Source of the DNA: Paenibacillus bovis | Lineage (GTDB): Bacteria > Bacillota > Bacilli > Paenibacillales > Paenibacillaceae | Reading direction: 5' to 3' | DNA length: 64,000 nucleotides | Assembly: GCF_001421015.2 (NCBI RefSeq) | Contig: NZ_CP013023.1 | Coordinates: forward strand, 5,121,001 to 5,185,000 | Part shown: piece after piece, positions 1 through 64,000 of the stretch | Position numbering within the stretch: position 1 is the first letter of the stretch | How the letters are laid out: each line of letters opens with the position of its first letter | The notes under the pieces: generated by a model | The model's input: only the letters and a program-made list of their open reading frames with translations | The model's database searches: none | What the model was told of the DNA's origin: nothing | Position numbers and translations under genes: made by a program

Positions 1-150
1 ATCCACGTGAGGAGTGAAAGATGGTTTATGTTTACCGCGGATCAGTGCTGCGGCTTCACTTGCCAGACGGCCAAGTGTTTTACCTTCAGCATCAATAATG
101 TGCCAATTGCGTTCTACTTCACTTGGCTTCGCAATATAGGTCGTGCGCAT
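1..150 (-). CDS. rplM: 50S ribosomal protein L13, N-terminal part (cut by window edge)
   Basis: The first 50 codons of L13 are visible, beginning [20 protein letters not shown], followed by the conserved stretch [20 protein letters not shown]13 is an early-binding protein of the large ribosomal subunit. The ATG is preceded by a clear AGGAGG site eight bases upstream. The rest of the gene, and the rpsI gene that normally follows, lie beyond the left edge. It has its own promoter at 320-348, so it starts a unit separate from truA. Confidence 0.93.
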
Positions 151-319
151 GAGAAGTTCCTCCTTAGTCTGCTTTTGAAAATTTTCATTTTCATATATGA
201 TCGTTCTTTGTTTGTGTTTTTAATACACAATGTTACATTTGTAATAGTTAATGGTTATATCAATGGTAATGTAATTTTCTCAGGGGGCTGTGGGATAGCT
301 CTAAGAAAACACAACTTTT

Positions 320-348
320 ATTTTACAGGATGAATCAGCGTTAAGCAA
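320..348 (-). promoter_or_regulatory. Sigma-A promoter and leader of rplM
   Basis: On the minus strand TTGCTT (343-348) and TAAAAT (320-325) are separated by 17 bases. The transcript would start near 313 and carry a leader of about 160 nt before rplM. In Bacillus the rplM-rpsI leader is an L13-binding autoregulatory RNA. I see a plausible place for it but could not confirm the fold here. Confidence 0.65.
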
Positions 349-385
349 GCACTATTTAACCTTTTTCAAGACTTTTTTTATTGGA

Positions 386-1174
386 TCATTTATCTTGAAA
401 ATTAATGTCGTCATAGTGTACTCCCCACATGGTCAACGCCTTACTAACGGCTGTAGGTCCTGCAGCACTACGATCACATGCTGCAATCATCCCAGGTATG
501 GCATCCGGCTTATGCTTGCCTTCTCCGACCTGAATAAGTGTCCCCATAATAATCCGCACCATATGCTGTAAAAAACCATTACCCGTAATATAAAAATGCA
601 GGATACCCTGGTCTCTTGTATGAGGACGTGTCTGAGAATAATCAATCTCCAGTCTCGTCTCCAGCACCGTACGAACATGGTTCTGCTTTTGGGAATAACG
701 GGAAGCAAAAGAAGTAAAGTCATAGGTTCCTACAAAGTGGTGAAAAGCTTCTTCCATCGCCTGAACATTTAACCTGGCCGGGTGATGCAGCTGCATATGA
801 CGCAAAAACACATCCGCATACTGATTGGCATTAATCGTATACCGGTACGTCTTGCGCTTCGCAGAGCGCCTGGAATGAAACTCCAGCGGAACATTCTGAG
901 CCCCGGTCACAACAATATCCCTGGGCAGACGGCCATTCAGGGCCAGAGGCCAGCGATCTGCTGGTATGGGGGAGTCTGTCATAAAGTTAAATACCTGGCC
1001 GACTGCATGCACTCCAGCATCTGTACGCCCTGAGCCATGAATCTTCGGCTTCTCGCCAACAAGAGTAGCTATTGCTTTCTCCAAATGATCCTGCACGGTA
1101 TTCCCGTCCGGCTGTGTTTGAAAGCCATTATAACGACTTCCATCATAGTTTACGGTCATACATAGATTACGCAT
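386..1174 (-). CDS. truA: tRNA pseudouridine(38-40) synthase TruA
   Basis: This 262-residue protein converts uridines 38-40 in the anticodon arm of tRNAs to pseudouridine. The hallmark SGRTDAGVHA motif lies at residues 48-57, with the catalytic aspartate at D52. Length is normal for the family. A GTG nine bases further upstream is also in frame, but it lies inside the AAAGGTG sequence that serves as ribosome binding site for the ATG at 1174, so I chose the ATG. truA is the last gene after the alpha operon, 149 bases beyond rplQ, as in Bacillus. Confidence 0.95.
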   Translation of the reverse strand: MRNLCMTVNYDGSRYNGFQTQPDGNTVQDHLEKAIATLVGEKPKIHGSGRTDAGVHAVGQVFNFMTDSPIPADRWPLALNGRLPRDIVVTGAQNVPLEFHSRRSAKRKTYRYTINANQYADVFLRHMQLHHPARLNVQAMEEAFHHFVGTYDFTSFASRYSQKQNHVRTVLETRLEIDYSQTRPHTRDQGILHFYITGNGFLQHMVRIIMGTLIQVGEGKHKPDAIPGMIAACDRSAAGPTAVSKALTMWGVHYDDINFQDK

Positions 1175-1207
1175 GTATCTCACACCTTTATATACACATA
1201 CAAAGTA

Positions 1208-1231
1208 AGGGAGCCCCTAGTGGAGCTCCCT
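1208..1231 (-). other. Intercistronic hairpin between rplQ and truA
   Basis: AGGGAGC and GCTCCCT form a 7-bp stem with a 10-base loop. The bases after it on the minus strand (TACTTTG) are a poor U-tract, so it is a weak terminator at best. It could equally be a processing or stability element at the end of the ribosomal mRNA. Confidence 0.5.
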
Positions 1232-1323
1232 CCTTTATCTTGATACCAGTAACTTATCCAGACAGAGAAAAAAAGGGCTTTGTCAGAATCTTATGACCCT
1301 GTCCACCCTTCTTTATCTGCATG

Positions 1324-1689
1324 TTACGCGCGGTCTACCAGCTCAAGGTAAACCATAGGTGCAGCGTCGCCACGACGAGGTCCCAGTTTCAGGATACGAG
1401 TGTATCCACCTGGACGCTCTGCATAACGAGTTGCCAGTTCAGAGAACAATTTTTGAATTGCATCTTGTCCACCATCGAGAGATTCGCGACGTACATAAGC
1501 AGCTACTTGACGACGAGCATGCAGATCTCCACGCTTGGACAGGGTGATCAGCTTTTCAGCGATAGAACGAAGTTCTTTTGCTTTTGCTTCTGTCGTTTGA
1601 ATACGCTCATATAAGAACAGGTCAGTTACCATATCACGGAACAGTGCTTTACGAGCGCTGGAGTTGCGACCCAATTTTTGATATGCCAT
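1324..1689 (-). CDS. rplQ: 50S ribosomal protein L17
   Basis: This 121-residue protein matches bacterial L17 along its length, from [20 protein letters not shown] to the C-terminal [14 protein letters not shown]17 sits near the peptide exit tunnel of the large subunit. It is the last gene of the alpha operon, 34 bases after rpoA, which is its usual place in Firmicutes. The length is that of the short Gram-positive form. Confidence 0.98.
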
Positions 1690-1723
1690 ATTGTATTCCC
1701 TCCTTCTTTAAATAATTAAGTGA

Positions 1724-2668
1724 CTATTCTTCCTCACGTAGACCAAGGCCCAATTCCTGAAGCTTCTCTTGAACTTCTTCAAGAGATTTGCGTCCAAGGT
1801 TGCGGACTTTCATCATATCGTCTTCGGATTTGGTAGTCAGTTCTTGTACCGTATTGATGCCGGCACGTTTCAAGCAGTTGTAAGAACGTACAGAGAGGTC
1901 GAGCTCTTCGATAGTCATCTCGAGCACTTTCTCTTTTTTGTCCTCTTCTTTTTCGACCATAATTTCTGCATCTTTGGCTTCGTCGGTCAGACCAACGAAC
2001 AGCATCAGATGCTCGGTCAGAATTTTGGCACCCAGACTTACTGCCTCTTCCGGACGAATGCTTCCATCTGTCCAGATTTCAATAGTCAGTTTGTCATAGT
2101 TCGTAACTTGGCCAACACGGGTATTTTCGATACCGTAGTTAACACGGGAAATCGGAGTATAAATAGAATCGATCGGAATCACGCCGATAGGCTGATCAGA
2201 ACGTTTGTTTTTATCTGCCGATACATAACCGCGTCCACGATTTGCAAAAATGCGCATGTGGAGTCTAGAACCTGGAGCCAGAGTGGCAATATGAAGATCC
2301 GGGTTAAGGATTTCCACGTCACTGTCAGCACGGATATCGCCTGCAGTGACCACTCCATCTCCTTCTGCATCAATCTCTAACAATTTTTCTTCATCAGAGT
2401 GGATTTTCAGAGAAAGGGCCTTGAGGTTCAAAATAATTTCCGTAACGTCTTCCATTACTCCTTGAACCGTTGAGAACTCGTGCAATACACCATCGATTTG
2501 TACGGATGTTACCGCTGCTCCCGGAAGAGAAGACAGCAAGATCCGGCGAAGTGAATTACCAAGTGTTGTGCCGTAACCACGTTCGAGAGGTTCTACGATG
2601 AACTTGCCATAGGTTCCTTCATCATTTACATCTACGGTCTCAATTTTCGGCTTTTCGATTTCTATCAC
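1724..2668 (-). CDS. rpoA: DNA-directed RNA polymerase subunit alpha
   Basis: The 314-residue alpha subunit dimerises to start RNA polymerase assembly. The N-terminal assembly domain (about residues 1-230) includes the conserved [19 protein letters not shown] segment. An acidic and lysine-rich linker follows (about 232-245). The C-terminal domain (about 250-314) carries the helix-hairpin region [11 protein letters not shown] and [11 protein letters not shown] that contacts UP elements and activators. It lies in the alpha operon between rpsK and rplQ. Confidence 0.98.
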
Positions 2669-2743
2669 TGCAATATCCCTCCTTCAAAACGTCGCTTCGG
2701 TGAAACTGTCGCTAAAACTTTATTCAATAGACATGCAGTAGTC

Positions 2744-2770
2744 CCCGGCAAGCATAAATGCATCTCCGGG
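2744..2770 (-). other. Hairpin between rpsK and rpoA
   Basis: CCCGG (744-748) and CCGGG (766-770) pair around an inner GCAT/ATGC stem. The hairpin sits in the 133-base gap between rpsK and rpoA and has no U-tract on the minus strand, so it is not a classical terminator. A role in setting the rpoA level or in RNA cleavage is possible but is inference. Confidence 0.45.
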
Positions 2771-2801
2771 AATATGACCACATTGAAGAGACATGCTTCG
2801 A

Positions 2802-3197
2802 TTATACGCGACGACGTTTTGGTGGACGGCATCCGTTATGCGGGATTGGAGTTACATCCTTGATCAGGTTAACTTCCAGACCAGCTGCTTGCAGGGAACG
2901 AATTGCTGCTTCACGTCCAGCACCTGGACCTTTAACCATAACTTCAACAGCTTTCATGCCGTGTTCCATAGCTGCTTTAGCTGCTGTTTCAGCTGCCAGT
3001 TGTGCTGCGAATGGAGTGGACTTACGGGAACCTCTAAATCCAAGACCGCCGGAGCTAGCCCAGGAAATGGCATTACCATGAGGATCCGTAATAGTAACGA
3101 TCGTATTGTTAAACGTGGAACGAATGTGTGCCACGCCAGATTCGATATTTTTACGGTCGCGACGCTTAGTACGTACGACTTTTTTAGCTTTAGCCAT
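2802..3197 (-). CDS. rpsK: 30S ribosomal protein S11
   Basis: This 131-residue protein has the S11 signatures [18 protein letters not shown] and the C-terminal [19 protein letters not shown]11 lies on the platform of the small subunit and helps shape the E-site and the Shine-Dalgarno path. It follows rpsM after 16 bases in the usual rpmJ-rpsM-rpsK-rpoA order. Confidence 0.98.
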
Positions 3198-3213
3198 TGC
3201 TCATTAACCTCCC

Positions 3214-3579
3214 TTACTTCTTCTTGTTCGCTACTGTACGACGAGGACCCTTACGTGTACGAGCATTTGTTTTAGTACGTTGTCCACGAACCGGCAGACC
3301 ACGACGGTGACGAACACCACGGTAGCATCCGATTTCGATCAGACGTTTGATATTCAGAGAGATCTCACGACGAAGATCACCTTCTACCTTTGTACTTTCA
3401 ATTGCTTCACGCAGTTTTCCTACTTCATCTTCAGTTAGATCGCGGACACGAGTGTTAAAGTCAATACCTGTACCACTCAGAATTTTCTGGGAAGTCGTTT
3501 TACCGATTCCGAAAATATATGTCAAGGCGATCTCAACGCGCTTATCACGTGGTAAATCTACACCAGCTATACGTGCCAT
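3214..3579 (-). CDS. rpsM: 30S ribosomal protein S13
   Basis: This 121-residue protein begins [26 protein letters not shown] and carries the helix-two-turn-helix region of S13. Its basic tail, rich in Arg and Lys ([17 protein letters not shown]), reaches the P-site tRNA. S13 forms bridges between the subunits. It follows rpmJ after 22 bases. Confidence 0.98.
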
Positions 3580-3601
3580 TACGCTACACCTCCTCGATTA
3601 A

Positions 3602-3766
<165 letters not shown>

Positions 3767-3831
3767 TTATCTGCACCACAAATTTATATCACATAAGTAT
3801 CTATTATACCATAGATTTATGCATTTGTGTT

Positions 3832-4047
3832 TTATTTACGATAAGTTATACGACCTTTTGTCAAATCATAAGGTGAAAGTTGAACTACCACCTTATCTCC
3901 AGTCAGAATACGGATAAAGTGCATCCGCAGCTTACCGGAAACATGAGCAAGAATCTGATGACCATTTTCCAGCTCAACTTTGAACGTTGCATTCGGCAAT
4001 GGTTCAAGAACCACGCCTTCTACCTCAATAACATCCTCTTTAGCCAC
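3832..4047 (-). CDS. infA: Translation initiation factor IF-1
   Basis: This 71-residue OB-fold protein ([13 protein letters not shown] at the start, [11 protein letters not shown] at the end) binds the 30S A-site during initiation. The open frame continues 20 codons upstream, but family alignment and an AAGGAGG site eight bases ahead fix the start at a GTG at 4047. An initiation factor that itself starts with GTG may be weakly initiated. It follows the KOW gene after 13 bases. Confidence 0.97.
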
Positions 4048-4060
4048 AATGAGTTCCTCC

Positions 4061-4357
4061 TTAAACCGTATTTTTTTCGGCAGATTCAACAAACTTGGCA
4101 ACTGCATGACGCAACTTTCCGTTTGTGACCCGTCCGCTTTCTTGCAAACTGTCTACGACTTCGCTGCTTACCACCGGCATCAGCTCCAGATGAAGCAGAT
4201 TCTTCTTCTTCGGCTGATCAAACTTTCGTTTGTTTCCGTCGGCGATATACACGAATTTCTCATCCGATATTGCAATGATTACAGCAGGTTGGCCAGCTCC
4301 CTTACCTTTTGAAACTCTCACAACTTGACCGACCTGCGGGGATGTCCCTGGTTTCAA
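4061..4357 (-). CDS. KOW-domain RNA-binding protein (YbzG/L14e-like)
   Basis: This protein of about 98 residues has a KOW-type N-terminus ([26 protein letters not shown]) resembling eukaryotic/archaeal L14e and NusG-like RNA-binding folds. Genes of this kind regularly sit between map and infA in Bacilli, and the molecular role is not established. The start is uncertain: a GTG at 4366 directly abuts the map stop codon, but AGGTGAT better positions the TTG at 4357, which I chose. Confidence 0.85.
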
Positions 4358-4366
4358 AACAATCAC

Positions 4367-5119
4367 CTACGCGTTAAGTTTTGTGAAAATTTCCATACCG
4401 TCCGGTGTAACCGCAACTGTATGTTCAAAATGGGCACACAGTGAGCCATCAACCGTAACTACTGTCCATTTGTCTTCCAACGTTTTCACTTGCCGTCCAC
4501 CAACATTCACCATGGGTTCAATGGCTAGCACCATTCCCGGCTTCAGTCTTGGACCCCGATCATGGATTCCGTAATTCGGAATCTTCGGATCTTCGTGCAA
4601 TTTGGTTCCAATCCCGTGACCGACATACTCTCGTACGACAGACATCCCGGCATCTTCAATAAAACGCTGTATCGCATGCGATATTGTAAACAGACGCACA
4701 TCCGGTTTTACCAGGTCAAGTCCGGCAAATAAAGCCCCTTCTGTAACTTCCAAAAGACGCTTCGCTTCGTCAGAAATTTGTCCTACCGGATAGGTCCACG
4801 CCGAATCACCATGATACCCCTGATACTGAGCTCCAATATCAAAAGTAACGATGTCGCCTTCTTGCAGTTTGCGTTTGCTTGGGAATCCATGAACAAGCTG
4901 CTCATTCACCGAAGCACAAATACTGGCAGGAAAACCATTGTATCCTTTGAACGATGGCAAGGCATTCTGGCTGCGAATATAACGGTTCGCAAGTTGATCG
5001 AGCTCTTCCGTTGTAATCCCTGGCTCGATAGACTGTTTGATCAAAGCGTGTGTTTCCGCTACGATTCGCCCTGCTTCTCGCATAAAGCCAAGTTCTGTTT
5101 CGGATTTGCAAATGATCAT
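4367..5119 (-). CDS. map: Methionine aminopeptidase, type I
   Basis: This 250-residue metalloprotease removes the initiator methionine from nascent proteins. The five metal ligands can be read: D in VTFDIGA, D in HGDSAW, H in [12 protein letters not shown] in AIEPMV and E in FEHTVAVT. There is no N-terminal zinc-finger extension. It lies five bases downstream of adk, so secY-adk-map are probably co-transcribed. Confidence 0.97.
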
Positions 5120-5124
5120 TCCGC

Positions 5125-5769
5125 TTAACCTCTCAGCAATGACACAATATCCTGTGATACTACGTCAATGCCTTGTTCGCCATCAATATCTCTCAAAAGG
5201 TTGCGATCGCCGTAGTAAGCGAGCAAAGGCGCCGTCTTGTTGCCATACTCGTCAAGGCGGGTTGCTACACTCTCTTCGTTATCATCAGCTCTTTGATAGA
5301 GTTCCCCGCCATCGATATCACATACGCCTTCTTGCTTCGGCGGATTGAATACGATGTGGTAAGTAGCACCACAGGTTCTGCAGATGCGTCGTCCGGTAAT
5401 ACGAACGAGCAGCTTATCCCGGTCTACTTTTAGATTGATTACGTGGTCCAGCTTACGGTCCATTGCCGCCAGCATTTTATCCAGTGCTTCAGCCTGAGCC
5501 AAAGTTCTAGGATAACCGTCAAGCAAAAAACCTTTTTCACAGTCAGGTTGAGCGAGCCGCTCTTCCACGATTCCATTGGTTACATCATCCGGTACCAGCA
5601 AACCCTGATCGATGAATTCTTTGGCTTTTACTCCGATTGGAGTTTCCTGTTTGATCGCCAGACGAAATGCATCGCCTGTAGAAATATGAGGAATGCCCAG
5701 TTCTTTCACAATCACAGCGGCTTGTGTTCCTTTACCTGCTCCCGGAGGTCCCATGAATATAATGTTCAC
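5125..5769 (-). CDS. adk: Adenylate kinase with zinc-binding lid
   Basis: This 214-residue enzyme interconverts ATP plus AMP with two ADP. The P-loop GPPGAGKGT is at residues 7-15, and the AMP-binding DGYPRT is at 84-89. The lid carries C130, C133, C150 and D153, the structural zinc site found in Gram-positive adenylate kinases. It follows secY in the spc operon, as in Bacillus. Confidence 0.98.
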
Positions 5770-5819
5770 GCTTCGTCACTCCCCCTAAAACTACTCTTGC
5801 AAGAACAGCACGAAAGGTG

Positions 5820-5851
5820 CCGGATATGAATGGGACACCCCATTCAGCCGG
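5820..5851 (-). other. Hairpin between secY and adk
   Basis: An inner 7-bp stem GAATGGG/CCCATTC with loop ACAC is flanked by CCGG on both sides. It fills the gap between secY and adk and has no U-run after it. It probably marks a change in mRNA stability or expression between the membrane translocase gene and the kinase gene (inference). Confidence 0.5.
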
Positions 5852-5861
5852 AACCTGCCGT

Positions 5862-7160
5862 CTATTTATTGATAAAACCCTTATAATGGCGTTTGATAAG
5901 CTGACTTTCGATCGTTTTCATCGTATCCAGTGCGACCCCGATAACGATGAGCAGTGAAGTACCACCGATCTGAACGGATTTAGGCAGACCGGAGATTGCT
6001 CCCAGGAATACCGGTAATACCGAGATGAGCGCCAGGAACAGAGAACCGGTCATGGTCAAACGAGTCATGACACGAGTCAAGTAAGTAGCCGTAGGCTTGC
6101 CTGGACGAACGCCTGGAATATAACCGCCGTTCTTCTTCATATTATCTGCCATTTGTGTAGGATTCATTTGCACAAATGTATAGAAGAAAGTAAATCCAAT
6201 AATCATTATAACATACAGCACCATACCGAGCGGCTGATCATACCAAAGATTCTTGGTAATCCATTGTGCCCAGCCATGAGTAGACCAAAAGCTTGCTATA
6301 ATGATCGGGAATTGAAGCAGGGATACAGCGAAGATTACAGGGATAACACCAGCCGAATTGATTTTCAGTGGAATATGTGTATTCTGACCGCCATACATTT
6401 TGTTACCTACAACGCGTTTTGCATATTGCACCGGAATTTTCCGAATCCCTTGCTGGATAAAGATAACACCGATAACAATCAAAATCACGACAATAACAAC
6501 GACAACCAGTTTCACAACGTTCATGAACGTCTGACCTGGTGCCAAGAAATCCGATTGAACCATATCGCGAATGTGCTGTGGAATTGCTGCCACGATCCCC
6601 GCGAAAATGATAATCGAGATCCCGTTACCAATTCCTTTTTCAGTGATCTGCTCGCCGAGCCACATCAGGAAAGATGTACCGGCCGTCAATACAAGTGCAA
6701 TCAGAACATAACTCCAGATAGTAGCACCTGGAATCATTTCTGTATTGTATAAACGGTTAAAGCCGATCGATGTACCAAAGGCCTGAATAAGACCCAGAAT
6801 AACTGTTCCGTAGCGAGTAATCTGTGCTAGCTTCTTTTTACCGTGTTCCCCTTGTTTTGCCCATTCCGCAAATTTCGGAATGACATCCATCGACAGTAAC
6901 TGTACGATGATGGACGCTGTGATATACGGCATAATCCCGAGGGCAAAGATCGAGAATCGAGACAATGCTCCTCCGGAGAAGGTATTTAAAAGACCGAATA
7001 ATTCTTGCCCCTGGTTATTTGTGGCAGTGAAAACTTCCGTGTTTACTCCAGGTACTGGTACAAATGAACCGATACGGTAGACAATCAGTACCAGCAGGGT
7101 AAATAGTATCCGATTTCTAAGATCCTCCACCCGCCATATATTCGTCAGGGTCTTGAACAT
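5862..7160 (-). CDS. secY: Protein translocase subunit SecY
   Basis: This 432-residue membrane protein forms the protein-conducting channel of the Sec translocon. Ten hydrophobic segments are visible, and the plug region follows TM1 (FSGGALSRFSIFALGIMPYITASI). The cytosolic loops include VGNKMYGGQ and NPTQMADNMKKNGG. Its ATG overlaps the rplO stop codon by one base (TAATG), indicating translational coupling to the ribosomal genes upstream. SecE is encoded at 33.6 kb. Confidence 0.98.
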   Translation of the reverse strand: MFKTLTNIWRVEDLRNRILFTLLVLIVYRIGSFVPVPGVNTEVFTATNNQGQELFGLLNTFSGGALSRFSIFALGIMPYITASIIVQLLSMDVIPKFAEWAKQGEHGKKKLAQITRYGTVILGLIQAFGTSIGFNRLYNTEMIPGATIWSYVLIALVLTAGTSFLMWLGEQITEKGIGNGISIIIFAGIVAAIPQHIRDMVQSDFLAPGQTFMNVVKLVVVVIVVILIVIGVIFIQQGIRKIPVQYAKRVVGNKMYGGQNTHIPLKINSAGVIPVIFAVSLLQFPIIIASFWSTHGWAQWITKNLWYDQPLGMVLYVIMIIGFTFFYTFVQMNPTQMADNMKKNGGYIPGVRPGKPTATYLTRVMTRLTMTGSLFLALISVLPVFLGAISGLPKSVQIGGTSLLIVIGVALDTMKTIESQLIKRHYKGFINK

Positions 7161-7600
7161 TAGATCACCTCGGTTTTACCGCCGGCAGCCTCGATCTTCT
7201 CTACCGCAGATTGAGAGAACTTATTCGCTTTTACAGTCAGTTTTACAGACAGTTCACCGTTGCCCAGGATCTTGATTCCGCTTTTCGCACTTTTTACAAT
7301 GCCTTGCTCCATCAAGAATTCCGGAGTAACCTCAGTATCAGCAGCCAGACTGTTCAGTTCAGCTACATTAACCAGTGCGTACTCTTTACGGGTTGGGTTA
7401 ACAAATCCACGTTTCGGTAAACGACGATACAATGGGTTTTGACCGCCTTCAAATCCTGGACGAACACCGCCGCCAGAGCGTGAATTTTGTCCTTTGTGAC
7501 CACGACCCGATGTTTTACCAGTACCACTACTAGTTCCGCGACCGACACGTTTGCGTTCTTTGCGGGAACCAGGTGCTGGAGAAAGTTCATGCAATTTCAT
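7160..7600 (-). CDS. rplO: 50S ribosomal protein L15
   Basis: This 146-residue protein starts [20 protein letters not shown] and continues with the typical glycine and arginine-rich segment ([19 protein letters not shown]). A GTG four codons earlier lies within the AGGAGGTG binding site, so the ATG at 7600 is the start. L15 helps assemble the large subunit. It sits between rpmD and secY. Confidence 0.97.
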
Positions 7601-7646
7601 CGTTCGTTGCACCTCCTTATTGATAATAGGCTAATCTTTCGATCAA

Positions 7647-7832
7647 TTAGCCTTGAATTTCTTTTACAGATACCAAGTGTTTTACTTGGTTAACCATGCC
7701 GCGAATAGCAGCATTGTCTTCTTGGATGACCGAATGGTTCAGTTTACGCAGTCCCAAAGTTTTTACAGTGACGCGTTGGTTTTCTGGACGACCGATCACG
7801 CTACGGACGAGGGTAATTTCCAATTTAGCCAT
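7647..7832 (-). CDS. rpmD: 50S ribosomal protein L30
   Basis: This 61-residue protein matches bacterial L30 ([20 protein letters not shown], ending [12 protein letters not shown]). It is a small large-subunit protein located next to 5S-proximal rRNA. It lies between rpsE and rplO in the spc operon and has normal length. Confidence 0.97.
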
Positions 7833-7844
7833 GTGATTCCCTCC

Positions 7845-8342
7845 TTAACCGAGCAGCTCTTCGATTGTTTTTCCACGCAGTTTAGCTACATCTTCAGCAC
7901 GTTTCAGGCGAGACAAGCCTTCCAGCGTAGCATTAACCATATTCATGGAGTTCGAAGAACCCAGGGATTTTGTCAAGATGTCACCTACACCAGCAAGTTC
8001 CAGAACAGCACGAACTGGACCACCAGCGATTACTCCAGTACCTTCAGATGCTGGCTTCAGCATTACGCGGCCTGCTCCGAATTTACCGTTTACGAGGTGA
8101 GGAATTGTAGTTCCTACGAGTGGAACGTGTACCAGGTTTTTCTTAGCATCTTCGATACCTTTACGAATCGCATCAGGTACTTCACCGGCTTTACCGAGAC
8201 CAGCACCAACCCAGCCTTTACCGTCGCCTACTACTACCAGCGCGCTAAAGCTAAAACGACGTCCGCCCTTAACTACTTTAGCTACACGATTAATATGAAC
8301 TACTCTTTCAGTAAGTTCTAAAGTATTTGGATCAATACGCAA
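7845..8342 (-). CDS. rpsE: 30S ribosomal protein S5
   Basis: This 165-residue protein carries the N-terminal double-stranded RNA-binding fold ([19 protein letters not shown]) and the C-terminal S5 fold ([18 protein letters not shown] family region). S5 acts in decoding accuracy and mRNA unwinding at the entry channel. The loop residues that mutate to spectinomycin resistance (VKGGRRF) look wild type. It lies 12 bases before rpmD. Confidence 0.98.
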
Positions 8343-8369
8343 GTCGTTTACCTCCTTTTTTACAATGTA

Positions 8370-8735
8370 TTAGAATTTAAGACCCGCTTCACGAGCTGCA
8401 TCTGCCAGGGCTTGAATCCGTCCGTGATACAAATAGCCTCCGCGGTCAAATACAACAGACTCGTGTCCTTGTTCAACTGCACGTTTTGCGATCAGCTGTC
8501 CTACTTGAGTAGCAGCTTCAACACTACCGCCGTTTTTGATGTCTTTCAGATCTTTATCCTTAGTGGATGCAGATACCAAAGTTACACCAGCCACGTCGTC
8601 GATTAGTTGAGCATAGATGTGTTTGGAAGAACGGAAAATGTTCAGACGAGGACGCTGAGCAGTACCAGTGATGTTCTTACGAACACGCAGATGTCTTTTC
8701 AGACGAGCTTTATTTTTATCAGCTTTAGTAATCAT
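8370..8735 (-). CDS. rplR: 50S ribosomal protein L18
   Basis: This 121-residue protein binds 5S rRNA ([22 protein letters not shown] at the basic N-terminus, [10 protein letters not shown] at the end). The frame opens eight codons earlier at an ATG, but AAGGGAGTGA precedes the ATG at 8735 and the family length fits that start. It lies between rplF and rpsE. Confidence 0.96.
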
Positions 8736-8817
8736 GACTGTATATTTCACTCCCTTCATTTTACCTGAGCCAGCTTCAAGCTAGCTTGCTTGGGGTAATG
8801 AGCCATTATCCCCTAGC

Positions 8818-9360
8818 TTATTTTTTCTTACCAGCTTTACCTTCTTTACGAAGAATACGTTCGCCTTCATACTTGATACCTTTACCTTTGTAAGGTTCTG
8901 GTTCACGTACGGAGCGGATTTTAGCTGCGTAAGCACCTACGCGCTCTTTATCGATACCGTTAACTACGATACGAGTGTTAGTAGGTACATCGAACTCGAT
9001 GCCTGCTTCCGGAGTAATTTCTACCGGGTGAGAGTAACCTACGTTCAGAACGATTTTGTCGCCAGATTTGCTTGCGCGGTATCCGACACCAACCAGTTCC
9101 AGAGCTTTGGAGAAACCAGTAGTTACTCCGCTCACCATGTTACTCACAACACTGCGAGTTGTTCCGTGCAGGGAACGGTGAAGTTTATTGTCAGAAGGAC
9201 GCTCAATCGTGATCACGTTACCTTCAACGTTTACTTTCATGTCTTTGTGAAGCTCACGGGACAGGGTTCCTTTCGGACCTTTTACCGTAAGAGTAGTGTT
9301 ATCCATAGTGATTTCTACACCACTAGGTACTTCAATTGGTTTACGACCAATACGGGACAT
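8818..9360 (-). CDS. rplF: 50S ribosomal protein L6
   Basis: This 180-residue protein consists of two repeated L6 domains. It begins [17 protein letters not shown], and the C-terminal domain has the signature [17 protein letters not shown]6 sits near the GTPase-associated centre and the sarcin-ricin loop. It follows rpsH after about 30 bases. Confidence 0.98.
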
Positions 9361-9391
9361 TGCGTTGCACCTCCTTATTTTATGACGTTAA

Positions 9392-9790
9392 TTACCAAAC
9401 GTAGCAAATAACTTCGCCGCCGCTTTTGGATTGACGAGCCTCTTTATCGGTTACCACTCCGTTAGAAGTAGAGATAATCGCGATTCCGAGTCCACCCAAT
9501 ACGCGAGGGATTTCATTGCTCTTCGTGTAAACGCGAAGTCCTGGTTTACTGATACGTTTCAGGCCAGTAATTACACGTTCGTTATTTTGACCGTATTTCA
9601 GGAAAATACGGATAATTCCTTGTTTGTTATCCTCAACCATTTCAGCATCACGAATGAAACCTTCACGTTTCAGGATATCAGCAATTTGCTTCTTCATTTT
9701 AGAAGCTGGAACTTCTACCGTTTCGTGACGCACAGTGTTGGCGTTACGAATACGAGTAAGCATATCAGCAATTGGATCTGACATAGACAT
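9392..9790 (-). CDS. rpsH: 30S ribosomal protein S8
   Basis: This 132-residue protein ([17 protein letters not shown] at the N-terminus, [22 protein letters not shown] at the C-terminus) is the central-domain 16S rRNA binder. In E. coli S8 represses the spc operon, but this has not been shown for this lineage. An AAGGAGG site nine bases upstream supports the first ATG. Confidence 0.98.
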
Positions 9791-9822
9791 GTGTGTGAAC
9801 CTCCTTCCTGTTAATCAATGGT

Positions 9823-10008
9823 TTACCAGCTTGCTTTTTTCACGCCAGGAATCTGGCCTTTGTATGCCAATTCACGGAAGCAAATACGGCAAATTTTAAA
9901 CTTTTGCAAAACGGAATGTGGACGACCACAACGTTCGCAACGAGTGTAAGCACGCACTTTGAACTTCGGTGTACGTTGTTGTTTAACTTTCATTGAAGTT
10001 TTAGCCAC
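9823..10008 (-). CDS. rpsZ: 30S ribosomal protein S14, zinc-binding type Z
   Basis: This 61-residue short S14 carries C24, C27, C40 and C43, the CxxC-x12-CxxC zinc ribbon of the C+ form. The frame opens four codons earlier, but family length and the AGGAGGTG spacing fix the start at GTG 10008. Bacilli often hold a zinc-free paralogue elsewhere for zinc starvation, and none is in this window. Symbol rpsN is also used. Confidence 0.96.
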
Positions 10009-10077
10009 TTCGCCTGACACCTCCTAAAGATTTTCGGAGAAAAAGGGGCTTATATTCGAACCCCGTACATTTCACAA

Positions 10078-10620
10078 TTATTTTACGAAAGGCATTCCCA
10101 ATTGGGTCAGCAGTTCACGGGACTCTTCGTCCGTTTTAGCTGTAGTAACGATAACGATATCCATACCACGTACTTTATCAACTTTATCGTACTCGATCTC
10201 TGGGAAGATCAGTTGCTCTTTCAGACCCAGTGTGTAGTTACCACGACCATCGAACGCTTTGGAAGATACACCGCGGAAGTCACGTACGCGAGGCAGTGTA
10301 ATGTTAACCAGTTTGTCCAGGAAGTAGTACATACGATCGCCGCGCAGTGTTACTTTAACACCGATTGGCATGTTTTCACGCAATTTAAATCCAGCGATGG
10401 ATTTTTTAGCACGAGTGATAACTGGTTTTTGACCAGAGATCAGTTGCAGATCGCTTACAGCAGAATCCAATACTTTGGAGTTCGATACCGCTTCGCCCAC
10501 ACCCATGTTGATAACGATTTTTTCAACTTTAGGGACTTGCATAACAGTCGTGTAGTTGAATTTCGTAGTCAGGGAAGGTACGATTTCGTTCAGGTACATC
10601 TCTTTCATTCTTGAAGCCAT
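10078..10620 (-). CDS. rplE: 50S ribosomal protein L5
   Basis: This 180-residue protein ([17 protein letters not shown] at the start) binds 5S rRNA and contacts P-site tRNA. The signature [13 protein letters not shown] is present near residue 35. An AAAGGAGG site ten bases upstream marks the ATG at 10620 rather than the more distal frame opening. It lies between rplX and rpsZ. Confidence 0.97.
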
Positions 10621-10653
10621 TGTGGAAGGTCCTCCTTTCCTTAACAATTAGTA

Positions 10654-11010
10654 TTAATCGATTGTATCTCCGGAGCGCTTAGCCACACGAACTTTTTTGC
10701 CGTTATCCAGTGTTTTGTAACCAACGCGGGTTACTTTTTTTCCGTCCTTAGGATCAACGTGCATTACGTTCGAAACGTGGATAGGTGCTTCTTTCTCAAC
10801 GCGTCCACCTTGCGGGTTCAGCTGAGTTGGTTTTTGATGCTTGGTGATCATATTCACGCCTTCAACCAGTACGCGATTTTCACGAGGATACGCAGCGATT
10901 ACGCGACCTTTTTTACCTTTGTCTTTACCGCTGATTACGATAACCGTATCATCTTTTTTCACGTGCAGCTTGTTGTTGTGAGACTCCAACACTTTTTTCA
11001 CTTTCGCCAT
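10654..11010 (-). CDS. rplX: 50S ribosomal protein L24
   Basis: This protein of about 118 residues has the KOW motif near the N-terminus ([20 protein letters not shown]), which binds the 5' domain of 23S rRNA and starts subunit assembly. The ATG at 11010 follows AGGAGGTG. The tail [17 protein letters not shown] is typical. It sits after rplN. Confidence 0.97.
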
Positions 11011-11063
11011 TTCTGTACACCTCCTATAACTCACTCAGGCACAGGGCCTTATATCGGTATCGT

Positions 11064-11432
11064 TTAGATGACTTCCGGAGCCAGGGAAACGATTTTCATG
11101 TAATCGCGGTCACGCAGTTCACGAGCAACTGGTCCAAAGATACGAGTACCACGAGGGCCTTTATCGTCTTTGATTACCACTGCTGCATTTTCATCAAATG
11201 CGATGTAAGAACCGTCTTTACGACGTACAGAGCTCTTCGTACGAACAACTACTGCTTTAACTACATCACCTTTTTTGACAACGCCGCCTGGTGTTGCTTG
11301 TTTTACAGAACAAACGATTGTATCGCCGATAGCAGCTGTACGACGTCCAGTACCACCCAATACGCGAATACACATCAGTTCTTTTGCGCCGGAGTTATCG
11401 GCTACAGCCAAACGTGTAAATGGTTGAATCAT
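11064..11432 (-). CDS. rplN: 50S ribosomal protein L14
   Basis: This 122-residue protein starts [19 protein letters not shown] and ends [19 protein letters not shown], as in all bacterial L14. It forms an inter-subunit bridge and is the docking site of the silencing factor RsfS. It lies between rpsQ and rplX. Confidence 0.98.
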
Positions 11433-11469
11433 TTCTAGTTCCTCCTTCCAGGCAACTTATATCAAATCA

Positions 11470-11733
11470 TCAAATGATGATTGCTTCTTCTACAACTTCC
11501 ACCAGTCTCCAGTTTTTATCTTTGGACAGTGGACGAGTTTCCATGATTTTAACAACGTCACCGATTTTCGCAGTGTTGTTTTCATCATGAGCTTTGAATT
11601 TCTTAGTGTACTTAATGCGTTTGTGATACAGATCGTGCTTTTTGTAAGTTTCTACAGCTACAACAATAGTTTTATCCATTTTGTCGCTGACAACTTTGCC
11701 TACCTGTACTTTACGGGCATTACGTTCGCTCAT
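11470..11733 (-). CDS. rpsQ: 30S ribosomal protein S17
   Basis: This 87-residue OB-fold protein ([22 protein letters not shown]) binds the 5' domain of 16S rRNA early in assembly. Length is normal for Firmicutes. It follows rpmC after about 50 bases. Confidence 0.98.
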
Positions 11734-11785
11734 AGTGGGCCTCCTCCCTCAGCTGACGGCAATCACAAGCTCGTCAAATATTGGA

Positions 11786-11986
11786 TTATGAAGTAATTCC
11801 GAGTTCTCTTTCACGAACTACTGTTTTAGCACGTGCAATTTGCTTACGGACTGCGCTAATACGAGTAGGGTTATCCAATTGACCGGTAGCAAGTTGAAAG
11901 CGCAGGTTAAAGAGTTCCTCTTTAAAACCAGCAATCTTTTGCTCGATTTCAGCAGTGGTAAGGTTGCGCAATTCATTAGCCTTCAT
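11786..11986 (-). CDS. rpmC: 50S ribosomal protein L29
   Basis: This 66-residue helical protein ([20 protein letters not shown]) sits at the tunnel exit, where L23 and L29 recruit SRP and trigger factor. The ATG at 11986 lies inside the last codons of rplP, an 11-base overlap, and its GGTGG binding site is within rplP. The two genes are therefore probably translationally coupled. Confidence 0.97.
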
Positions 11987-12410
11987 TTGCTTCACCACCC
12001 AATTCTTCACGTTTCACAAACTTAGTTTTTACCGGCAATTTATGAGAAGCCAGACGCATTGCTTCACGTGCAATCTCTTCAGATACGCCAGCAAGTTCAA
12101 ACATAATTTTTCCTGGTTTAACGATGGCAACCCATTTTTCTACGTTACCTTTACCGCTACCCATACGAACCTCGAGAGGCTTTTGAGTAATAGGTTTATC
12201 CGGGAAAATTTTGATCCATACTTTACCACCACGTTTGATATAACGAGTCATAGCAATACGGGCAGCTTCGATTTGACGGTTCGTGATCCATGCAGGCTCA
12301 GTAGCTTGCAGGCCGAATTCGCCGAAGTTCAGTTCAGTACCGCCTTTAGCGCGACCAGCCATTCCTGGACGATGCTGTTTACGGTGTTTTACACGTTTAG
12401 GTACCAACAT
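11976..12410 (-). CDS. rplP: 50S ribosomal protein L16
   Basis: This 144-residue protein has the L16 signatures [20 protein letters not shown] and [15 protein letters not shown]16 organises the A-site of the peptidyl transferase centre. Its stop overlaps the rpmC start, and it follows rpsC after two bases. Confidence 0.98.
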
Positions 12411-12412
12411 GA

Positions 12413-13078
12413 TTAGTTGCCTCCTTCCTGAGCAGCTTGTTTCTTAGCCGTAGGAAGAACCTCGCCACGATAGATCCATACTTTTACGCCGATACGGCCG
12501 TAAGTTGTATGAGCTTCAGCTGTACCGTAATCGATATCAGCACGAAGTGTATGCAGTGGAACAGTTCCTTCGCTGTAACCTTCAGAACGGGCGATTTCAG
12601 CACCGCCAAGACGTCCGCTAACGGCTGTTTTGATTCCTTTAGCGCCAGAGCGCATAGTTCTTTGGATCGATTGTTTCAGAGCACGACGGAAAGAAACGCG
12701 ACGTTCCAGTTGTTGTGCAATGCTTTCAGCAACGAGGATAGCATCCAGTTCCTGATTTTTGATTTCGGAAATGTTAATGTGAACTTTTTTACCGCCCGCG
12801 ATTTTAGTCACTTCATTACGAAGTACTTCAACCTCGGAACCACCGCGTCCGATAACCATACCAGGTTTCGCAGTGTTAATTGTAACGTTCACGCGATTAG
12901 CCGCTCTCTCGATTTCGATTCGGGAGACAGCGGACTCCTTCAGTTTCGTCTTCAGGTATTCACGGATACGAACGTCTTCCAGAAGAAGATCGCCGAAGTC
13001 TTTACCAGCATACCATTTAGATTCCCAGTCACGGATAATACCTACACGCAATCCGATGGGATTTACCTTTTGGCCCAC
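12413..13078 (-). CDS. rpsC: 30S ribosomal protein S3
   Basis: This 221-residue protein has a KH domain ([20 protein letters not shown], about residues 70-90) and the C-terminal S3 domain. S3 lines the mRNA entry tunnel and contributes helicase activity. It begins [20 protein letters not shown], as usual. It lies between rplV and rplP. Confidence 0.98.
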
Positions 13079-13093
13079 ACGTTTTCCCTCCTT

Positions 13094-13441
13094 TTATTTT
13101 TCAGTTACCACCAAAGAAATGTGGCTGGTGCGTTTGTTGATCTTACTTGCACGTCCCATTGCACGAGGGCGGAACCGTTTCAAAGTAGGACCTTGGTTAA
13201 CGAAAGCTTCAGAAATGAACAGGTTGTTCACGTCCAGAGATTCGTTTTTCTCAGTGCTGATGAATTCAGCATTGGCGATTGCGGAGTTAAGAAGCTTCTC
13301 AACTACCGGAGATGCAGATTTTGGTGTGTGACGCAGAATTGCGATCGCCTCACCAACCTGCTTTCCGCGGATCAGGTCAACAACCAGTTGAACTTTGCGC
13401 GGAGCGATGCGTACAAACTTTGCATGTGCTTTCGCTTGCAT
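13094..13441 (-). CDS. rplV: 50S ribosomal protein L22
   Basis: This 115-residue protein carries the long beta-hairpin that lines the exit tunnel ([16 protein letters not shown] region). The hairpin shows no insertion or deletion of the kind seen in macrolide resistance. It lies between rpsS and rpsC in the S10 operon. Confidence 0.97.
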
Positions 13442-13476
13442 TGCGTGACCTCCTCTCTTACTTTTACAACACTATA

Positions 13477-13755
13477 TTAACGTCTTGTTTTTCTGTCATC
13501 ATCAGTGTGACCTTTGTACGTACGAGTTGGTGCGAACTCACCAAGCTTGTGTCCGACCATATCTTCCGTTACGTATACAGGTACATGTTTGCGTCCATCA
13601 TAGACAGCGAAAGTGTGTCCGATGAATTGTGGGAAAATTGTGGAGCGACGGGACCAAGTTTTGATCACTGTTTTTTTGTTGTCAGCATCCAGAACTTCCA
13701 CTTTTTTCAGCAAGTATCCATCCACGAAAGGACCTTTTTTAAGACTACGGCTCAT
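13477..13755 (-). CDS. rpsS: 30S ribosomal protein S19
   Basis: This 92-residue head protein ([20 protein letters not shown], with [15 protein letters not shown] near the end) forms a complex with S13 and contacts the A-site finger. Length and order (rplB-rpsS-rplV) are standard. Confidence 0.98.
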
Positions 13756-13817
13756 AGGTTGAATCCTCCCTTCATCTTTTCGTCACTTCATACTTTACAA
13801 GCATTCAAGCACAAATC

Positions 13818-14648
13818 TTACTTCGTGCGGCGGCGAATGATGTATTGATCGGAAGCTTTACCTTTTTTACGAGTTTTGTAACCCAGAGTTGGTTTACCCC
13901 AAGGTGACATTGGAGATTTACGACCGATAGGAGCTTTACCTTCACCACCACCGTGTGGGTGATCGTTAGGGTTCATAACTACGCCTCGAACTTGTGGACG
14001 TTTGCCCAACCAGCGGTTACGACCAGCTTTACCGATTTTGATCAATTCGTGATCTTCGTTACCTACAGAACCGATTGTAGCGCGGCATACTTTAAGTACG
14101 CGACGTACTTCACCGGAAGACAGGCGGATAGATACGTATTTTTCTTCTTTACCAAGCAATTGGGCTTCCGTACCAGCTGCGCGAACGAGCTGACCACCTT
14201 TACCTGGTTTCAATTCGATATTGTGGATAACTGTACCTACAGGAATGTTTTCCAATGGCAGGGAGTTACCGATTTTGATATCGGATTCCGGACCGGAGAA
14301 TACTTGATCTCCAACTTTCAGTCCTTTTGGAGCGATGATGTAACGTTTTTCGCCATCAGCGTAATGCAGCAGCGCGATGTTGGAAGTACGGTTTGGATCG
14401 TACTCGATTGTAGCAACGCGACCTGGTATTCCATCTTTGTTACGCTTGAAGTCGATGATACGGTATTTACGTTTGTGTCCGCCGCCGTGGTGACGAACAG
14501 TAATTTTACCTTGGTTGTTACGGCCTGCTTTTTTGAAAAGCGGAGCCAGCAACGTTTTCTCCGGTTGATTCGTTGTAATCTCTTCGAATGTCGAAACACT
14601 CATATTACGACGAGCCGGGGATGTCGGTTTGTACTTTTTAATAGGCAC
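13818..14648 (-). CDS. rplB: 50S ribosomal protein L2
   Basis: This 276-residue protein carries the conserved C-terminal loop [20 protein letters not shown] with the histidine important for peptidyl transferase function. L2 is a primary large-subunit protein at the subunit interface. It begins [18 protein letters not shown]. It follows rplW after 12 bases. Confidence 0.98.
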
Positions 14649-14660
14649 GGGTTGTCCTCC

Positions 14661-14954
14661 TTACTCTACAGATTCAAAAAACTCAAGCGGCTTGCTTTCT
14701 GGAGCCAATGTTACGATTGCTTTCTTCCATTCGGAAGTATAACCACTGTAACGGCCATAACGTTTTGGTTTAGCTGGCATGCGAAGAGTGTTAACTTTGG
14801 ACACTTTCACTTTGAAGATTTCTTCAATTGCCTTTTTGATTTCCGTTTTATTCGAACGAATGTCAACTTCGAAAGCATATTTCAGTTCGCTCATGTAGTC
14901 AGCAGTACGCTCAGTAATTACCGGACGCTTGATTATATCGCGTGGATCCTTCAT
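14661..14954 (-). CDS. rplW: 50S ribosomal protein L23
   Basis: This 97-residue protein is the docking site for trigger factor and SRP at the tunnel exit ([17 protein letters not shown] at the start, with [19 protein letters not shown]). Its start overlaps the rplD stop by one base, which suggests translational coupling. Confidence 0.98.
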
Positions 14955-15577
14955 TACGCGAACACCTCCTCTACCTTCTGAACTGCTTCCTTCGTCAGAA
15001 TCAGTTTATCGTGCACAAGCACGTCTAGAACATTCACACCGTCAGCTGCAACGAATTTAACACCTGGGATGTTACGAGCAGAAAGAGCTACGTTATTGTC
15101 GTACTCGGAAGCTACGATCAATGCTTTACGGTCTACTTTCAGGTTGTTCAGGATTGCTGCAAACTCTTTAGTTTTTGGACTGTTCAGAGTCAGTGTATCC
15201 AGAACGATAATTTCATTAGCTACTACTTTGGAAGACAAAGCAGATTTGATCGCCAGACGACGAACTTTTTTAGGCAGTTTGAAAGCATAGCTACGTGGAG
15301 TTGGTCCAAATACTACGCCGCCGCCTTTCCATTGTGGAGAACGGATAGAACCTTGACGAGCACGTCCAGTTCCTTTCTGTTTCCATGGTTTGCGTCCACC
15401 ACCGCGAACTTCAGAGCGTCCTTTTACTTTGTGAGTACCTTGACGAAGAGAAGCGCGTTGCATAACAACTGCATCGTGGAGCACGCTAGTATTAGGTTCG
15501 ATACCGAATACGGAATCGCTCAATTCGATTTCGCCAACCTGGCTGCCATCGATACTATAAAGTGCTACTTTGGGCAT
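14954..15577 (-). CDS. rplD: 50S ribosomal protein L4
   Basis: This 207-residue protein lines the exit tunnel with its extended loop (about residues 45-100), containing [17 protein letters not shown], the region where macrolide resistance changes arise; it looks wild type. In E. coli L4 also represses the S10 operon. I see no proof of that here. Confidence 0.98.
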
Positions 15578-15602
15578 TTCATGTTCCTCCTTTCTTTTTT
15601 AA

Positions 15603-16226
15603 TTATTTTTTCACCGTTTCTTTAACTTTAACGAAGCTATTTTTAGGGCCTGGGATAGAGCCTTTAACGAGAATTACGTTACGCTCAGCATCCACGCGGA
15701 TAACTTCGAGGTGTTGGATCGTTACTGTATCATGACCCATGTGACCTGGCAGACGTTTACCTTTCGGTACACGGTTCGCTTGGATAGAACCCATCGAACC
15801 TGGTCTGCGATGATAACGGGAACCGTGAGACATTGGTCCGCGGCTTTGTCCCCAACGTTTGATAACGCCGGCAAAACCTTTACCTTTGGAAATACCCGTT
15901 ACGTCAACGAACTCACCTTCAGCAAACAAATCTGCTTTGAGTTCCTGGCCAACCTCGACATTTGCGAGGTCAACACCGCGAATTTCGCGAACGTAGCGCT
16001 TAGGCACAGTGTTTGCTTTAGTAGCATGTCCTGCTTCCGGTTTGTTGGATCTGCTTGCTTTTTTATCAGCAAAACCGATTTGTACCGCTTCGTATCCGTC
16101 ATTTTCCAGGTCTTTCTTCTGCAGAACCACACATGGTCCAGCTTCGATTACCGTTACGGGAATAACGTTACCTTCCGCGGTAAAGACTTGAGTCATACCA
16201 AGTTTTCTTCCTAAGATACCTTTCAT
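15603..16226 (-). CDS. rplC: 50S ribosomal protein L3
   Basis: This 207-residue protein starts [15 protein letters not shown] and has the central finger region [15 protein letters not shown] that reaches the peptidyl transferase centre. L3 is one of the proteins that initiate 23S rRNA folding. It is the second gene of the S10 operon, 45 bases after rpsJ. Confidence 0.98.
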
Positions 16227-16271
16227 GTTGACACCTCTTTTCGCTTTTGCGTATTACCACATCTATGTGGA

Positions 16272-16682
<411 letters not shown>

Positions 16683-16717
16683 TCACATCATCGCAACGTC
16701 TCAGCACAACATTAGTT

Positions 16718-16747
16718 ATTATATATGATAAGCTGGTTGATGCGCAA
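16718..16747 (-). promoter_or_regulatory. S10 operon promoter
   Basis: TTGCGC (16742-16747) and a perfect TATAAT (16718-16723) are 18 bases apart on the minus strand. The start would be near 16711, giving a leader of about 130 nt before rpsJ. The leader holds a short GCTC/GAGC hairpin around 16648-16666. The promoter lies just past the tuf terminator, so the S10-spc-alpha run has its own start. Confidence 0.75.
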
Positions 16748-16765
16748 GTCTTTTTTAAAACTTTT

Positions 16766-16814
16766 CCATAATAAAATAAGACCTGCACCTTTTTGCAAAG
16801 GAAGCAGGCCTTAT
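16766..16814 (-). terminator. Intrinsic terminator after tuf
   Basis: ATAAGGCCTGC and GCAGGTCTTAT form an 11-bp stem with one G-U pair and are followed by TTTATTAT on the minus strand. It separates the str operon from the S10 operon, but partial read-through is possible because the U-tract is interrupted. Confidence 0.8.
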
Positions 16815-16908
16815 CATAACTTTCGATTAGGATACAATGTTGCTTCGTTACAATACATTGTTGCTTATTTAAATCTTCCAGATCCTGAAGATCACGTGGA
16901 AAGATTAA

Positions 16909-18099
<1,191 letters not shown>

Positions 18100-18155
18100 T
18101 TTAAACAGTTCCTCCTTGAAGGTAGTGTTGTTTATTTTTGGTATGGGGTATGGAT

Positions 18156-18180
18156 CAGAAAGCGGTTAGACCGCTTTCTG
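18156..18180 (-). other. Perfect hairpin between fusA and tuf
   Basis: CAGAAAGCGGT and ACCGCTTTCTG form a perfect 11-bp stem with loop TAG. On the minus strand it is followed by ATCCATACCC, not a U-tract, so it is unlikely to terminate. It may protect or set the 5' end of a processed tuf mRNA (inference), since EF-Tu is made in excess over EF-G. Confidence 0.6.
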
Positions 18181-18211
18181 CCTACTCCATAGGTGAAAAC
18201 AGAGTTTAGAC

Positions 18212-20284
18212 TTAGCCGTTAGCTTTTGCACTAACTGCTTCAGCAATGCTCTTAGGTACTTCTTCATAATGAGAAAGTTCCATGGAGAACACGCCGCGTC
18301 CTTGTGTACCGGAACGAAGTGTTGTGGAATATCCAAACATTTCGGACAGAGGTACTTTTGCACGGATAATTTGAGTACCGCTGCGGGAATCCATACCTTC
18401 GATACGGCCGCGACGGGAGTTCAGCATACCCATTACGTCACCCATGTACTCTTCTGGTACTGTAACTTCAACTTTCATGATAGGCTCCAGCAGGACAGGT
18501 TTACACTTGTCTTTTGCGGATTTCAATGCCATCGAACCGGCAATTTTAAATGCCATCTCGTTGGAATCGACATCATGATAAGATCCGTCTACAACTGTAG
18601 CTTTTACGTCTACAACCGGGAAGCCTGCAAGAACACCGTTCTTCATTTGCTCCTCGATACCTTGAAGTGCAGGACCAACGTATTCTCTTGGTACGGAACC
18701 ACCGACGATTTTGCTTTCGAATTGGTTACCAGTACCTGCTTCGAGAGGTTCGAATTCAACCCATACGTGACCGTATTGACCACGACCACCGGATTGACGT
18801 ACGAATTTACCTTCGACGCGAGCTGGTTGACGGAATGTTTCACGATAAGCAACCTGTGGTTGACCTACGTTAGTTTCAACCTTAAATTCACGACGCATAC
18901 GGTCGATAATGATATCAAGGTGAAGCTCACCCATACCTGCCAGGATCGTTTGACCTGTTTCTTCGTTAGTAGAAGCGCGCAGAGTAGGATCTTCTTCCGT
19001 CAATTTACCCAGAGCAGTTGCCATTTTATCTTGGTCTGCTTTGGTTTTTGGCTCAACTGCGATCTCGATAACCGGATCAGGGAAGTTCATGGACTCCAGG
19101 ATAACCGGATTCTTCTCATCACACAGTGTATCACCAGTTCCTGTATCTTTCAAACCAACAGCTGCAGCGATGTCACCAGCGTATACTACGCTGATTTCTT
19201 CACGGCTGTTAGCGTGCATCTGCAGGATACGACCGATACGTTCGCGTTTGCCTTTAGTGGCATTCAGAACGTAAGAACCGGATTGCAGTACACCAGAGTA
19301 TACACGGAAGAATGTCAGTTTACCAACATAAGGGTCAGTCATGATTTTGAATGCCAGTGCAGAGAATGGTTCTTCATCCGAAGAATGACGAATTTCTTCT
19401 GTACCGTCTTCGAGTTGACCGTTGATCGCCGGTACATCCAGTGGCGATGGCAGGTAATCGATAACTGCATCCAACATCGGCTGAACACCTTTGTTGCGGT
19501 AAGAGGAACCACAGATTACAGGGAAGATCTTAACATCACAAACACCTTTACGCAGAGCAGCTTTGATTTCATCAACCGTCAGCTCTTCTCCTTCGAGGTA
19601 TTTCATCATCAGATCTTCGTCCAGTTCTGATACTTTCTCTACCAGTTCCATACGAAGCTCATCAACAGTATCTTTCAGATCGGCTGGGATCTCGATATCT
19701 ACCGGATCTTTACCCAGATCATCTTTGTACTGGATAGCTTTCATTTCAATAATATCGATGATACCTACGAAGTCATTTTCTGCACCGATCGGCAATTGAA
19801 TCGCTACTGCGTTCGCTTGCAGACGATCGCGCATATCTTTAACTACGTTCAGGTAATCAGCACCGATAATATCCATTTTATTGACATAAGCGATACGAGG
19901 TACACCATAACGGTCTGCTTGTCTCCAAACAGTCTCGGATTGTGGCTCAACGCCCTCTTTCGCACTAAATACGCCTACGGCCCCGTCCAATACACGCAGG
20001 GAACGTTCAACTTCAACAGTGAAGTCAACGTGACCTGGAGTATCAATGATATTAACGCGGTGGCCCTTCCACTGAGCAGTCGTAGCCGCGGATGTAATCG
20101 TAATACCGCGCTCTTGTTCTTGCTCCATCCAGTCCATTGTCGCAGCGCCTTCGTGAACTTCACCGATTTTGTGCGTACGTCCTGTGTAGAACAAGATACG
20201 TTCTGTAGTGGTTGTTTTACCGGCATCAATGTGTGCCATGATACCAATATTACGTGTATTTTTCAAGGAGAACTCTCTTGCCAT
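18212..20284 (-). CDS. fusA: Elongation factor G
   Basis: This 690-residue translocase GTPase starts [20 protein letters not shown], with P-loop [12 protein letters not shown] (about 17-28), DTPGHVDF and NKMD motifs. Domains II-V follow, including GRGQYGHV in domain IV and the tail [16 protein letters not shown]. Length and order (rpsL-rpsG-fusA-tuf) are standard. Confidence 0.99.
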
Positions 20285-20334
20285 GAATAGGTGCTCCCTT
20301 CAAAAATAGGAATTTTTGAAAATTGGCTTGAATC

Positions 20335-20805
20335 CTACCAGCGGTAGTGAGCAAACGCTTTGTTCGCTTCAGCCATTTTGTGTGTATCTTCACGTTTTTT
20401 CACGGATGCGCCAGTGTTATTGGATGCATCGATGATTTCTGCTGCTAAACGCTCTTCCATAGTCTTCTCGCCGCGGTTGCGGGAGTAGTTTACGAGCCAA
20501 CGCAGACCAAGGGAAGTACGTCTCTCCGGCTTAACTTCGATAGGTACTTGATAGTTAGCACCACCGACACGGCGAGCTTTAACTTCGAGAACCGGCATAA
20601 TGTTTTTGATTGCCGCCTCGAATACTTCCATAGGATCATTTCCTGTACGTTCTTGGATCAGGTTGAACGCGTTATAAAGAATGCTTTGAGCAACTCCACG
20701 TTTTCCGTCGATCATGATGCGGTTGATCAGGCGAGTAACAAGCTTGCTGTTATAAACCGGATCTGGCAACACGTCTCTTTTGGTAACTGGACCTTTTCTT
20801 GGCAT
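20335..20805 (-). CDS. rpsG: 30S ribosomal protein S7
   Basis: This 156-residue protein ([20 protein letters not shown]) nucleates the 16S 3' domain and lies by the E-site. The arginine-rich loop [16 protein letters not shown] is conserved. It lies between rpsL and fusA. Confidence 0.98.
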
Positions 20806-20830
20806 GTTTATCCCCCTTTCTTAAATGTGC

Positions 20831-20848
20831 AGTGCAGATTTCTGCACT
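20831..20848 (-). other. Hairpin between rpsL and rpsG
   Basis: AGTGCAG and CTGCACT form a perfect 7-bp stem with loop ATTT in the 49-base gap between rpsL and rpsG. In E. coli the rpsL-rpsG gap is the S7 repressor target. Whether this hairpin plays that part here is untested. Confidence 0.45.
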
Positions 20849-20854
20849 ATCGAA

Positions 20855-21274
20855 TTACTTTTTCTCTTTAGGACGTTTTGTACCATATTTGGAACGACCT
20901 TGCATACGGTTGTTAACGCCTGCTGTATCCAGCGCGCCACGAACGATATGATAACGAACCCCTGGTAAGTCTTTAACCCGGCCACCGCGTACGAGTACTA
21001 CGCTGTGCTCTTGAAGGTTATGACCGATACCTGGAATGTAAGCAGTAACCTCGATACGGTTAGTTAAACGTACACGAGCATACTTACGAAGCGCGGAGTT
21101 CGGTTTTTTCGGAGTCATCGTACCTACACGAGTACATACACCACGTTTTTGTGGAGCACTCAGGTTTGTCTCTTGACGTTTCAGAGCGTTAAACCCTTTT
21201 TGCAGTGCAGGAGATTTCGATTTCTCGATTTTCGCTTGACGTCCTTTACGGACCAATTGATTGATAGTTGGCAT
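20855..21274 (-). CDS. rpsL: 30S ribosomal protein S12
   Basis: This 139-residue protein monitors codon-anticodon pairing. The streptomycin-related segments [11 protein letters not shown] and [13 protein letters not shown] have the wild-type lysines. The start follows GGGGGTGG. Length is typical of Gram-positive S12. Confidence 0.99.
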
Positions 21275-21367
21275 TGTATTGCCACCCCCTTCCCATATTT
21301 TCAGTTCTTTTGTAAACCGTTTGTTAAGCCCACAGACCCAGGCGGTTCATAAAAGAACAAATGAAAA

Positions 21368-21398
21368 GTTTTTGCCTGCCGTTCTGACTAGCAAAAAC
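21368..21398 (-). other. Terminator-like hairpin between rplGB and rpsL
   Basis: GTTTTTGC and GCAAAAAC form an 8-bp stem around a 15-base loop, followed by TTTTCATTTG on the minus strand. It could partly terminate transcripts after the L7Ae-like gene and lower read-through into rpsL, or act as an attenuator. No promoter is obvious between it and rpsL. Confidence 0.5.
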
Positions 21399-21411
21399 GT
21401 TCCTTATTGCA

Positions 21412-21660
21412 TTATTTAAGGACAACAGCCATCGCACTTCCCACTTCGATTCCACATGCTTTGCCCAGTTCCTTCATCGTATCTACATAAGTGATTCTGA
21501 CAGAGTGCTTGGAACACAATTGCACGATCTTTGAAATGAGATGCTGCTCTGCATCCTGCGCAACATAGACTTCATCAGCTTGCCCCGTTTCGACCATTCG
21601 CATTGTCTGCTTGGTGCCGATCTTGATACGGGCATCCTGTAATCCTTTATCATTAGTCAT
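21412..21660 (-). CDS. rplGB: Ribosomal L7Ae family protein (YbxF-like)
   Basis: This 82-residue protein (MTNDKGLQDARIKIGTKQTMR, with QAEQHLISKI-type L7Ae/L30e residues) belongs to the kink-turn RNA-binding family. The B. subtilis homologue YbxF binds K-turn RNAs in vitro and associates with ribosomes, while its exact role is unclear. The frame opens 15 codons upstream, but GGAGGG ten bases before the ATG sets the start at 21660. It heads the str operon. Confidence 0.92.
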   Translation of the reverse strand: MTNDKGLQDARIKIGTKQTMRMVETGQADEVYVAQDAEQHLISKIVQLCSKHSVRITYVDTMKELGKACGIEVGSAMAVVLK

Positions 21661-21716
21661 CTTAACGATTCCCTCCAAAAGATCAGGGATCAGCGCTCTA
21701 TTCACGCACCTTTGCT

Positions 21717-21746
21717 ATATTAGCATTATCATACGGTTAGTGTCAA
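21717..21746 (-). promoter_or_regulatory. Promoter of rplGB and the str operon
   Basis: A perfect TTGACA (21741-21746) lies 18 bases before TAATAT (21717-21722) on the minus strand. It gives rplGB-rpsL-rpsG-fusA-tuf a start separate from rpoC. Confidence 0.7.
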
Positions 21747-21899
21747 TAGATAAGTTGAATGTTCTATAAAGAATTATGTGGACAATTATATGGATAAAGC
21801 AGTGGTTGCACCGGGAAAGAAAACTCTCCCGGCGTTAACCCTACTGTGTATCATATCAATTCACTGCTATCGCAGTCAATCGTTTACTGACATTTACAA

Positions 21900-24800
21900 C
21901 TATTCTACAGTTACAGTTTCCAGATTCTCTTCGTTTCCTTCTACTGCTTCCGGTTCTTCGAACTGAACACTGCGGTAACGGTTCATACCCGTACCTGCAG
22001 GGATCAGCTTACCGATAATAACGTTCTCTTTCAGACCCAGCAATTTGTCGACTTTACCTTTGATTGCAGCATCGGTCAGGACACGAGTGGTCTCTTGGAA
22101 AGATGCAGCAGACAGGAAGGAATCAGTTTCCAGGGATGCTTTGGTAATACCGAGCAATACCGGTTTGGCAACAGCTGGTTCACGGTCTCCCATAATGGCC
22201 ACTTTGTTGGCATCTTCATATTCGTAGATATCCACAAATGAGCCTGGCAGCAGCGTAGTTTCGCCGTTATCCACAATACGGATTTTGCGCAGCATCTGTC
22301 TGATCATAACTTCAACGTGCTTATCGTTAATTTCTACACCCTGGTTACGGTATACGCGTTGTACTTCCTGCAGGATGTAGTTCTGAACGCCGCGGATACC
22401 TTTGATACGCAGCATTTCTTTTGGATCGATGGAACCGTCTGTCAGCTCGTCCCCTGCTTCGATCTCCATGCCTTCTCTTACACGCAGGCGGGAACCGTAG
22501 GTAACGGAGTAGACTTTAGTTTCTGCTTCACCTTCGACTTCGATTTCGCGACGGTCTTTGGCTTCACGGATTTCTTTGACTACGCCATCGATTTCACTGA
22601 TTGTCGCCTGACCTTTAGGGTTACGGGCTTCAAACAGCTCCTGGATACGCGGCAAACCTTGAGTGATATCATCTCCGGCTACACCACCGGTATGGAACGT
22701 ACGCATTGTCAACTGGGTTCCTGGCTCACCGATGGACTGGGCAGCGATAATACCAACCGCTTCACCGATCTCAACGTGTTTACCAGTCGCCAGGTTACGA
22801 CCGTAACATTTCTTACATACCCCGTGTCTTGTACGGCAGCTCAGTACGGAACGAATCTGTACTTTGTTGACGCCAGCAGCCACGATAGCTTCAGCCTTGT
22901 CAGAATCAATCAGTTCATTGCGGCTAGCGAGGATCTCGCCAGTCTCCGGATGACGAACAGTCTCGAAGCAGTAGCGTCCTTCCAGACGATCGTACAGGTC
23001 TTCGATAACTTCTTTACCATCCTGGATACGGCTAACGATAAATCCTTTGTCTGTTCCGCAATCATCTTCACGTACGATTACGTCCTGGGCTACGTCAACG
23101 AGACGACGAGTCAGATAACCGGAGTCAGCGGTACGAAGTGCTGTATCCGCCAGACCTTTACGCGCTCCGTGAGTAGACAGGAAGTACTCAAGGACTGTCA
23201 GACCTTCACGGAAGTTCGATTTGATTGGGAGCTCGATGATACGACCGGATGGGTTGGCCATCAGACCACGCATACCGCCCAGCTGAGTAATCTGGGATTT
23301 GTTACCCCGCGCCTTGGAATCAACCATCAGCATGATGGAGTTGTAACGATCCATCGATTTCATCAGGATGTCGGTCAGCTCGTCCTTCGTACGGGACCAG
23401 ATCTCGATAACACGGTCATAACGCTCTTCGTTTGTGATCAGACCACGACGGTACTGATTCGTGATAACGGCAACTTTTTTATCGGATTCAGCCAGCAGTG
23501 CTGTTTTCTCCGGTGGAACCACAACGTCTGCCACACCAACGGTAATACCCGCACGAGTGGAATACGTGAAGCCCAGTTGCTTGATTTTATCCAGAATTAC
23601 GGAAGTCAGTGTTGTATGGTAGACTTCGAAACAACGTGCAATGATAGTACCAAGATATTCTTTACCGATCGCACCGGTTTGCGGAACGGCCTTCATGAAT
23701 TCGAGTACGTTTGTACCTTTTTCATAGATAAAGTAGTGATCCGGGATACCCTGATACAGGTTGGCACGAGTCGGTTCATTGATATAAGGGAAAGACTCAG
23801 GGAAAATCTCGTTAAAGATAATCCGTCCGACAGTTGTGATCAACATACCGGATTGTTGTTTTTCCGTAAAGCTGGTTTTACCCAGTGCTTTGGCAGGAAT
23901 CGCTACACGTGCATGCAGGGAAGCTGTGCCACGCTGATAAGCGGATACGGCTTCATTGACTGTACGCAGGATCATGCCGGAACCTTTGGCTTCCATATTA
24001 TCCATGGTGAGATAGTAGGAGCCGAGGACCATATCCTGGGAAGGTGTAACAACCGGCTTGCCGTCTTTAGGGTTCAAGATGTTACCGGATGCCAGCATCA
24101 GCAAGCGTGCTTCCGCTTGTGCTTCTGCAGACAACGGTACGTGAACCGCCATTTGGTCACCGTCAAAGTCAGCGTTATATGCTGTACATACGAGCGGATG
24201 CAGACGGATTGCGCGGCCTTCAACCAGAATCGGTTCAAATGCCTGGATACCGAGTCTGTGCAGCGTTGGTGCACGGTTCAGAAGAACCGGGTGTTCTTTG
24301 ATTACTTCTTCCAGTACATCCCATACTTCCGGACTTACACGTTCAACTTTGCGTTTTGCACTCTTAATGTTATGAGCCAGGCCTTTGTTAACCAGCTCTT
24401 TCATTACGAATGGCTTGAACAGTTCCAGCGCCATTTCTTTTGGAAGACCGCACTGGTACATTTTCAGGTAAGGACCTACGACGATAACGGAACGACCAGA
24501 GTAATCGACACGTTTACCGAGCAAGTTCTGACGGAAACGACCTTGTTTACCTTTCAGCATATGGCTGAGGGATTTCAGAGGACGGTTACCAGGACCGGTT
24601 ACCGGACGTCCGCGACGGCCGTTATCGATCAAGGCATCTACAGCTTCCTGCAGCATACGTTTCTCGTTCTGTACGATAATATCAGGAGCACCCAGATCCA
24701 GCAGGCGCTTCAGACGGTTATTCCGGTTGATTACACGACGGTACAGGTCATTCAGGTCGGATGTTGCAAAACGTCCACCATCCAGCTGAACCATCGGACG

Positions 24801-25514
24801 AATTTCTGGCGGAATTACCGGCAGAACATCCATGATCATCCAATCCGGAGAGTTGCCGGAATTGCGGAATGCTTCGATAACTTCAAGACGTTTGATCGCA
24901 CGGTTACGACGTTGGCCTTGAGCGGTACGCAGCTCTTCACGCAGGAATTCCAGTTCTTTGTCCAGATCCAGGTCTTGAAGCAGTCGCTTGATCGCTTCTG
25001 CACCCATACCTGCATGGAATCCGTAGCCATACTTTTCACGGTAGCTGCGGTATTCTTTTTCAGAGAGAAGTTGTTTCTTCTCCAATGGTGTCTCGCCTGG
25101 ATCGGTAACAACATAAGATGCGAAGTAGATAACTTCTTCCAGGGATCGTGGAGACATATCGAGTGCAAGACCCATACGGCTCGGGATACCTTTGAAATAC
25201 CAAATGTGGGATACAGGAGCTGCCAGCTCAATATGTCCCATACGTTCACGACGTACTTTGGCACGTGTTACTTCAACGCCACAACGGTCACAGACTACAC
25301 CTTTGTAACGTACGCGCTTATATTTACCGCAATGACATTCCCAGTCTTTGGTTGGTCCGAAAATGCGTTCACAGAACAGACCGTCTTTCTCTGGTTTAAG
25401 CGTACGGTAGTTGATTGTCTCCGGTTTTTTAACTTCTCCGCGGGACCAAGAACGAATTTTGTCTGGGGAAGCAAGCCCAATTTTCATAAATTCGAAATTG
25501 TTAACGTCTATCAA
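21900..25514 (-). CDS. rpoC: DNA-directed RNA polymerase subunit beta'
   Basis: This 1204-residue subunit carries the catalytic loop NADFDGDQM with the three aspartates that bind magnesium. The N-terminal zinc site is CHCGKYK...CDRCGVEVT (about residues 60-80), and a second cysteine cluster [13 protein letters not shown] lies near residue 890. The trigger-loop region is present before the C-terminus. It follows rpoB after 148 bases containing a large hairpin. Length is normal for Bacilli. Confidence 0.99.
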
Positions 25515-25572
25515 GAGACACCCCTCCTAAGGCCAAATCCTATTTATTGTAAAGCTCTGTATTCCGCACAAA

Positions 25573-25645
25573 TCCCAACGCACCGTCTGATGAATGAGGA
25601 TAGACCGGAAACACTCCGGTCTACCTTCATCAGACAATGTTGGGA
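25573..25645 (-). other. Large three-tier hairpin between rpoB and rpoC
   Basis: Three nested perfect stems can be read: TCCCAAC/GTTGGGA (25573-25579 with 25639-25645), GTCTGATGAA/TTCATCAGAC (25585-25594 with 25626-25635) and TAGACCGGA/TCCGGTCTA (25601-25609 with 25615-25623), the last with a 5-base loop. There is no U-tract after it on the minus strand. It fills about half of the rpoB-rpoC gap. Confidence 0.85.
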
Positions 25646-25662
25646 ATCATGAATAAGTGATA

Positions 25663-28600
25663 TTAATCTACGCCGACTTCTGAACCTTCAAGGTTGAGGC
25701 TCAGTTTATCATTGGTGTTCTCTTCCTCGTCATCCAGCTCTCTCATCTCAATTTCATTTTCATCTTCATTGAGAATCTTAACGTCCATACCCAAGCTTTG
25801 CAGCTCCTTGATCAATACTTTGAAAGATTCAGGAACGCCCGGTTCAGGAACGTTTTCGCCTTTCACGATGGATTCGTACGTTTTCACACGACCAACGACA
25901 TCATCGGATTTGACAGTAAGGATCTCTTGCAGGGTATACGCGGCGCCATAAGCTTCAAGCGCCCATACTTCCATCTCCCCGAAACGCTGACCACCGAACT
26001 GAGCTTTACCACCCAGCGGCTGTTGTGTAACGAGAGAGTAAGGACCTGTGGAACGAGCATGGATTTTATCATCGACCATGTGCGCCAGTTTGATCATGTG
26101 CATAACGCCGACTGTAACTTCACGCTCGAACTCGTCACCGGTTCTTCCATCGTAAAGGATTGTCTTACCGTTACGTTGCATGCCAGCTTCTTCCATTGTA
26201 TCGAATACATCGTACTCGTTCGCTCCGTCAAAGACCGGTGTAGCGACGTGAATACCAAGCTTCATCGCTGCCATACCGATATGGACTTCAAGAATCTGAC
26301 CGATGTTCATACGGGAAGGTACGCCCAGTGGATTCAGTACTACCTGTACCGGTGTACCATCTGGCATAAACGGCATATCTTCTTCCGGCAGAATACGTGC
26401 AACGACACCTTTGTTACCGTGACGTCCCGCCATTTTATCGCCTTCGGAGATTTTACGTTTTTGCGCGATGTATACACGTACCAGATGATTTACACCCGGT
26501 GGCAACTCGTCGCCGTTTTCTCTGGTGAACACTTTAACGTCTACGACAATACCATCTGTACCGTGTGGTACACGAAGGCTGGTGTCGCGAACTTCACGTG
26601 CTTTTTCACCAAAGATCGCGTGCAACAGGCGCTCTTCCGCTGTCAGTTCGGTTACACCTTTAGGTGTTACTTTACCAACAAGAATATCGCCAGCAGCAAT
26701 CTCGGCACCGATGCGGATAATACCACGCTCGTCGAGATTTTTCAGTGCATCTTCACCCACGTTAGGAATATCGCGTGTGATTTCTTCCGGACCGAGCTTC
26801 GTATCACGAGCTTCGGATTCATATTCTTCAATATGAATAGAAGTGTACACATCTTCTTTTACGAGTTTCTCGCTCAGCAGGATCGCATCCTCGTAGTTAT
26901 AACCTTCCCAGGTCATAAATGCTACGACTACGTTACGTCCCAGAGCGATCTCGCCCATCTCTGTGGATGGACCATCTGCCAGGATATCGCCTTTTTTCAC
27001 AACGTCGCCTGTTTTGACAATTGGACGCTGGTTGATGGCAGTACCTTGGTTAGATCTCATAAATTTGTGTAATTTATACTTAACGAGATCACCTTTAACT
27101 TCTTTGCCGTCTACGTTTTCGATACGGCGCAGTGTAATCTCGCTCGCTGTAGAGCGTTCGATGATACCGTCGTATTTGGTTACAATACATACGCCGGAAT
27201 CCTTGGCTGCTTTGTGTTCCATACCTGTACCGACCAGTGGTGCCTTCGGAATAAGCAAAGGTACCGCCTGACGCTGCATGTTGGAACCCATCAGAGCACG
27301 GTTGGAGTCATCGTTTTCCAGGAACGGAATCAATGCCGTCGCAACAGATACAACCTGTTTTGGAGATACGTCCATATAGTCAACGCGTTCTCTCGGCATA
27401 GGAAGGATATTGTCAGCCTGTTTGTTGTAACGGCTGATTACCATTTCCTCTGCAAAAGTACCGTCTTCGTTCAGGACCGCATTCGCCTGTGCGACTACAT
27501 AGTTATCTTCTTCATCCGCTGTCAGGTAATCAATCTGATCGGTTACCCGATTAGCGTTAGGATCTACACGACGGTATGGTGCTTCGATGAAGCCATACTC
27601 ATTGATACGTGCGAACGTGGACAGGGAGTTGATCAAACCGATGTTTGGTCCCTCTGGAGTCTCGATAGGACACATACGGCCATAGTGACTCGGATGTACG
27701 TCACGGACTTCAAAGCCTGCGCGCTCACGTGTCAGACCGCCGGGTCCGAGGGCAGACAGACGACGTTTGTGCGTCAGTTCGCCAAGCGGGTTAGTCTGAT
27801 CCATAAACTGGGACAGCTGGGAGCTACCAAAGAACTCCTTGATGGATGCAATCACAGGACGTATGTTAATAAGTGCCTGTGGAGTAATCACGTTAGCATC
27901 CTGAATGGACATTCTCTCGCGTACTACACGTTCCATACGGGACAGACCAATACGGAACTGATTTTGCAGCAGCTCGCCTACGGAACGCAGACGACGGTTA
28001 CCCAGATGGTCAATATCATCCGTATCGCCAATACCCTGAAGCAGGTTCAGGAAGTAACTGATCGATGCGATAATATCAGCCGGTGTAATGTTCTTAACGG
28101 ATTTATCGATTGTGCCGTTGGCAATTACCGATACTACTTTGCCATCTTCCAGTGGAGAGAAGACGTTGATTGTCTGCATCGGAATATCATTGGCATCGAG
28201 TACGCCGCCAGCTACATGGTAAGTTTTGAAGTTCAAGTCACCTTCAAGGTAAGGCATGATCTCATCAAGGAGACGACGATCTACTACCTGTCCGGCTTCT
28301 GCTACAATCTCACCTGTATTGGTATCAATCAGCGTCTCAGCGAGGCGCTGGTTAAAGAGACGATTTTTGATATGAAGCTTTTTGTTGATTTTGTAACGAC
28401 CTACATTTGCAAGATCATAGCGTTTTGGATCGAAGAAACGCGCTACGAGCAAGCTTTTGGCGTTATCAAGTGTTGGTGGCTCGCCCGGACGAAGACGCTC
28501 GTAGATCTCGATCAGCGCTTTCTCGGTAGAGTCGGTGTTATCTTTATCTAATGTATTACGGATATATTCGTCATTGCCAAGCAGGTCCAGAATTTCAGCG

Positions 28601-29208
28601 TCGCTGCCGAATCCAAGTGCACGCAGCAGTACGGTTACCGGGATCTTACGAGTGCGGTCGATACGTACATAGACGATATCTTTTGCATCCATCTCCAGTT
28701 CCAACCATGCGCCACGGTTAGGAATAACGGTAGCAGTATATGATGTTTTACCATTTTTATCGACTTTAGTGCTGAAATAGACGCTGGGAGAGCGAACCAA
28801 CTGGCTGACAATAACCCGTTCTGCACCGTTAATGATAAAGGTGCCGGTTTCCGTCATCAGCGGGAAATCACCCATGAATACTTCCTGCTCTTTGACTTCA
28901 CCCGTTTCCTTGTTAATGAGACGGACTTTTACCCGCAGCGGAGCTGAATACGTAACGTCACGCTCTTTCGCATCGTCTACTGTGTATTTCGGCTCACCAA
29001 GGCTGTAGTCGATGAACTCGAGCACCAGATTGCCTGTAAAATCTTGAATTGGCGAGATATCCTGGAACATTTCACGCAATCCTTCATCCAAAAACCACTG
29101 ATAAGATTTTTGTTGGATTTCGATCAGGTTAGGTACTTCAAGAACTTCGTTAATTCGTGCATAACTTCGCCGAGTGCGTCGACCATATTGAACAAGATGT
29201 CCTGCCAA
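25663..29208 (-). CDS. rpoB: DNA-directed RNA polymerase subunit beta
   Basis: This 1181-residue subunit begins with TTG preceded by AGGGGTGA, as in B. subtilis rpoB. The rifampicin-pocket cluster reads [14 protein letters not shown] and [13 protein letters not shown], with Q, D, H and S at the usual resistance positions, so it looks wild type. The C-terminal acidic tail ([13 protein letters not shown] region) is typical of Bacilli. A promoter lies at 29528-29556. Confidence 0.99.
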
Positions 29209-29319
29209 CTTATACTCACCCCTTAATGTCTACTCACTTAAAAATTTCATTGCGAACTGCTGTTTGGATCACGTATAATAGGTCCATACATAGAAGTGCA
29301 CACCCACAAATAGAGAAAA

Positions 29320-29349
29320 GCTCTTATCGAATCTTCTCGAAAAAAGAGC
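29320..29349 (-). promoter_or_regulatory. Possible attenuator hairpin in the rpoB leader
   Basis: GCTCTT and AAGAGC pair around an inner TCGA/TCGA stem, followed on the minus strand by TTTTCTCT. This resembles a weak intrinsic terminator about 110 bases before the rpoB start. Whether it stops transcription is unproven. Confidence 0.45.
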
Positions 29350-29391
29350 ACCATCAGCTATCAACGGATGTGACCCAGCAGCTCAGACTTA

Positions 29392-29417
29392 TATTTCAGT
29401 TGAAATTAACTGAAATA
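29392..29417 (-). other. Perfect 10-bp hairpin in the rpoB leader
   Basis: TATTTCAGTT and AACTGAAATA form a perfect stem with a 6-base loop, midway through the leader of about 310 nt. It lies upstream of the terminator-like hairpin, so the leader has at least two ordered structures. Confidence 0.55.
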
Positions 29418-29527
29418 CCGATTATTATACGTTTAAGGACAAGATTAAACACCCTTATGGTACATAATTTTCGTAATTCTACAGAAAACTAAAGCCAAAA
29501 AGGGCATCTTAATACTGACATTTTGTA

Positions 29528-29556
29528 ATAATAACACGTTAGCCTATTTAAGTCAA
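29528..29556 (-). promoter_or_regulatory. rpoB promoter
   Basis: TTGACT (29551-29556) and TATTAT (29528-29533) are 17 bases apart on the minus strand. The start near 29521 would give a leader of about 310 nt before rpoB. It lies between ybxB and rpoB, so rpoBC can be expressed apart from rplJL. Confidence 0.75.
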
Positions 29557-29630
29557 CAGGCGTATTCACTGTTTTTACGTTTCCGGTTTGTGTCAAGGTC
29601 TGTTCATCCTAGCCGATGAATAGGCCTTTT

Positions 29631-30227
29631 TTATTTGATTGCCTGGAAGATGCGATATCCTTTATCCTTGGTAACTTCCTCCACACTGGTGAACAACTCT
29701 TCCATTTTGGCTTTGGCTGAAGGAGCACCCTGCTTTTTCTGGATAACGACCCATAGTGAGCCTCCATCCTTCAAATGAGCTGCAGCTTCTTCAAAAATGG
29801 CATGTACAGTTGCCTTGCCTGCACGGATCGGCGGGTTGGTTAGCACAACGTCGAACTTCTGTCCCTGAACAGCTGCAAACAAATCACTTTCCAGAATCGT
29901 TACATTCTCAATATGATTGAGAGCGGCATTTTCTTTGGCCAGTTGAACCGCACGTGCATTAACATCCAGCATCGTTACATGTCCTTTAGCTGCCAGACAT
30001 GCAGCAGACAGACCAATAGGCCCATAACCGCAGCCTACATCCAGCACGTTGGAATCTTCACTTAGTGTAAGGGCATCAATGAGCACTCTGCTGCCATAGT
30101 CTACTCCTGTTTTGGAAAAGACTCCGGCATCACTTATAAATTTGAAAGCCTTGCCCCGCAATTCCGCTTCAATAATACGGCGTTCATGCGCTGCACCAGG
30201 CTGGCTGGAATAATAATGATCTCCCAT
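29631..30227 (-). CDS. ybxB: Class I SAM-dependent methyltransferase, RsmC-like (YbxB)
   Basis: This 198-residue protein has the SAM-binding motif VLDVGCGYGPIG (about residue 62) and the NPPIRAGK motif typical of N2-guanine rRNA methyltransferases of the RsmC/RlmG type. It corresponds to YbxB of B. subtilis, which sits at the same place between rplL and rpoB. Its RNA target in this lineage is assumed to be 16S rRNA by homology only. It lies past the rplL terminator and has no obvious promoter of its own. Confidence 0.9.
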   Translation of the reverse strand: MGDHYYSSQPGAAHERRIIEAELRGKAFKFISDAGVFSKTGVDYGSRVLIDALTLSEDSNVLDVGCGYGPIGLSAACLAAKGHVTMLDVNARAVQLAKENAALNHIENVTILESDLFAAVQGQKFDVVLTNPPIRAGKATVHAIFEEAAAHLKDGGSLWVVIQKKQGAPSAKAKMEELFTSVEEVTKDKGYRIFQAIK

Positions 30228-30275
30228 ATCATTCCTTCACCCTTTCTTGATTTCACCTGTTATACTGCTTTTTTT

Positions 30276-30312
30276 ATAAAACAAACCCCTTGAACGGATT
30301 CAAGGGGTTTGT
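30276..30312 (-). terminator. Strong intrinsic terminator after rplL
   Basis: ACAAACCCCTTGAA and TTCAAGGGGTTTGT form a perfect 14-bp stem with a 4-base loop, followed by TTTTATAAAA on the minus strand. It ends the rplJ-rplL transcript 20 bases after the rplL stop codon. Transcripts of ybxB must come from read-through or a nearby start. Confidence 0.9.
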
Positions 30313-30332
30313 AAGAAAGAAGAGAAACTCTC

Positions 30333-30695
30333 TTATTTCAATTCTACAGATGCGCCTGCTTCTTCCAGTTTTGCTTTGATGGATTCAGCTTCTTCTTTAG
30401 CAACGCCTTCTTTGATTGCTTTAGGAGCGTTGTCTACTACTTCTTTAGCTTCTTTCAGACCCAGACCAGTTACTTCACGAACAGCTTTGATTACGTTGAT
30501 TTTGGAAGCACCAGCGGAAGTCAGTACTACGTCAAACTCAGTTTGCTCAGCTTCTGCAGCTGCGCCGCCTGCTGCTGCTGCTGCTACTGGAGCTGCTGCA
30601 GTTACACCGAATTCTTCTTCGATTGCTTTTACCAGATCATTCAGTTCCAGTACAGTCATGCCTTTGATGGCTTCAAGGATTTGCTCTTGACTCAT
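30333..30695 (-). CDS. rplL: 50S ribosomal protein L7/L12
   Basis: This 120-residue stalk protein has an N-terminal dimerisation domain, an alanine-rich hinge (about residues 36-52) and the globular C-terminal domain ([22 protein letters not shown]) that recruits translation factors. Four to six copies bind each L10. It follows rplJ and precedes a strong terminator. Confidence 0.98.
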
Positions 30696-30788
30696 TTATA
30701 AACCCTCCATAATTGGTTGTATTTTGGTTTGGCTGATTACAGCCATTTTTACGCCGTTAAGGCGTGTGAGGAACAGGGTGCAAATTGC

Positions 30789-31292
30789 TTACGCGCTTTG
30801 CTCTTCTTTCTCGGATACTGCTTTAACTGCCAGTGCAAAGTTGCGAACTGGAGCTTGAAGTACGCTAAGCAGCATGGACAAGAGACCTTCGCGGGATGGC
30901 AGAGCTGCCAGTGCTTTGATTTCTTCTGCGCTTACTACGCGTCCTTCAACAACGCCGCCTTTCAATTCCAGAGCGTCATTCGTTTTAGCGAAATCGTTCA
31001 GAATTTTAGCCGGTGCTACTGCATCGTCTTTACTGAAAGCAATAGCGGTAGGACCGCTCAGTACTTCGTTCAGTTCAGTCAGGTCAGCAGACTCAGTGGC
31101 ACGACGAACCAGTGTATTTTTCAATACTTGGAACTCGATACCAGCTTCACGCAGTTGCTTGCGCAGTTCTGTAACTTGAGCTACGTTCAGACCACGATAG
31201 TCAGCAACAACTGTAGTTACGCTCTCGCGCAATTTCGCTGCAACCACTTCTACCGCTTCCTGTTTTGCCTGGATTACTTTTGCGTTTGCCAA
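30789..31292 (-). CDS. rplJ: 50S ribosomal protein L10
   Basis: This 167-residue stalk base protein ([20 protein letters not shown]) anchors L7/L12 to 23S rRNA. The frame opens at a GTG inside the AGGAGGTG site, so the TTG at 31292 is the likelier start, and family alignment agrees. L10 with L12 represses its own synthesis through the leader upstream. Confidence 0.96.
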
Positions 31293-31366
31293 ATTGGACA
31301 CCTCCTGATCGTATTCTTGCTTTTCTTCATCTTCTTGCGATTCGGAAGAAAAGTTCCTACGGGCAT

Positions 31367-31397
31367 TAAAAAAGCCCCCGCAGAATGACGAAGGCTT
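31367..31397 (-). terminator. Attenuator terminator in the rplJL leader
   Basis: AAGCCTTCG and CGGGGGCTT form a 9-bp stem with two wobble pairs and are followed by TTTTTT on the minus strand. It lies between the L10 leader and rplJ, so it would stop transcripts before rplJ when the leader favours termination. Confidence 0.8.
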
Positions 31398-31449
31398 GAC
31401 GGAGCGGATTCACCAGGCGCAGCAAGCTGCGCGCTGAGTATCCGATATT

Positions 31450-31507
31450 CTATCATAACACCTCGGTAGGAAATTAAGCCTTTACGGGCACCTACTGTCT
31501 ACGGTTA
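31450..31507 (-). promoter_or_regulatory. L10 leader RNA (L10-L12 binding)
   Basis: The minus strand reads ACAGTAGGTGCC, then TTTCCTACCGAGGTG, the conserved core of the Firmicute L10 leader. A second stem-loop (GCGCAGC/GCTGCGC, about 31417-31434) and a U-tailed terminator follow. Binding of excess L10-L12 is known to cause premature termination in B. subtilis, and the elements for the same control are present here. Confidence 0.85.
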
Positions 31508-31562
31508 AACATATTCAAGTGTAATTGCAAGTACAAAGTTCAAGCATAATTACAACTTTCAC

Positions 31563-31591
31563 AGATTATCAAATATAAAGGTTGTTGTCAA
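31563..31591 (-). promoter_or_regulatory. rplJ-rplL promoter
   Basis: A perfect TTGACA (31586-31591) and TAATCT (31563-31568) are 17 bases apart on the minus strand, directly after the rplA stop codon. The transcript would start near 31556 and include the whole L10 leader. Confidence 0.75.
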
Positions 31592-31598
31592 CCATTAA

Positions 31599-32291
31599 TT
31601 ATCTGTAAGATGCTGCGTTTACGCGTGCGCTTGGTCCCATTGTGGAAGATACCGCAATGTTTTTCAGGTAGATACCTTTTGCTGCAGCTGGTTTAGCACG
31701 GTTCAGCGCTTCAACCAAAGCTTGCAGGTTCTCGTTCAATTGCTCTTCAGAGAAAGATACTTTACCGATAGGAGCGTGAATTTGTCCTGCTTTGTCCAGA
31801 CGGTATTCGATTTTACCAGCTTTGATTTCTTGAACAGCTTTGGTAACGTCGAATGTAACTGTACCTGCTTTAGGGTTAGGCATCAGACCTTTACCACCGA
31901 GCAGACGTCCCAGTTTACCAACTTCGCTCATCATGTCCGGCGTAGCTACGCAGACATCAAATTCGAACCATCCTTGTTGGATTTTGTTGATCATGTCCTG
32001 ATCGCCAACGAAGTCAGCACCAGCAGCTTCCGCTTCTTTTGCTTTTTCGCCTTTTGCGAATACGAGAACACGTTGAGTTTTACCAGTACCGTGCGGCAGT
32101 ACTACTACGCCACGAACAGCCTGATCTTGTTTACGAGGGTCTACACCCAGACGTACTGCTGCTTCAACAGTTTCGTCGAATTTTGCAGTAGCTGCTTTTT
32201 TAACCAAAGCAACTGCTTCAGCTGGCTCGTAAGTTGCTTCGCTGTCAATTACTTTAACAGCTTCCAAATATTTTTTACCATGTTTAGCCAT
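31599..32291 (-). CDS. rplA: 50S ribosomal protein L1
   Basis: This 230-residue two-domain protein forms the L1 stalk that ejects E-site tRNA. It begins [17 protein letters not shown], and the typical segment [16 protein letters not shown] lies near residue 140. In many bacteria L1 represses rplKA translation. It lies after rplK. Confidence 0.98.
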
Positions 32292-32334
32292 TTGTTATTC
32301 CTCCTTTGTGGTATTAACGGATATTCCTCCCACA

Positions 32335-32360
32335 TATGCGGAAAGCAATGTTTCCGCATA
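32335..32360 (-). other. Perfect hairpin between rplK and rplA
   Basis: TATGCGGAAA and TTTCCGCATA form a 10-bp stem with a 6-base loop in the rplK-rplA gap. There is no U-tract after it on the minus strand. It could be an L1 binding or RNA-processing site (inference). Confidence 0.5.
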
Positions 32361-32399
32361 GACTGGATCCTGGCGGACACCAGTAAAAACTAATACAAA

Positions 32400-32825
32400 T
32401 TAGTCTTCGATTGTGATACCCATGCTACGTGCTGTACCTTCAACCATCAGCATTGCTGCTTCGATAGAAGCTGCGTTCAGGTCAGGCATTTTTTGTTCTG
32501 CAATTTCACGAACTGCGGAACGTTTAACAACTGCAACTTTCTTCTTGTTCGGTTCGCCAGATCCTTTTTCGATCTTAGCAGCAACTTTCAGAAGAACTGC
32601 AGCCGGTGGAGTTTTTGTGATGAAAGTGAAAGAACGATCTTCAAACACTGTGATCTCAACCGGAATGATCAAACCTGCTTGATCTGCTGTGCGAGCGTTG
32701 AACTCTTTACAGAATGCCATGATGTTGACACCTGCTTGACCCAATGCCGGACCTACTGGAGGAGCCGGATTCGCTTTACCAGCTGGGATTTGCAGTTTTA
32801 CCATTTTGATTACCTTTTTAGCCAT
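32400..32825 (-). CDS. rplK: 50S ribosomal protein L11
   Basis: This 141-residue protein ([20 protein letters not shown]) forms the GTPase-associated centre and is needed for RelA-type sensing of uncharged tRNA. The [15 protein letters not shown] proline-rich loop, the thiostrepton contact, is intact. The frame opens 17 codons earlier, but AAGGAGGTG precedes the ATG at 32825. Confidence 0.97.
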
Positions 32826-32995
32826 GTAAAACACCTCCTTGCGAATAGTGGTAGACGGACATCGCTGCCCTCCCACGTAAAACGACGCATACGACTCAAA
32901 ACATCTGCCTCAAGCCTATGCGGTAAAACCGGAAGCACCGTTTGGCATTCAAAATGATTGCTCATTTTAAATCCCCGTGTCATCCTAGAAACCTG

Positions 32996-33529
32996 CTATA
33001 TCTTTTCCACTTGAGTATAATCCAGCTCAAGCGGGGTTTCCCGTCCGAACATGTTAACATGCACTCTGAGCTTGCTCTTGTCTACCAAGATTTCTTCCAC
33101 GGAGCCCACAAAATTCGCAAACGGTCCAACTTTGATGCGTACGGATTCTTTGACCTCGAAGTCGATATGCTCCTTCGGCTCTTCCATACCCATGTGTTTG
33201 AGAATCTGTTCCACTTCTTCCGGCAGCAGCGCAGTCGGCTTGGAGCCTGAACCTGTCGAACCGACAAAGCCGGTTACACCAGGCGTGTTGCGTACTACAT
33301 ACCAGGAATCATCAGTCTGGATCATTTCAACAAGAACATATCCCGGGTAAACTTTACGCATAACGGTTTTTTTCTTGCCGTCTTTGTTTACCAGTTCTTC
33401 TTCCATAGGAACAAGAACGCGGAAAATCTTGTCTTCCATGCCCATGGACTCAACGCGTTTTTCCAAATTGGCCTTGACCTTGTTTTCATACCCTGAATAA
33501 GTATGAACTACGTACCATCTTTTTTCCAT
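32996..33529 (-). CDS. nusG: Transcription termination/antitermination factor NusG
   Basis: This 177-residue protein has the NGN domain (MEKRWYVVHTYSGYENKVKA, ending near residue 110) and a C-terminal KOW domain (VRIKVGPFANFVGSVEEI). It modulates pausing by RNA polymerase and links it to translation. It lies 22 bases after secE, the universal pair. Confidence 0.98.
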   Translation of the reverse strand: MEKRWYVVHTYSGYENKVKANLEKRVESMGMEDKIFRVLVPMEEELVNKDGKKKTVMRKVYPGYVLVEMIQTDDSWYVVRNTPGVTGFVGSTGSGSKPTALLPEEVEQILKHMGMEEPKEHIDFEVKESVRIKVGPFANFVGSVEEILVDKSKLRVHVNMFGRETPLELDYTQVEKI

Positions 33530-33551
33530 ATCAAGCCACCTGGAACCCTTC

Positions 33552-33743
33552 TTAAATTATCGCTTCGATCACAGCGGAAATGCCGATGTCTAGAACCCAA
33601 AAATAAACGGCGACAAACAATATCGTACCGATAACGATAAGAGTATAGTTGGTCAGCTCTTTACGATTAGGCCAGCGAACCTTTTTAAGTTCAGCCCAGC
33701 TTTCGGAGAAAAAGGAAAACATAGACTTAAAGCTTCGTGCCAC
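33552..33743 (-). CDS. secE: Preprotein translocase subunit SecE
   Basis: This 63-residue protein has the conserved amphipathic segment ESWAELKKVRWPNRKEL followed by one transmembrane helix, the short Gram-positive form of SecE. The frame is open much further upstream, but a GGAGGTG five bases before GTG 33743 and the family length set the start. The upstream part of that frame holds remnants of an L33 gene. Confidence 0.95.
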   Translation of the reverse strand: MARSFKSMFSFFSESWAELKKVRWPNRKELTNYTLIVIGTILFVAVYFWVLDIGISAVIEAII

Positions 33744-33768
33744 GACTACACCTCCAAAAGACGATCTG

Positions 33769-33884
33769 GTTAAACGAAGAAAAGGGGCAGAGCAAAAGCC
33801 TGTTCCATTCTTCATCCCCATGCGGTCAGGGTGGTTACACTTGCTCATATAGCTGCCTTCGTCGCCATAAAGATTGACACACCT
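33769..33884 (-). pseudogene. rpmG: Decayed 50S ribosomal protein L33 gene (rpmG remnant)
   Basis: In Bacilli an rpmG gene normally precedes secE. Here the minus strand still encodes pieces of L33: a VN after a lost start codon, GD...SY, the near-perfect NHPDRMGMK (usual family form NHPDRMEMK) and a late FC. The ATG, the first zinc CxxC and about ten residues between VN and GD are missing, and the end is scrambled. The pieces lie in the frame that runs on into secE. I infer a broken gene replaced by another copy elsewhere. Confidence 0.65.
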
Positions 33885-33915
33885 AAGAACAGGCGATTTC
33901 AGGCCTACCTGAAAC

Positions 33916-33944
33916 ACTTTATCACAGCCCTCTGAGCGTGTCAA
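33916..33944 (-). promoter_or_regulatory. secE-nusG promoter
   Basis: A perfect TTGACA (33939-33944) and TAAAGT (33916-33921) are 17 bases apart on the minus strand. The start near 33909 lies just before the rpmG remnant, as expected if the promoter originally served rpmG-secE-nusG. Confidence 0.75.
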
Positions 33945-34067
33945 CGAATATTCGTGTTTGTTTTTCAAAAAAATAACAATTCTTTTCAGCTTCTTTTCCA
34001 GACCGGATCGAATGATTTTTTTGCTATTGGTTGTTGCCACATTACAGGGTGAACGACAGTGCCATAC

Positions 34068-34098
34068 AAAATAAAAAAGACTCTATATGCAGAGTCTT
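34068..34098 (-). terminator. Intrinsic terminator after sigH
   Basis: AAGACTCT and AGAGTCTT form an 8-bp stem with a 6-base loop, followed by TTTTATTTTG on the minus strand, 19 bases after the sigH stop codon. Confidence 0.85.
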
Positions 34099-34116
34099 CA
34101 CTTGGTTGCCAGGAGT

Positions 34117-34761
34117 CTAGTTATCACGTACTTCGAGGTATCGCTCAAGCTTGCGTTTGACACGCTGAAGCGCGTTATCAATCGATTTGACATGTCTGCA
34201 GAGATCAACAGCGATCTCCTGATAAGAACGTCCATCAAGATACAGCATCAGAACTTTACGCTCCAGATCACTCAGAATCTCGGACATTTTGTCCTCGAGA
34301 CCGGTGAATTCCTCTTTGTTGATAACCAGTTCTTCCGGATCGGATACCTGTGAGCCACAAATGACATCAAGCAGTGTACGGTCGGAATCTTCGTCATAGA
34401 TCGGTTTGTCCAGGGATACATACGAGTTCAGCGGAATATGCTTTTGCCGTGTAGCCGTCTTGATCGCAGTAATGATCTGACGGGTAATACACAGTTCGGC
34501 AAACACCTTGAACGAAGACATCTTGTCGTTTTTGAAATCACGAATCGATTTGTACAGGCCGATCATGCCTTCCTGCACGATATCTTCACGATCTGCGCCG
34601 ATAAGAAAATAAGACCGGGCTTTTGCACGTACAAAATTTTTGTACTTGGTAATCAAGTACTCCAAGGCTTCGGAATCGCCTTGCCGGACGGCTTCTACAA
34701 GATCTTCATCGCTCTGGTAATCGTATGGTGACACCATGATATCTTTGAGGTCGACACTCAC
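34117..34761 (-). CDS. sigH: RNA polymerase sigma factor SigH
   Basis: This 214-residue sigma factor of the SigH/sigma-30 family drives early stationary-phase and sporulation genes. Region 2 (DREDIVQEGMIGLYKSIRDF) and region 4.2 (SYQEIAVDLCRHVKSIDNALQRVKRKL) can be read. The start is set at GTG 34761 by GGAGGG seven bases upstream. It lies downstream of rae1 with its own promoter, as in Bacillus. Confidence 0.96.
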   Translation of the reverse strand: MSVDLKDIMVSPYDYQSDEDLVEAVRQGDSEALEYLITKYKNFVRAKARSYFLIGADREDIVQEGMIGLYKSIRDFKNDKMSSFKVFAELCITRQIITAIKTATRQKHIPLNSYVSLDKPIYDEDSDRTLLDVICGSQVSDPEELVINKEEFTGLEDKMSEILSDLERKVLMLYLDGRSYQEIAVDLCRHVKSIDNALQRVKRKLERYLEVRDN

Positions 34762-34817
34762 AAACAATCCCTCCGGTTGCAACGCAAGGTCTCCGTTACC
34801 CTATAAAATATAGCCCA

Positions 34818-34847
34818 AGTATATATTATGTAACCTCACATCGTCAA
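34818..34847 (-). promoter_or_regulatory. sigH promoter
   Basis: TTGACG (34842-34847) and TATACT (34818-34823) are 18 bases apart on the minus strand, a sigma-A type promoter. In B. subtilis sigH is controlled by AbrB. I could not identify an AbrB site. Confidence 0.6.
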
Positions 34848-34947
34848 CCGTATTTGTCGCCTATAACGCCGTTGTTACAGCATTTCCCGGCTTTTTTTCA
34901 TAAAAGAGAACGCAGGTTCGCAAGTAAGCTGTCATTACAGTGACAAC

Positions 34948-35472
34948 TCACTCTCCCCTGCGCCATTTCTCGAATAAATACCGCTGCTGCGGATTCAGTT
35001 TGCCATCCAGTGTATTGCGTGAACCGTACTCCCGCTGTTCGCGTATGCGCTGTGCAATCTCTCTTTCGCTGATTTGCACCTCGATTAGCAGCTCACGGGC
35101 AGATACCCGAAGTGCTCCCTGACCAAAAACGACATGCTGCTCAGCCAGATCACTGGTAGCCACATAGATTTGGCGGCGGCGGTGGGACAACTCACCGACA
35201 AAGCGTTCAATCGCTTCATCGGCAGTCTCCTTTTCTTTGGTAAAGTACATCTCGACCTTGCCCTGTTCGTAGGATTTGCCAAGTCCCGGAACCCGGTAGG
35301 CATCAAAAACGGCAATGACTCGCCGTCCCGAGTACGCCTGATAATTAGCCAGACGTTCCAGCAGACGGTTGCGTGCTTCATTCAGCCCGATCTCCGATAA
35401 TTCTACCAGCTCGGGCCAGGAACCGATCATATTGTAACCATCCACCAGAAGAACATCCCGCAGATCCGTCAT
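34948..35472 (-). CDS. rae1: Ribosome-associated mRNA endonuclease Rae1 (YacP, NYN domain)
   Basis: This 174-residue protein has the NYN/PIN-like fold with acidic residues in LLVDGYNMIG, VFDAYR and VATSDLAEQ. The B. subtilis homologue cleaves certain mRNAs in the ribosomal A site. It lies five bases after rlmB, in the same cluster as in Bacillus. Confidence 0.92.
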   Translation of the reverse strand: MTDLRDVLLVDGYNMIGSWPELVELSEIGLNEARNRLLERLANYQAYSGRRVIAVFDAYRVPGLGKSYEQGKVEMYFTKEKETADEAIERFVGELSHRRRQIYVATSDLAEQHVVFGQGALRVSARELLIEVQISEREIAQRIREQREYGSRNTLDGKLNPQQRYLFEKWRRGE

Positions 35473-35477
35473 ACCTT

Positions 35478-36224
35478 CTAACCGAGTGACTGCCGGCGGC
35501 GCAGTACTTCGTACATGACCACTCCTGCAGCTACTGAAGCATTAAGCGAGTTAATCTGCCCTTTCATCGGCAGCTGAACCAGTACATCGCACTTCTCCCG
35601 GATCAAGCGGCCCATGCCTTTGCCTTCATTACCGATAACGACAGCTACCGGCCCGTTGAAAATATCCGTCTGATACAGATTACTGTCCGTATCCACATCG
35701 GTTCCGACTACCCATACGCCCTGTTCCTTGAGGCGATCGATGGTCTGTCCCAGATTACTAACCCGTGCTACCGGTACATATTCTACAGCACCTGCGGATG
35801 TTTTGGAGACGGTCGCTGTGATTCCTGCCGAACGGCGTTTTGGAATAACGACGCCGTGTACACCAGTGCAATCTGCTGTACGAAGGATCGAACCGAGGTT
35901 ATGCGGATCTTCGATTTCATCCAGCAGCAGAATAAATGGTGCTTCTCCCTTGGACTGCGCAGCTGCGAGAATATCTTCTACCTCTGCGTATTCGTATGGA
36001 GCCGCCTGGGCAATGACTCCCTGATGCTGTACACCCGGTACAAAGCTGTCCAGCTTGCGCTTGTCCACATACTGGACAATGACTCCGCGCTGTTTGGCTT
36101 CGTCCATGATCGACTGCACCAGATTTTTTTGGGAACCTTCAGCAATCCAGATTTTGTTGATACTTCTGCCGGCACGAAGCGCTTCGGTCACCGAATGCTT
36201 GCCAGCAATATATTCTTCTTCCAT
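35478..36224 (-). CDS. rlmB: 23S rRNA 2'-O-ribose methyltransferase RlmB-type (TrmH family)
   Basis: This 248-residue protein has an N-terminal L30e-like substrate-binding domain (HSVTEALRAGRSINKIW) and a C-terminal SPOUT domain with the motifs EDPHNLGSILRTAD, VIGNEGKGMGRLI and SLNASVAAGVVMYE. E. coli RlmB methylates G2251 of 23S rRNA. The target here is assumed by homology. Confidence 0.93.
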   Translation of the reverse strand: MEEEYIAGKHSVTEALRAGRSINKIWIAEGSQKNLVQSIMDEAKQRGVIVQYVDKRKLDSFVPGVQHQGVIAQAAPYEYAEVEDILAAAQSKGEAPFILLLDEIEDPHNLGSILRTADCTGVHGVVIPKRRSAGITATVSKTSAGAVEYVPVARVSNLGQTIDRLKEQGVWVVGTDVDTDSNLYQTDIFNGPVAVVIGNEGKGMGRLIREKCDVLVQLPMKGQINSLNASVAAGVVMYEVLRRRQSLG

Positions 36225-36330
36225 GGTGTTTCCTCCTGTGGACTACGTTATGCCTGATTATCCATTACCCTTTTTAAAAGGAAATGCTTCTGCGGCATAC
36301 GGTGCCTGTCTAAATAATACGTGGAGCCGT

Positions 36331-36768
36331 CTACGACTTTTGCTCCAGATGCTGAATCCCCTGGGTAATCAGCTCTTCAATACGTGCCTGCTCTCCTTTG
36401 TAATACAGGTATCCGAGCAGACATTCCCATGCCGTTGCATACCGATAATCGATCACACTGGCATTTTTGGGTACGGTACCGGATTTGGCATTGCGCCCCT
36501 GCCGTATAACATTCGCTTCGGTCTCTGTCAGCAAAGGCTCCAGATGCTGAAGCATCCGTGCCTGCGCGCCTGCCGATACGAATCCGGTCGACAGACGGTG
36601 CAGATGGTTGGGACGCAAGTTTTTTCCGGAAATTAGATACTGTCTTACTGCCACTTCGTGAATGGCATCACCCATATAGGCAAGAGCCAGCGGCGGTAGC
36701 TGCTCTGCCGGCTTGGATGGAGCAAATGGAAACCAGCCGTGCATATCATTATGTTCTGGAGGGTTCAT
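36331..36768 (-). CDS. mrnC: Mini-ribonuclease III
   Basis: This 145-residue protein is a lone RNase III catalytic domain without a double-stranded RNA-binding domain. The active-site segment LAYMGDAIHEVAVRQYL is visible. Mini-III matures 23S rRNA ends in B. subtilis. It follows cysS after 16 bases, the same order as in Bacillus. Confidence 0.95.
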   Translation of the reverse strand: MNPPEHNDMHGWFPFAPSKPAEQLPPLALAYMGDAIHEVAVRQYLISGKNLRPNHLHRLSTGFVSAGAQARMLQHLEPLLTETEANVIRQGRNAKSGTVPKNASVIDYRYATAWECLLGYLYYKGEQARIEELITQGIQHLEQKS

Positions 36769-36784
36769 TGGTATCTCCTCCTGT

Positions 36785-38182
36785 TCATTTACGACGCCAT
36801 CTCATGCCCTGAGGCGTGTCTTCCAGCATAATACCCTGTGCAGACAGCAGATCGCGGATTTCATCAGCTCTTGCCCAGTTTTTACTACTGCGCGCTTCGA
36901 TACGTTCTGCGATCAGCTGCTCGACTTCTTCATCCAGAAGCTGCTCTTCTTCCCAGTACAGACGCAGTACTTCGTTCATTTCGTCAAATACTTGCAATAG
37001 AGCTTGCAGGGAAGCTTGTTGTACCACTTCACGCTGAAGCAGCAGGTTCGCTTCATTCACCCATTCGAAAACCGCAGTGATCGCATCCGGTGTATTGAAA
37101 TCATCCTGCATTTTCTCGTGGAACAGACTGCGGATCGCTTCTATACGGCCAACCAGCTCTGTATCTGCCGGAGAAGAAGTATCGGATGCGGACAGACGGT
37201 GTTTTACATTGCTGACAGCATTGGCAATACGTTCAATACTGTTCTCGGCCTGTGTCATCGTATCGTCTGTATAGTTAAGCGGATTGCGGTAGTGTGTCGA
37301 CAGCATCAGATAACGAATAGCTGCCGGCTTGTGATTTTTACGCAGATCCTTGACCAGAATCCCGTTACCGAGAGACTTGGACATTTTCTCATCGTCGATA
37401 CGGATAAAGCCGTTATGCATCCAATAGTTGGACAATGGCTTGCCGGTTACCGATTCCGATTGCGCGCATTCGCACTCATGGTGCGGGAACTGCAGATCCT
37501 GTCCACCGCCGTGAATATCCAGCGTATCTCCCAGATAGTGGCGTGCCATGGCAGAGCATTCGATATGCCAGCCTGGACGTCCTTGTCCCCATGGACTTTC
37601 CCAGAAAATCTCACCCGGTTTGGCAGCTTTCCAGAGTACAAAGTCTTCCGGATTTTCTTTGCGCTTGTCGACTTCGATCCGGATACCAAACTGCAGCTCA
37701 TCCAGCTTCTGGTGAGACAGCTTGCCATAGGAAGCAAATTTGCGGGTACGGAAGTAAACATCGCCTTCTTTTGGATAAGCATAACCGAGTTCGACCAGCT
37801 TATCGATAAACTGGACAATGATATCCATATTCTCGGTTACTCGTGGATGAATCGTCGCACGGCGAATGCCGAGACCTTCCAGATCTTCAAAATAAGCTGC
37901 GATAAAACGCTCTGCTACTTCAATAACGGTTGTATCCAGTTCTTCCGCTTTGCGAATCAGCTTGTCATCCACATCAGTGAAATTGACAACATAATCGACT
38001 TTATACTGCTGATTCTCCAAGTAGCTGCGTACCACATCAAAAAAGATCATCGGACGGGCATTACCAATATGGATATAGTCGTATACGGTAGGTCCGCACA
38101 CATACATTTTCACTTCACCCGGTGTCAGACTGACAAACTGTTCTTTCATGCGAGTCATTGTGTTATAGATTTGTAGTGACAT
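36785..38182 (-). CDS. cysS: Cysteinyl-tRNA synthetase
   Basis: This 465-residue class I synthetase has the HIGH-type motif YIHIGNAR (about residue 37), KMSKS in DEKMSKSLGN, and zinc ligands including the C in MYVCGPT and the C/H/H set around HIECSAMA and HHECECAQ. A TTG further upstream is in frame, but AAGGGATGAG supports the ATG at 38182. It lies 39 bases after cysE and is covered by the T-box leader. Confidence 0.97.
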   Translation of the reverse strand: MSLQIYNTMTRMKEQFVSLTPGEVKMYVCGPTVYDYIHIGNARPMIFFDVVRSYLENQQYKVDYVVNFTDVDDKLIRKAEELDTTVIEVAERFIAAYFEDLEGLGIRRATIHPRVTENMDIIVQFIDKLVELGYAYPKEGDVYFRTRKFASYGKLSHQKLDELQFGIRIEVDKRKENPEDFVLWKAAKPGEIFWESPWGQGRPGWHIECSAMARHYLGDTLDIHGGGQDLQFPHHECECAQSESVTGKPLSNYWMHNGFIRIDDEKMSKSLGNGILVKDLRKNHKPAAIRYLMLSTHYRNPLNYTDDTMTQAENSIERIANAVSNVKHRLSASDTSSPADTELVGRIEAIRSLFHEKMQDDFNTPDAITAVFEWVNEANLLLQREVVQQASLQALLQVFDEMNEVLRLYWEEEQLLDEEVEQLIAERIEARSSKNWARADEIRDLLSAQGIMLEDTPQGMRWRRK

Positions 38183-38221
38183 ATTCTCATCCCTTCTCTG
38201 TATCCATGTATATTGCAATAA

Positions 38222-38881
38222 TTACGAAGAATGTCTGCTGCTATTCGGCTTGATTCCATTTTCCAGCTCCAGCTGCTTTTTGAGCTGCTCGATCTCCAGC
38301 TGCAGCTCAGCGAGTCGGGCGGCTACCGGATCGGGCATCTGGTGACTGAGCCGATCGGCCTTTTTGCCATCCTGAATAACAATTTTACCGGGGATGCCTA
38401 CTACTGTACTGTTGGGCGGCACTTCCCGCAGCACGACCGAGTTGGAACCGATATTGGAATTGGAGCCCACTGTAAAGGAACCAAGCACTTTGGCACCCGA
38501 GCCAATCACAACGTTATTGCCAATTGTCGGATGACGCTTGCCTTTTTCCTTGCCTGTCCCTCCAAGTGTGACCCCCTGATAAATGACCACATCGTCTCCA
38601 ATCTCGCAGGTCTCGCCAATCACGACCCCCATGCCGTGATCGATAAACAGACGGTTGCCGATTGTGGCTCCAGGATGAATCTCTATACCTGTCATAAAGC
38701 GGCTTGCCTGGGAAATGACGCGCGCGATAGTAAACCATCGTTTACAGTAAAACCAGTGGGCCAGACGGTGAGCCCAGATCGCATGCAATCCCGAATAGGT
38801 GAATATGACTTCAAACCAGCTGCGCGCTGCCGGATCATTATCGAACACAGCGCGAATATCGGACCTCATATTTTTCAGCAT
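38222..38881 (-). CDS. cysE: Serine O-acetyltransferase
   Basis: This 219-residue enzyme makes O-acetylserine, the precursor of cysteine. The left-handed beta-helix hexapeptide repeats are obvious ([47 protein letters not shown]). The C-terminus has a helical [12 protein letters not shown] tail. With cysS it forms a unit under cysteine T-box control, so cysteine supply and its charging are switched together. Confidence 0.97.
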
Positions 38882-38911
38882 GACTTCTTCCCCTCTTTGG
38901 CTTGCGCCTCA

Positions 38912-39299
38912 TTAAAAAACGCCCCCACAGCCGATTAGGGCTGCAGAGGCGTCTTCTTACGCGGTTCCACTCTGCTTGGGCAGCCTTATTGCTTCTTATC
39001 CTTTTAACAGGTCAAGAAAGGCTGTCCAACTTGTGCAGTCTGTAACGTAAGACCAGACGGCAAAATCTACTGCTGTTCACGTGCTTTCGTTCAAAATGAA
39101 GGAAAGACAACGGAAAAGGTTCGACTTTGCAGCTCACAGGTGCATGTTCAGCCTGTCTGAAGTGGATGATTTCCAGCTACCCATGAATGTAATTGCTCAT
39201 AGGGTCATCCTCTCTGGGACTTCATATTCAGGCTTACTTTTCCTGCTCAATGCTGTTATATCAATATGTTAACCATTTAAGTTTTAAATTAGCTGTCAG
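38912..39299 (-). promoter_or_regulatory. Cysteine T-box riboswitch upstream of cysE-cysS
   Basis: The minus strand carries the T-box sequence GAGTGGAACCGCG (38960-38973) and a 14-bp terminator stem ending in TTTTTT (38912-38952). The specifier loop reads GAACATGCACC, with the codon TGC (39142-39144) for cysteine. Uncharged tRNA-Cys should stabilise the antiterminator and let transcription run into cysE. The leader is about 390 nt long. Confidence 0.93.
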
Positions 39300-39305
39300 G
39301 TGATC

Positions 39306-39334
39306 ATTATAACGGACTCTACCTGATTAAACAA
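39306..39334 (-). promoter_or_regulatory. Promoter of the cysE-cysS unit
   Basis: TTGTTT (39329-39334) and a perfect TATAAT (39306-39311) are 17 bases apart on the minus strand, just before the T-box leader and 76 bases after gltX. Confidence 0.7.
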
Positions 39335-39409
39335 TATGAATTATGCAGCCGGCAGCAATTTACGATCTTGCCTGCTTATTTCAAACGGCTGCTTTATGCC
39401 AATTGGAAA

Positions 39410-40873
39410 TCAGGACCCTTTGATCTGGGAAGCCAAACGTTCAATCACACGATCACGACCAAGCAGATATACCGTATGGTTAAGATCGCGTCCATGCATT
39501 TCGCCTGTCAGTGCTACACGGATCGGCATAAACAGCTGTTTTCCTTTATATCCGGTTTCTTTTTGAACTTCTTTGATCATTGCAGCTGCATGAGAAGGAC
39601 TGAATTCTTCGGAAGAACGGATTTTGTTCAGCAATGCTTCCAGAACCGTTTTGACATGCTCTTCACCCAGGATTTGCTGTTCTTCCTGGCCAAGCTCTAC
39701 ATGGGTACGGAAGAACATTTCGGACAACTCCACAATATCGGAAGCCGATACCATTTGCTCCTGATACAGGGCAACCAGATCATGTGCCCACTGCTGCTGT
39801 TCTTCGCTCAGTTCTGCCGGCAGGCGTCCTGCTTTTTGCAGATGAGGAATCGCCATTGCTGCGATACGGTCGGTATCGGCTTTTTTGATATACATGTTGT
39901 TCAAATGCGCCAGCTTGTTGGTATCGAATACCGCCGGGCTCTTGGATAGACGCTTGGCATCGAAGATCTTGATCAGTTCTTCACGGGAGAAAATTTCTTC
40001 TTCTCCTTCCGGTGACCAGCCCAGCAGCACGATAAAGTTGAACAGCGCTTCCGGCAGATAACCCAGCTGATCATACTGCTCGATAAACTGGATAATCGAC
40101 TCGTCGCGTTTGCTGAGCTTTTTGTGATTTTCGTTAACGATTAGCGTCATATGACCGAATTGCGGCGGCTCCCAGCCCAGTGCTTCGTAGATCATCAGCT
40201 GACGAGGCGTATTGGAGACATGATCTTCCCCGCGCAGAACATGGGAGATTTTCATAAGATAGTCGTCCAGTACAACTGCGAAGTTGTACGTTGGAATACC
40301 GTCTTTTTTGACAATAACAAAGTCACCGGTATCTTCGGTAGTAAACGAGATCTCGCCTTTGACAATATCATTGAATGTATAGGTTTTGTTCTCCGGTACA
40401 CGGAAACGGATGCTCGGCACACGGCCTTCCGCTTCAAAAGCAGCACACTGCTCAGGTGTCAGATCACGATGCTTGCCGGAATAACGCGGAGTTTCGCCTT
40501 TGGCAATCTGCTCTTCACGTTCCTGCTCCAGCTCTTCCTCGGTGCAGTAGCATTTGTAGGCCAGACCGCGATCCAGCAGATCCTGCCAGTGTTCACGGTA
40601 GATATCCAGACGCTCGGTCTGGCGATACGGTCCGTATTCACCACCAATATCGATACTTTCATCCCAGTCGATACCCAGCCATTTCAGGTAGGATAGCTGA
40701 TTTTCTTCACCACCGGCTACATTGCGCTTTACATCGGTATCCTCGATGCGGATCACGAATTTGCCACCCTGACTGCGGGCAAACAGATAATTAAACAATG
40801 CGGTACGGGCATTACCGATATGCAGATGTCCTGTAGGACTTGGTGCATATCGTACGCGAACTTCATTAGACAT
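39410..40873 (-). CDS. gltX: Glutamyl-tRNA synthetase
   Basis: This 487-residue class I synthetase has the motifs [14 protein letters not shown] and KKLSKRDES. In Firmicutes lacking GlnRS it also charges tRNA-Gln with glutamate for later amidation. Length is normal. It lies 25 bases after ispF, as in Bacillus, and the T-box unit follows it. Confidence 0.97.
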
Positions 40874-40898
40874 AATAGTATTTCCTCCTTAAACGTGA

Positions 40899-41375
40899 TT
40901 ACTCTTTGATCAGGCATACAACAGCCTGTGCAGCGATCCCTTCACCGCGACCGGTGAAGCCCAGCTGTTCGGTTGTTGTCGCCTTGACATTAACCTGGTC
41001 AATCTCCGCATCCAGGGCTTTGGCAATAACCTCTACCATCTGCGGAATATAAGGTGCCATTTTAGGCTTCTGGGCAATGATCGTTGCATCTACATTACCC
41101 AGGCGATAGCCGCGTTCACGGATCATTTTCCAGATATGCAGCATTAGCTTGAGGCTGTCTGCATCCTTGAATTCGGGATCGGTATCGGGAAAATGCTTGC
41201 CGATATCTCCCATGGCGAGTGCGCCCAGGATCGCATCAGTGATCGTATGCAGCAGTACATCCGCATCCGAATGACCGAGCAGTCCTTTTTCGTAGGGAAT
41301 CGTTACGCCGCCGATAATACACGGCCTTCCCTCTACCAGTTGGTGTACATCAAATCCCTGACCTATGCGAATCAT
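40899..41375 (-). CDS. ispF: 2-C-methyl-D-erythritol 2,4-cyclodiphosphate synthase
   Basis: This 158-residue enzyme acts in the non-mevalonate isoprenoid pathway. The metal ligands GFDVHQL and [11 protein letters not shown] are visible, as is the C-terminal [16 protein letters not shown]. Its ATG overlaps the ispD stop codon by four bases, so the two steps are translationally coupled. Confidence 0.98.
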
Positions 41376-42070
41376 ATATGACTCTCTCCTTTGCGTTCCA
41401 GTAAGTAAGCAGCATAATCCAGATCATCCGGTGTAGTGATCTTTATATTTGTATAGCTGCCTTCTACAACAGCTACCGTTATTCCCAGACGCTCTACCAG
41501 CATGGCATCATCGGTGCCGCGGAAGTCCTGTTGCTCGGCGTGCTGATGAGCATCCAGCAGATCGCTGCGCCGAAACGTCTGCGGCGTCTGGATCGCCCAT
41601 AGACTGCTGCGATCCGGCGTTCCGATAATCTGTCTGTTTGGATTGACCTGCTTGATCGTATCCTTGACCGGGACAGCCAGTACAGATGCACCGGCTTCTA
41701 CTGCCGTATCATAACACTGCTGGATATGATCTTGGGTCACAAAAGGACGGACTCCGTCATGCACCATCACCCATTCGGTAGTCAGATGCTGCAGACCGTT
41801 CAAAACCGATTCCTGACGATCACGACCGCCAGCTGCTACATGAACCACTTTGGTCAAACCGTATTGTTTGACCCAGTCTCTGCAGCGTTCAACATCCTCT
41901 GCTCCCGTAACCATAACGATCTCACCCACAATAGATGAACGTTCAAAAACCTCCAGCGTATGTATGATGATCGGCTTATCCTGAAGTTTCAGATACTGCT
42001 TGCTCTCTGTCGTGCCCATGCGTGAACCTTTGCCTGCAGCTACGACGATTACACCCGCCTTATTCGCCAT
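41372..42070 (-). CDS. ispD: 2-C-methyl-D-erythritol 4-phosphate cytidylyltransferase
   Basis: This 232-residue enzyme has the nucleotide-binding motif [12 protein letters not shown] at the N-terminus and the [11 protein letters not shown] motif. The open frame extends further up, but AAGGATGGGG before ATG 42070 supports the start. It acts one step before the IspE kinase in the same pathway. Confidence 0.97.
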
Positions 42071-42139
42071 AATCCCCATCCTTATCTTTCCAGTCCGCCA
42101 TCCCGCATCTTTCCAGGACGTCTCAAATCCCATTCCTTA

Positions 42140-42168
42140 ATAATATACCCGCTGCATCTGCAGCACAA
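42140..42168 (-). promoter_or_regulatory. Possible promoter of ispD-ispF-gltX
   Basis: TTGTGC (42163-42168) and TATTAT (42140-42145) are 17 bases apart on the minus strand, in the gap between yacL and ispD. Confidence 0.45.
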
Positions 42169-42181
42169 CCTATTAGATTAT

Positions 42182-42221
42182 CCCTGTTATCTTAGCCTGC
42201 TGCCAAACGAGGATAACAGGG
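42182..42221 (-). other. Hairpin between yacL and ispD
   Basis: GATAACAGGG and CCCTGTTATC form a perfect 10-bp stem with a 20-base loop directly after the yacL stop codon. The following bases ATAATCTAAT are A/T-rich but not a U-run, so termination would be weak. Confidence 0.5.
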
Positions 42222-42234
42222 CATTATAATCCGC

Positions 42235-43266
42235 TTAATTAGATATATAGGGTTTGGCAAATACCATTTTGCCATTGGCAGTCTGCAGGGCACTGGTTAC
42301 GATCACTTCAATCGCCCGCCCCATATGTTCGCGCCCCTGCTCGACTACAATCATAGTCCCATCATCCAGATAAGCTACTCCCTGACCTTGTTCCTTGCCA
42401 GCTTTGGTAACCGAGACAACAAGCAGCTGTCCGGCAATAAGCTGCTGTTTCAACATGGACGCGAGATGATTGACATTCAAGACACGTATTTGATGCAGCT
42501 CACTAATTTTTTGCAAATTGGTATCATTGGTTAGCAGTACCGCATTGTGGTTTCTTGCCAGCTGAACCAGCTTGTCATCGGCACTCATCGCTTCGGGAAG
42601 GTTGGTATACAAAATGTCCAGCTGTTCCAGCTGACGCAGTCGATTCAACATATCCAGCCCACGTTTTCCCCGCTCACGACGCAGCAGATCGGCAGCATCT
42701 GCCAGCAGCTGCAGTTCATGCAGTACAAAGTCCGGAACCAGCAGCTGCCCTTCCAAAAAGCCTGCCTGGATAATATGCTCGATTCTTCCATCAATAATAA
42801 TATTGGTATCCATTATTTTGGGAGAGATGGTATTAGTGGGGGACTGTTCGACCAATCGTTCTACAGATCCCACGGCTGCAGAGTCGGAATCCATTTTTCT
42901 ATTTGTCCAGCTTGTCATTTCTATGGCATATTCATAACTCAGCCGCAGTCCTGCATAGCCAAAAGCCAGCATGAACAGTGATCTTATAATTTCATATCCT
43001 TGCCCCCACCAAGAGAAGATAAGCGCACCTACCGCTCCTGCTACCCATCCCGCCAACAATCCTGCGGCGATAATGATCAGCTGTATTACCGATAGCGGTT
43101 CTGCTTTGCTTCTGCGGCTCTGTGGCAGACGCATCATCAGATTGCGGCAAAACCATATCAGCAGAAAAGCGATAATCAGCATCATAATTCCGTCGACTGC
43201 CATTTTCCCTGTGAACTGTCCACCCTGCAGCAGTCCATTACCCCATTCTCTCCATTGCTCCAGCAT
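42235..43266 (-). CDS. yacL: PIN-TRAM domain membrane protein (YacL-like)
   Basis: This 343-residue protein has about four N-terminal membrane segments (residues 20-110), then a PIN nuclease-like domain with acidic residues in KIMDTNIIIDGRI, SADDKL and LLTNDTNLQ, and a C-terminal TRAM domain (about 275-335). It is found next to ispD across Bacilli. A ribonuclease or RNA-binding role is suggested by domains only. Confidence 0.88.
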   Translation of the reverse strand: MLEQWREWGNGLLQGGQFTGKMAVDGIMMLIIAFLLIWFCRNLMMRLPQSRRSKAEPLSVIQLIIIAAGLLAGWVAGAVGALIFSWWGQGYEIIRSLFMLAFGYAGLRLSYEYAIEMTSWTNRKMDSDSAAVGSVERLVEQSPTNTISPKIMDTNIIIDGRIEHIIQAGFLEGQLLVPDFVLHELQLLADAADLLRRERGKRGLDMLNRLRQLEQLDILYTNLPEAMSADDKLVQLARNHNAVLLTNDTNLQKISELHQIRVLNVNHLASMLKQQLIAGQLLVVSVTKAGKEQGQGVAYLDDGTMIVVEQGREHMGRAIEVIVTSALQTANGKMVFAKPYISN

Positions 43267-43302
43267 ATACCTGTCTCCTTTGTATTCATTCCGACTATTT
43301 GG

Positions 43303-43352
43303 ACATAAAAAAAAGCATTTATTCTCTGTTACGCTAGAGAAATAAATGCTTC
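43303..43352 (-). terminator. Intrinsic terminator after pssA
   Basis: AAGCATTTATTTCTCT and AGAGAATAAATGCTT pair with one bulged base and are followed by TTTTTTTATG on the minus strand. The yacL start lies only about 40 bases beyond, so yacL probably depends on read-through. Confidence 0.85.
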
Positions 43353-43378
43353 TTTATTCATCATATCATGCCATCATC

Positions 43379-44104
43379 TTAACGAAGGGATTCTTTGGAA
43401 GAGTTGTCTTCGTCCTGATGCTTACGACGTCGGGTCAGCTGGCGTATATTTTGTTGGAAACCATACAATGCATACAGTGCCAGTGGCACAAAAATCAGTT
43501 TGGATACTTGATCCGGGAACATAATAGCAATCACAACCGCTACGATAATAACGAATGGAGCCAGCCATAATGCTTTGCGCGGAACACCTACTTTTTTGAA
43601 GTTGGGATATTTCACACGGCTTACCATCAGGTAAGACAATATTAATGTGCTGATCACCATATACGGTGTAGAGACTTCGTTATGAAATAAGGATAAAGTT
43701 GCCAGTACGCCGCCTGCTGCCGGAATTGGCAGACCGGTGAAGTAACCGGGTACTCCTGCTTTTACATTGAAACGTGCCAGACGCATTGCGCCGCACATCG
43801 GGAAAATTAGCGAAGCCACGACTGCGAGCACCGGGTTGATATCATGAAAGGCAATACCGTACATGATAATAATAGGTGCTACACCGAACGATACCAGATC
43901 AGACAGCGAATCCAGCTCTTTGCCAAGTTCACTCTGGGCATTCAGTGCTCTGGCCATACGACCATCCAGCCCGTCCATTAACATTGCTACAATTACCATG
44001 ATCGCTGCCAGACTATAGTTATCATTCAACGACAGTAAAATAGCCACCATTCCAAGTCCCAGGTTAAACAGCGTACACAGGTTTGGAATTGATTTTGTTA
44101 TCAT
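43379..44104 (-). CDS. pssA: CDP-diacylglycerol--serine O-phosphatidyltransferase
   Basis: This 241-residue membrane enzyme makes phosphatidylserine, the precursor of phosphatidylethanolamine. The CDP-alcohol motif DG..AR.8.G...D...D is visible in MDGLDGRMARALNA through ELDSLSD (about residues 43-71). Several membrane helices follow. In B. subtilis pssA lies elsewhere, so its place between disA and yacL is a lineage feature. Confidence 0.93.
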   Translation of the reverse strand: MITKSIPNLCTLFNLGLGMVAILLSLNDNYSLAAIMVIVAMLMDGLDGRMARALNAQSELGKELDSLSDLVSFGVAPIIIMYGIAFHDINPVLAVVASLIFPMCGAMRLARFNVKAGVPGYFTGLPIPAAGGVLATLSLFHNEVSTPYMVISTLILSYLMVSRVKYPNFKKVGVPRKALWLAPFVIIVAVVIAIMFPDQVSKLIFVPLALYALYGFQQNIRQLTRRRKHQDEDNSSKESLR

Positions 44105-44159
44105 TTTGTCACCTCAAAGATGGATATATTAACCAATTAACTTTACGATTCTAACGCTT

Positions 44160-45236
44160 TTAGATTTGTCTGTCAATAAATACTTGTTCCTGGATGCGCT
44201 CCAGACCGGCACGAATCGTTCTTGCCCGTACTTCTCCAATGCCATCCACTTCATCCAGCTCTTCGATACTTGCCCCGATTACCTGATGCAGGGCTTCAAA
44301 ACGCTCGACCAAATTGTGGATAATCACATTCGGCAGTCTCGGGATTTTGTTCAGTACACGATATCCGCGGGCATGCACCACTTCTTCCGACTGGGCAATC
44401 GCTACAGGGTAACCCAGCATTTTGACAATCTGCGTGATATCCATGAGTTCATTATCGGTAATCCGCTTAAGGTTATTTACAATTTCATTCAGTTTGTCTT
44501 CACTGCAATCGCGTCCATAGTCTTTGAGCAGCAGCCGGAATTCCTCTTCCGTATTGCCGACCATTTCTTCCATCTGCATAGAAATGAGTCGGCCTTCTGC
44601 ACCGAGTTCCGTAATATAGCGGCTAATCTCGGTCTGGATGCGCAGCACCATCTCTACACGCTGGATTACGCCGGCGACTTCGGAAATGGTAACCATCTGT
44701 TCAAATTCCGAAGCAGTCAGGTTGGTCAGCGCCTGACTCAATACCGCCTGATAGCGTTCCAGGGTCTGGATCGCCTGATTGGCTTTGGTCAGGATTACAC
44801 CGATCTCTTTGAGCGCATAACGCAAATTGCCCTTGTAGAGCGTAATAATATTACGGCGCTGCGAGATCGAAATAACCAGCTCTCCGGTCTGCTTGGCTAC
44901 CCGCTCTGCTGTACGGTGACGAATTCCCGTCTCAATCGAGGAGATGGAAGAATCCGGGATCAGCTGCGTATTCGCATAGAGAATCCGCTTCAGATCGCCA
45001 CTTAGAATAATAGCGCCATCCATTTTGGCCAACTCATACAAATAGTTGGGAGAAAATTCGCAATCGATGGAAAAGCCGCCATCTACCACTTCCATTAACT
45101 GGGGCGTTGAGCCGACCACAATAAGTCCACCCGTTTTGGCCCGTAATACGTTTTCGAGTCCATCCCGGAATGCCGTACCTGGCGCTACCATTTTCAGCAG
45201 GCGATTGATTTTCTCTGCTTGACTGATTTCCTTCAT
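44160..45236 (-). CDS. disA: DNA integrity scanning protein DisA (diadenylate cyclase)
   Basis: This 358-residue protein makes cyclic di-AMP from two ATP while scanning DNA for branched structures. The cyclase motifs are KMDGAIILS and [10 protein letters not shown] (about residues 73-112). A helical linker and a C-terminal helix-hairpin-helix DNA-binding domain ([17 protein letters not shown]) follow. It lies 12 bases after radA, the usual pair. Confidence 0.97.
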
Positions 45237-45248
45237 CTACTGTTCCCC

Positions 45249-46619
45249 CTAATCCAACGCAGCCTTTAATGCTTCCGCTACCGTATTTACACCGATTAAT
45301 TGAATATCCTTGGGATGCTTCCACCCCTTGAGACTTTTCTCTGGCAAAATGACCCGTTTGAATCCCAGCTTGGCCGCTTCCTTGACCCGCTGCTCTGCTC
45401 TGGACACGGCGCGCACCTCACCGGTCAGACCGATTTCTCCAAAAATTACATCATCCGGCTTGGTAGGTGCATCCCGGAAACTGGAAGCCAGACTGACCGC
45501 GATTGCCAGATCGACAGCCGGCTCATCCAGTTTGACGCCCCCTGCCACATTCAGGTACGCATCCTGATTTTGCAGGAACATGCCCATGCGTTTTTCGAGT
45601 ACGGCAATAATCAAAGACAGACGGTTATTATCTACACCGGTCCCCATTCGCCGCGGAGATGGAAAATGTGTGGCCGCTACCAGCGCCTGCAGTTCAACCA
45701 GCATCGGACGCGTACCCTCCATACTGGCGACAACAGTCGAACCGGCTGCTCCCATAGCACGTTCGGACAGGAACAATTCCGAAGGATTGGACACTTCCGT
45801 CAATCCTTCTTCATGCATTTCAAAAATCCCCATCTCGTTTGTCGAGCCAAAACGGTTCTTCACTGCCCGCAGAATCCGGTACGTATGATGGCGCTCCCCT
45901 TCAAAGTACAATACGCAGTCCACCATATGCTCCAGCATCCGCGGACCGGCGATTGCACCTTCCTTGGTTACATGACCGACCAGCACGGTAGCGATGCCTC
46001 GAATTTTCGCGACACGCATAAATCGTGACGTACATTCGCGAACCTGGGATACACTGCCCGGTGCACTGGTTACTTCCGGCTGATATACCGTCTGTATAGA
46101 GTCAATAACCAAAAAATTGGGATTCAAATTGTCAATTGCTTCCTCGATCAGATCCATATTGCTTTCACACAGTACAAAAAGCTCATCAGATAGCGCATCC
46201 AGACGCTCTGCACGCAGTTTGGTCTGCCGAACAGATTCCTCTCCGGAAATATACAATACACGCAGTCCCGCCTGTGTCAGCGCATGCGACGTCTGCAGCA
46301 GCAACGTCGATTTACCGATACCCGGATCACCACCGACCAGTACCAGCGAGCCAGGTACGACGCCGCCACCCAGTACGCGGTTCAGCTCCTGAATCCCTGT
46401 CTGGATACGAGGTTCCTTGCCTGCCTCGATCTCTGTAATCGCCTGAGGTTTTTGCTTGGTCTGGAACAAGGAAGAATTCATTCCCTGTGTTTTGACCGCT
46501 GTGCTCTCTTTCTCCTCCACCATGGTATTCCAGGCCTGGCATCCCGGACACTTGCCATACCATTTGGGAGATTCATATCCACAATCCGTACAGAAAAACT
46601 TCGTTTTCACCTTTGCCAT
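45249..46619 (-). CDS. radA: DNA repair protein RadA
   Basis: This 456-residue RecA-like helicase helps branch migration in recombination and in transformation. It has the N-terminal zinc finger CTDCGYE...CPGC, Walker [11 protein letters not shown], the KNRFG motif, and a C-terminal Lon-like domain ([18 protein letters not shown]). In B. subtilis it interacts with and limits DisA. Confidence 0.97.
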
Positions 46620-46720
46620 GGACGTCCCTTTCTATATATACGTTAACCGAACAGTTAACATCTCATATCTTTTTATTGTATTGCAATGTTTTGAATTTTA
46701 CATTCTATTCTATTATAACA

Positions 46721-46768
46721 TTAAAAAGGTTGATTCCGCGGGCGATTTTGCCTTTGGAATCAACCTTT
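46721..46768 (-). terminator. Intrinsic terminator after clpC
   Basis: AAAGGTTGATTCC and GGAATCAACCTTT form a perfect 13-bp stem followed by TTAATG on the minus strand. It lies 60 bases past the clpC stop. The radA start is about 100 bases further on, and no convincing promoter was found in that A/T-rich gap, so radA may have its own weak promoter or rely on read-through. Confidence 0.8.
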
Positions 46769-46828
46769 ATTTATGCATTATATCTACTGGTACTCTTTCA
46801 TTCCTTACAGCAATGGAGAGCGCCTTGG

Positions 46829-49300
46829 TTACAGATTGGCTTCGTTGGCAGAGACGCTATCCGCCTGCGTAGCAGGATCAACCTTCTCTACAGTCAGCGC
46901 ACCGTCTTTTTCGTCGATCAACAGGGTATCCCCTTTGGTGACGCTACCTGTCAGTAGTTCTTCGGACAGACGATCCTCGATATGTTTCTGGATCGCACGA
47001 CGAAGTGGACGCGCACCGTACGCAGGATCGAATCCTTCTTTGGCCAGGAAAGCTTTGGCGCTGGCAGTAAGGGTAAAGTCTACCGCGTACTCACGCAGAC
47101 GCTTGCGCAGTTCCTCGGACATCAGGGTTACGATCTCGGCGATGTGTTTTTCTTCCAGCGAGTGGAATACGATCACATCGTCAATACGGTTCAGGAACTC
47201 TGGACGGAAGTGACGTTTCAGCTCGTCTGTCACTTTGCCCTTCATGTTGTTGTACTCTGCACCCGAATCTACAGCTGCTGTAAAGCCCAGCGTACTGTTT
47301 CGGCGGATCGCATCGGCACCAACGTTGGACGTCAGGATGATCAGCGTATTCCGGAAATCGACTACACGACCTTTGGAATCGGTCAGACGACCATCTTCCA
47401 GTACCTGCAGCAGGATGTTGAATACTTCCGGGTGAGCTTTCTCGATCTCATCCAGCAAGACAACCGAATATGGTTTACGGCGAACTTTTTCGGTCAGCTG
47501 ACCGCCTTCTTCATAACCCACATATCCTGGAGGCGCTCCGACCAGACGGGACGTCGAATGTTTCTCCATATACTCGGACATATCGATCCGGATAATGGCA
47601 TTTTCGTCGCCAAACATGGACTCGGCCAATGCACGTGCCAGCTCGGTTTTACCAACACCGGTAGGACCGAGGAAGATAAAGGAGCCCATTGGACGCTTCG
47701 GATCTTTCAGACCGGCACGGGCACGGCGAATGGCACGGCTGACAGCAACGACAGCTTCATCCTGACCGATAACGCGCTCATGCAGCAGGCTTTCCATATT
47801 GAGCAAGCGATCCGTTTCTTCTTCTTTGAGCTTGGTTACCGGGATACCTGTCCAGTTGGCTACGATATCTGCGATATCTTCCGGAGTAACTTCGGAATCG
47901 GTACGACCCTGTTTTTCTTTCCATTGGTTCTTGGTCGTATCGAGCTCTTCACGGATTTTTTGCTCGGTATCACGCAGAGCAGCTGCTTTTTCGAATTCCT
48001 GACTTTGTACAGCCGCGTCTTTTTCCTTGCGGATATCTTCCAGACGGCTTTCGAGCTGCTTCAGATTAGGCGGTACCGTGTAAGAGTTCAGCCTTACTTT
48101 GGAACCCGCTTCATCAATCAGGTCAATCGCTTTGTCTGGCAGGAAGCGATCAGTAATATAACGGTCAGACAATTTAACAGCCTGTTCGATCGCTTCATCT
48201 GTAATTTTCACGCGGTGATGGGCTTCATAACGATCACGCAGACCCATCAGGATCTGAACCGCTTCATCCGGAGATGGCTGATCAACGGTGATCGGTTGGA
48301 AACGACGTTCCAGAGCCGCATCTTTTTCGATATATTTACGATACTCGTCCAGTGTAGTTGCACCGATACATTGCAGCTCACCACGTGCCAGAGCCGGTTT
48401 AAGGATATTGGAAGCATCAATCGCGCCTTCTGCTCCACCCGCACCAATCAACGTATGCAGCTCATCAATGAACAGTACAATGTTACCTGCCTGGCGAATC
48501 TCGTCCATGATTTTTTTTAGACGATCCTCGAACTCACCGCGATATTTGGTTCCGGCTACGACAGAACCCATATCCAGCGTCATTACACGCTTGTCACGGA
48601 GTGTCTCGGGAATTTCATTATTGATGATTTTCTGGGCCAGACCTTCAGCAATCGCTGTTTTACCAACACCCGGTTCACCAATCAGTACCGGATTGTTTTT
48701 GGTACGGCGGCTCAGTACCTGAATAACACGTTCGATCTCTTTGCTACGACCGATTACAGGGTCCAGGTTGCTATCTTTGGCAATAGCCGTCAGATCGCGT
48801 GCCAGACTGTCCAATGTAGGCGTACTCACGTTAGCCGGAGTACCATGGTGACTGGATACTGCTTCGTTGCTGCCGAGCAGCTGCAGTACCTGCTGACGTG
48901 CCTTGTTCAGGCTGATGCCCAGGTTATTCAGCACTCTGGCTGCTACGCCTTCACCTTCACGGATCAGACCGAGCAGAATGTGCTCTGTACCTACATAAGT
49001 ATGACCAAGCTTGCGCGCTTCATCCATGGACAGCTCAATCACTTTTTTGGCACGCGGAGTATATGCAATATTTGTAGGCTGTTCCTGACCTCTGCCAATC
49101 AGGGATTCCACTTCATCCTGAATTTTCTCAAGTCCAAGACCCAGACCGATCAGCGCTTTGGCTGCGATGCCTTCACCTTCACGAATCAATCCAAGCAAAA
49201 TATGCTCTGTACCGATGTTGTTGTGACCGAGACGAACTGCTTCTTCCTGAGCCAAAGCCAGAACTTTTTGAGCTCGCTCCGTAAATCTACCAAACATCAT
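46829..49300 (-). CDS. clpC: ATP-dependent Clp protease ATP-binding subunit ClpC
   Basis: This 823-residue AAA+ chaperone feeds ClpP. It has two N-terminal Clp repeats (about 1-145), Walker A motifs [13 protein letters not shown] and [13 protein letters not shown], and a middle domain with the UVR-like [19 protein letters not shown] seven bases before ATG 49300 sets the start. It closes the ctsR operon and degrades CtsR and McsA-tagged substrates in the Bacillus model. Confidence 0.97.
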
Positions 49301-49319
49301 ATTCAAGCACCTCCACGGT

Positions 49320-50393
49320 TTAGTCTTCTACGTGTACATTACCCAATTTATCGCGGATCAGCTGCGCCCGGTACATATCGCGTTCTCCTGATCCCATTTT
49401 AACACCGAAGGTTTTCTGAAGGAAACCCGATTGTGTCATAATCATTAACTCGTTCATCTGCGTAACCGTCGTCTTGTCGATCAGTCCGAGATCCACACCA
49501 AGGCGGACATCGGAGATACGCTGAAAAGCTTCTTTGGAATCCATCATGGTGGCATAACACAGGATTCCGTAAGAACGCATAATCCGATCTGTGATCCGCA
49601 GACGGGATTCGGTTAGCAGACGATTGCGGGCATGCTGCTCATATTCAATAATCTGCAGCACCACGCTACGCAGATTATCGATAATTTCTTCCTCAGACAG
49701 TCCCAGTGTAATCTGGTTGGAAATTTGAAAGATATTACCGATCGCCTCGCTGCCTTCGCCATACAGGCCCCGTACCGCCAGTCCGACCTGCGAGACTGCC
49801 GACAGTATGCGTCCCACCTGGTTCATGATAGCCAGCGCCGGCAGATGAAGCATTACCGAAGCTCGCAATCCTGTTCCCATATTGGTAGGACAGCTGGTCA
49901 TATAGCCGCGGTGATCATCGAACGCATAATTGACGGCCTTTTCAAAAGCATCGTCAATGCCCGATGCGCGCTCCCAAGCCTCCTGAAGCTGAAATCCCGG
50001 ATACAGACACTGAATCCGCAGATGATCTTCTTCATTTAGCATAATACTTACCGACTCGTCCTCGGCCAGCAGCACCGCTCCCGCTCTGGATTCATTAATA
50101 AGGCTCGGACTGATCAGATGCTTCTCCATCAGCACTTCCTTATCCACATCATCCAGTTCACTCAGAATGATCGGCTCAAAAGTACCTATGCTCTGCACCG
50201 ATTCACTTTCCAGCGCTTCAATCAGCTGTCCCTGTACTTGTTCTGCCTGCTCGGCAGAAGCAACGATAGGAAAAGGGTGATGAACCAGATTGCGTGCAAT
50301 ACGTACCCTGCTGCTGATTACAACATCCGAATGCTCTCCGCCTTCTTTCATCCACTCACTCAAAGGCTTCTCGGTAAAACGGAGATTTGGCAT
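49320..50393 (-). CDS. mcsB: Protein arginine kinase McsB
   Basis: This 357-residue kinase of the phosphagen-kinase fold phosphorylates arginine in CtsR and misfolded proteins, marking them for ClpCP. The motifs [22 protein letters not shown] and [16 protein letters not shown] are present. It lies 13 bases after mcsA. Confidence 0.97.
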
Positions 50394-50406
50394 ACGGCAT
50401 TCCTCC

Positions 50407-50931
50407 TTACGACTCCTGTGAAATCTGCTTCTCCAGCCCGCGGATCTGATCTCTCAGTTCTGCAGCCTGTTCAAATTCCTCATCAGCGATACTCTGCTGA
50501 AGCTGCTGCTTCAATTCATGCATTTGCTGTCTGATCTTGATCTGGACACCGGCACGTCCCGGCAGCTTGCCGGTATGCGCTGTACTGCCGTGAACCCTTT
50601 TGAGCAGCGGGTCCAGCTTGTCATCAAATGTCTTGTAGCAGGAACTGCAGCCAAACCGTCCCAGCTTGCGAAATTGGGTATAGGTCATTCCGCATTCCGG
50701 ACATTGTAATTCCTGCACAGGCGGTCCGGCCATCTGACCCTTGTTGCTGGAATCAAAGTCCATCAATCCCGACAGCAGATTATGAATCGAAAAACCGCCG
50801 GATGTTCCCGGAATCAGTTCCCCTTTTTCGCGGGCACAGTGTTCACAAATATGAAATTCCGTTTTTTCCCCATTTACGATTTTGGTAAAATGAAGAGTAG
50901 CCGGTCTCTTTTGACATTCCTGACAGACCAT
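50407..50931 (-). CDS. mcsA: McsA, activator of McsB
   Basis: This 174-residue protein has CxxC zinc pairs at CQECQK, CEHC, CPECG and CSSC and a C-terminal UVR motif (DEEFEQAAELRDQIRGLE). McsA activates McsB and tunes CtsR. A GGGGG run before ATG 50931 sets the start. It lies 24 bases after ctsR. Confidence 0.95.
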   Translation of the reverse strand: MVCQECQKRPATLHFTKIVNGEKTEFHICEHCAREKGELIPGTSGGFSIHNLLSGLMDFDSSNKGQMAGPPVQELQCPECGMTYTQFRKLGRFGCSSCYKTFDDKLDPLLKRVHGSTAHTGKLPGRAGVQIKIRQQMHELKQQLQQSIADEEFEQAAELRDQIRGLEKQISQES

Positions 50932-50955
50932 CAAAATTACCCCCTTCGCCAGATA

Positions 50956-51414
50956 TCAGGAGCCAAGCAATGAAATCAGCATGGCCTTCATCATCCTGGC
51001 ACGGACTTCATCCCGGTAGGGAAGATTCAATGAAATAACGTCCCTGCATACGACAGAACGCATCAGTTCGGCTTCGCGCTTGGAAATCAGTCTTGCTTCC
51101 AATAGCTGATAAATAAGCCCTTCTGCGGCTACCTGACTCATATTCTGACCGATACTTTCATGAATATGGGTATGGATCGTCGAATGAGCAGGCAGCTCGA
51201 TACGCCGTATGCGGATATAGCCGCCGCCGCCCCGCTTGCTTTCAACGAGGTACCCCTTTTCCAGGGTGAAGCGGGTGCTGATAACATAATTGATCTGTGA
51301 AGGCACACAGGAGAACTGGTCAGCCAGATCATTGCGCTGAATCTCTATGGCGCCTTCACCTTCCTGCAGTATCCGTTTTAAATATTGTTCGATAATGTCG
51401 GAGATATTACGCAT
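50956..51414 (-). CDS. ctsR: Transcriptional repressor CtsR
   Basis: This 152-residue repressor of class III heat-shock genes has a winged helix-turn-helix with the glycine-rich wing SKRGGGGYIRIRR that senses heat. The start is ATG 51414, after GGAGGA. It controls its own operon through the box at 51621-51638. Confidence 0.96.
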   Translation of the reverse strand: MRNISDIIEQYLKRILQEGEGAIEIQRNDLADQFSCVPSQINYVISTRFTLEKGYLVESKRGGGGYIRIRRIELPAHSTIHTHIHESIGQNMSQVAAEGLIYQLLEARLISKREAELMRSVVCRDVISLNLPYRDEVRARMMKAMLISLLGS

Positions 51415-51620
51415 TGTATCCTCCTCCATGTATAGTTAAACCTGCAAACATGAATTCGCCAATGATAATATCAAAGTCTACATAAATATCACTTAACCAT
51501 AAATTTCATGGTCAGAAACGAACGTTCGTGACAATCTGTTATACAGATAGGAACAGATCGCTCCTTTGCAGGATCACATCCATTCTACAGGCAGATATCT
51601 TACTGCATTTGCTCGCTGAC

Positions 51621-51638
51621 TTTGACTTTCTTTGACTT
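51621..51638 (-). promoter_or_regulatory. CtsR operator
   Basis: The minus strand reads AAGTCAAAGAAAGTCAAA, two GTCAAA repeats three bases apart, the CtsR consensus. It lies directly downstream of the -10 element, over the start region, so bound CtsR would block initiation. Confidence 0.88.
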
Positions 51639-51644
51639 TATAAT

Positions 51645-51672
51645 ATTATACCATAAAATCCCGTTTTGCCAA
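51645..51672 (-). promoter_or_regulatory. Promoter of the ctsR-mcsA-mcsB-clpC operon
   Basis: TTGGCA (51667-51672) and a perfect TATAAT (51645-51650) are 16 bases apart on the minus strand. The leader to ctsR is about 220 nt, and I saw no strong structure in it. Confidence 0.75.
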
Positions 51673-51744
51673 TAGCAGACAGGAGAACTTTGTTTGGCTT
51701 TTAGCTGCTGCAGTTTATCGGTATGGTCGCAGCATTATTGATTT

Positions 51745-52647
51745 TTATTCGGAAGTGAAGATAAATACTTTGCCGTCGGTATTCAGTATCTGGGTTCCAT
51801 TTGACAGTCTTGCATAATGCTCCTGATCGTCTTTGGTTTGCCAGCCTACATGACCGCAGCAGAGCAAGATCGGATCGTGCTTTTCCAATTCCAGTCGTAC
51901 TGCCGGATCTCCGGGTCGATGATTCACAGGGTCATCCGGTCCCTGATGCATAAGTATAATATCCGTTTTTTTCTTTAGCAGACGAGCCATTTGCTTTAGA
52001 AATTCGGGTATCGCTATTCGATTGGGTTTATCCGGTCTGCCCGTGATTCCGCCTAATCCGGCAATACGGAGATTGGCCATATCCAGCAGCTGTGGCTGTA
52101 ACATCCAGACTGCATGTGGAGAAATATTCAAGAATTCCATATCATCATCCTCAAAAATATCGTGATTACCTGATACGGCAGCCGTATATCCAAATGTTTT
52201 CCGAAAAGCTTCCCAGACTGATATGGGGCTGCCACTGGCACCTCTTTTCAGCGGATCCGCATATAGATCACCACATAATAACGTCAGTGTCTTTTCTTTT
52301 TGAATACCCGGCCATTCGATCTGCAGCAGCAGTTCCAGATGTGCTGCCAGTTCTTCGCCCAGCAAGCGACAGGATTCCAAGCAATCGGGTGTATCCTTTA
52401 CCGGCGAATCCTTATGTTTATTTGCTAAATATTCTGAAGTTTCCTTTTCCAGATCCGGCAAACCCTCTGAGGTCACTCCCTGCAAATCCGAGGTGATAAT
52501 AATGGCATCTATCGTAGCAGGAAGGCCTTTTAGTGTACCTTTGTATACAGGCAGCTGCTTATACTCTACACCCTGACTGCCTGGAGCTGCCGTACTATAC
52601 TGAAGCACTTCCACCGGTTCTTTTTCGATATGTATAATTTCAAGCAT
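51745..52647 (-). CDS. Calcineurin-like metallophosphoesterase
   Basis: This 300-residue protein has the metallophosphoesterase signatures SDLQG, CGDLY, SGNHD, MHQGP and GHVGW in the right order. The first aspartate motif has DLQ in place of the usual DxH, so one metal site may be altered. The substrate cannot be inferred. The start is ATG 52647, after GGAGGAAGG. It lies 44 bases after the small gene upstream, and just past the ctsR promoter. Confidence 0.8.
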   Translation of the reverse strand: MLEIIHIEKEPVEVLQYSTAAPGSQGVEYKQLPVYKGTLKGLPATIDAIIITSDLQGVTSEGLPDLEKETSEYLANKHKDSPVKDTPDCLESCRLLGEELAAHLELLLQIEWPGIQKEKTLTLLCGDLYADPLKRGASGSPISVWEAFRKTFGYTAAVSGNHDIFEDDDMEFLNISPHAVWMLQPQLLDMANLRIAGLGGITGRPDKPNRIAIPEFLKQMARLLKKKTDIILMHQGPDDPVNHRPGDPAVRLELEKHDPILLCCGHVGWQTKDDQEHYARLSNGTQILNTDGKVFIFTSE

Positions 52648-52691
52648 CGTTGCACCTTCCTCCAAGATTTGGTCCTTGTTTATTCGTTGCT

Positions 52692-53087
52692 CTATAAAGT
52701 ACCCTCTACAATAATCTCATCGGCATGCTGAAGCCTCTCTCGCACCCATTCAACAAACAAATCAATAAAAGCACGATGATCTTCATTTTCTGCCGGGAAA
52801 TGCTGCATCTCCTCCAAAATCTGCTGCCAGACCGGTGCAGCAATAGGATTATCCCAGCAGTGATCAAAGCGGTCGTAGACTTCGCCCGTTTTGGGATCAG
52901 TCAGTGGATACTGCTTCTCGATTATCGGAAGCAGCTGGTCAATATCCGTAAAATAAACAAAAAGCAGTTCTTCATCGGTATAGTTCGTATCTCCCGGCCG
53001 TGCGGTACCGAAAAAATAGCCCGGTTCATTACGTCGACCATCGCAACGATATAATAAATAGGTAATACTCGCATCTTGAGTACTCAT
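52692..53087 (-). CDS. Uncharacterised small protein
   Basis: This 131-residue acidic protein starts MSTQDASITYLLYRCDGRRN. I recognise no family. It has no signal peptide or membrane segment, and is rich in aromatic and acidic residues (VYFTDIDQLLPIIEKQYP). It lies 44 bases before the metallophosphoesterase and could be co-transcribed with it. It is probably a real gene because the ORF ends and starts cleanly with a ribosome binding site AGGAGGTTTTTGG. Confidence 0.7.
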   Translation of the reverse strand: MSTQDASITYLLYRCDGRRNEPGYFFGTARPGDTNYTDEELLFVYFTDIDQLLPIIEKQYPLTDPKTGEVYDRFDHCWDNPIAAPVWQQILEEMQHFPAENEDHRAFIDLFVEWVRERLQHADEIIVEGTL

Positions 53088-53159
53088 CCAAAAACCTCCT
53101 GTCCGCTACAGCTGTTCAGCATATTTTGATCATACCTCAATCGGACACTCTATGGAATC

Positions 53160-53456
53160 CAGGGATGAATACACAGACGATTTCCGGCTTGACGTTATGG
53201 ATTCAATCAAGTACACTAGCACAAATACATATCACGAAACGGCCATTGAAAGGAATCCAACCTGGAGGCGTTCTCGTTAAGGAACAACCCTGAGCTATAA
53301 ACGGCACAGCGGCTGTTGCCCCAAGTTAAACGGTATCCGCCCGTTATCACGGAACCTGAGTGGATCGGAGTCATACGTACTCCGGTCAAATTGGGTGGCA
53401 CCGCGAGCAGAACGCTCCTCGTCCCAAGTTGATGAGGAGCGTTCTTTGTGTTTTTT
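53160..53456 (+). promoter_or_regulatory. T-box leader of serS
   Basis: The T-box sequence TGGGTGGCACCGCG (53392-53405) is followed by a perfect 11-bp terminator GAACGCTCCTC/GAGGAGCGTTC (53410-53444) with a TTTGTGTTTTTT tail. A stem I can be built from GGATTCAAT (53199) and ATTGAAAGGAATCC (53254) with an AGTA bulge. A serine TCC codon within GAATCCAACC is a candidate specifier, but I am not sure of it. The promoter was not identified with confidence. Confidence 0.85.
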
Positions 53457-53509
53457 CAGAATAATTGGCAGTCAATCGAATTGCCTATTTGAAAAGGAGC
53501 GAGCCACCT

Positions 53510-54805
53510 ATGCTGGATATTCAGTACATTCGACAGAACGCCGACACCCTTCAGGAAATTGCCGACAAAAAGCATATCAGGCTGTCTATTGCAGAGCTGC
53601 TGGAGCAGCATCAAATGCGCAGCCGTACCCTGCAGGAGACCGAACAGCTGCGGCAGCAGCGCAATGCACTCACCCGTGAAATCAGTGCACAGATCCATAC
53701 CTCTCCTGCCACCGCCGAAAATATGAAGCAGCAGGTGCGAGATATTAATCTTCAGCTGAATCAGCTGGAACAGCAGGCTGAGCAGGTACTTGAGAAATAT
53801 AACGCCCTAATGGCGATTGTGCCCAATACCGTATCACCGGACACGCCGGATGGACAATCGGACGCGGACAACCTGCTGCTGCGGCAGACAGGCACGCCCC
53901 CGGTGTTTGACTTTGTGGCGAGAGACCATATGGAGCTGGGCGAGCTGCATGATATGATCGATACGGCACGCGGCGTCAAGGTCAGCGGCAGCCGCAATTA
54001 TTATTTAAAAGGAAATGGTGTACTCCTGCATCGTGCTGTCCAGCAGCTGGCATTTGATCTGCTGGTGAGCAAAGGATACACTCCACTTGAAGTACCGATG
54101 ATGGTGCATGGTGCAGCCATGTACCATACTGCCTTTTTCCCGCTTGGAACCGATCAGACTTTCCGGATCGATCAGCAAGATCGCTGGCTTACCGGTACTT
54201 CCGAGGTTGCTCTTGTATCGTACTACCAGAATGAAATTATCGACCTATCGGGCGGGCCTGTTCGGCTGGCTGCAGCTTCGCAAAGCTTTCGCAGTGAAGT
54301 CGGATCAGCAGGCCGGGATGTGCGCGGACTGTATCGGGTACATCAGTTCGCCAAGGTCGAGCAGGTCGTTCTCTGTGAAGCCGATCCGGAAGTATCGGAA
54401 CAGATTCTTCAGGAGATCACCGGTAATGCAGAAGAACTGCTGCAGCTGCTTGAGCTTCCTTATCAGGTGGTCGCTGTCTGTATTGGCGATATGTCGCAGA
54501 AAACTTACAAGCAGTATGATATCGAGACCTGGATGCCTGGAAGGGAAGCTTACGGTGAGACCCATTCTTCGTCGAATCTTCATGATTTTCAGGCACGTCG
54601 TGCCAATATACGCTATCGTACAGAGAGCGGAGAACTGCGTTTTTGCCATACACTGAATAACACGGCTGTAGCATCGCCGCGAATCCTGATTCCACTGCTG
54701 GAAAATCATCAGCAGGAAGATGGAAGTATCTATATTCCCGCTGCCCTGCGTCCTTATATGAACGGGATGGATCTATTGGCTGCTCCACCGGTCACGGTTA
54801 ACTGA
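53510..54805 (+). CDS. serS: Seryl-tRNA synthetase
   Basis: This 431-residue class II synthetase begins MLDIQYIRQNADTLQEIA. It has the long coiled-coil arm (about residues 30-100) that grips the tRNA-Ser variable arm, and class II motifs including QSFRSEVGSAGRDVRGLYRVHQFAK. A few positions differ from typical SerRS at the C-terminus, which is normal. It is the only plus-strand gene in the window. AAAAGGAGC precedes the start. Confidence 0.96.
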   Translation: MLDIQYIRQNADTLQEIADKKHIRLSIAELLEQHQMRSRTLQETEQLRQQRNALTREISAQIHTSPATAENMKQQVRDINLQLNQLEQQAEQVLEKYNALMAIVPNTVSPDTPDGQSDADNLLLRQTGTPPVFDFVARDHMELGELHDMIDTARGVKVSGSRNYYLKGNGVLLHRAVQQLAFDLLVSKGYTPLEVPMMVHGAAMYHTAFFPLGTDQTFRIDQQDRWLTGTSEVALVSYYQNEIIDLSGGPVRLAAASQSFRSEVGSAGRDVRGLYRVHQFAKVEQVVLCEADPEVSEQILQEITGNAEELLQLLELPYQVVAVCIGDMSQKTYKQYDIETWMPGREAYGETHSSSNLHDFQARRANIRYRTESGELRFCHTLNNTAVASPRILIPLLENHQQEDGSIYIPAALRPYMNGMDLLAAPPVTVN

Positions 54806-54874
54806 ACAAAACCTGGATCATTTGCTTTATACCGCTCGCTATAAAGCTATAGAGTACAGTGAGTCCTGGTACAC

Positions 54875-54916
54875 GATTAAAAGGAGCTTCCTGCACCAGG
54901 AAAGCTCCTTTTAATC
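54875..54916. terminator. Bidirectional terminator between serS and the ABC operon
   Basis: GATTAAAAGGAGCTT and AAGCTCCTTTTAATC form a long perfect stem around a nested CCTG/CAGG pair. It lies between the converging serS and sugar-permease genes and could end both transcripts, since each strand has an A/T-rich stretch in its lower stem. Confidence 0.75.
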
Positions 54917-54973
54917 ATGTCTATCTACGGTTTCTTAATAGTGTCTATCTATAATAGTGTACAAAATGAATGA

Positions 54974-55873
54974 TTAGCCTTTAACCGAACCGGCAGCCAG
55001 TCCTTCCACAATCCGGTTGCTCAGCAGCAAAAATGCGATCAGAATAGGCAAAATGCTGATCATCAGTGTAGCACCGATCGCTCCCCAGTCGGTCAAATAT
55101 TGCCCAACAAAATTGTTGACGCCTACAGTCAGCGTTTTCCAGCGGTCCGAGCTGATAAATGTATTTACAAATACAAATTCGTTCCAGTTATAAATCATAT
55201 TAATAATAGCAGTAGTCGCAAGCACCGGCGTAGTCAGCGGTAATACAATCCGGAAAAAGATCCGGTGTACCGAGCAGCCATCCATTACACCGGCTTCCTC
55301 TATTTCACGCGGAATCGCCTGATAGAACCCCAGCAAAATCATTATCGTAACCGGTAAATTAAAAGCCGTGTACGATAAAATAACCGACAGCGGATTATTG
55401 ATCAGATGCACATGCTTGAAAAAGTTGAACAGAGGTATCAATGTAGAGTGCAGCGGAATCATCAAGCCCACAATAAACAATCCCAGCACGAACTTGCTCA
55501 GCTTCCAGTTCATTCTCGTAATCGCAAAAGTTACAAAGCTGGCCAGGATGATTGTCAGCAGAACGGCAACAACCGTATACCAGACACTGTTAAAAAAATA
55601 AAGATTGATATGTCCCTGACTCCATACTTTCGGATAATTCGCCCACTGCGGCTGCTGTGGTAAGGCAAACGGGGACATACCGAATACTTCCTGATTCGTT
55701 TTCAACGAGAATAAAAACAGCCAGAATAGCGGATAAATCTGGATCACAGCCAGTATCCCCAGAATCAGATAAAGTACGCCAAAACCGAGGCGACTTCCCA
55801 AGGATGCTTTGACCCGGGTGTCCGCAACAGTATCAGACCTTTTATGTGCGGCAAACTCATTCATTATGTTCAT
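54974..55873 (-). CDS. Sugar ABC transporter permease, MalG-like
   Basis: This 299-residue inner-membrane permease has six predicted membrane segments and the EAA loop IEEAGVMDGCSVHRIFF that docks to the ATPase. It follows the other permease after eight bases. Together with the lipoprotein at 56.9-58.3 kb it forms a CUT1-type carbohydrate importer. No ATPase gene is nearby, so a shared MsmX-like ATPase is likely (inference). The start is the first ATG in the frame and could be slightly downstream. Confidence 0.93.
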   Translation of the reverse strand: MNIMNEFAAHKRSDTVADTRVKASLGSRLGFGVLYLILGILAVIQIYPLFWLFLFSLKTNQEVFGMSPFALPQQPQWANYPKVWSQGHINLYFFNSVWYTVVAVLLTIILASFVTFAITRMNWKLSKFVLGLFIVGLMIPLHSTLIPLFNFFKHVHLINNPLSVILSYTAFNLPVTIMILLGFYQAIPREIEEAGVMDGCSVHRIFFRIVLPLTTPVLATTAIINMIYNWNEFVFVNTFISSDRWKTLTVGVNNFVGQYLTDWGAIGATLMISILPILIAFLLLSNRIVEGLAAGSVKG

Positions 55874-55881
55874 CCACTCCC

Positions 55882-56760
55882 TCAGTATTGGACATCTTCA
55901 CCTGATGTTGTCAGTTTCCGGATCAGCCAGGTCATGAGCAGACAGATCAGCAGCAACGCAAAGCCAATAGCACTGCCATAGCCAAAATTGTATTTGCTAA
56001 AAGCTTCTCCGTACATATAGGAAGCCATGACTTCACTCGCATGATTGGGACCACCGCCCGTCATCACAAAAATCAGGTCAAAATATTTCAGGGAACCAAC
56101 AAGCGCCAGTATAATCGTCACCTTGAATACCGGAGCAATCAGCGGCAGCTTGATGCGACTGGCTACCTGCCAGGGGGTGGCTCCATCAATCGTTGCTGCT
56201 TCGATCACTTCTTCCGGTACATTTTTGAGAGCGGCATAATAGATAATGATATAAAATCCGGCATACTGCCATACAATCGGTACAAAAATAGCAAACAGTA
56301 CAATATTCGGATCGGATAACCAGAGCGGTGGATTTTGCACCCCCATGCTGGTCAGCAGATGATTGATCATACCATTGGAGGGATCGTAGATTTTGGACCA
56401 TAGCTGGGCTATCGCTACCGATGACAGCAGCATGGGAATCAGATAGATTTTGCGGAACAGATTGGCTCCCTTGATCCGGCTGGCCAAAACCATGGATACA
56501 GCCAGGTAGATCAGCAGGCTGAGCGTGGAGCAGATTCCCAGCAGTACGGAATGATACGTACTTTTCCAGAACATCGAATCATGGATCAGCTTGTTGTAAT
56601 TATCAAGACCAATAAACTTCATCGGGGCAAAGCCTTTCCAATCCATCATGCCATAATATCCGGTAAGCACCAGGGGGATATAAATGATAATCAGAATCAG
56701 CAGCAGCGCCGGCAGTACATACAGCGCGATTGCGCTTTTGTTGGACATGACTGCTTTCAT
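55882..56760 (-). CDS. Sugar ABC transporter permease, MalF-like
   Basis: This 292-residue permease has six membrane segments and the EAA loop EVIEAATIDGATPWQVASRIKLP. The open frame runs 23 codons further, but AAAGGAGG seven bases before ATG 56760 sets the start. The gap to the solute-binding gene upstream holds hairpins that can cover this site. Confidence 0.93.
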   Translation of the reverse strand: MKAVMSNKSAIALYVLPALLLILIIIYIPLVLTGYYGMMDWKGFAPMKFIGLDNYNKLIHDSMFWKSTYHSVLLGICSTLSLLIYLAVSMVLASRIKGANLFRKIYLIPMLLSSVAIAQLWSKIYDPSNGMINHLLTSMGVQNPPLWLSDPNIVLFAIFVPIVWQYAGFYIIIYYAALKNVPEEVIEAATIDGATPWQVASRIKLPLIAPVFKVTIILALVGSLKYFDLIFVMTGGGPNHASEVMASYMYGEAFSKYNFGYGSAIGFALLLICLLMTWLIRKLTTSGEDVQY

Positions 56761-56767
56761 TCTCATT

Positions 56768-56803
56768 CCTCCTTTTGACAAAAGGAAGAGCACCGAAATG
56801 CTC
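56768..56803 (-). promoter_or_regulatory. Hairpins at the permease ribosome binding site
   Basis: On the minus strand GAGCA/TGCTC (788-803) is followed by CCTTTTG/CAAAAGG (771-785), whose right arm overlaps the AAAGGAGG of the permease start. The second stem could hide the ribosome binding site, giving lower permease than binding-protein synthesis. This is inference. Confidence 0.5.
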
Positions 56804-56939
56804 CTCCATGTACAAATGACAAAACACAACTTACAGACACATCCGGCTGTTACAGCTTCTAATCCCTTTCAACGAAAGCATACAGATCGGATAGAGGCCA
56901 TCCGTTCAGGCACTGTGCAATCTCTATCCCAAAATGATG

Positions 56940-58265
56940 TTAATTGCTTTCTTCCGCTAGGGCAGCGGCTGTCTGCTGAACAAACTGCTGTGGTGTAATT
57001 TGCTTGCCAAACAGGGCAGCGATCAGATCATGGTGCAGCTCGGCCACATTAGGGCTGGCCTGGGTATCAAAGTAGGTCGTTACATTGGAAGCACTGCTCA
57101 GGTCTTTGAGAATCTCTACATACATTGGGTCCAGCTTTTTGCCGGCAGTGTCCACTTTGGTTGCAGGAATAACACCTGCATCGGTCACTGATTTATTTCC
57201 CCATTCTTTTACCAGAAAAGCAGCAAAGTCTTTGGCTTGTTCTTTGACTTCGGAATTTTCTGCAACGAATAGCCCTACACCGGGTCCACCGACATAACTG
57301 TTAATATCTGTTCCTTTCCCACCTTCATACAGAGGGAATTTGAAATAACCGATTTTATCCTTGAAAGCCTGTGGTACATCCGGGCTGGTCGTGTAATTAG
57401 GCAGCTCCCAGGTAGCTGTCAAAAACATGGCTGCTTGCTCGTTCATAAAGTATCCTTTGGCCTCATCGTTGGATAGACCACTATTTCCTTTTTCAAATGT
57501 ATTCATATCGACCAGGTTCTGTACTTCTGTAGCGGCCTGGACAATCGCCGGATCGTCAAAGCTGCGCTTACCCTGGATAACGTCTGTCAGGATCGTTGGC
57601 CCGCCAATTCGATCCACCAGATACATAAACCAGAACGATCCCGGCCAGCCTTCCTTGTTGCCGACTGCAGCTGGAATCACTTTATTGTCATTTAGCGTTT
57701 TGACGATATTTTTGAATTCACTGTACGTTTTGGGCACCTGCAGATTATACTTTTTGAATAATTCCTTATTGTAGAAAATATAAGAAATATTCAATTCCAG
57801 CGGCATACCATAGGTTTTGCCATCGATCGCATAAGATTCTTTGACACCCGGAATAAAAGTATCTTTCAAATTGGCATCAATAACATCATCCAGCGGCGTG
57901 AATAGCTGTCCTTCTACATAGGGTTTGAGAAATCCATCCGACCAGGTCATGCCTACATCAGGCAGTTCATTGGAAGAAGCCAGTACTTTCAGCTTCTCAC
58001 GATACTGATCATTGCCCAGGATTTCAGTCTGTATTTTGATATCGGGATGCTGCTTTTCATAATCTTGTATAATCTCATTAACAATAGTGTACTGGGCATT
58101 AGAGCTGCCCTCCGGCCACAAATGCATAAATTTGATAACGGTTTGTCCATTACTGCCACCTTGGCTTCCGCTCGCATTATTATCTGACGATGTGCAGCCG
58201 GAGAGAGCCAAAGACAGCATAACTACCAAAACCATTATAATGGGAAGCGCTTTCTTTTTGTTCAA
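56940..58265 (-). CDS. Sugar-binding lipoprotein of the ABC importer
   Basis: This 441-residue protein has an N-terminal lipoprotein signal with lipobox LALSGC (cysteine near residue 23) and a family 1 extracellular solute-binding fold (IKFMHLWPEGSSNAQYTIV). The sugar is not clear from sequence. The start is TTG 58265, following GGAGGAGGTAG, as other in-frame codons overlap that site. It lies upstream of the two permeases and downstream of a two-component pair. Confidence 0.92.
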   Translation of the reverse strand: MNKKKALPIIMVLVVMLSLALSGCTSSDNNASGSQGGSNGQTVIKFMHLWPEGSSNAQYTIVNEIIQDYEKQHPDIKIQTEILGNDQYREKLKVLASSNELPDVGMTWSDGFLKPYVEGQLFTPLDDVIDANLKDTFIPGVKESYAIDGKTYGMPLELNISYIFYNKELFKKYNLQVPKTYSEFKNIVKTLNDNKVIPAAVGNKEGWPGSFWFMYLVDRIGGPTILTDVIQGKRSFDDPAIVQAATEVQNLVDMNTFEKGNSGLSNDEAKGYFMNEQAAMFLTATWELPNYTTSPDVPQAFKDKIGYFKFPLYEGGKGTDINSYVGGPGVGLFVAENSEVKEQAKDFAAFLVKEWGNKSVTDAGVIPATKVDTAGKKLDPMYVEILKDLSSASNVTTYFDTQASPNVAELHHDLIAALFGKQITPQQFVQQTAAALAEESN

Positions 58266-58408
58266 TGAAACTACCTCCTCCATGTGTTTATAGCCGTGTG
58301 ACTATAATTCAAGTCTATCAGCTGACTCTGGCAGGCATAAGGCAACAGTGATTGGTAAAAATTCTCTTTTTATTGGAGGTTTGGTATATATTCGGATTAT
58401 ATGTGTAT

Positions 58409-59182
58409 TTAGTGAATCGATTTGCGATAACTGCTTGGAGTCACACCTTCTATTTCCTTGAATATTTTTATAAAATACTTGGCGGTACGATATCCCGATT
58501 GCTCCGCGATATCCCCAACCGGCAGACTGGTAGAAATCAGTAATTCTTTGGCACGCTGAATACGCTGACGAGTCACATACTCGCTAAACGTCAGATGAAC
58601 CTGTTCTTTGAACAATACACTTAAATAGCTGGGATTAAGATGCACATGATCAGCCAGTTCCTTTAATGTGAGTTCTTCTTCCAGATGGGTATCGATATAA
58701 TACAGCGCAGAGCGTATTCGTTCTGTGGCCGTCTGACTTTGCTCATTGACCTGGACCAATCGGTTATCCACTACTTTCTCGACAATAATAGCCCTTGTCT
58801 GTTTTTCCTCTACCTGCAGTGCCACCTCTACAGCAGCAATCAGATCGGTTTTACTGATAGGCTTGAGCAGATAATTTACTACTCCGAGCCGGATGGCTTC
58901 CTGTGCATAACCGAACTCCGAATAGGCCGAGATTAAAATAACGACCGGTGACAAACCATGCTCACGGATATTTCGCAGCATCGTTAATCCACTCATTTCG
59001 GGCATATGAATATCAGTCAACAGCACATGAACATGCTGTTTTCTCATAATTTCAATGGCTTCTTCTCCATCTGCTGCTATCATGATCCGGCAGCTGCCAT
59101 CACACCACTGATCGAGCATCTTTTTCATTCCCTGCCGTGTACGCGGTTCATCATCCACAATCAGAATCGTTTTGGCATACAT
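58409..59182 (-). CDS. AraC-type response regulator (YesN-like)
   Basis: This 257-residue protein has an N-terminal receiver domain with the phosphorylated aspartate in LLTDIHMPEM (about residue 55) and a C-terminal AraC DNA-binding domain (about 155-255; LTLKELADHVHLNPSYLSVLFK and SYRKSIH). The start is ATG 59182, with AAGGAGG eight bases upstream. It lies next to the sugar importer and probably activates it. Confidence 0.94.
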   Translation of the reverse strand: MYAKTILIVDDEPRTRQGMKKMLDQWCDGSCRIMIAADGEEAIEIMRKQHVHVLLTDIHMPEMSGLTMLRNIREHGLSPVVILISAYSEFGYAQEAIRLGVVNYLLKPISKTDLIAAVEVALQVEEKQTRAIIVEKVVDNRLVQVNEQSQTATERIRSALYYIDTHLEEELTLKELADHVHLNPSYLSVLFKEQVHLTFSEYVTRQRIQRAKELLISTSLPVGDIAEQSGYRTAKYFIKIFKEIEGVTPSSYRKSIH

Positions 59183-59280
59183 ACGCACTGCCTCCTTTTT
59201 ATACGATTTAGCTGCTAACTGTTTTATTCTTAGTCTCTGGTATATATTTATTAGTTTCTGGTCCAAATCTATCGGTCACT

Positions 59281-59424
59281 AAGCTGCATCTATTGCTCTC
59301 AGGTCTGTCCTGTTACTGCTGATCTGTATCTATTGCTCTCGGGTCTGCCCCTGTTTATTGCTGATCTGTATCTATCGCTCTCGGGTCTGCCCCTGTTTAT
59401 TGCTGATCTGTATCTATCGCTCTC
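59281..59424. repeat. 42-bp tandem repeat between sensor and regulator genes
   Basis: A unit of 42 bases (GCTGATCTGTATCTATYGCTCT then CGGGTCTGCCCCTGTTTATT) occurs twice in full (59318-59359 and 59360-59401) and once in part (59402-59424), with a diverged copy just before (59281-59317). The two full copies differ at very few positions. It lies in the 280-base gap between the kinase stop codon and the regulator start. Confidence 0.9.
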
Positions 59425-59462
59425 TAATTTTGTTCTATATAAACGCTGAACTTTATTTATTC

Positions 59463-61217
59463 CTATCTAAGCTGCATTGGAATCGTAAAAGAAATGCAAG
59501 TCCCCTTATACAGTCTGCTTTCGATACGCAACGGATCCGTTTGATCAGGGAAATACAGCCTCAGCCGCTGATATACATTGGACAAAGCTATTCCGTTTCC
59601 TTCCCCTTCTTCTGCTGCAGGAACAATTCCTCCTGAGCGCATAGCCTGTTGAATACGTTCCAGTGTCTCTGTATCCATACCAGGGCCATCGTCCTGTACT
59701 ACGATATGCAGTAGCTTATCCTTACTATCCGGACGAACCCGTACACTTACTGTACAATCGCCTTTTTTGTTGCCGGCTCCATGCAATATCGCATTTTCTA
59801 CCAACGGCTGAATCAGCAGACGTGGGATTCGCACATGAGAGATATCGTCAGGCATGTCTATCGAATAATGAAGTCGCTCCCCAAAGCGCATTTGCATAAT
59901 TTCCATGTAATTGTTAATATGCCGAATTTCCTGCTGCAGCATGACCCATTCATCTTCACCCTGTCGGCTAATCGTATAACGAAATAAATTGGACATCGCT
60001 ATCACATGCTCGGCCAGTTCCTCCTGGTTACGATCTTCCAGTGACCAGCGGAGCGCATCCAGTGCATTGAATAGGAAATGAGGATTGATTTGTGCCTGTA
60101 GCGCTTTGAGTTCACTGCGACTGCGGGTGATTTCCTTTTCATATACCATCTGGATCAAATGATTTGTTTCTTTTACCAACTGATTATAAGTGCTGTTCAG
60201 CTCGTTAATTTCATTAACTGCATGAATCTCCGGATTGATAGCCAAAGGACCTTCAATCGCCTGCTGCATAGTGCGTGTAAGCCGCAGAATGGGCTTGGTA
60301 ATAATCGTCGATAACAGATAGGAACAAATAAAAAAAATAAGGATTCCTATTATTCCTGCATACAAAATCCCTGTACGCAGCACATCGATACTTTTGTAGA
60401 GAGCGCTTACAGGAGTGAGGATCAAAACAGTCCAATTGGTTACTGCCGAATGCTGCCTTGCCATAATATACTGCTGGTTGTTCAGATTCACGATAGGCAT
60501 CTCCTGTGGATGATGGATAATATTAGTCAGCGGTCCATTATAGTTGGAGCTGATCATTTCCATCTTTTGTCCCAGAAGGATAGAATACTGATCGGTCTCC
60601 TGAGCAGGCTGCGGATTGGTAAATTGAAAATAATAACGATACATACTGACAAGTACATATCCACCCGTACTGTAGTGATGATCCATCAAATTAACGCGCC
60701 GGATAGCCAGAAAGTAATTCCGGTCTGTCGGATCATTACCGATCCATACGAGACGACCTCCTGCTGCATCCGCTTTGGCAATCCATTCCTTGGTCAGCCT
60801 CCCGGATAGACTCACATCATCCAGAGGCAGAATCCTCTCCAGCTGTTTGGTATATAGCTCAAATGAAGAAATACCATCCGAGTTGGCTTGAATAGTGTTT
60901 ACAATCCCTTTGAGATCCTGCCTTTCATTAAAAGATACCGGCTTATTATAATATTTGCGCAGCAATACATTTTGTACATTCTGATTGGTGGTTACCAGCT
61001 TGGACACCATATTGATCTGCTCATATAAAGATTCAAAACGACCATTAGCTTCTACAGCAACTTGCTGGATCTGATGCTCGGTATGGTCCTGCAGCATAGA
61101 AGAGATCGGACGAAACGTCATCACACTCACAATAAACAGTACAATTACCATTACAAACAAAAAAACAAACAAAACCTGATTACGCAGCGTATTCCATTTC
61201 CTTAACAAAGACAGCAT
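59463..61217 (-). CDS. Sensor histidine kinase (YesM-like)
   Basis: This 584-residue kinase has two membrane segments (about residues 15-35 and 285-310) flanking an extracytoplasmic sensor, then a HAMP region and the His_kinase domain with LQAQINPHFLFNALDAL holding the phosphorylated histidine and a C-terminal ATPase domain (VENAILHGAG, DDGPGM, GEGNGIALSNV). The frame is open 43 codons further up, but AAGGTGGGAG suits ATG 61217. It pairs with the regulator at 58.4 kb. Confidence 0.93.
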   Translation of the reverse strand: MLSLLRKWNTLRNQVLFVFLFVMVIVLFIVSVMTFRPISSMLQDHTEHQIQQVAVEANGRFESLYEQINMVSKLVTTNQNVQNVLLRKYYNKPVSFNERQDLKGIVNTIQANSDGISSFELYTKQLERILPLDDVSLSGRLTKEWIAKADAAGGRLVWIGNDPTDRNYFLAIRRVNLMDHHYSTGGYVLVSMYRYYFQFTNPQPAQETDQYSILLGQKMEMISSNYNGPLTNIIHHPQEMPIVNLNNQQYIMARQHSAVTNWTVLILTPVSALYKSIDVLRTGILYAGIIGILIFFICSYLLSTIITKPILRLTRTMQQAIEGPLAINPEIHAVNEINELNSTYNQLVKETNHLIQMVYEKEITRSRSELKALQAQINPHFLFNALDALRWSLEDRNQEELAEHVIAMSNLFRYTISRQGEDEWVMLQQEIRHINNYMEIMQMRFGERLHYSIDMPDDISHVRIPRLLIQPLVENAILHGAGNKKGDCTVSVRVRPDSKDKLLHIVVQDDGPGMDTETLERIQQAMRSGGIVPAAEEGEGNGIALSNVYQRLRLYFPDQTDPLRIESRLYKGTCISFTIPMQLR

Positions 61218-61682
61218 ATCACTCCCACCTTCTTTTTTACCTATGACTACATAATCTTTTATACCGACTCTACCGTTAAAAGCGCAAAGCAATACAACAA
61301 GCACAGCAAGCACATTATGATGCTTCCCTGAATAACATAGAACCAAAATAAAACAAAAAAAGTGTAGGATAAGATATGATCACCAAATGTTATTACGCAA
61401 AGTTATGTATGTAGACATATACAATTAAAGGTAAGAATAACAGAAACCCGGATATTAGAAAATAACTCCTAAAAGAAAATTAGTCTTCTCTTAGAAAAAG
61501 CATTTACGTTTATTGAGGAACAAATGTATATAAATGTGCCAGAATAACGTTTCTGCACCAACCAATTTCAAAAATAACAAAACTAAAAGAGTAATCCAAA
61601 ATAATAATTAAGAGAAAAACACATTTAAAGTATCTATAGAATAGAAGATCTATAAAAAAATAGCTAAAAGTTAAAAAGCAAA
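61218..61682. other. A/T-rich region upstream of the sensor kinase
   Basis: About 465 bases of very A/T-rich sequence lie between the 5S terminator and the kinase gene. Apart from the kinase ribosome binding site I found no gene, strong promoter, tRNA or clear repeat. Promoter-like A/T runs are too many to choose from. Confidence 0.5.
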
Positions 61683-61715
61683 CAAAAAAGACGCTATCCA
61701 GTGGATAACGTCTTT
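61683..61715 (-). terminator. rrn operon terminator
   Basis: AAAGACGTTATCC and GGATAGCGTCTTT form a 13-bp stem with loop ACT and one wobble pair, followed by TTTTTTG on the minus strand, eleven bases after the 5S gene. It closes the ribosomal RNA operon. Confidence 0.9.
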
Positions 61716-61726
61716 CTTTTTCGTCG

Positions 61727-61842
61727 CTTGGCAACGTCCTACTCTCCCAGGACCCTGCGGTCCAAGTACCATCGGCGCTGGAGGGCTTAACGGTCGTGTT
61801 CGGGATGGGTACGTGTGGAACCCCTCCGCCATCATCACCAAA
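61727..61842 (-). rRNA. rrf: 5S ribosomal RNA
   Basis: The minus strand carries a 5S gene of about 116 nt, with the conserved segments ATCCCGAACACG, AGCGCCGATGGTA and CTGGGAGAGTAGGACG. The ends (TTTGGTG and CCAAG) pair to form helix I. The exact ends may be off by a base or two. It follows 23S with a spacer of about 70 bases and no tRNA. Confidence 0.93.
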
Positions 61843-61913
61843 CGTCTTACTTACCAGGTTGATCACCTGAAAACTGAATCCGAAACGAAACATCGCTGCT
61901 TTAGAAGCTTTTT

Positions 61914-64000
<2,087 letters not shown>

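Follow-up and report, generated by a model that had tools for sequence, protein, structure and literature searches.

A decayed rpmG gene before secE in a Paenibacillus clade, and the uneven conservation of its remnant

The locus between sigH and secE

The window analysed here is a 64,000-nucleotide stretch of Paenibacillus bovis DNA whose minus strand carries, in order, sigH (34782-34117), a terminator-like hairpin after sigH (34099-34076), a candidate promoter, a palindrome, the remnant of a gene, secE (33552..33743, with its ribosome site and GTG start at 33736..33755) and nusG (32996..33529). The Bacilli-type rpmG-secE-nusG arrangement has the same order downstream of sigH, and its rpmG, which encodes ribosomal protein L33, has been assigned to the secE operon; compared with that arrangement, rpmG is dead in the clade described here (operon description in PMC8046335).

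Minus-strand positions 33843-33769 are a decayed rpmG, which confirms the central claim of the original prediction, a broken rpmG just before secE. When 33930-33769 was aligned to intact rpmG DNA of relatives, the score against L023 was 31.5, compared with a mean of 10.1 and a maximum of 19.5 for 1000 dinucleotide shuffles. Scores against the rpmG of L103, L069 and L068 were 30.0, 28.5 and 24.5 (shuffle maxima 18.0, 20.0 and 21.0). Against the L33 gene that remains elsewhere in the same genome the score was only 13.5, a figure without a shuffle reference, and this far lower value indicates that the remnant derives from the secE-linked gene.

The firm coding match comprises codons 23-34 (33808..33843), the 3' portion downstream of it (33769..33807) is scrambled, and roughly the first 20 codons are missing. 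On the 5' side lies a leader remnant (33838..33895), the site of a candidate hairpin A, within which 33884-33844 mostly looks like the old rpmG 5' leader when compared by eye (TTAGG..TCAATCTTT). A first alignment took the relic TTAGGTGTGTCAATC for the rpmG ribosome site; this was dropped, as comparison of the whole leader suggests that it belongs to TTTTAGGATCAAT, and the deletion limits of the relic rpmG therefore shifted. None of the three frames read through the remnant contains a start with two CxxC pairs, and a search of the P. bovis genome for L33 gave no match at the remnant site.

Three L33 pieces had been recognised in the sequence beforehand. NHPDRMGMK is firm, but GD..SY and FC were over-read and are probably chance, since GD..SY is lost in three related genomes with the relic (G006, G008 and G009) and FC is already absent in a fourth (G003). 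The loss itself, put at the start codon, the zinc cysteines and about ten residues, was real but underestimated, and the uneven conservation of the remnant went unremarked. Chance likeness of two pieces might suggest that the site never had a gene and that all resemblance to L33 is accidental. However, the alignment lies above all 1000 shuffles and, one clade apart, all relatives sampled have an intact gene here, so that this reading is refuted and its probability negligible.

Loss of the secE-linked gene and the remaining L33

A search across the genus covered 16 genomes, ten with two L33 genes and six with one. In each of the ten, one copy is a four-cysteine L33 immediately upstream of secE, and in each of the six the remnant occupies that site. 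The site before secE was also scanned at the loci of 120 relatives, where 111 had an intact four-cysteine rpmG and the other nine the relic. These nine records amount to six species, as those of P. wulumuqiensis, P. dauci and P. nuruki are identical to G015, G003 and G009, respectively, over the compared stretch. Further genomes of the family, from 16 other genera, had an intact rpmG at the site in 40 of 40 cases (38 by pattern, two read by eye; L198 and G024, the same as L050, were borne out separately). The expectation that rpmG normally precedes secE thus held for every sampled relative outside one clade. In 26 of these 40 genomes there is a single L33, and that copy is the secE-linked one; among the genomes examined, the relic clade alone has, as its single L33, the copy that is not linked to secE.

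In a tree of nusG and rplK with 27 rows, rooted at the midpoint, the six relics fall on one side of a single branch with support of 100/100. With all six relic species in a single clade, one loss of rpmG suffices as the simplest account. They represent three lineages, namely P. bovis itself (G000) with G003 and G015, then G006, and lastly G008 with G009. Changes common to the relics and absent from live genes, compared by eye, suggest that rpmG was already dead in their ancestor. That the site holds a remnant of rpmG, lost once in this clade, is almost certain. A live rpmG misread through sequencing or assembly error, in comparison, is a refuted explanation of vanishingly small probability, as a similar remnant recurs across six species, three of them also present as named records, and nothing was found in its favour. 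Further NusG-like proteins, with 22-25% identity to NusG and perhaps specialised paralogues, were observed in G008 and G009 (L043, L044, L045).

In the P. bovis genome, which comprises two contigs and is 99.99% complete, PF00471 has a single match, located elsewhere than the secE site. It is a 49-residue protein (Ribosomal_L33, 87.1 bits) encoded between an lpdA-like gene and thyA, and it bears out the proposal that the strain has another L33. In this protein CTET and YCPR replace the CxxC pairs, the second cysteine of each pair being gone, which identifies it by its residues as the Cys-poor (C-) form with broken zinc pairs. The gene is directly followed by thyA in all six relic genomes and preceded by the lpdA-like gene in four (G000, G003, G006 and G015); in G008 a CobW-family gene lies upstream, and G009 looks alike. 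Similar neighbour ends, judged by eye from C-terminal sequence likeness, occur upstream of the Cys-poor L33 in two-L33 genomes. The CobW-family neighbour in G008, together with this likeness, suggests that the sole L33 descends from the Cys-poor paralogue locus.

Zinc control of the paralogues was assessed from sequence with an assumed Zur box motif. A Zur-like box with 0-2 mismatches was found upstream of the Cys-poor paralogue in eight of the ten two-L33 genomes; in the other two there is none within 300 nt, and the paralogue closely follows an rpsN gene. Before the sole L33 of the relic genomes, the best match within 300 nt had 5-6 mismatches in all six. Every one of the 16 genus genomes has two S14 genes and one L31 gene. 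The Cys-poor S14 gene has a Zur box with one mismatch in G000 and G006, and none was found at up to three mismatches in the G008 stretch. L31 lacks CxxC pairs in the four genus genomes examined (L209, L210, L214 and L215; three relic, one intact). By sequence, L31 and L33 alike seem unable to bind zinc in the relic genomes that were examined.

It is very likely that the clade relies on the Cys-poor protein for all of its L33, so that the original prediction was right about what the remnant means as well as about its presence. With no recognisable Zur box, the thyA-adjacent gene would be made regardless of zinc and would supply all L33; we infer this production and use from sequence. In Bacillus subtilis, a ribosomal zinc reserve resides in L31 and L33 (as described in PMC5007448), and this reserve may be missing in the clade because L31, in the four genus genomes above, is also cysteine-poor.

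Promoter, palindrome and the conserved core

The old rpmG promoter, which the original prediction had described as still present, would be TTGACA-17-TAAAGT with an extended TG (33916..33944, minus strand), now standing before secE. The match by itself is weak, with one found where shuffles average 1.0. The element is, however, retained with the adjoining palindrome in all six relic species and present before intact rpmG in relatives, and this conservation is better evidence for a promoter than the match itself.

The palindrome, or 5' hairpin, TTTCAGGTAGGCCTGAAA lies at the expected transcript start (33897..33914, minus strand), and each of the six relic species likewise keeps it before secE. 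The pattern TTTAGGTAGSCCTAAA occurs exactly once per genome in 24 of 299 Bacilli, comprising 24 of 27 family members and 0 of 272 others, and all 24 places lie about 1 kb or less from the nusG coordinates. P. bovis itself has the variant TTCAGGTAGGCCTGAA once, as well as two places at two mismatches; a control pattern gives more (19). A near-invariant palindrome, TTTTAGGTAGGCCTAAA, was seen directly after the -10 box, at the same site before rpmG in L067, L068, L128 and others. It may act as an operator in the DNA or fold as a 5' hairpin in the RNA, and Rfam gives no match for it. Its retention in the relics makes it probable that it serves secE-nusG in them. Having stayed before secE, the old rpmG promoter and palindrome would now drive secE-nusG, and use of the inherited promoter by these genes is likely.

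Some further features were observed in intact rpmG leaders. By eye, leaders such as those of L068 and L128 can form a stem between the palindrome and the ribosome site (for example, GCGTCTTCTAATT..TTAGAAGGACGTC) whose letters change, and a repeated TTTAGG could offer an alternative pairing partner for the CCTAAA in the palindrome. In L095, L104, L107-L111 and L114, the rpmG leader holds about 100 extra bases between the palindrome and the TAGGATCAAT part.

The decay of rpmG is uneven, with a core held and its surroundings scrambled. This 26-nt core (33813..33838, minus strand) corresponds to codons 25-33, and the six relic genomes agree in 24 of its 26 columns; G006 has a single substitution and G008 and G009 lack one base, while both flanks vary strongly. 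A coding role for the remnant, giving rise to a short new peptide or lengthening SecE at its N-terminus, can be considered, as a 162-codon reading frame (34040-33552) is open through into secE in G000 and G003. However, a stop interrupts this frame in G006, and in G015, G008 and G009 it is out of register; the deletion in G008 and G009 also falls inside the core itself, which makes a coding role very improbable.

A far more serious contender is plain, functionless pseudogene decay that has not yet reached the core, with secE just using the old promoter. Scrambling of the other parts of the remnant and of the spacer between sigH and the promoter in the same genomes speaks against it, as does the divergence of sigH, where fourfold sites are identical in G000, G006 and G008 at just 20 of 83. 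The corresponding counts are 43 of 76 for nusG and 57 of 72 for rplK. At a rate of 0.4, the binomial chance of at least 24 identical columns in 26, multiplied by 150 windows, comes to 5e-6; rates of 0.6 and 0.65 raise it to 0.04 and 0.22, respectively. By these rates and chances, the core is exceptional when set beside sigH and marginally so beside nusG, but not beside rplK, and the figure is weakened further because the window was picked by eye. The core evidence comes from only three independent relic lineages. This small number of lineages and the equal conservation of rplK, for which there is no known reason, favour simple persistence, to which we assign nearly even odds.

Live rpmG genes show a partly matching pattern. 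Among 98 unique intact C+ genes, histidine codons are fixed oppositely by position, H26 as CAC (0.96) and H45 as CAT (0.93). The codons of R29, E31, K33, C36 and K37 are fixed at 0.96-0.99, and those of R24, K34 and T18-T20 vary. This secE-linked fixation is mostly absent from the L33 paralogue, where 30 unique genes use four codons for R29 and split 16:14 at E31 and 14:9 at K33; H26 is also fixed there, but to the other codon (CAT, 26 of 27). Synonymous entropy in rpmG is low at codons 26-37, and its lowest eight-codon windows, which begin at codons 28-30, reach 0.06 of the expected entropy in 71 named genomes, compared with 0.17 in nusG, 0.10 in secE and 0.03 in rplK. Overall synonymous entropy is 0.30 for rpmG versus 0.53, 0.54 and 0.41 for nusG, secE and rplK, respectively. 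Strong synonymous conservation is therefore not peculiar to rpmG, given the lower window of rplK and its 57 of 72 fourfold sites. It is plausible, though not proved, that these rpmG codons were constrained at the nucleotide level while the gene was alive. The entropy minimum of rplK lies at its codons 28-39 (L092-L168), perhaps another element within a coding gene.

Possible action of the core and its relation to known systems

The alternative to simple persistence is that codons 25-33 already controlled secE-nusG at the nucleotide level while rpmG was live, and would have been kept for that purpose. We hold such a retained cis-element to be a possibility of close to even weight. More tentative is the wider proposal, in which rpmG of Paenibacillaceae has a second role within its coding sequence, as a cis-acting element at the RNA or DNA level that outlived the reading frame as a purely regulatory leader. 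Such an element could act through RNA structure, through binding of a protein or through processing. As a guess, the secE leader RNA could form two hairpins, with the core as the conserved linker that joins them and sets secE-nusG output.

The two flanking hairpins are suggestive only. In G006 and G008, none of 1000 shuffles is as stable as hairpin A, which also beats 97.7% of them in G009 and is not above shuffles in the lineage of P. bovis (p 0.36 in G000, 0.38 in G003 and 0.125 in G015). Its true register pairs in 87% of cells, compared with at most 68% for slid registers. In five distinct rows, three pairs changed on both sides, a covariation that 141 of 500 shuffles equalled or exceeded. 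Candidate hairpin B, between the core and secE (33771..33818, minus strand), is more stable than shuffles at p 0.001-0.08 in the six genomes (0.007 in G000, 0.001 in G003, 0.015 in G015, 0.04 in G006 and 0.08 in both G008 and G009), and the matching stretch of intact genes has an average z of -1.4 (55 unique segments). A consensus fold of 72 intact leaders shows little besides the 5' hairpin.

Pairing of the core with the secE ribosome site was tried and rejected: it looks good by eye and is no better than with shuffled sites (mean z 0.08, 56 unique combinations), with z of +0.5 to +0.7 in the relics and -1.8 in the best subgroup. That neither pairing nor covariation exceeds shuffles, leaving no mechanism found for the core, is a further point for the undecayed, functionless remnant. 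In Rfam, the best match for 33500-34150 was asX2 (19.8 bits against a cut-off of 70). The conserved 5' region recalls ribosomal-protein leader RNAs, such as the L10_leader family found in L067, L068 and L092, which likewise precede a ribosomal-protein unit; unlike these, the rpmG/secE leaders searched reach the threshold of no Rfam family. Taken as a whole, the explanation by a relic gene, reliance on Cys-poor L33, an inherited promoter and a retained element is one in which we have considerable confidence.

Loss of a single L33 form has precedents. The original work on C+/C- paralogues is reportedly that of Makarova and of Panina. In such replacements of ribosomal-protein paralogues, the zinc form is lost and the cysteine-poor form kept, as here; a difference is that in this clade the C+ remnant can still be read at its old site, and the retained copy lacks the usual Zur box (replacement as outlined in PMC3087516). 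Another example is the rpmGC pseudogene of B. subtilis 168, a Zur-regulated zinc-free L33 copy dead by frameshift, whose promoter region still works and whose cell lives on another L33. Both cases thus involve a dead L33 gene; however, in the Paenibacillus clade it is the zinc-binding copy before secE that died, and the Cys-poor copy survives without a Zur box (rpmGC as treated in PMC5007448). In PMC7247131, a term search found rpmG in the reference list only and L33 absent. Among open-licence papers, none on rpmG loss in Paenibacillus or on an rpmG/secE leader was recognised by its title or the start of its abstract.

The clade thus presents a swap of zinc ribosomal proteins in which the loser can still be read: the zinc L33 is dead, and the Cys-poor L33 that was kept has no Zur box. 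The part that merits a bench test is the uneven survival of the dead rpmG, partly matched by synonymous fixation in the live gene. Should the core prove to be a real element, control of secE and nusG would come from a sequence hidden in a neighbouring coding gene, and the relic clade would be a natural knock-out of the protein with the element left in place.
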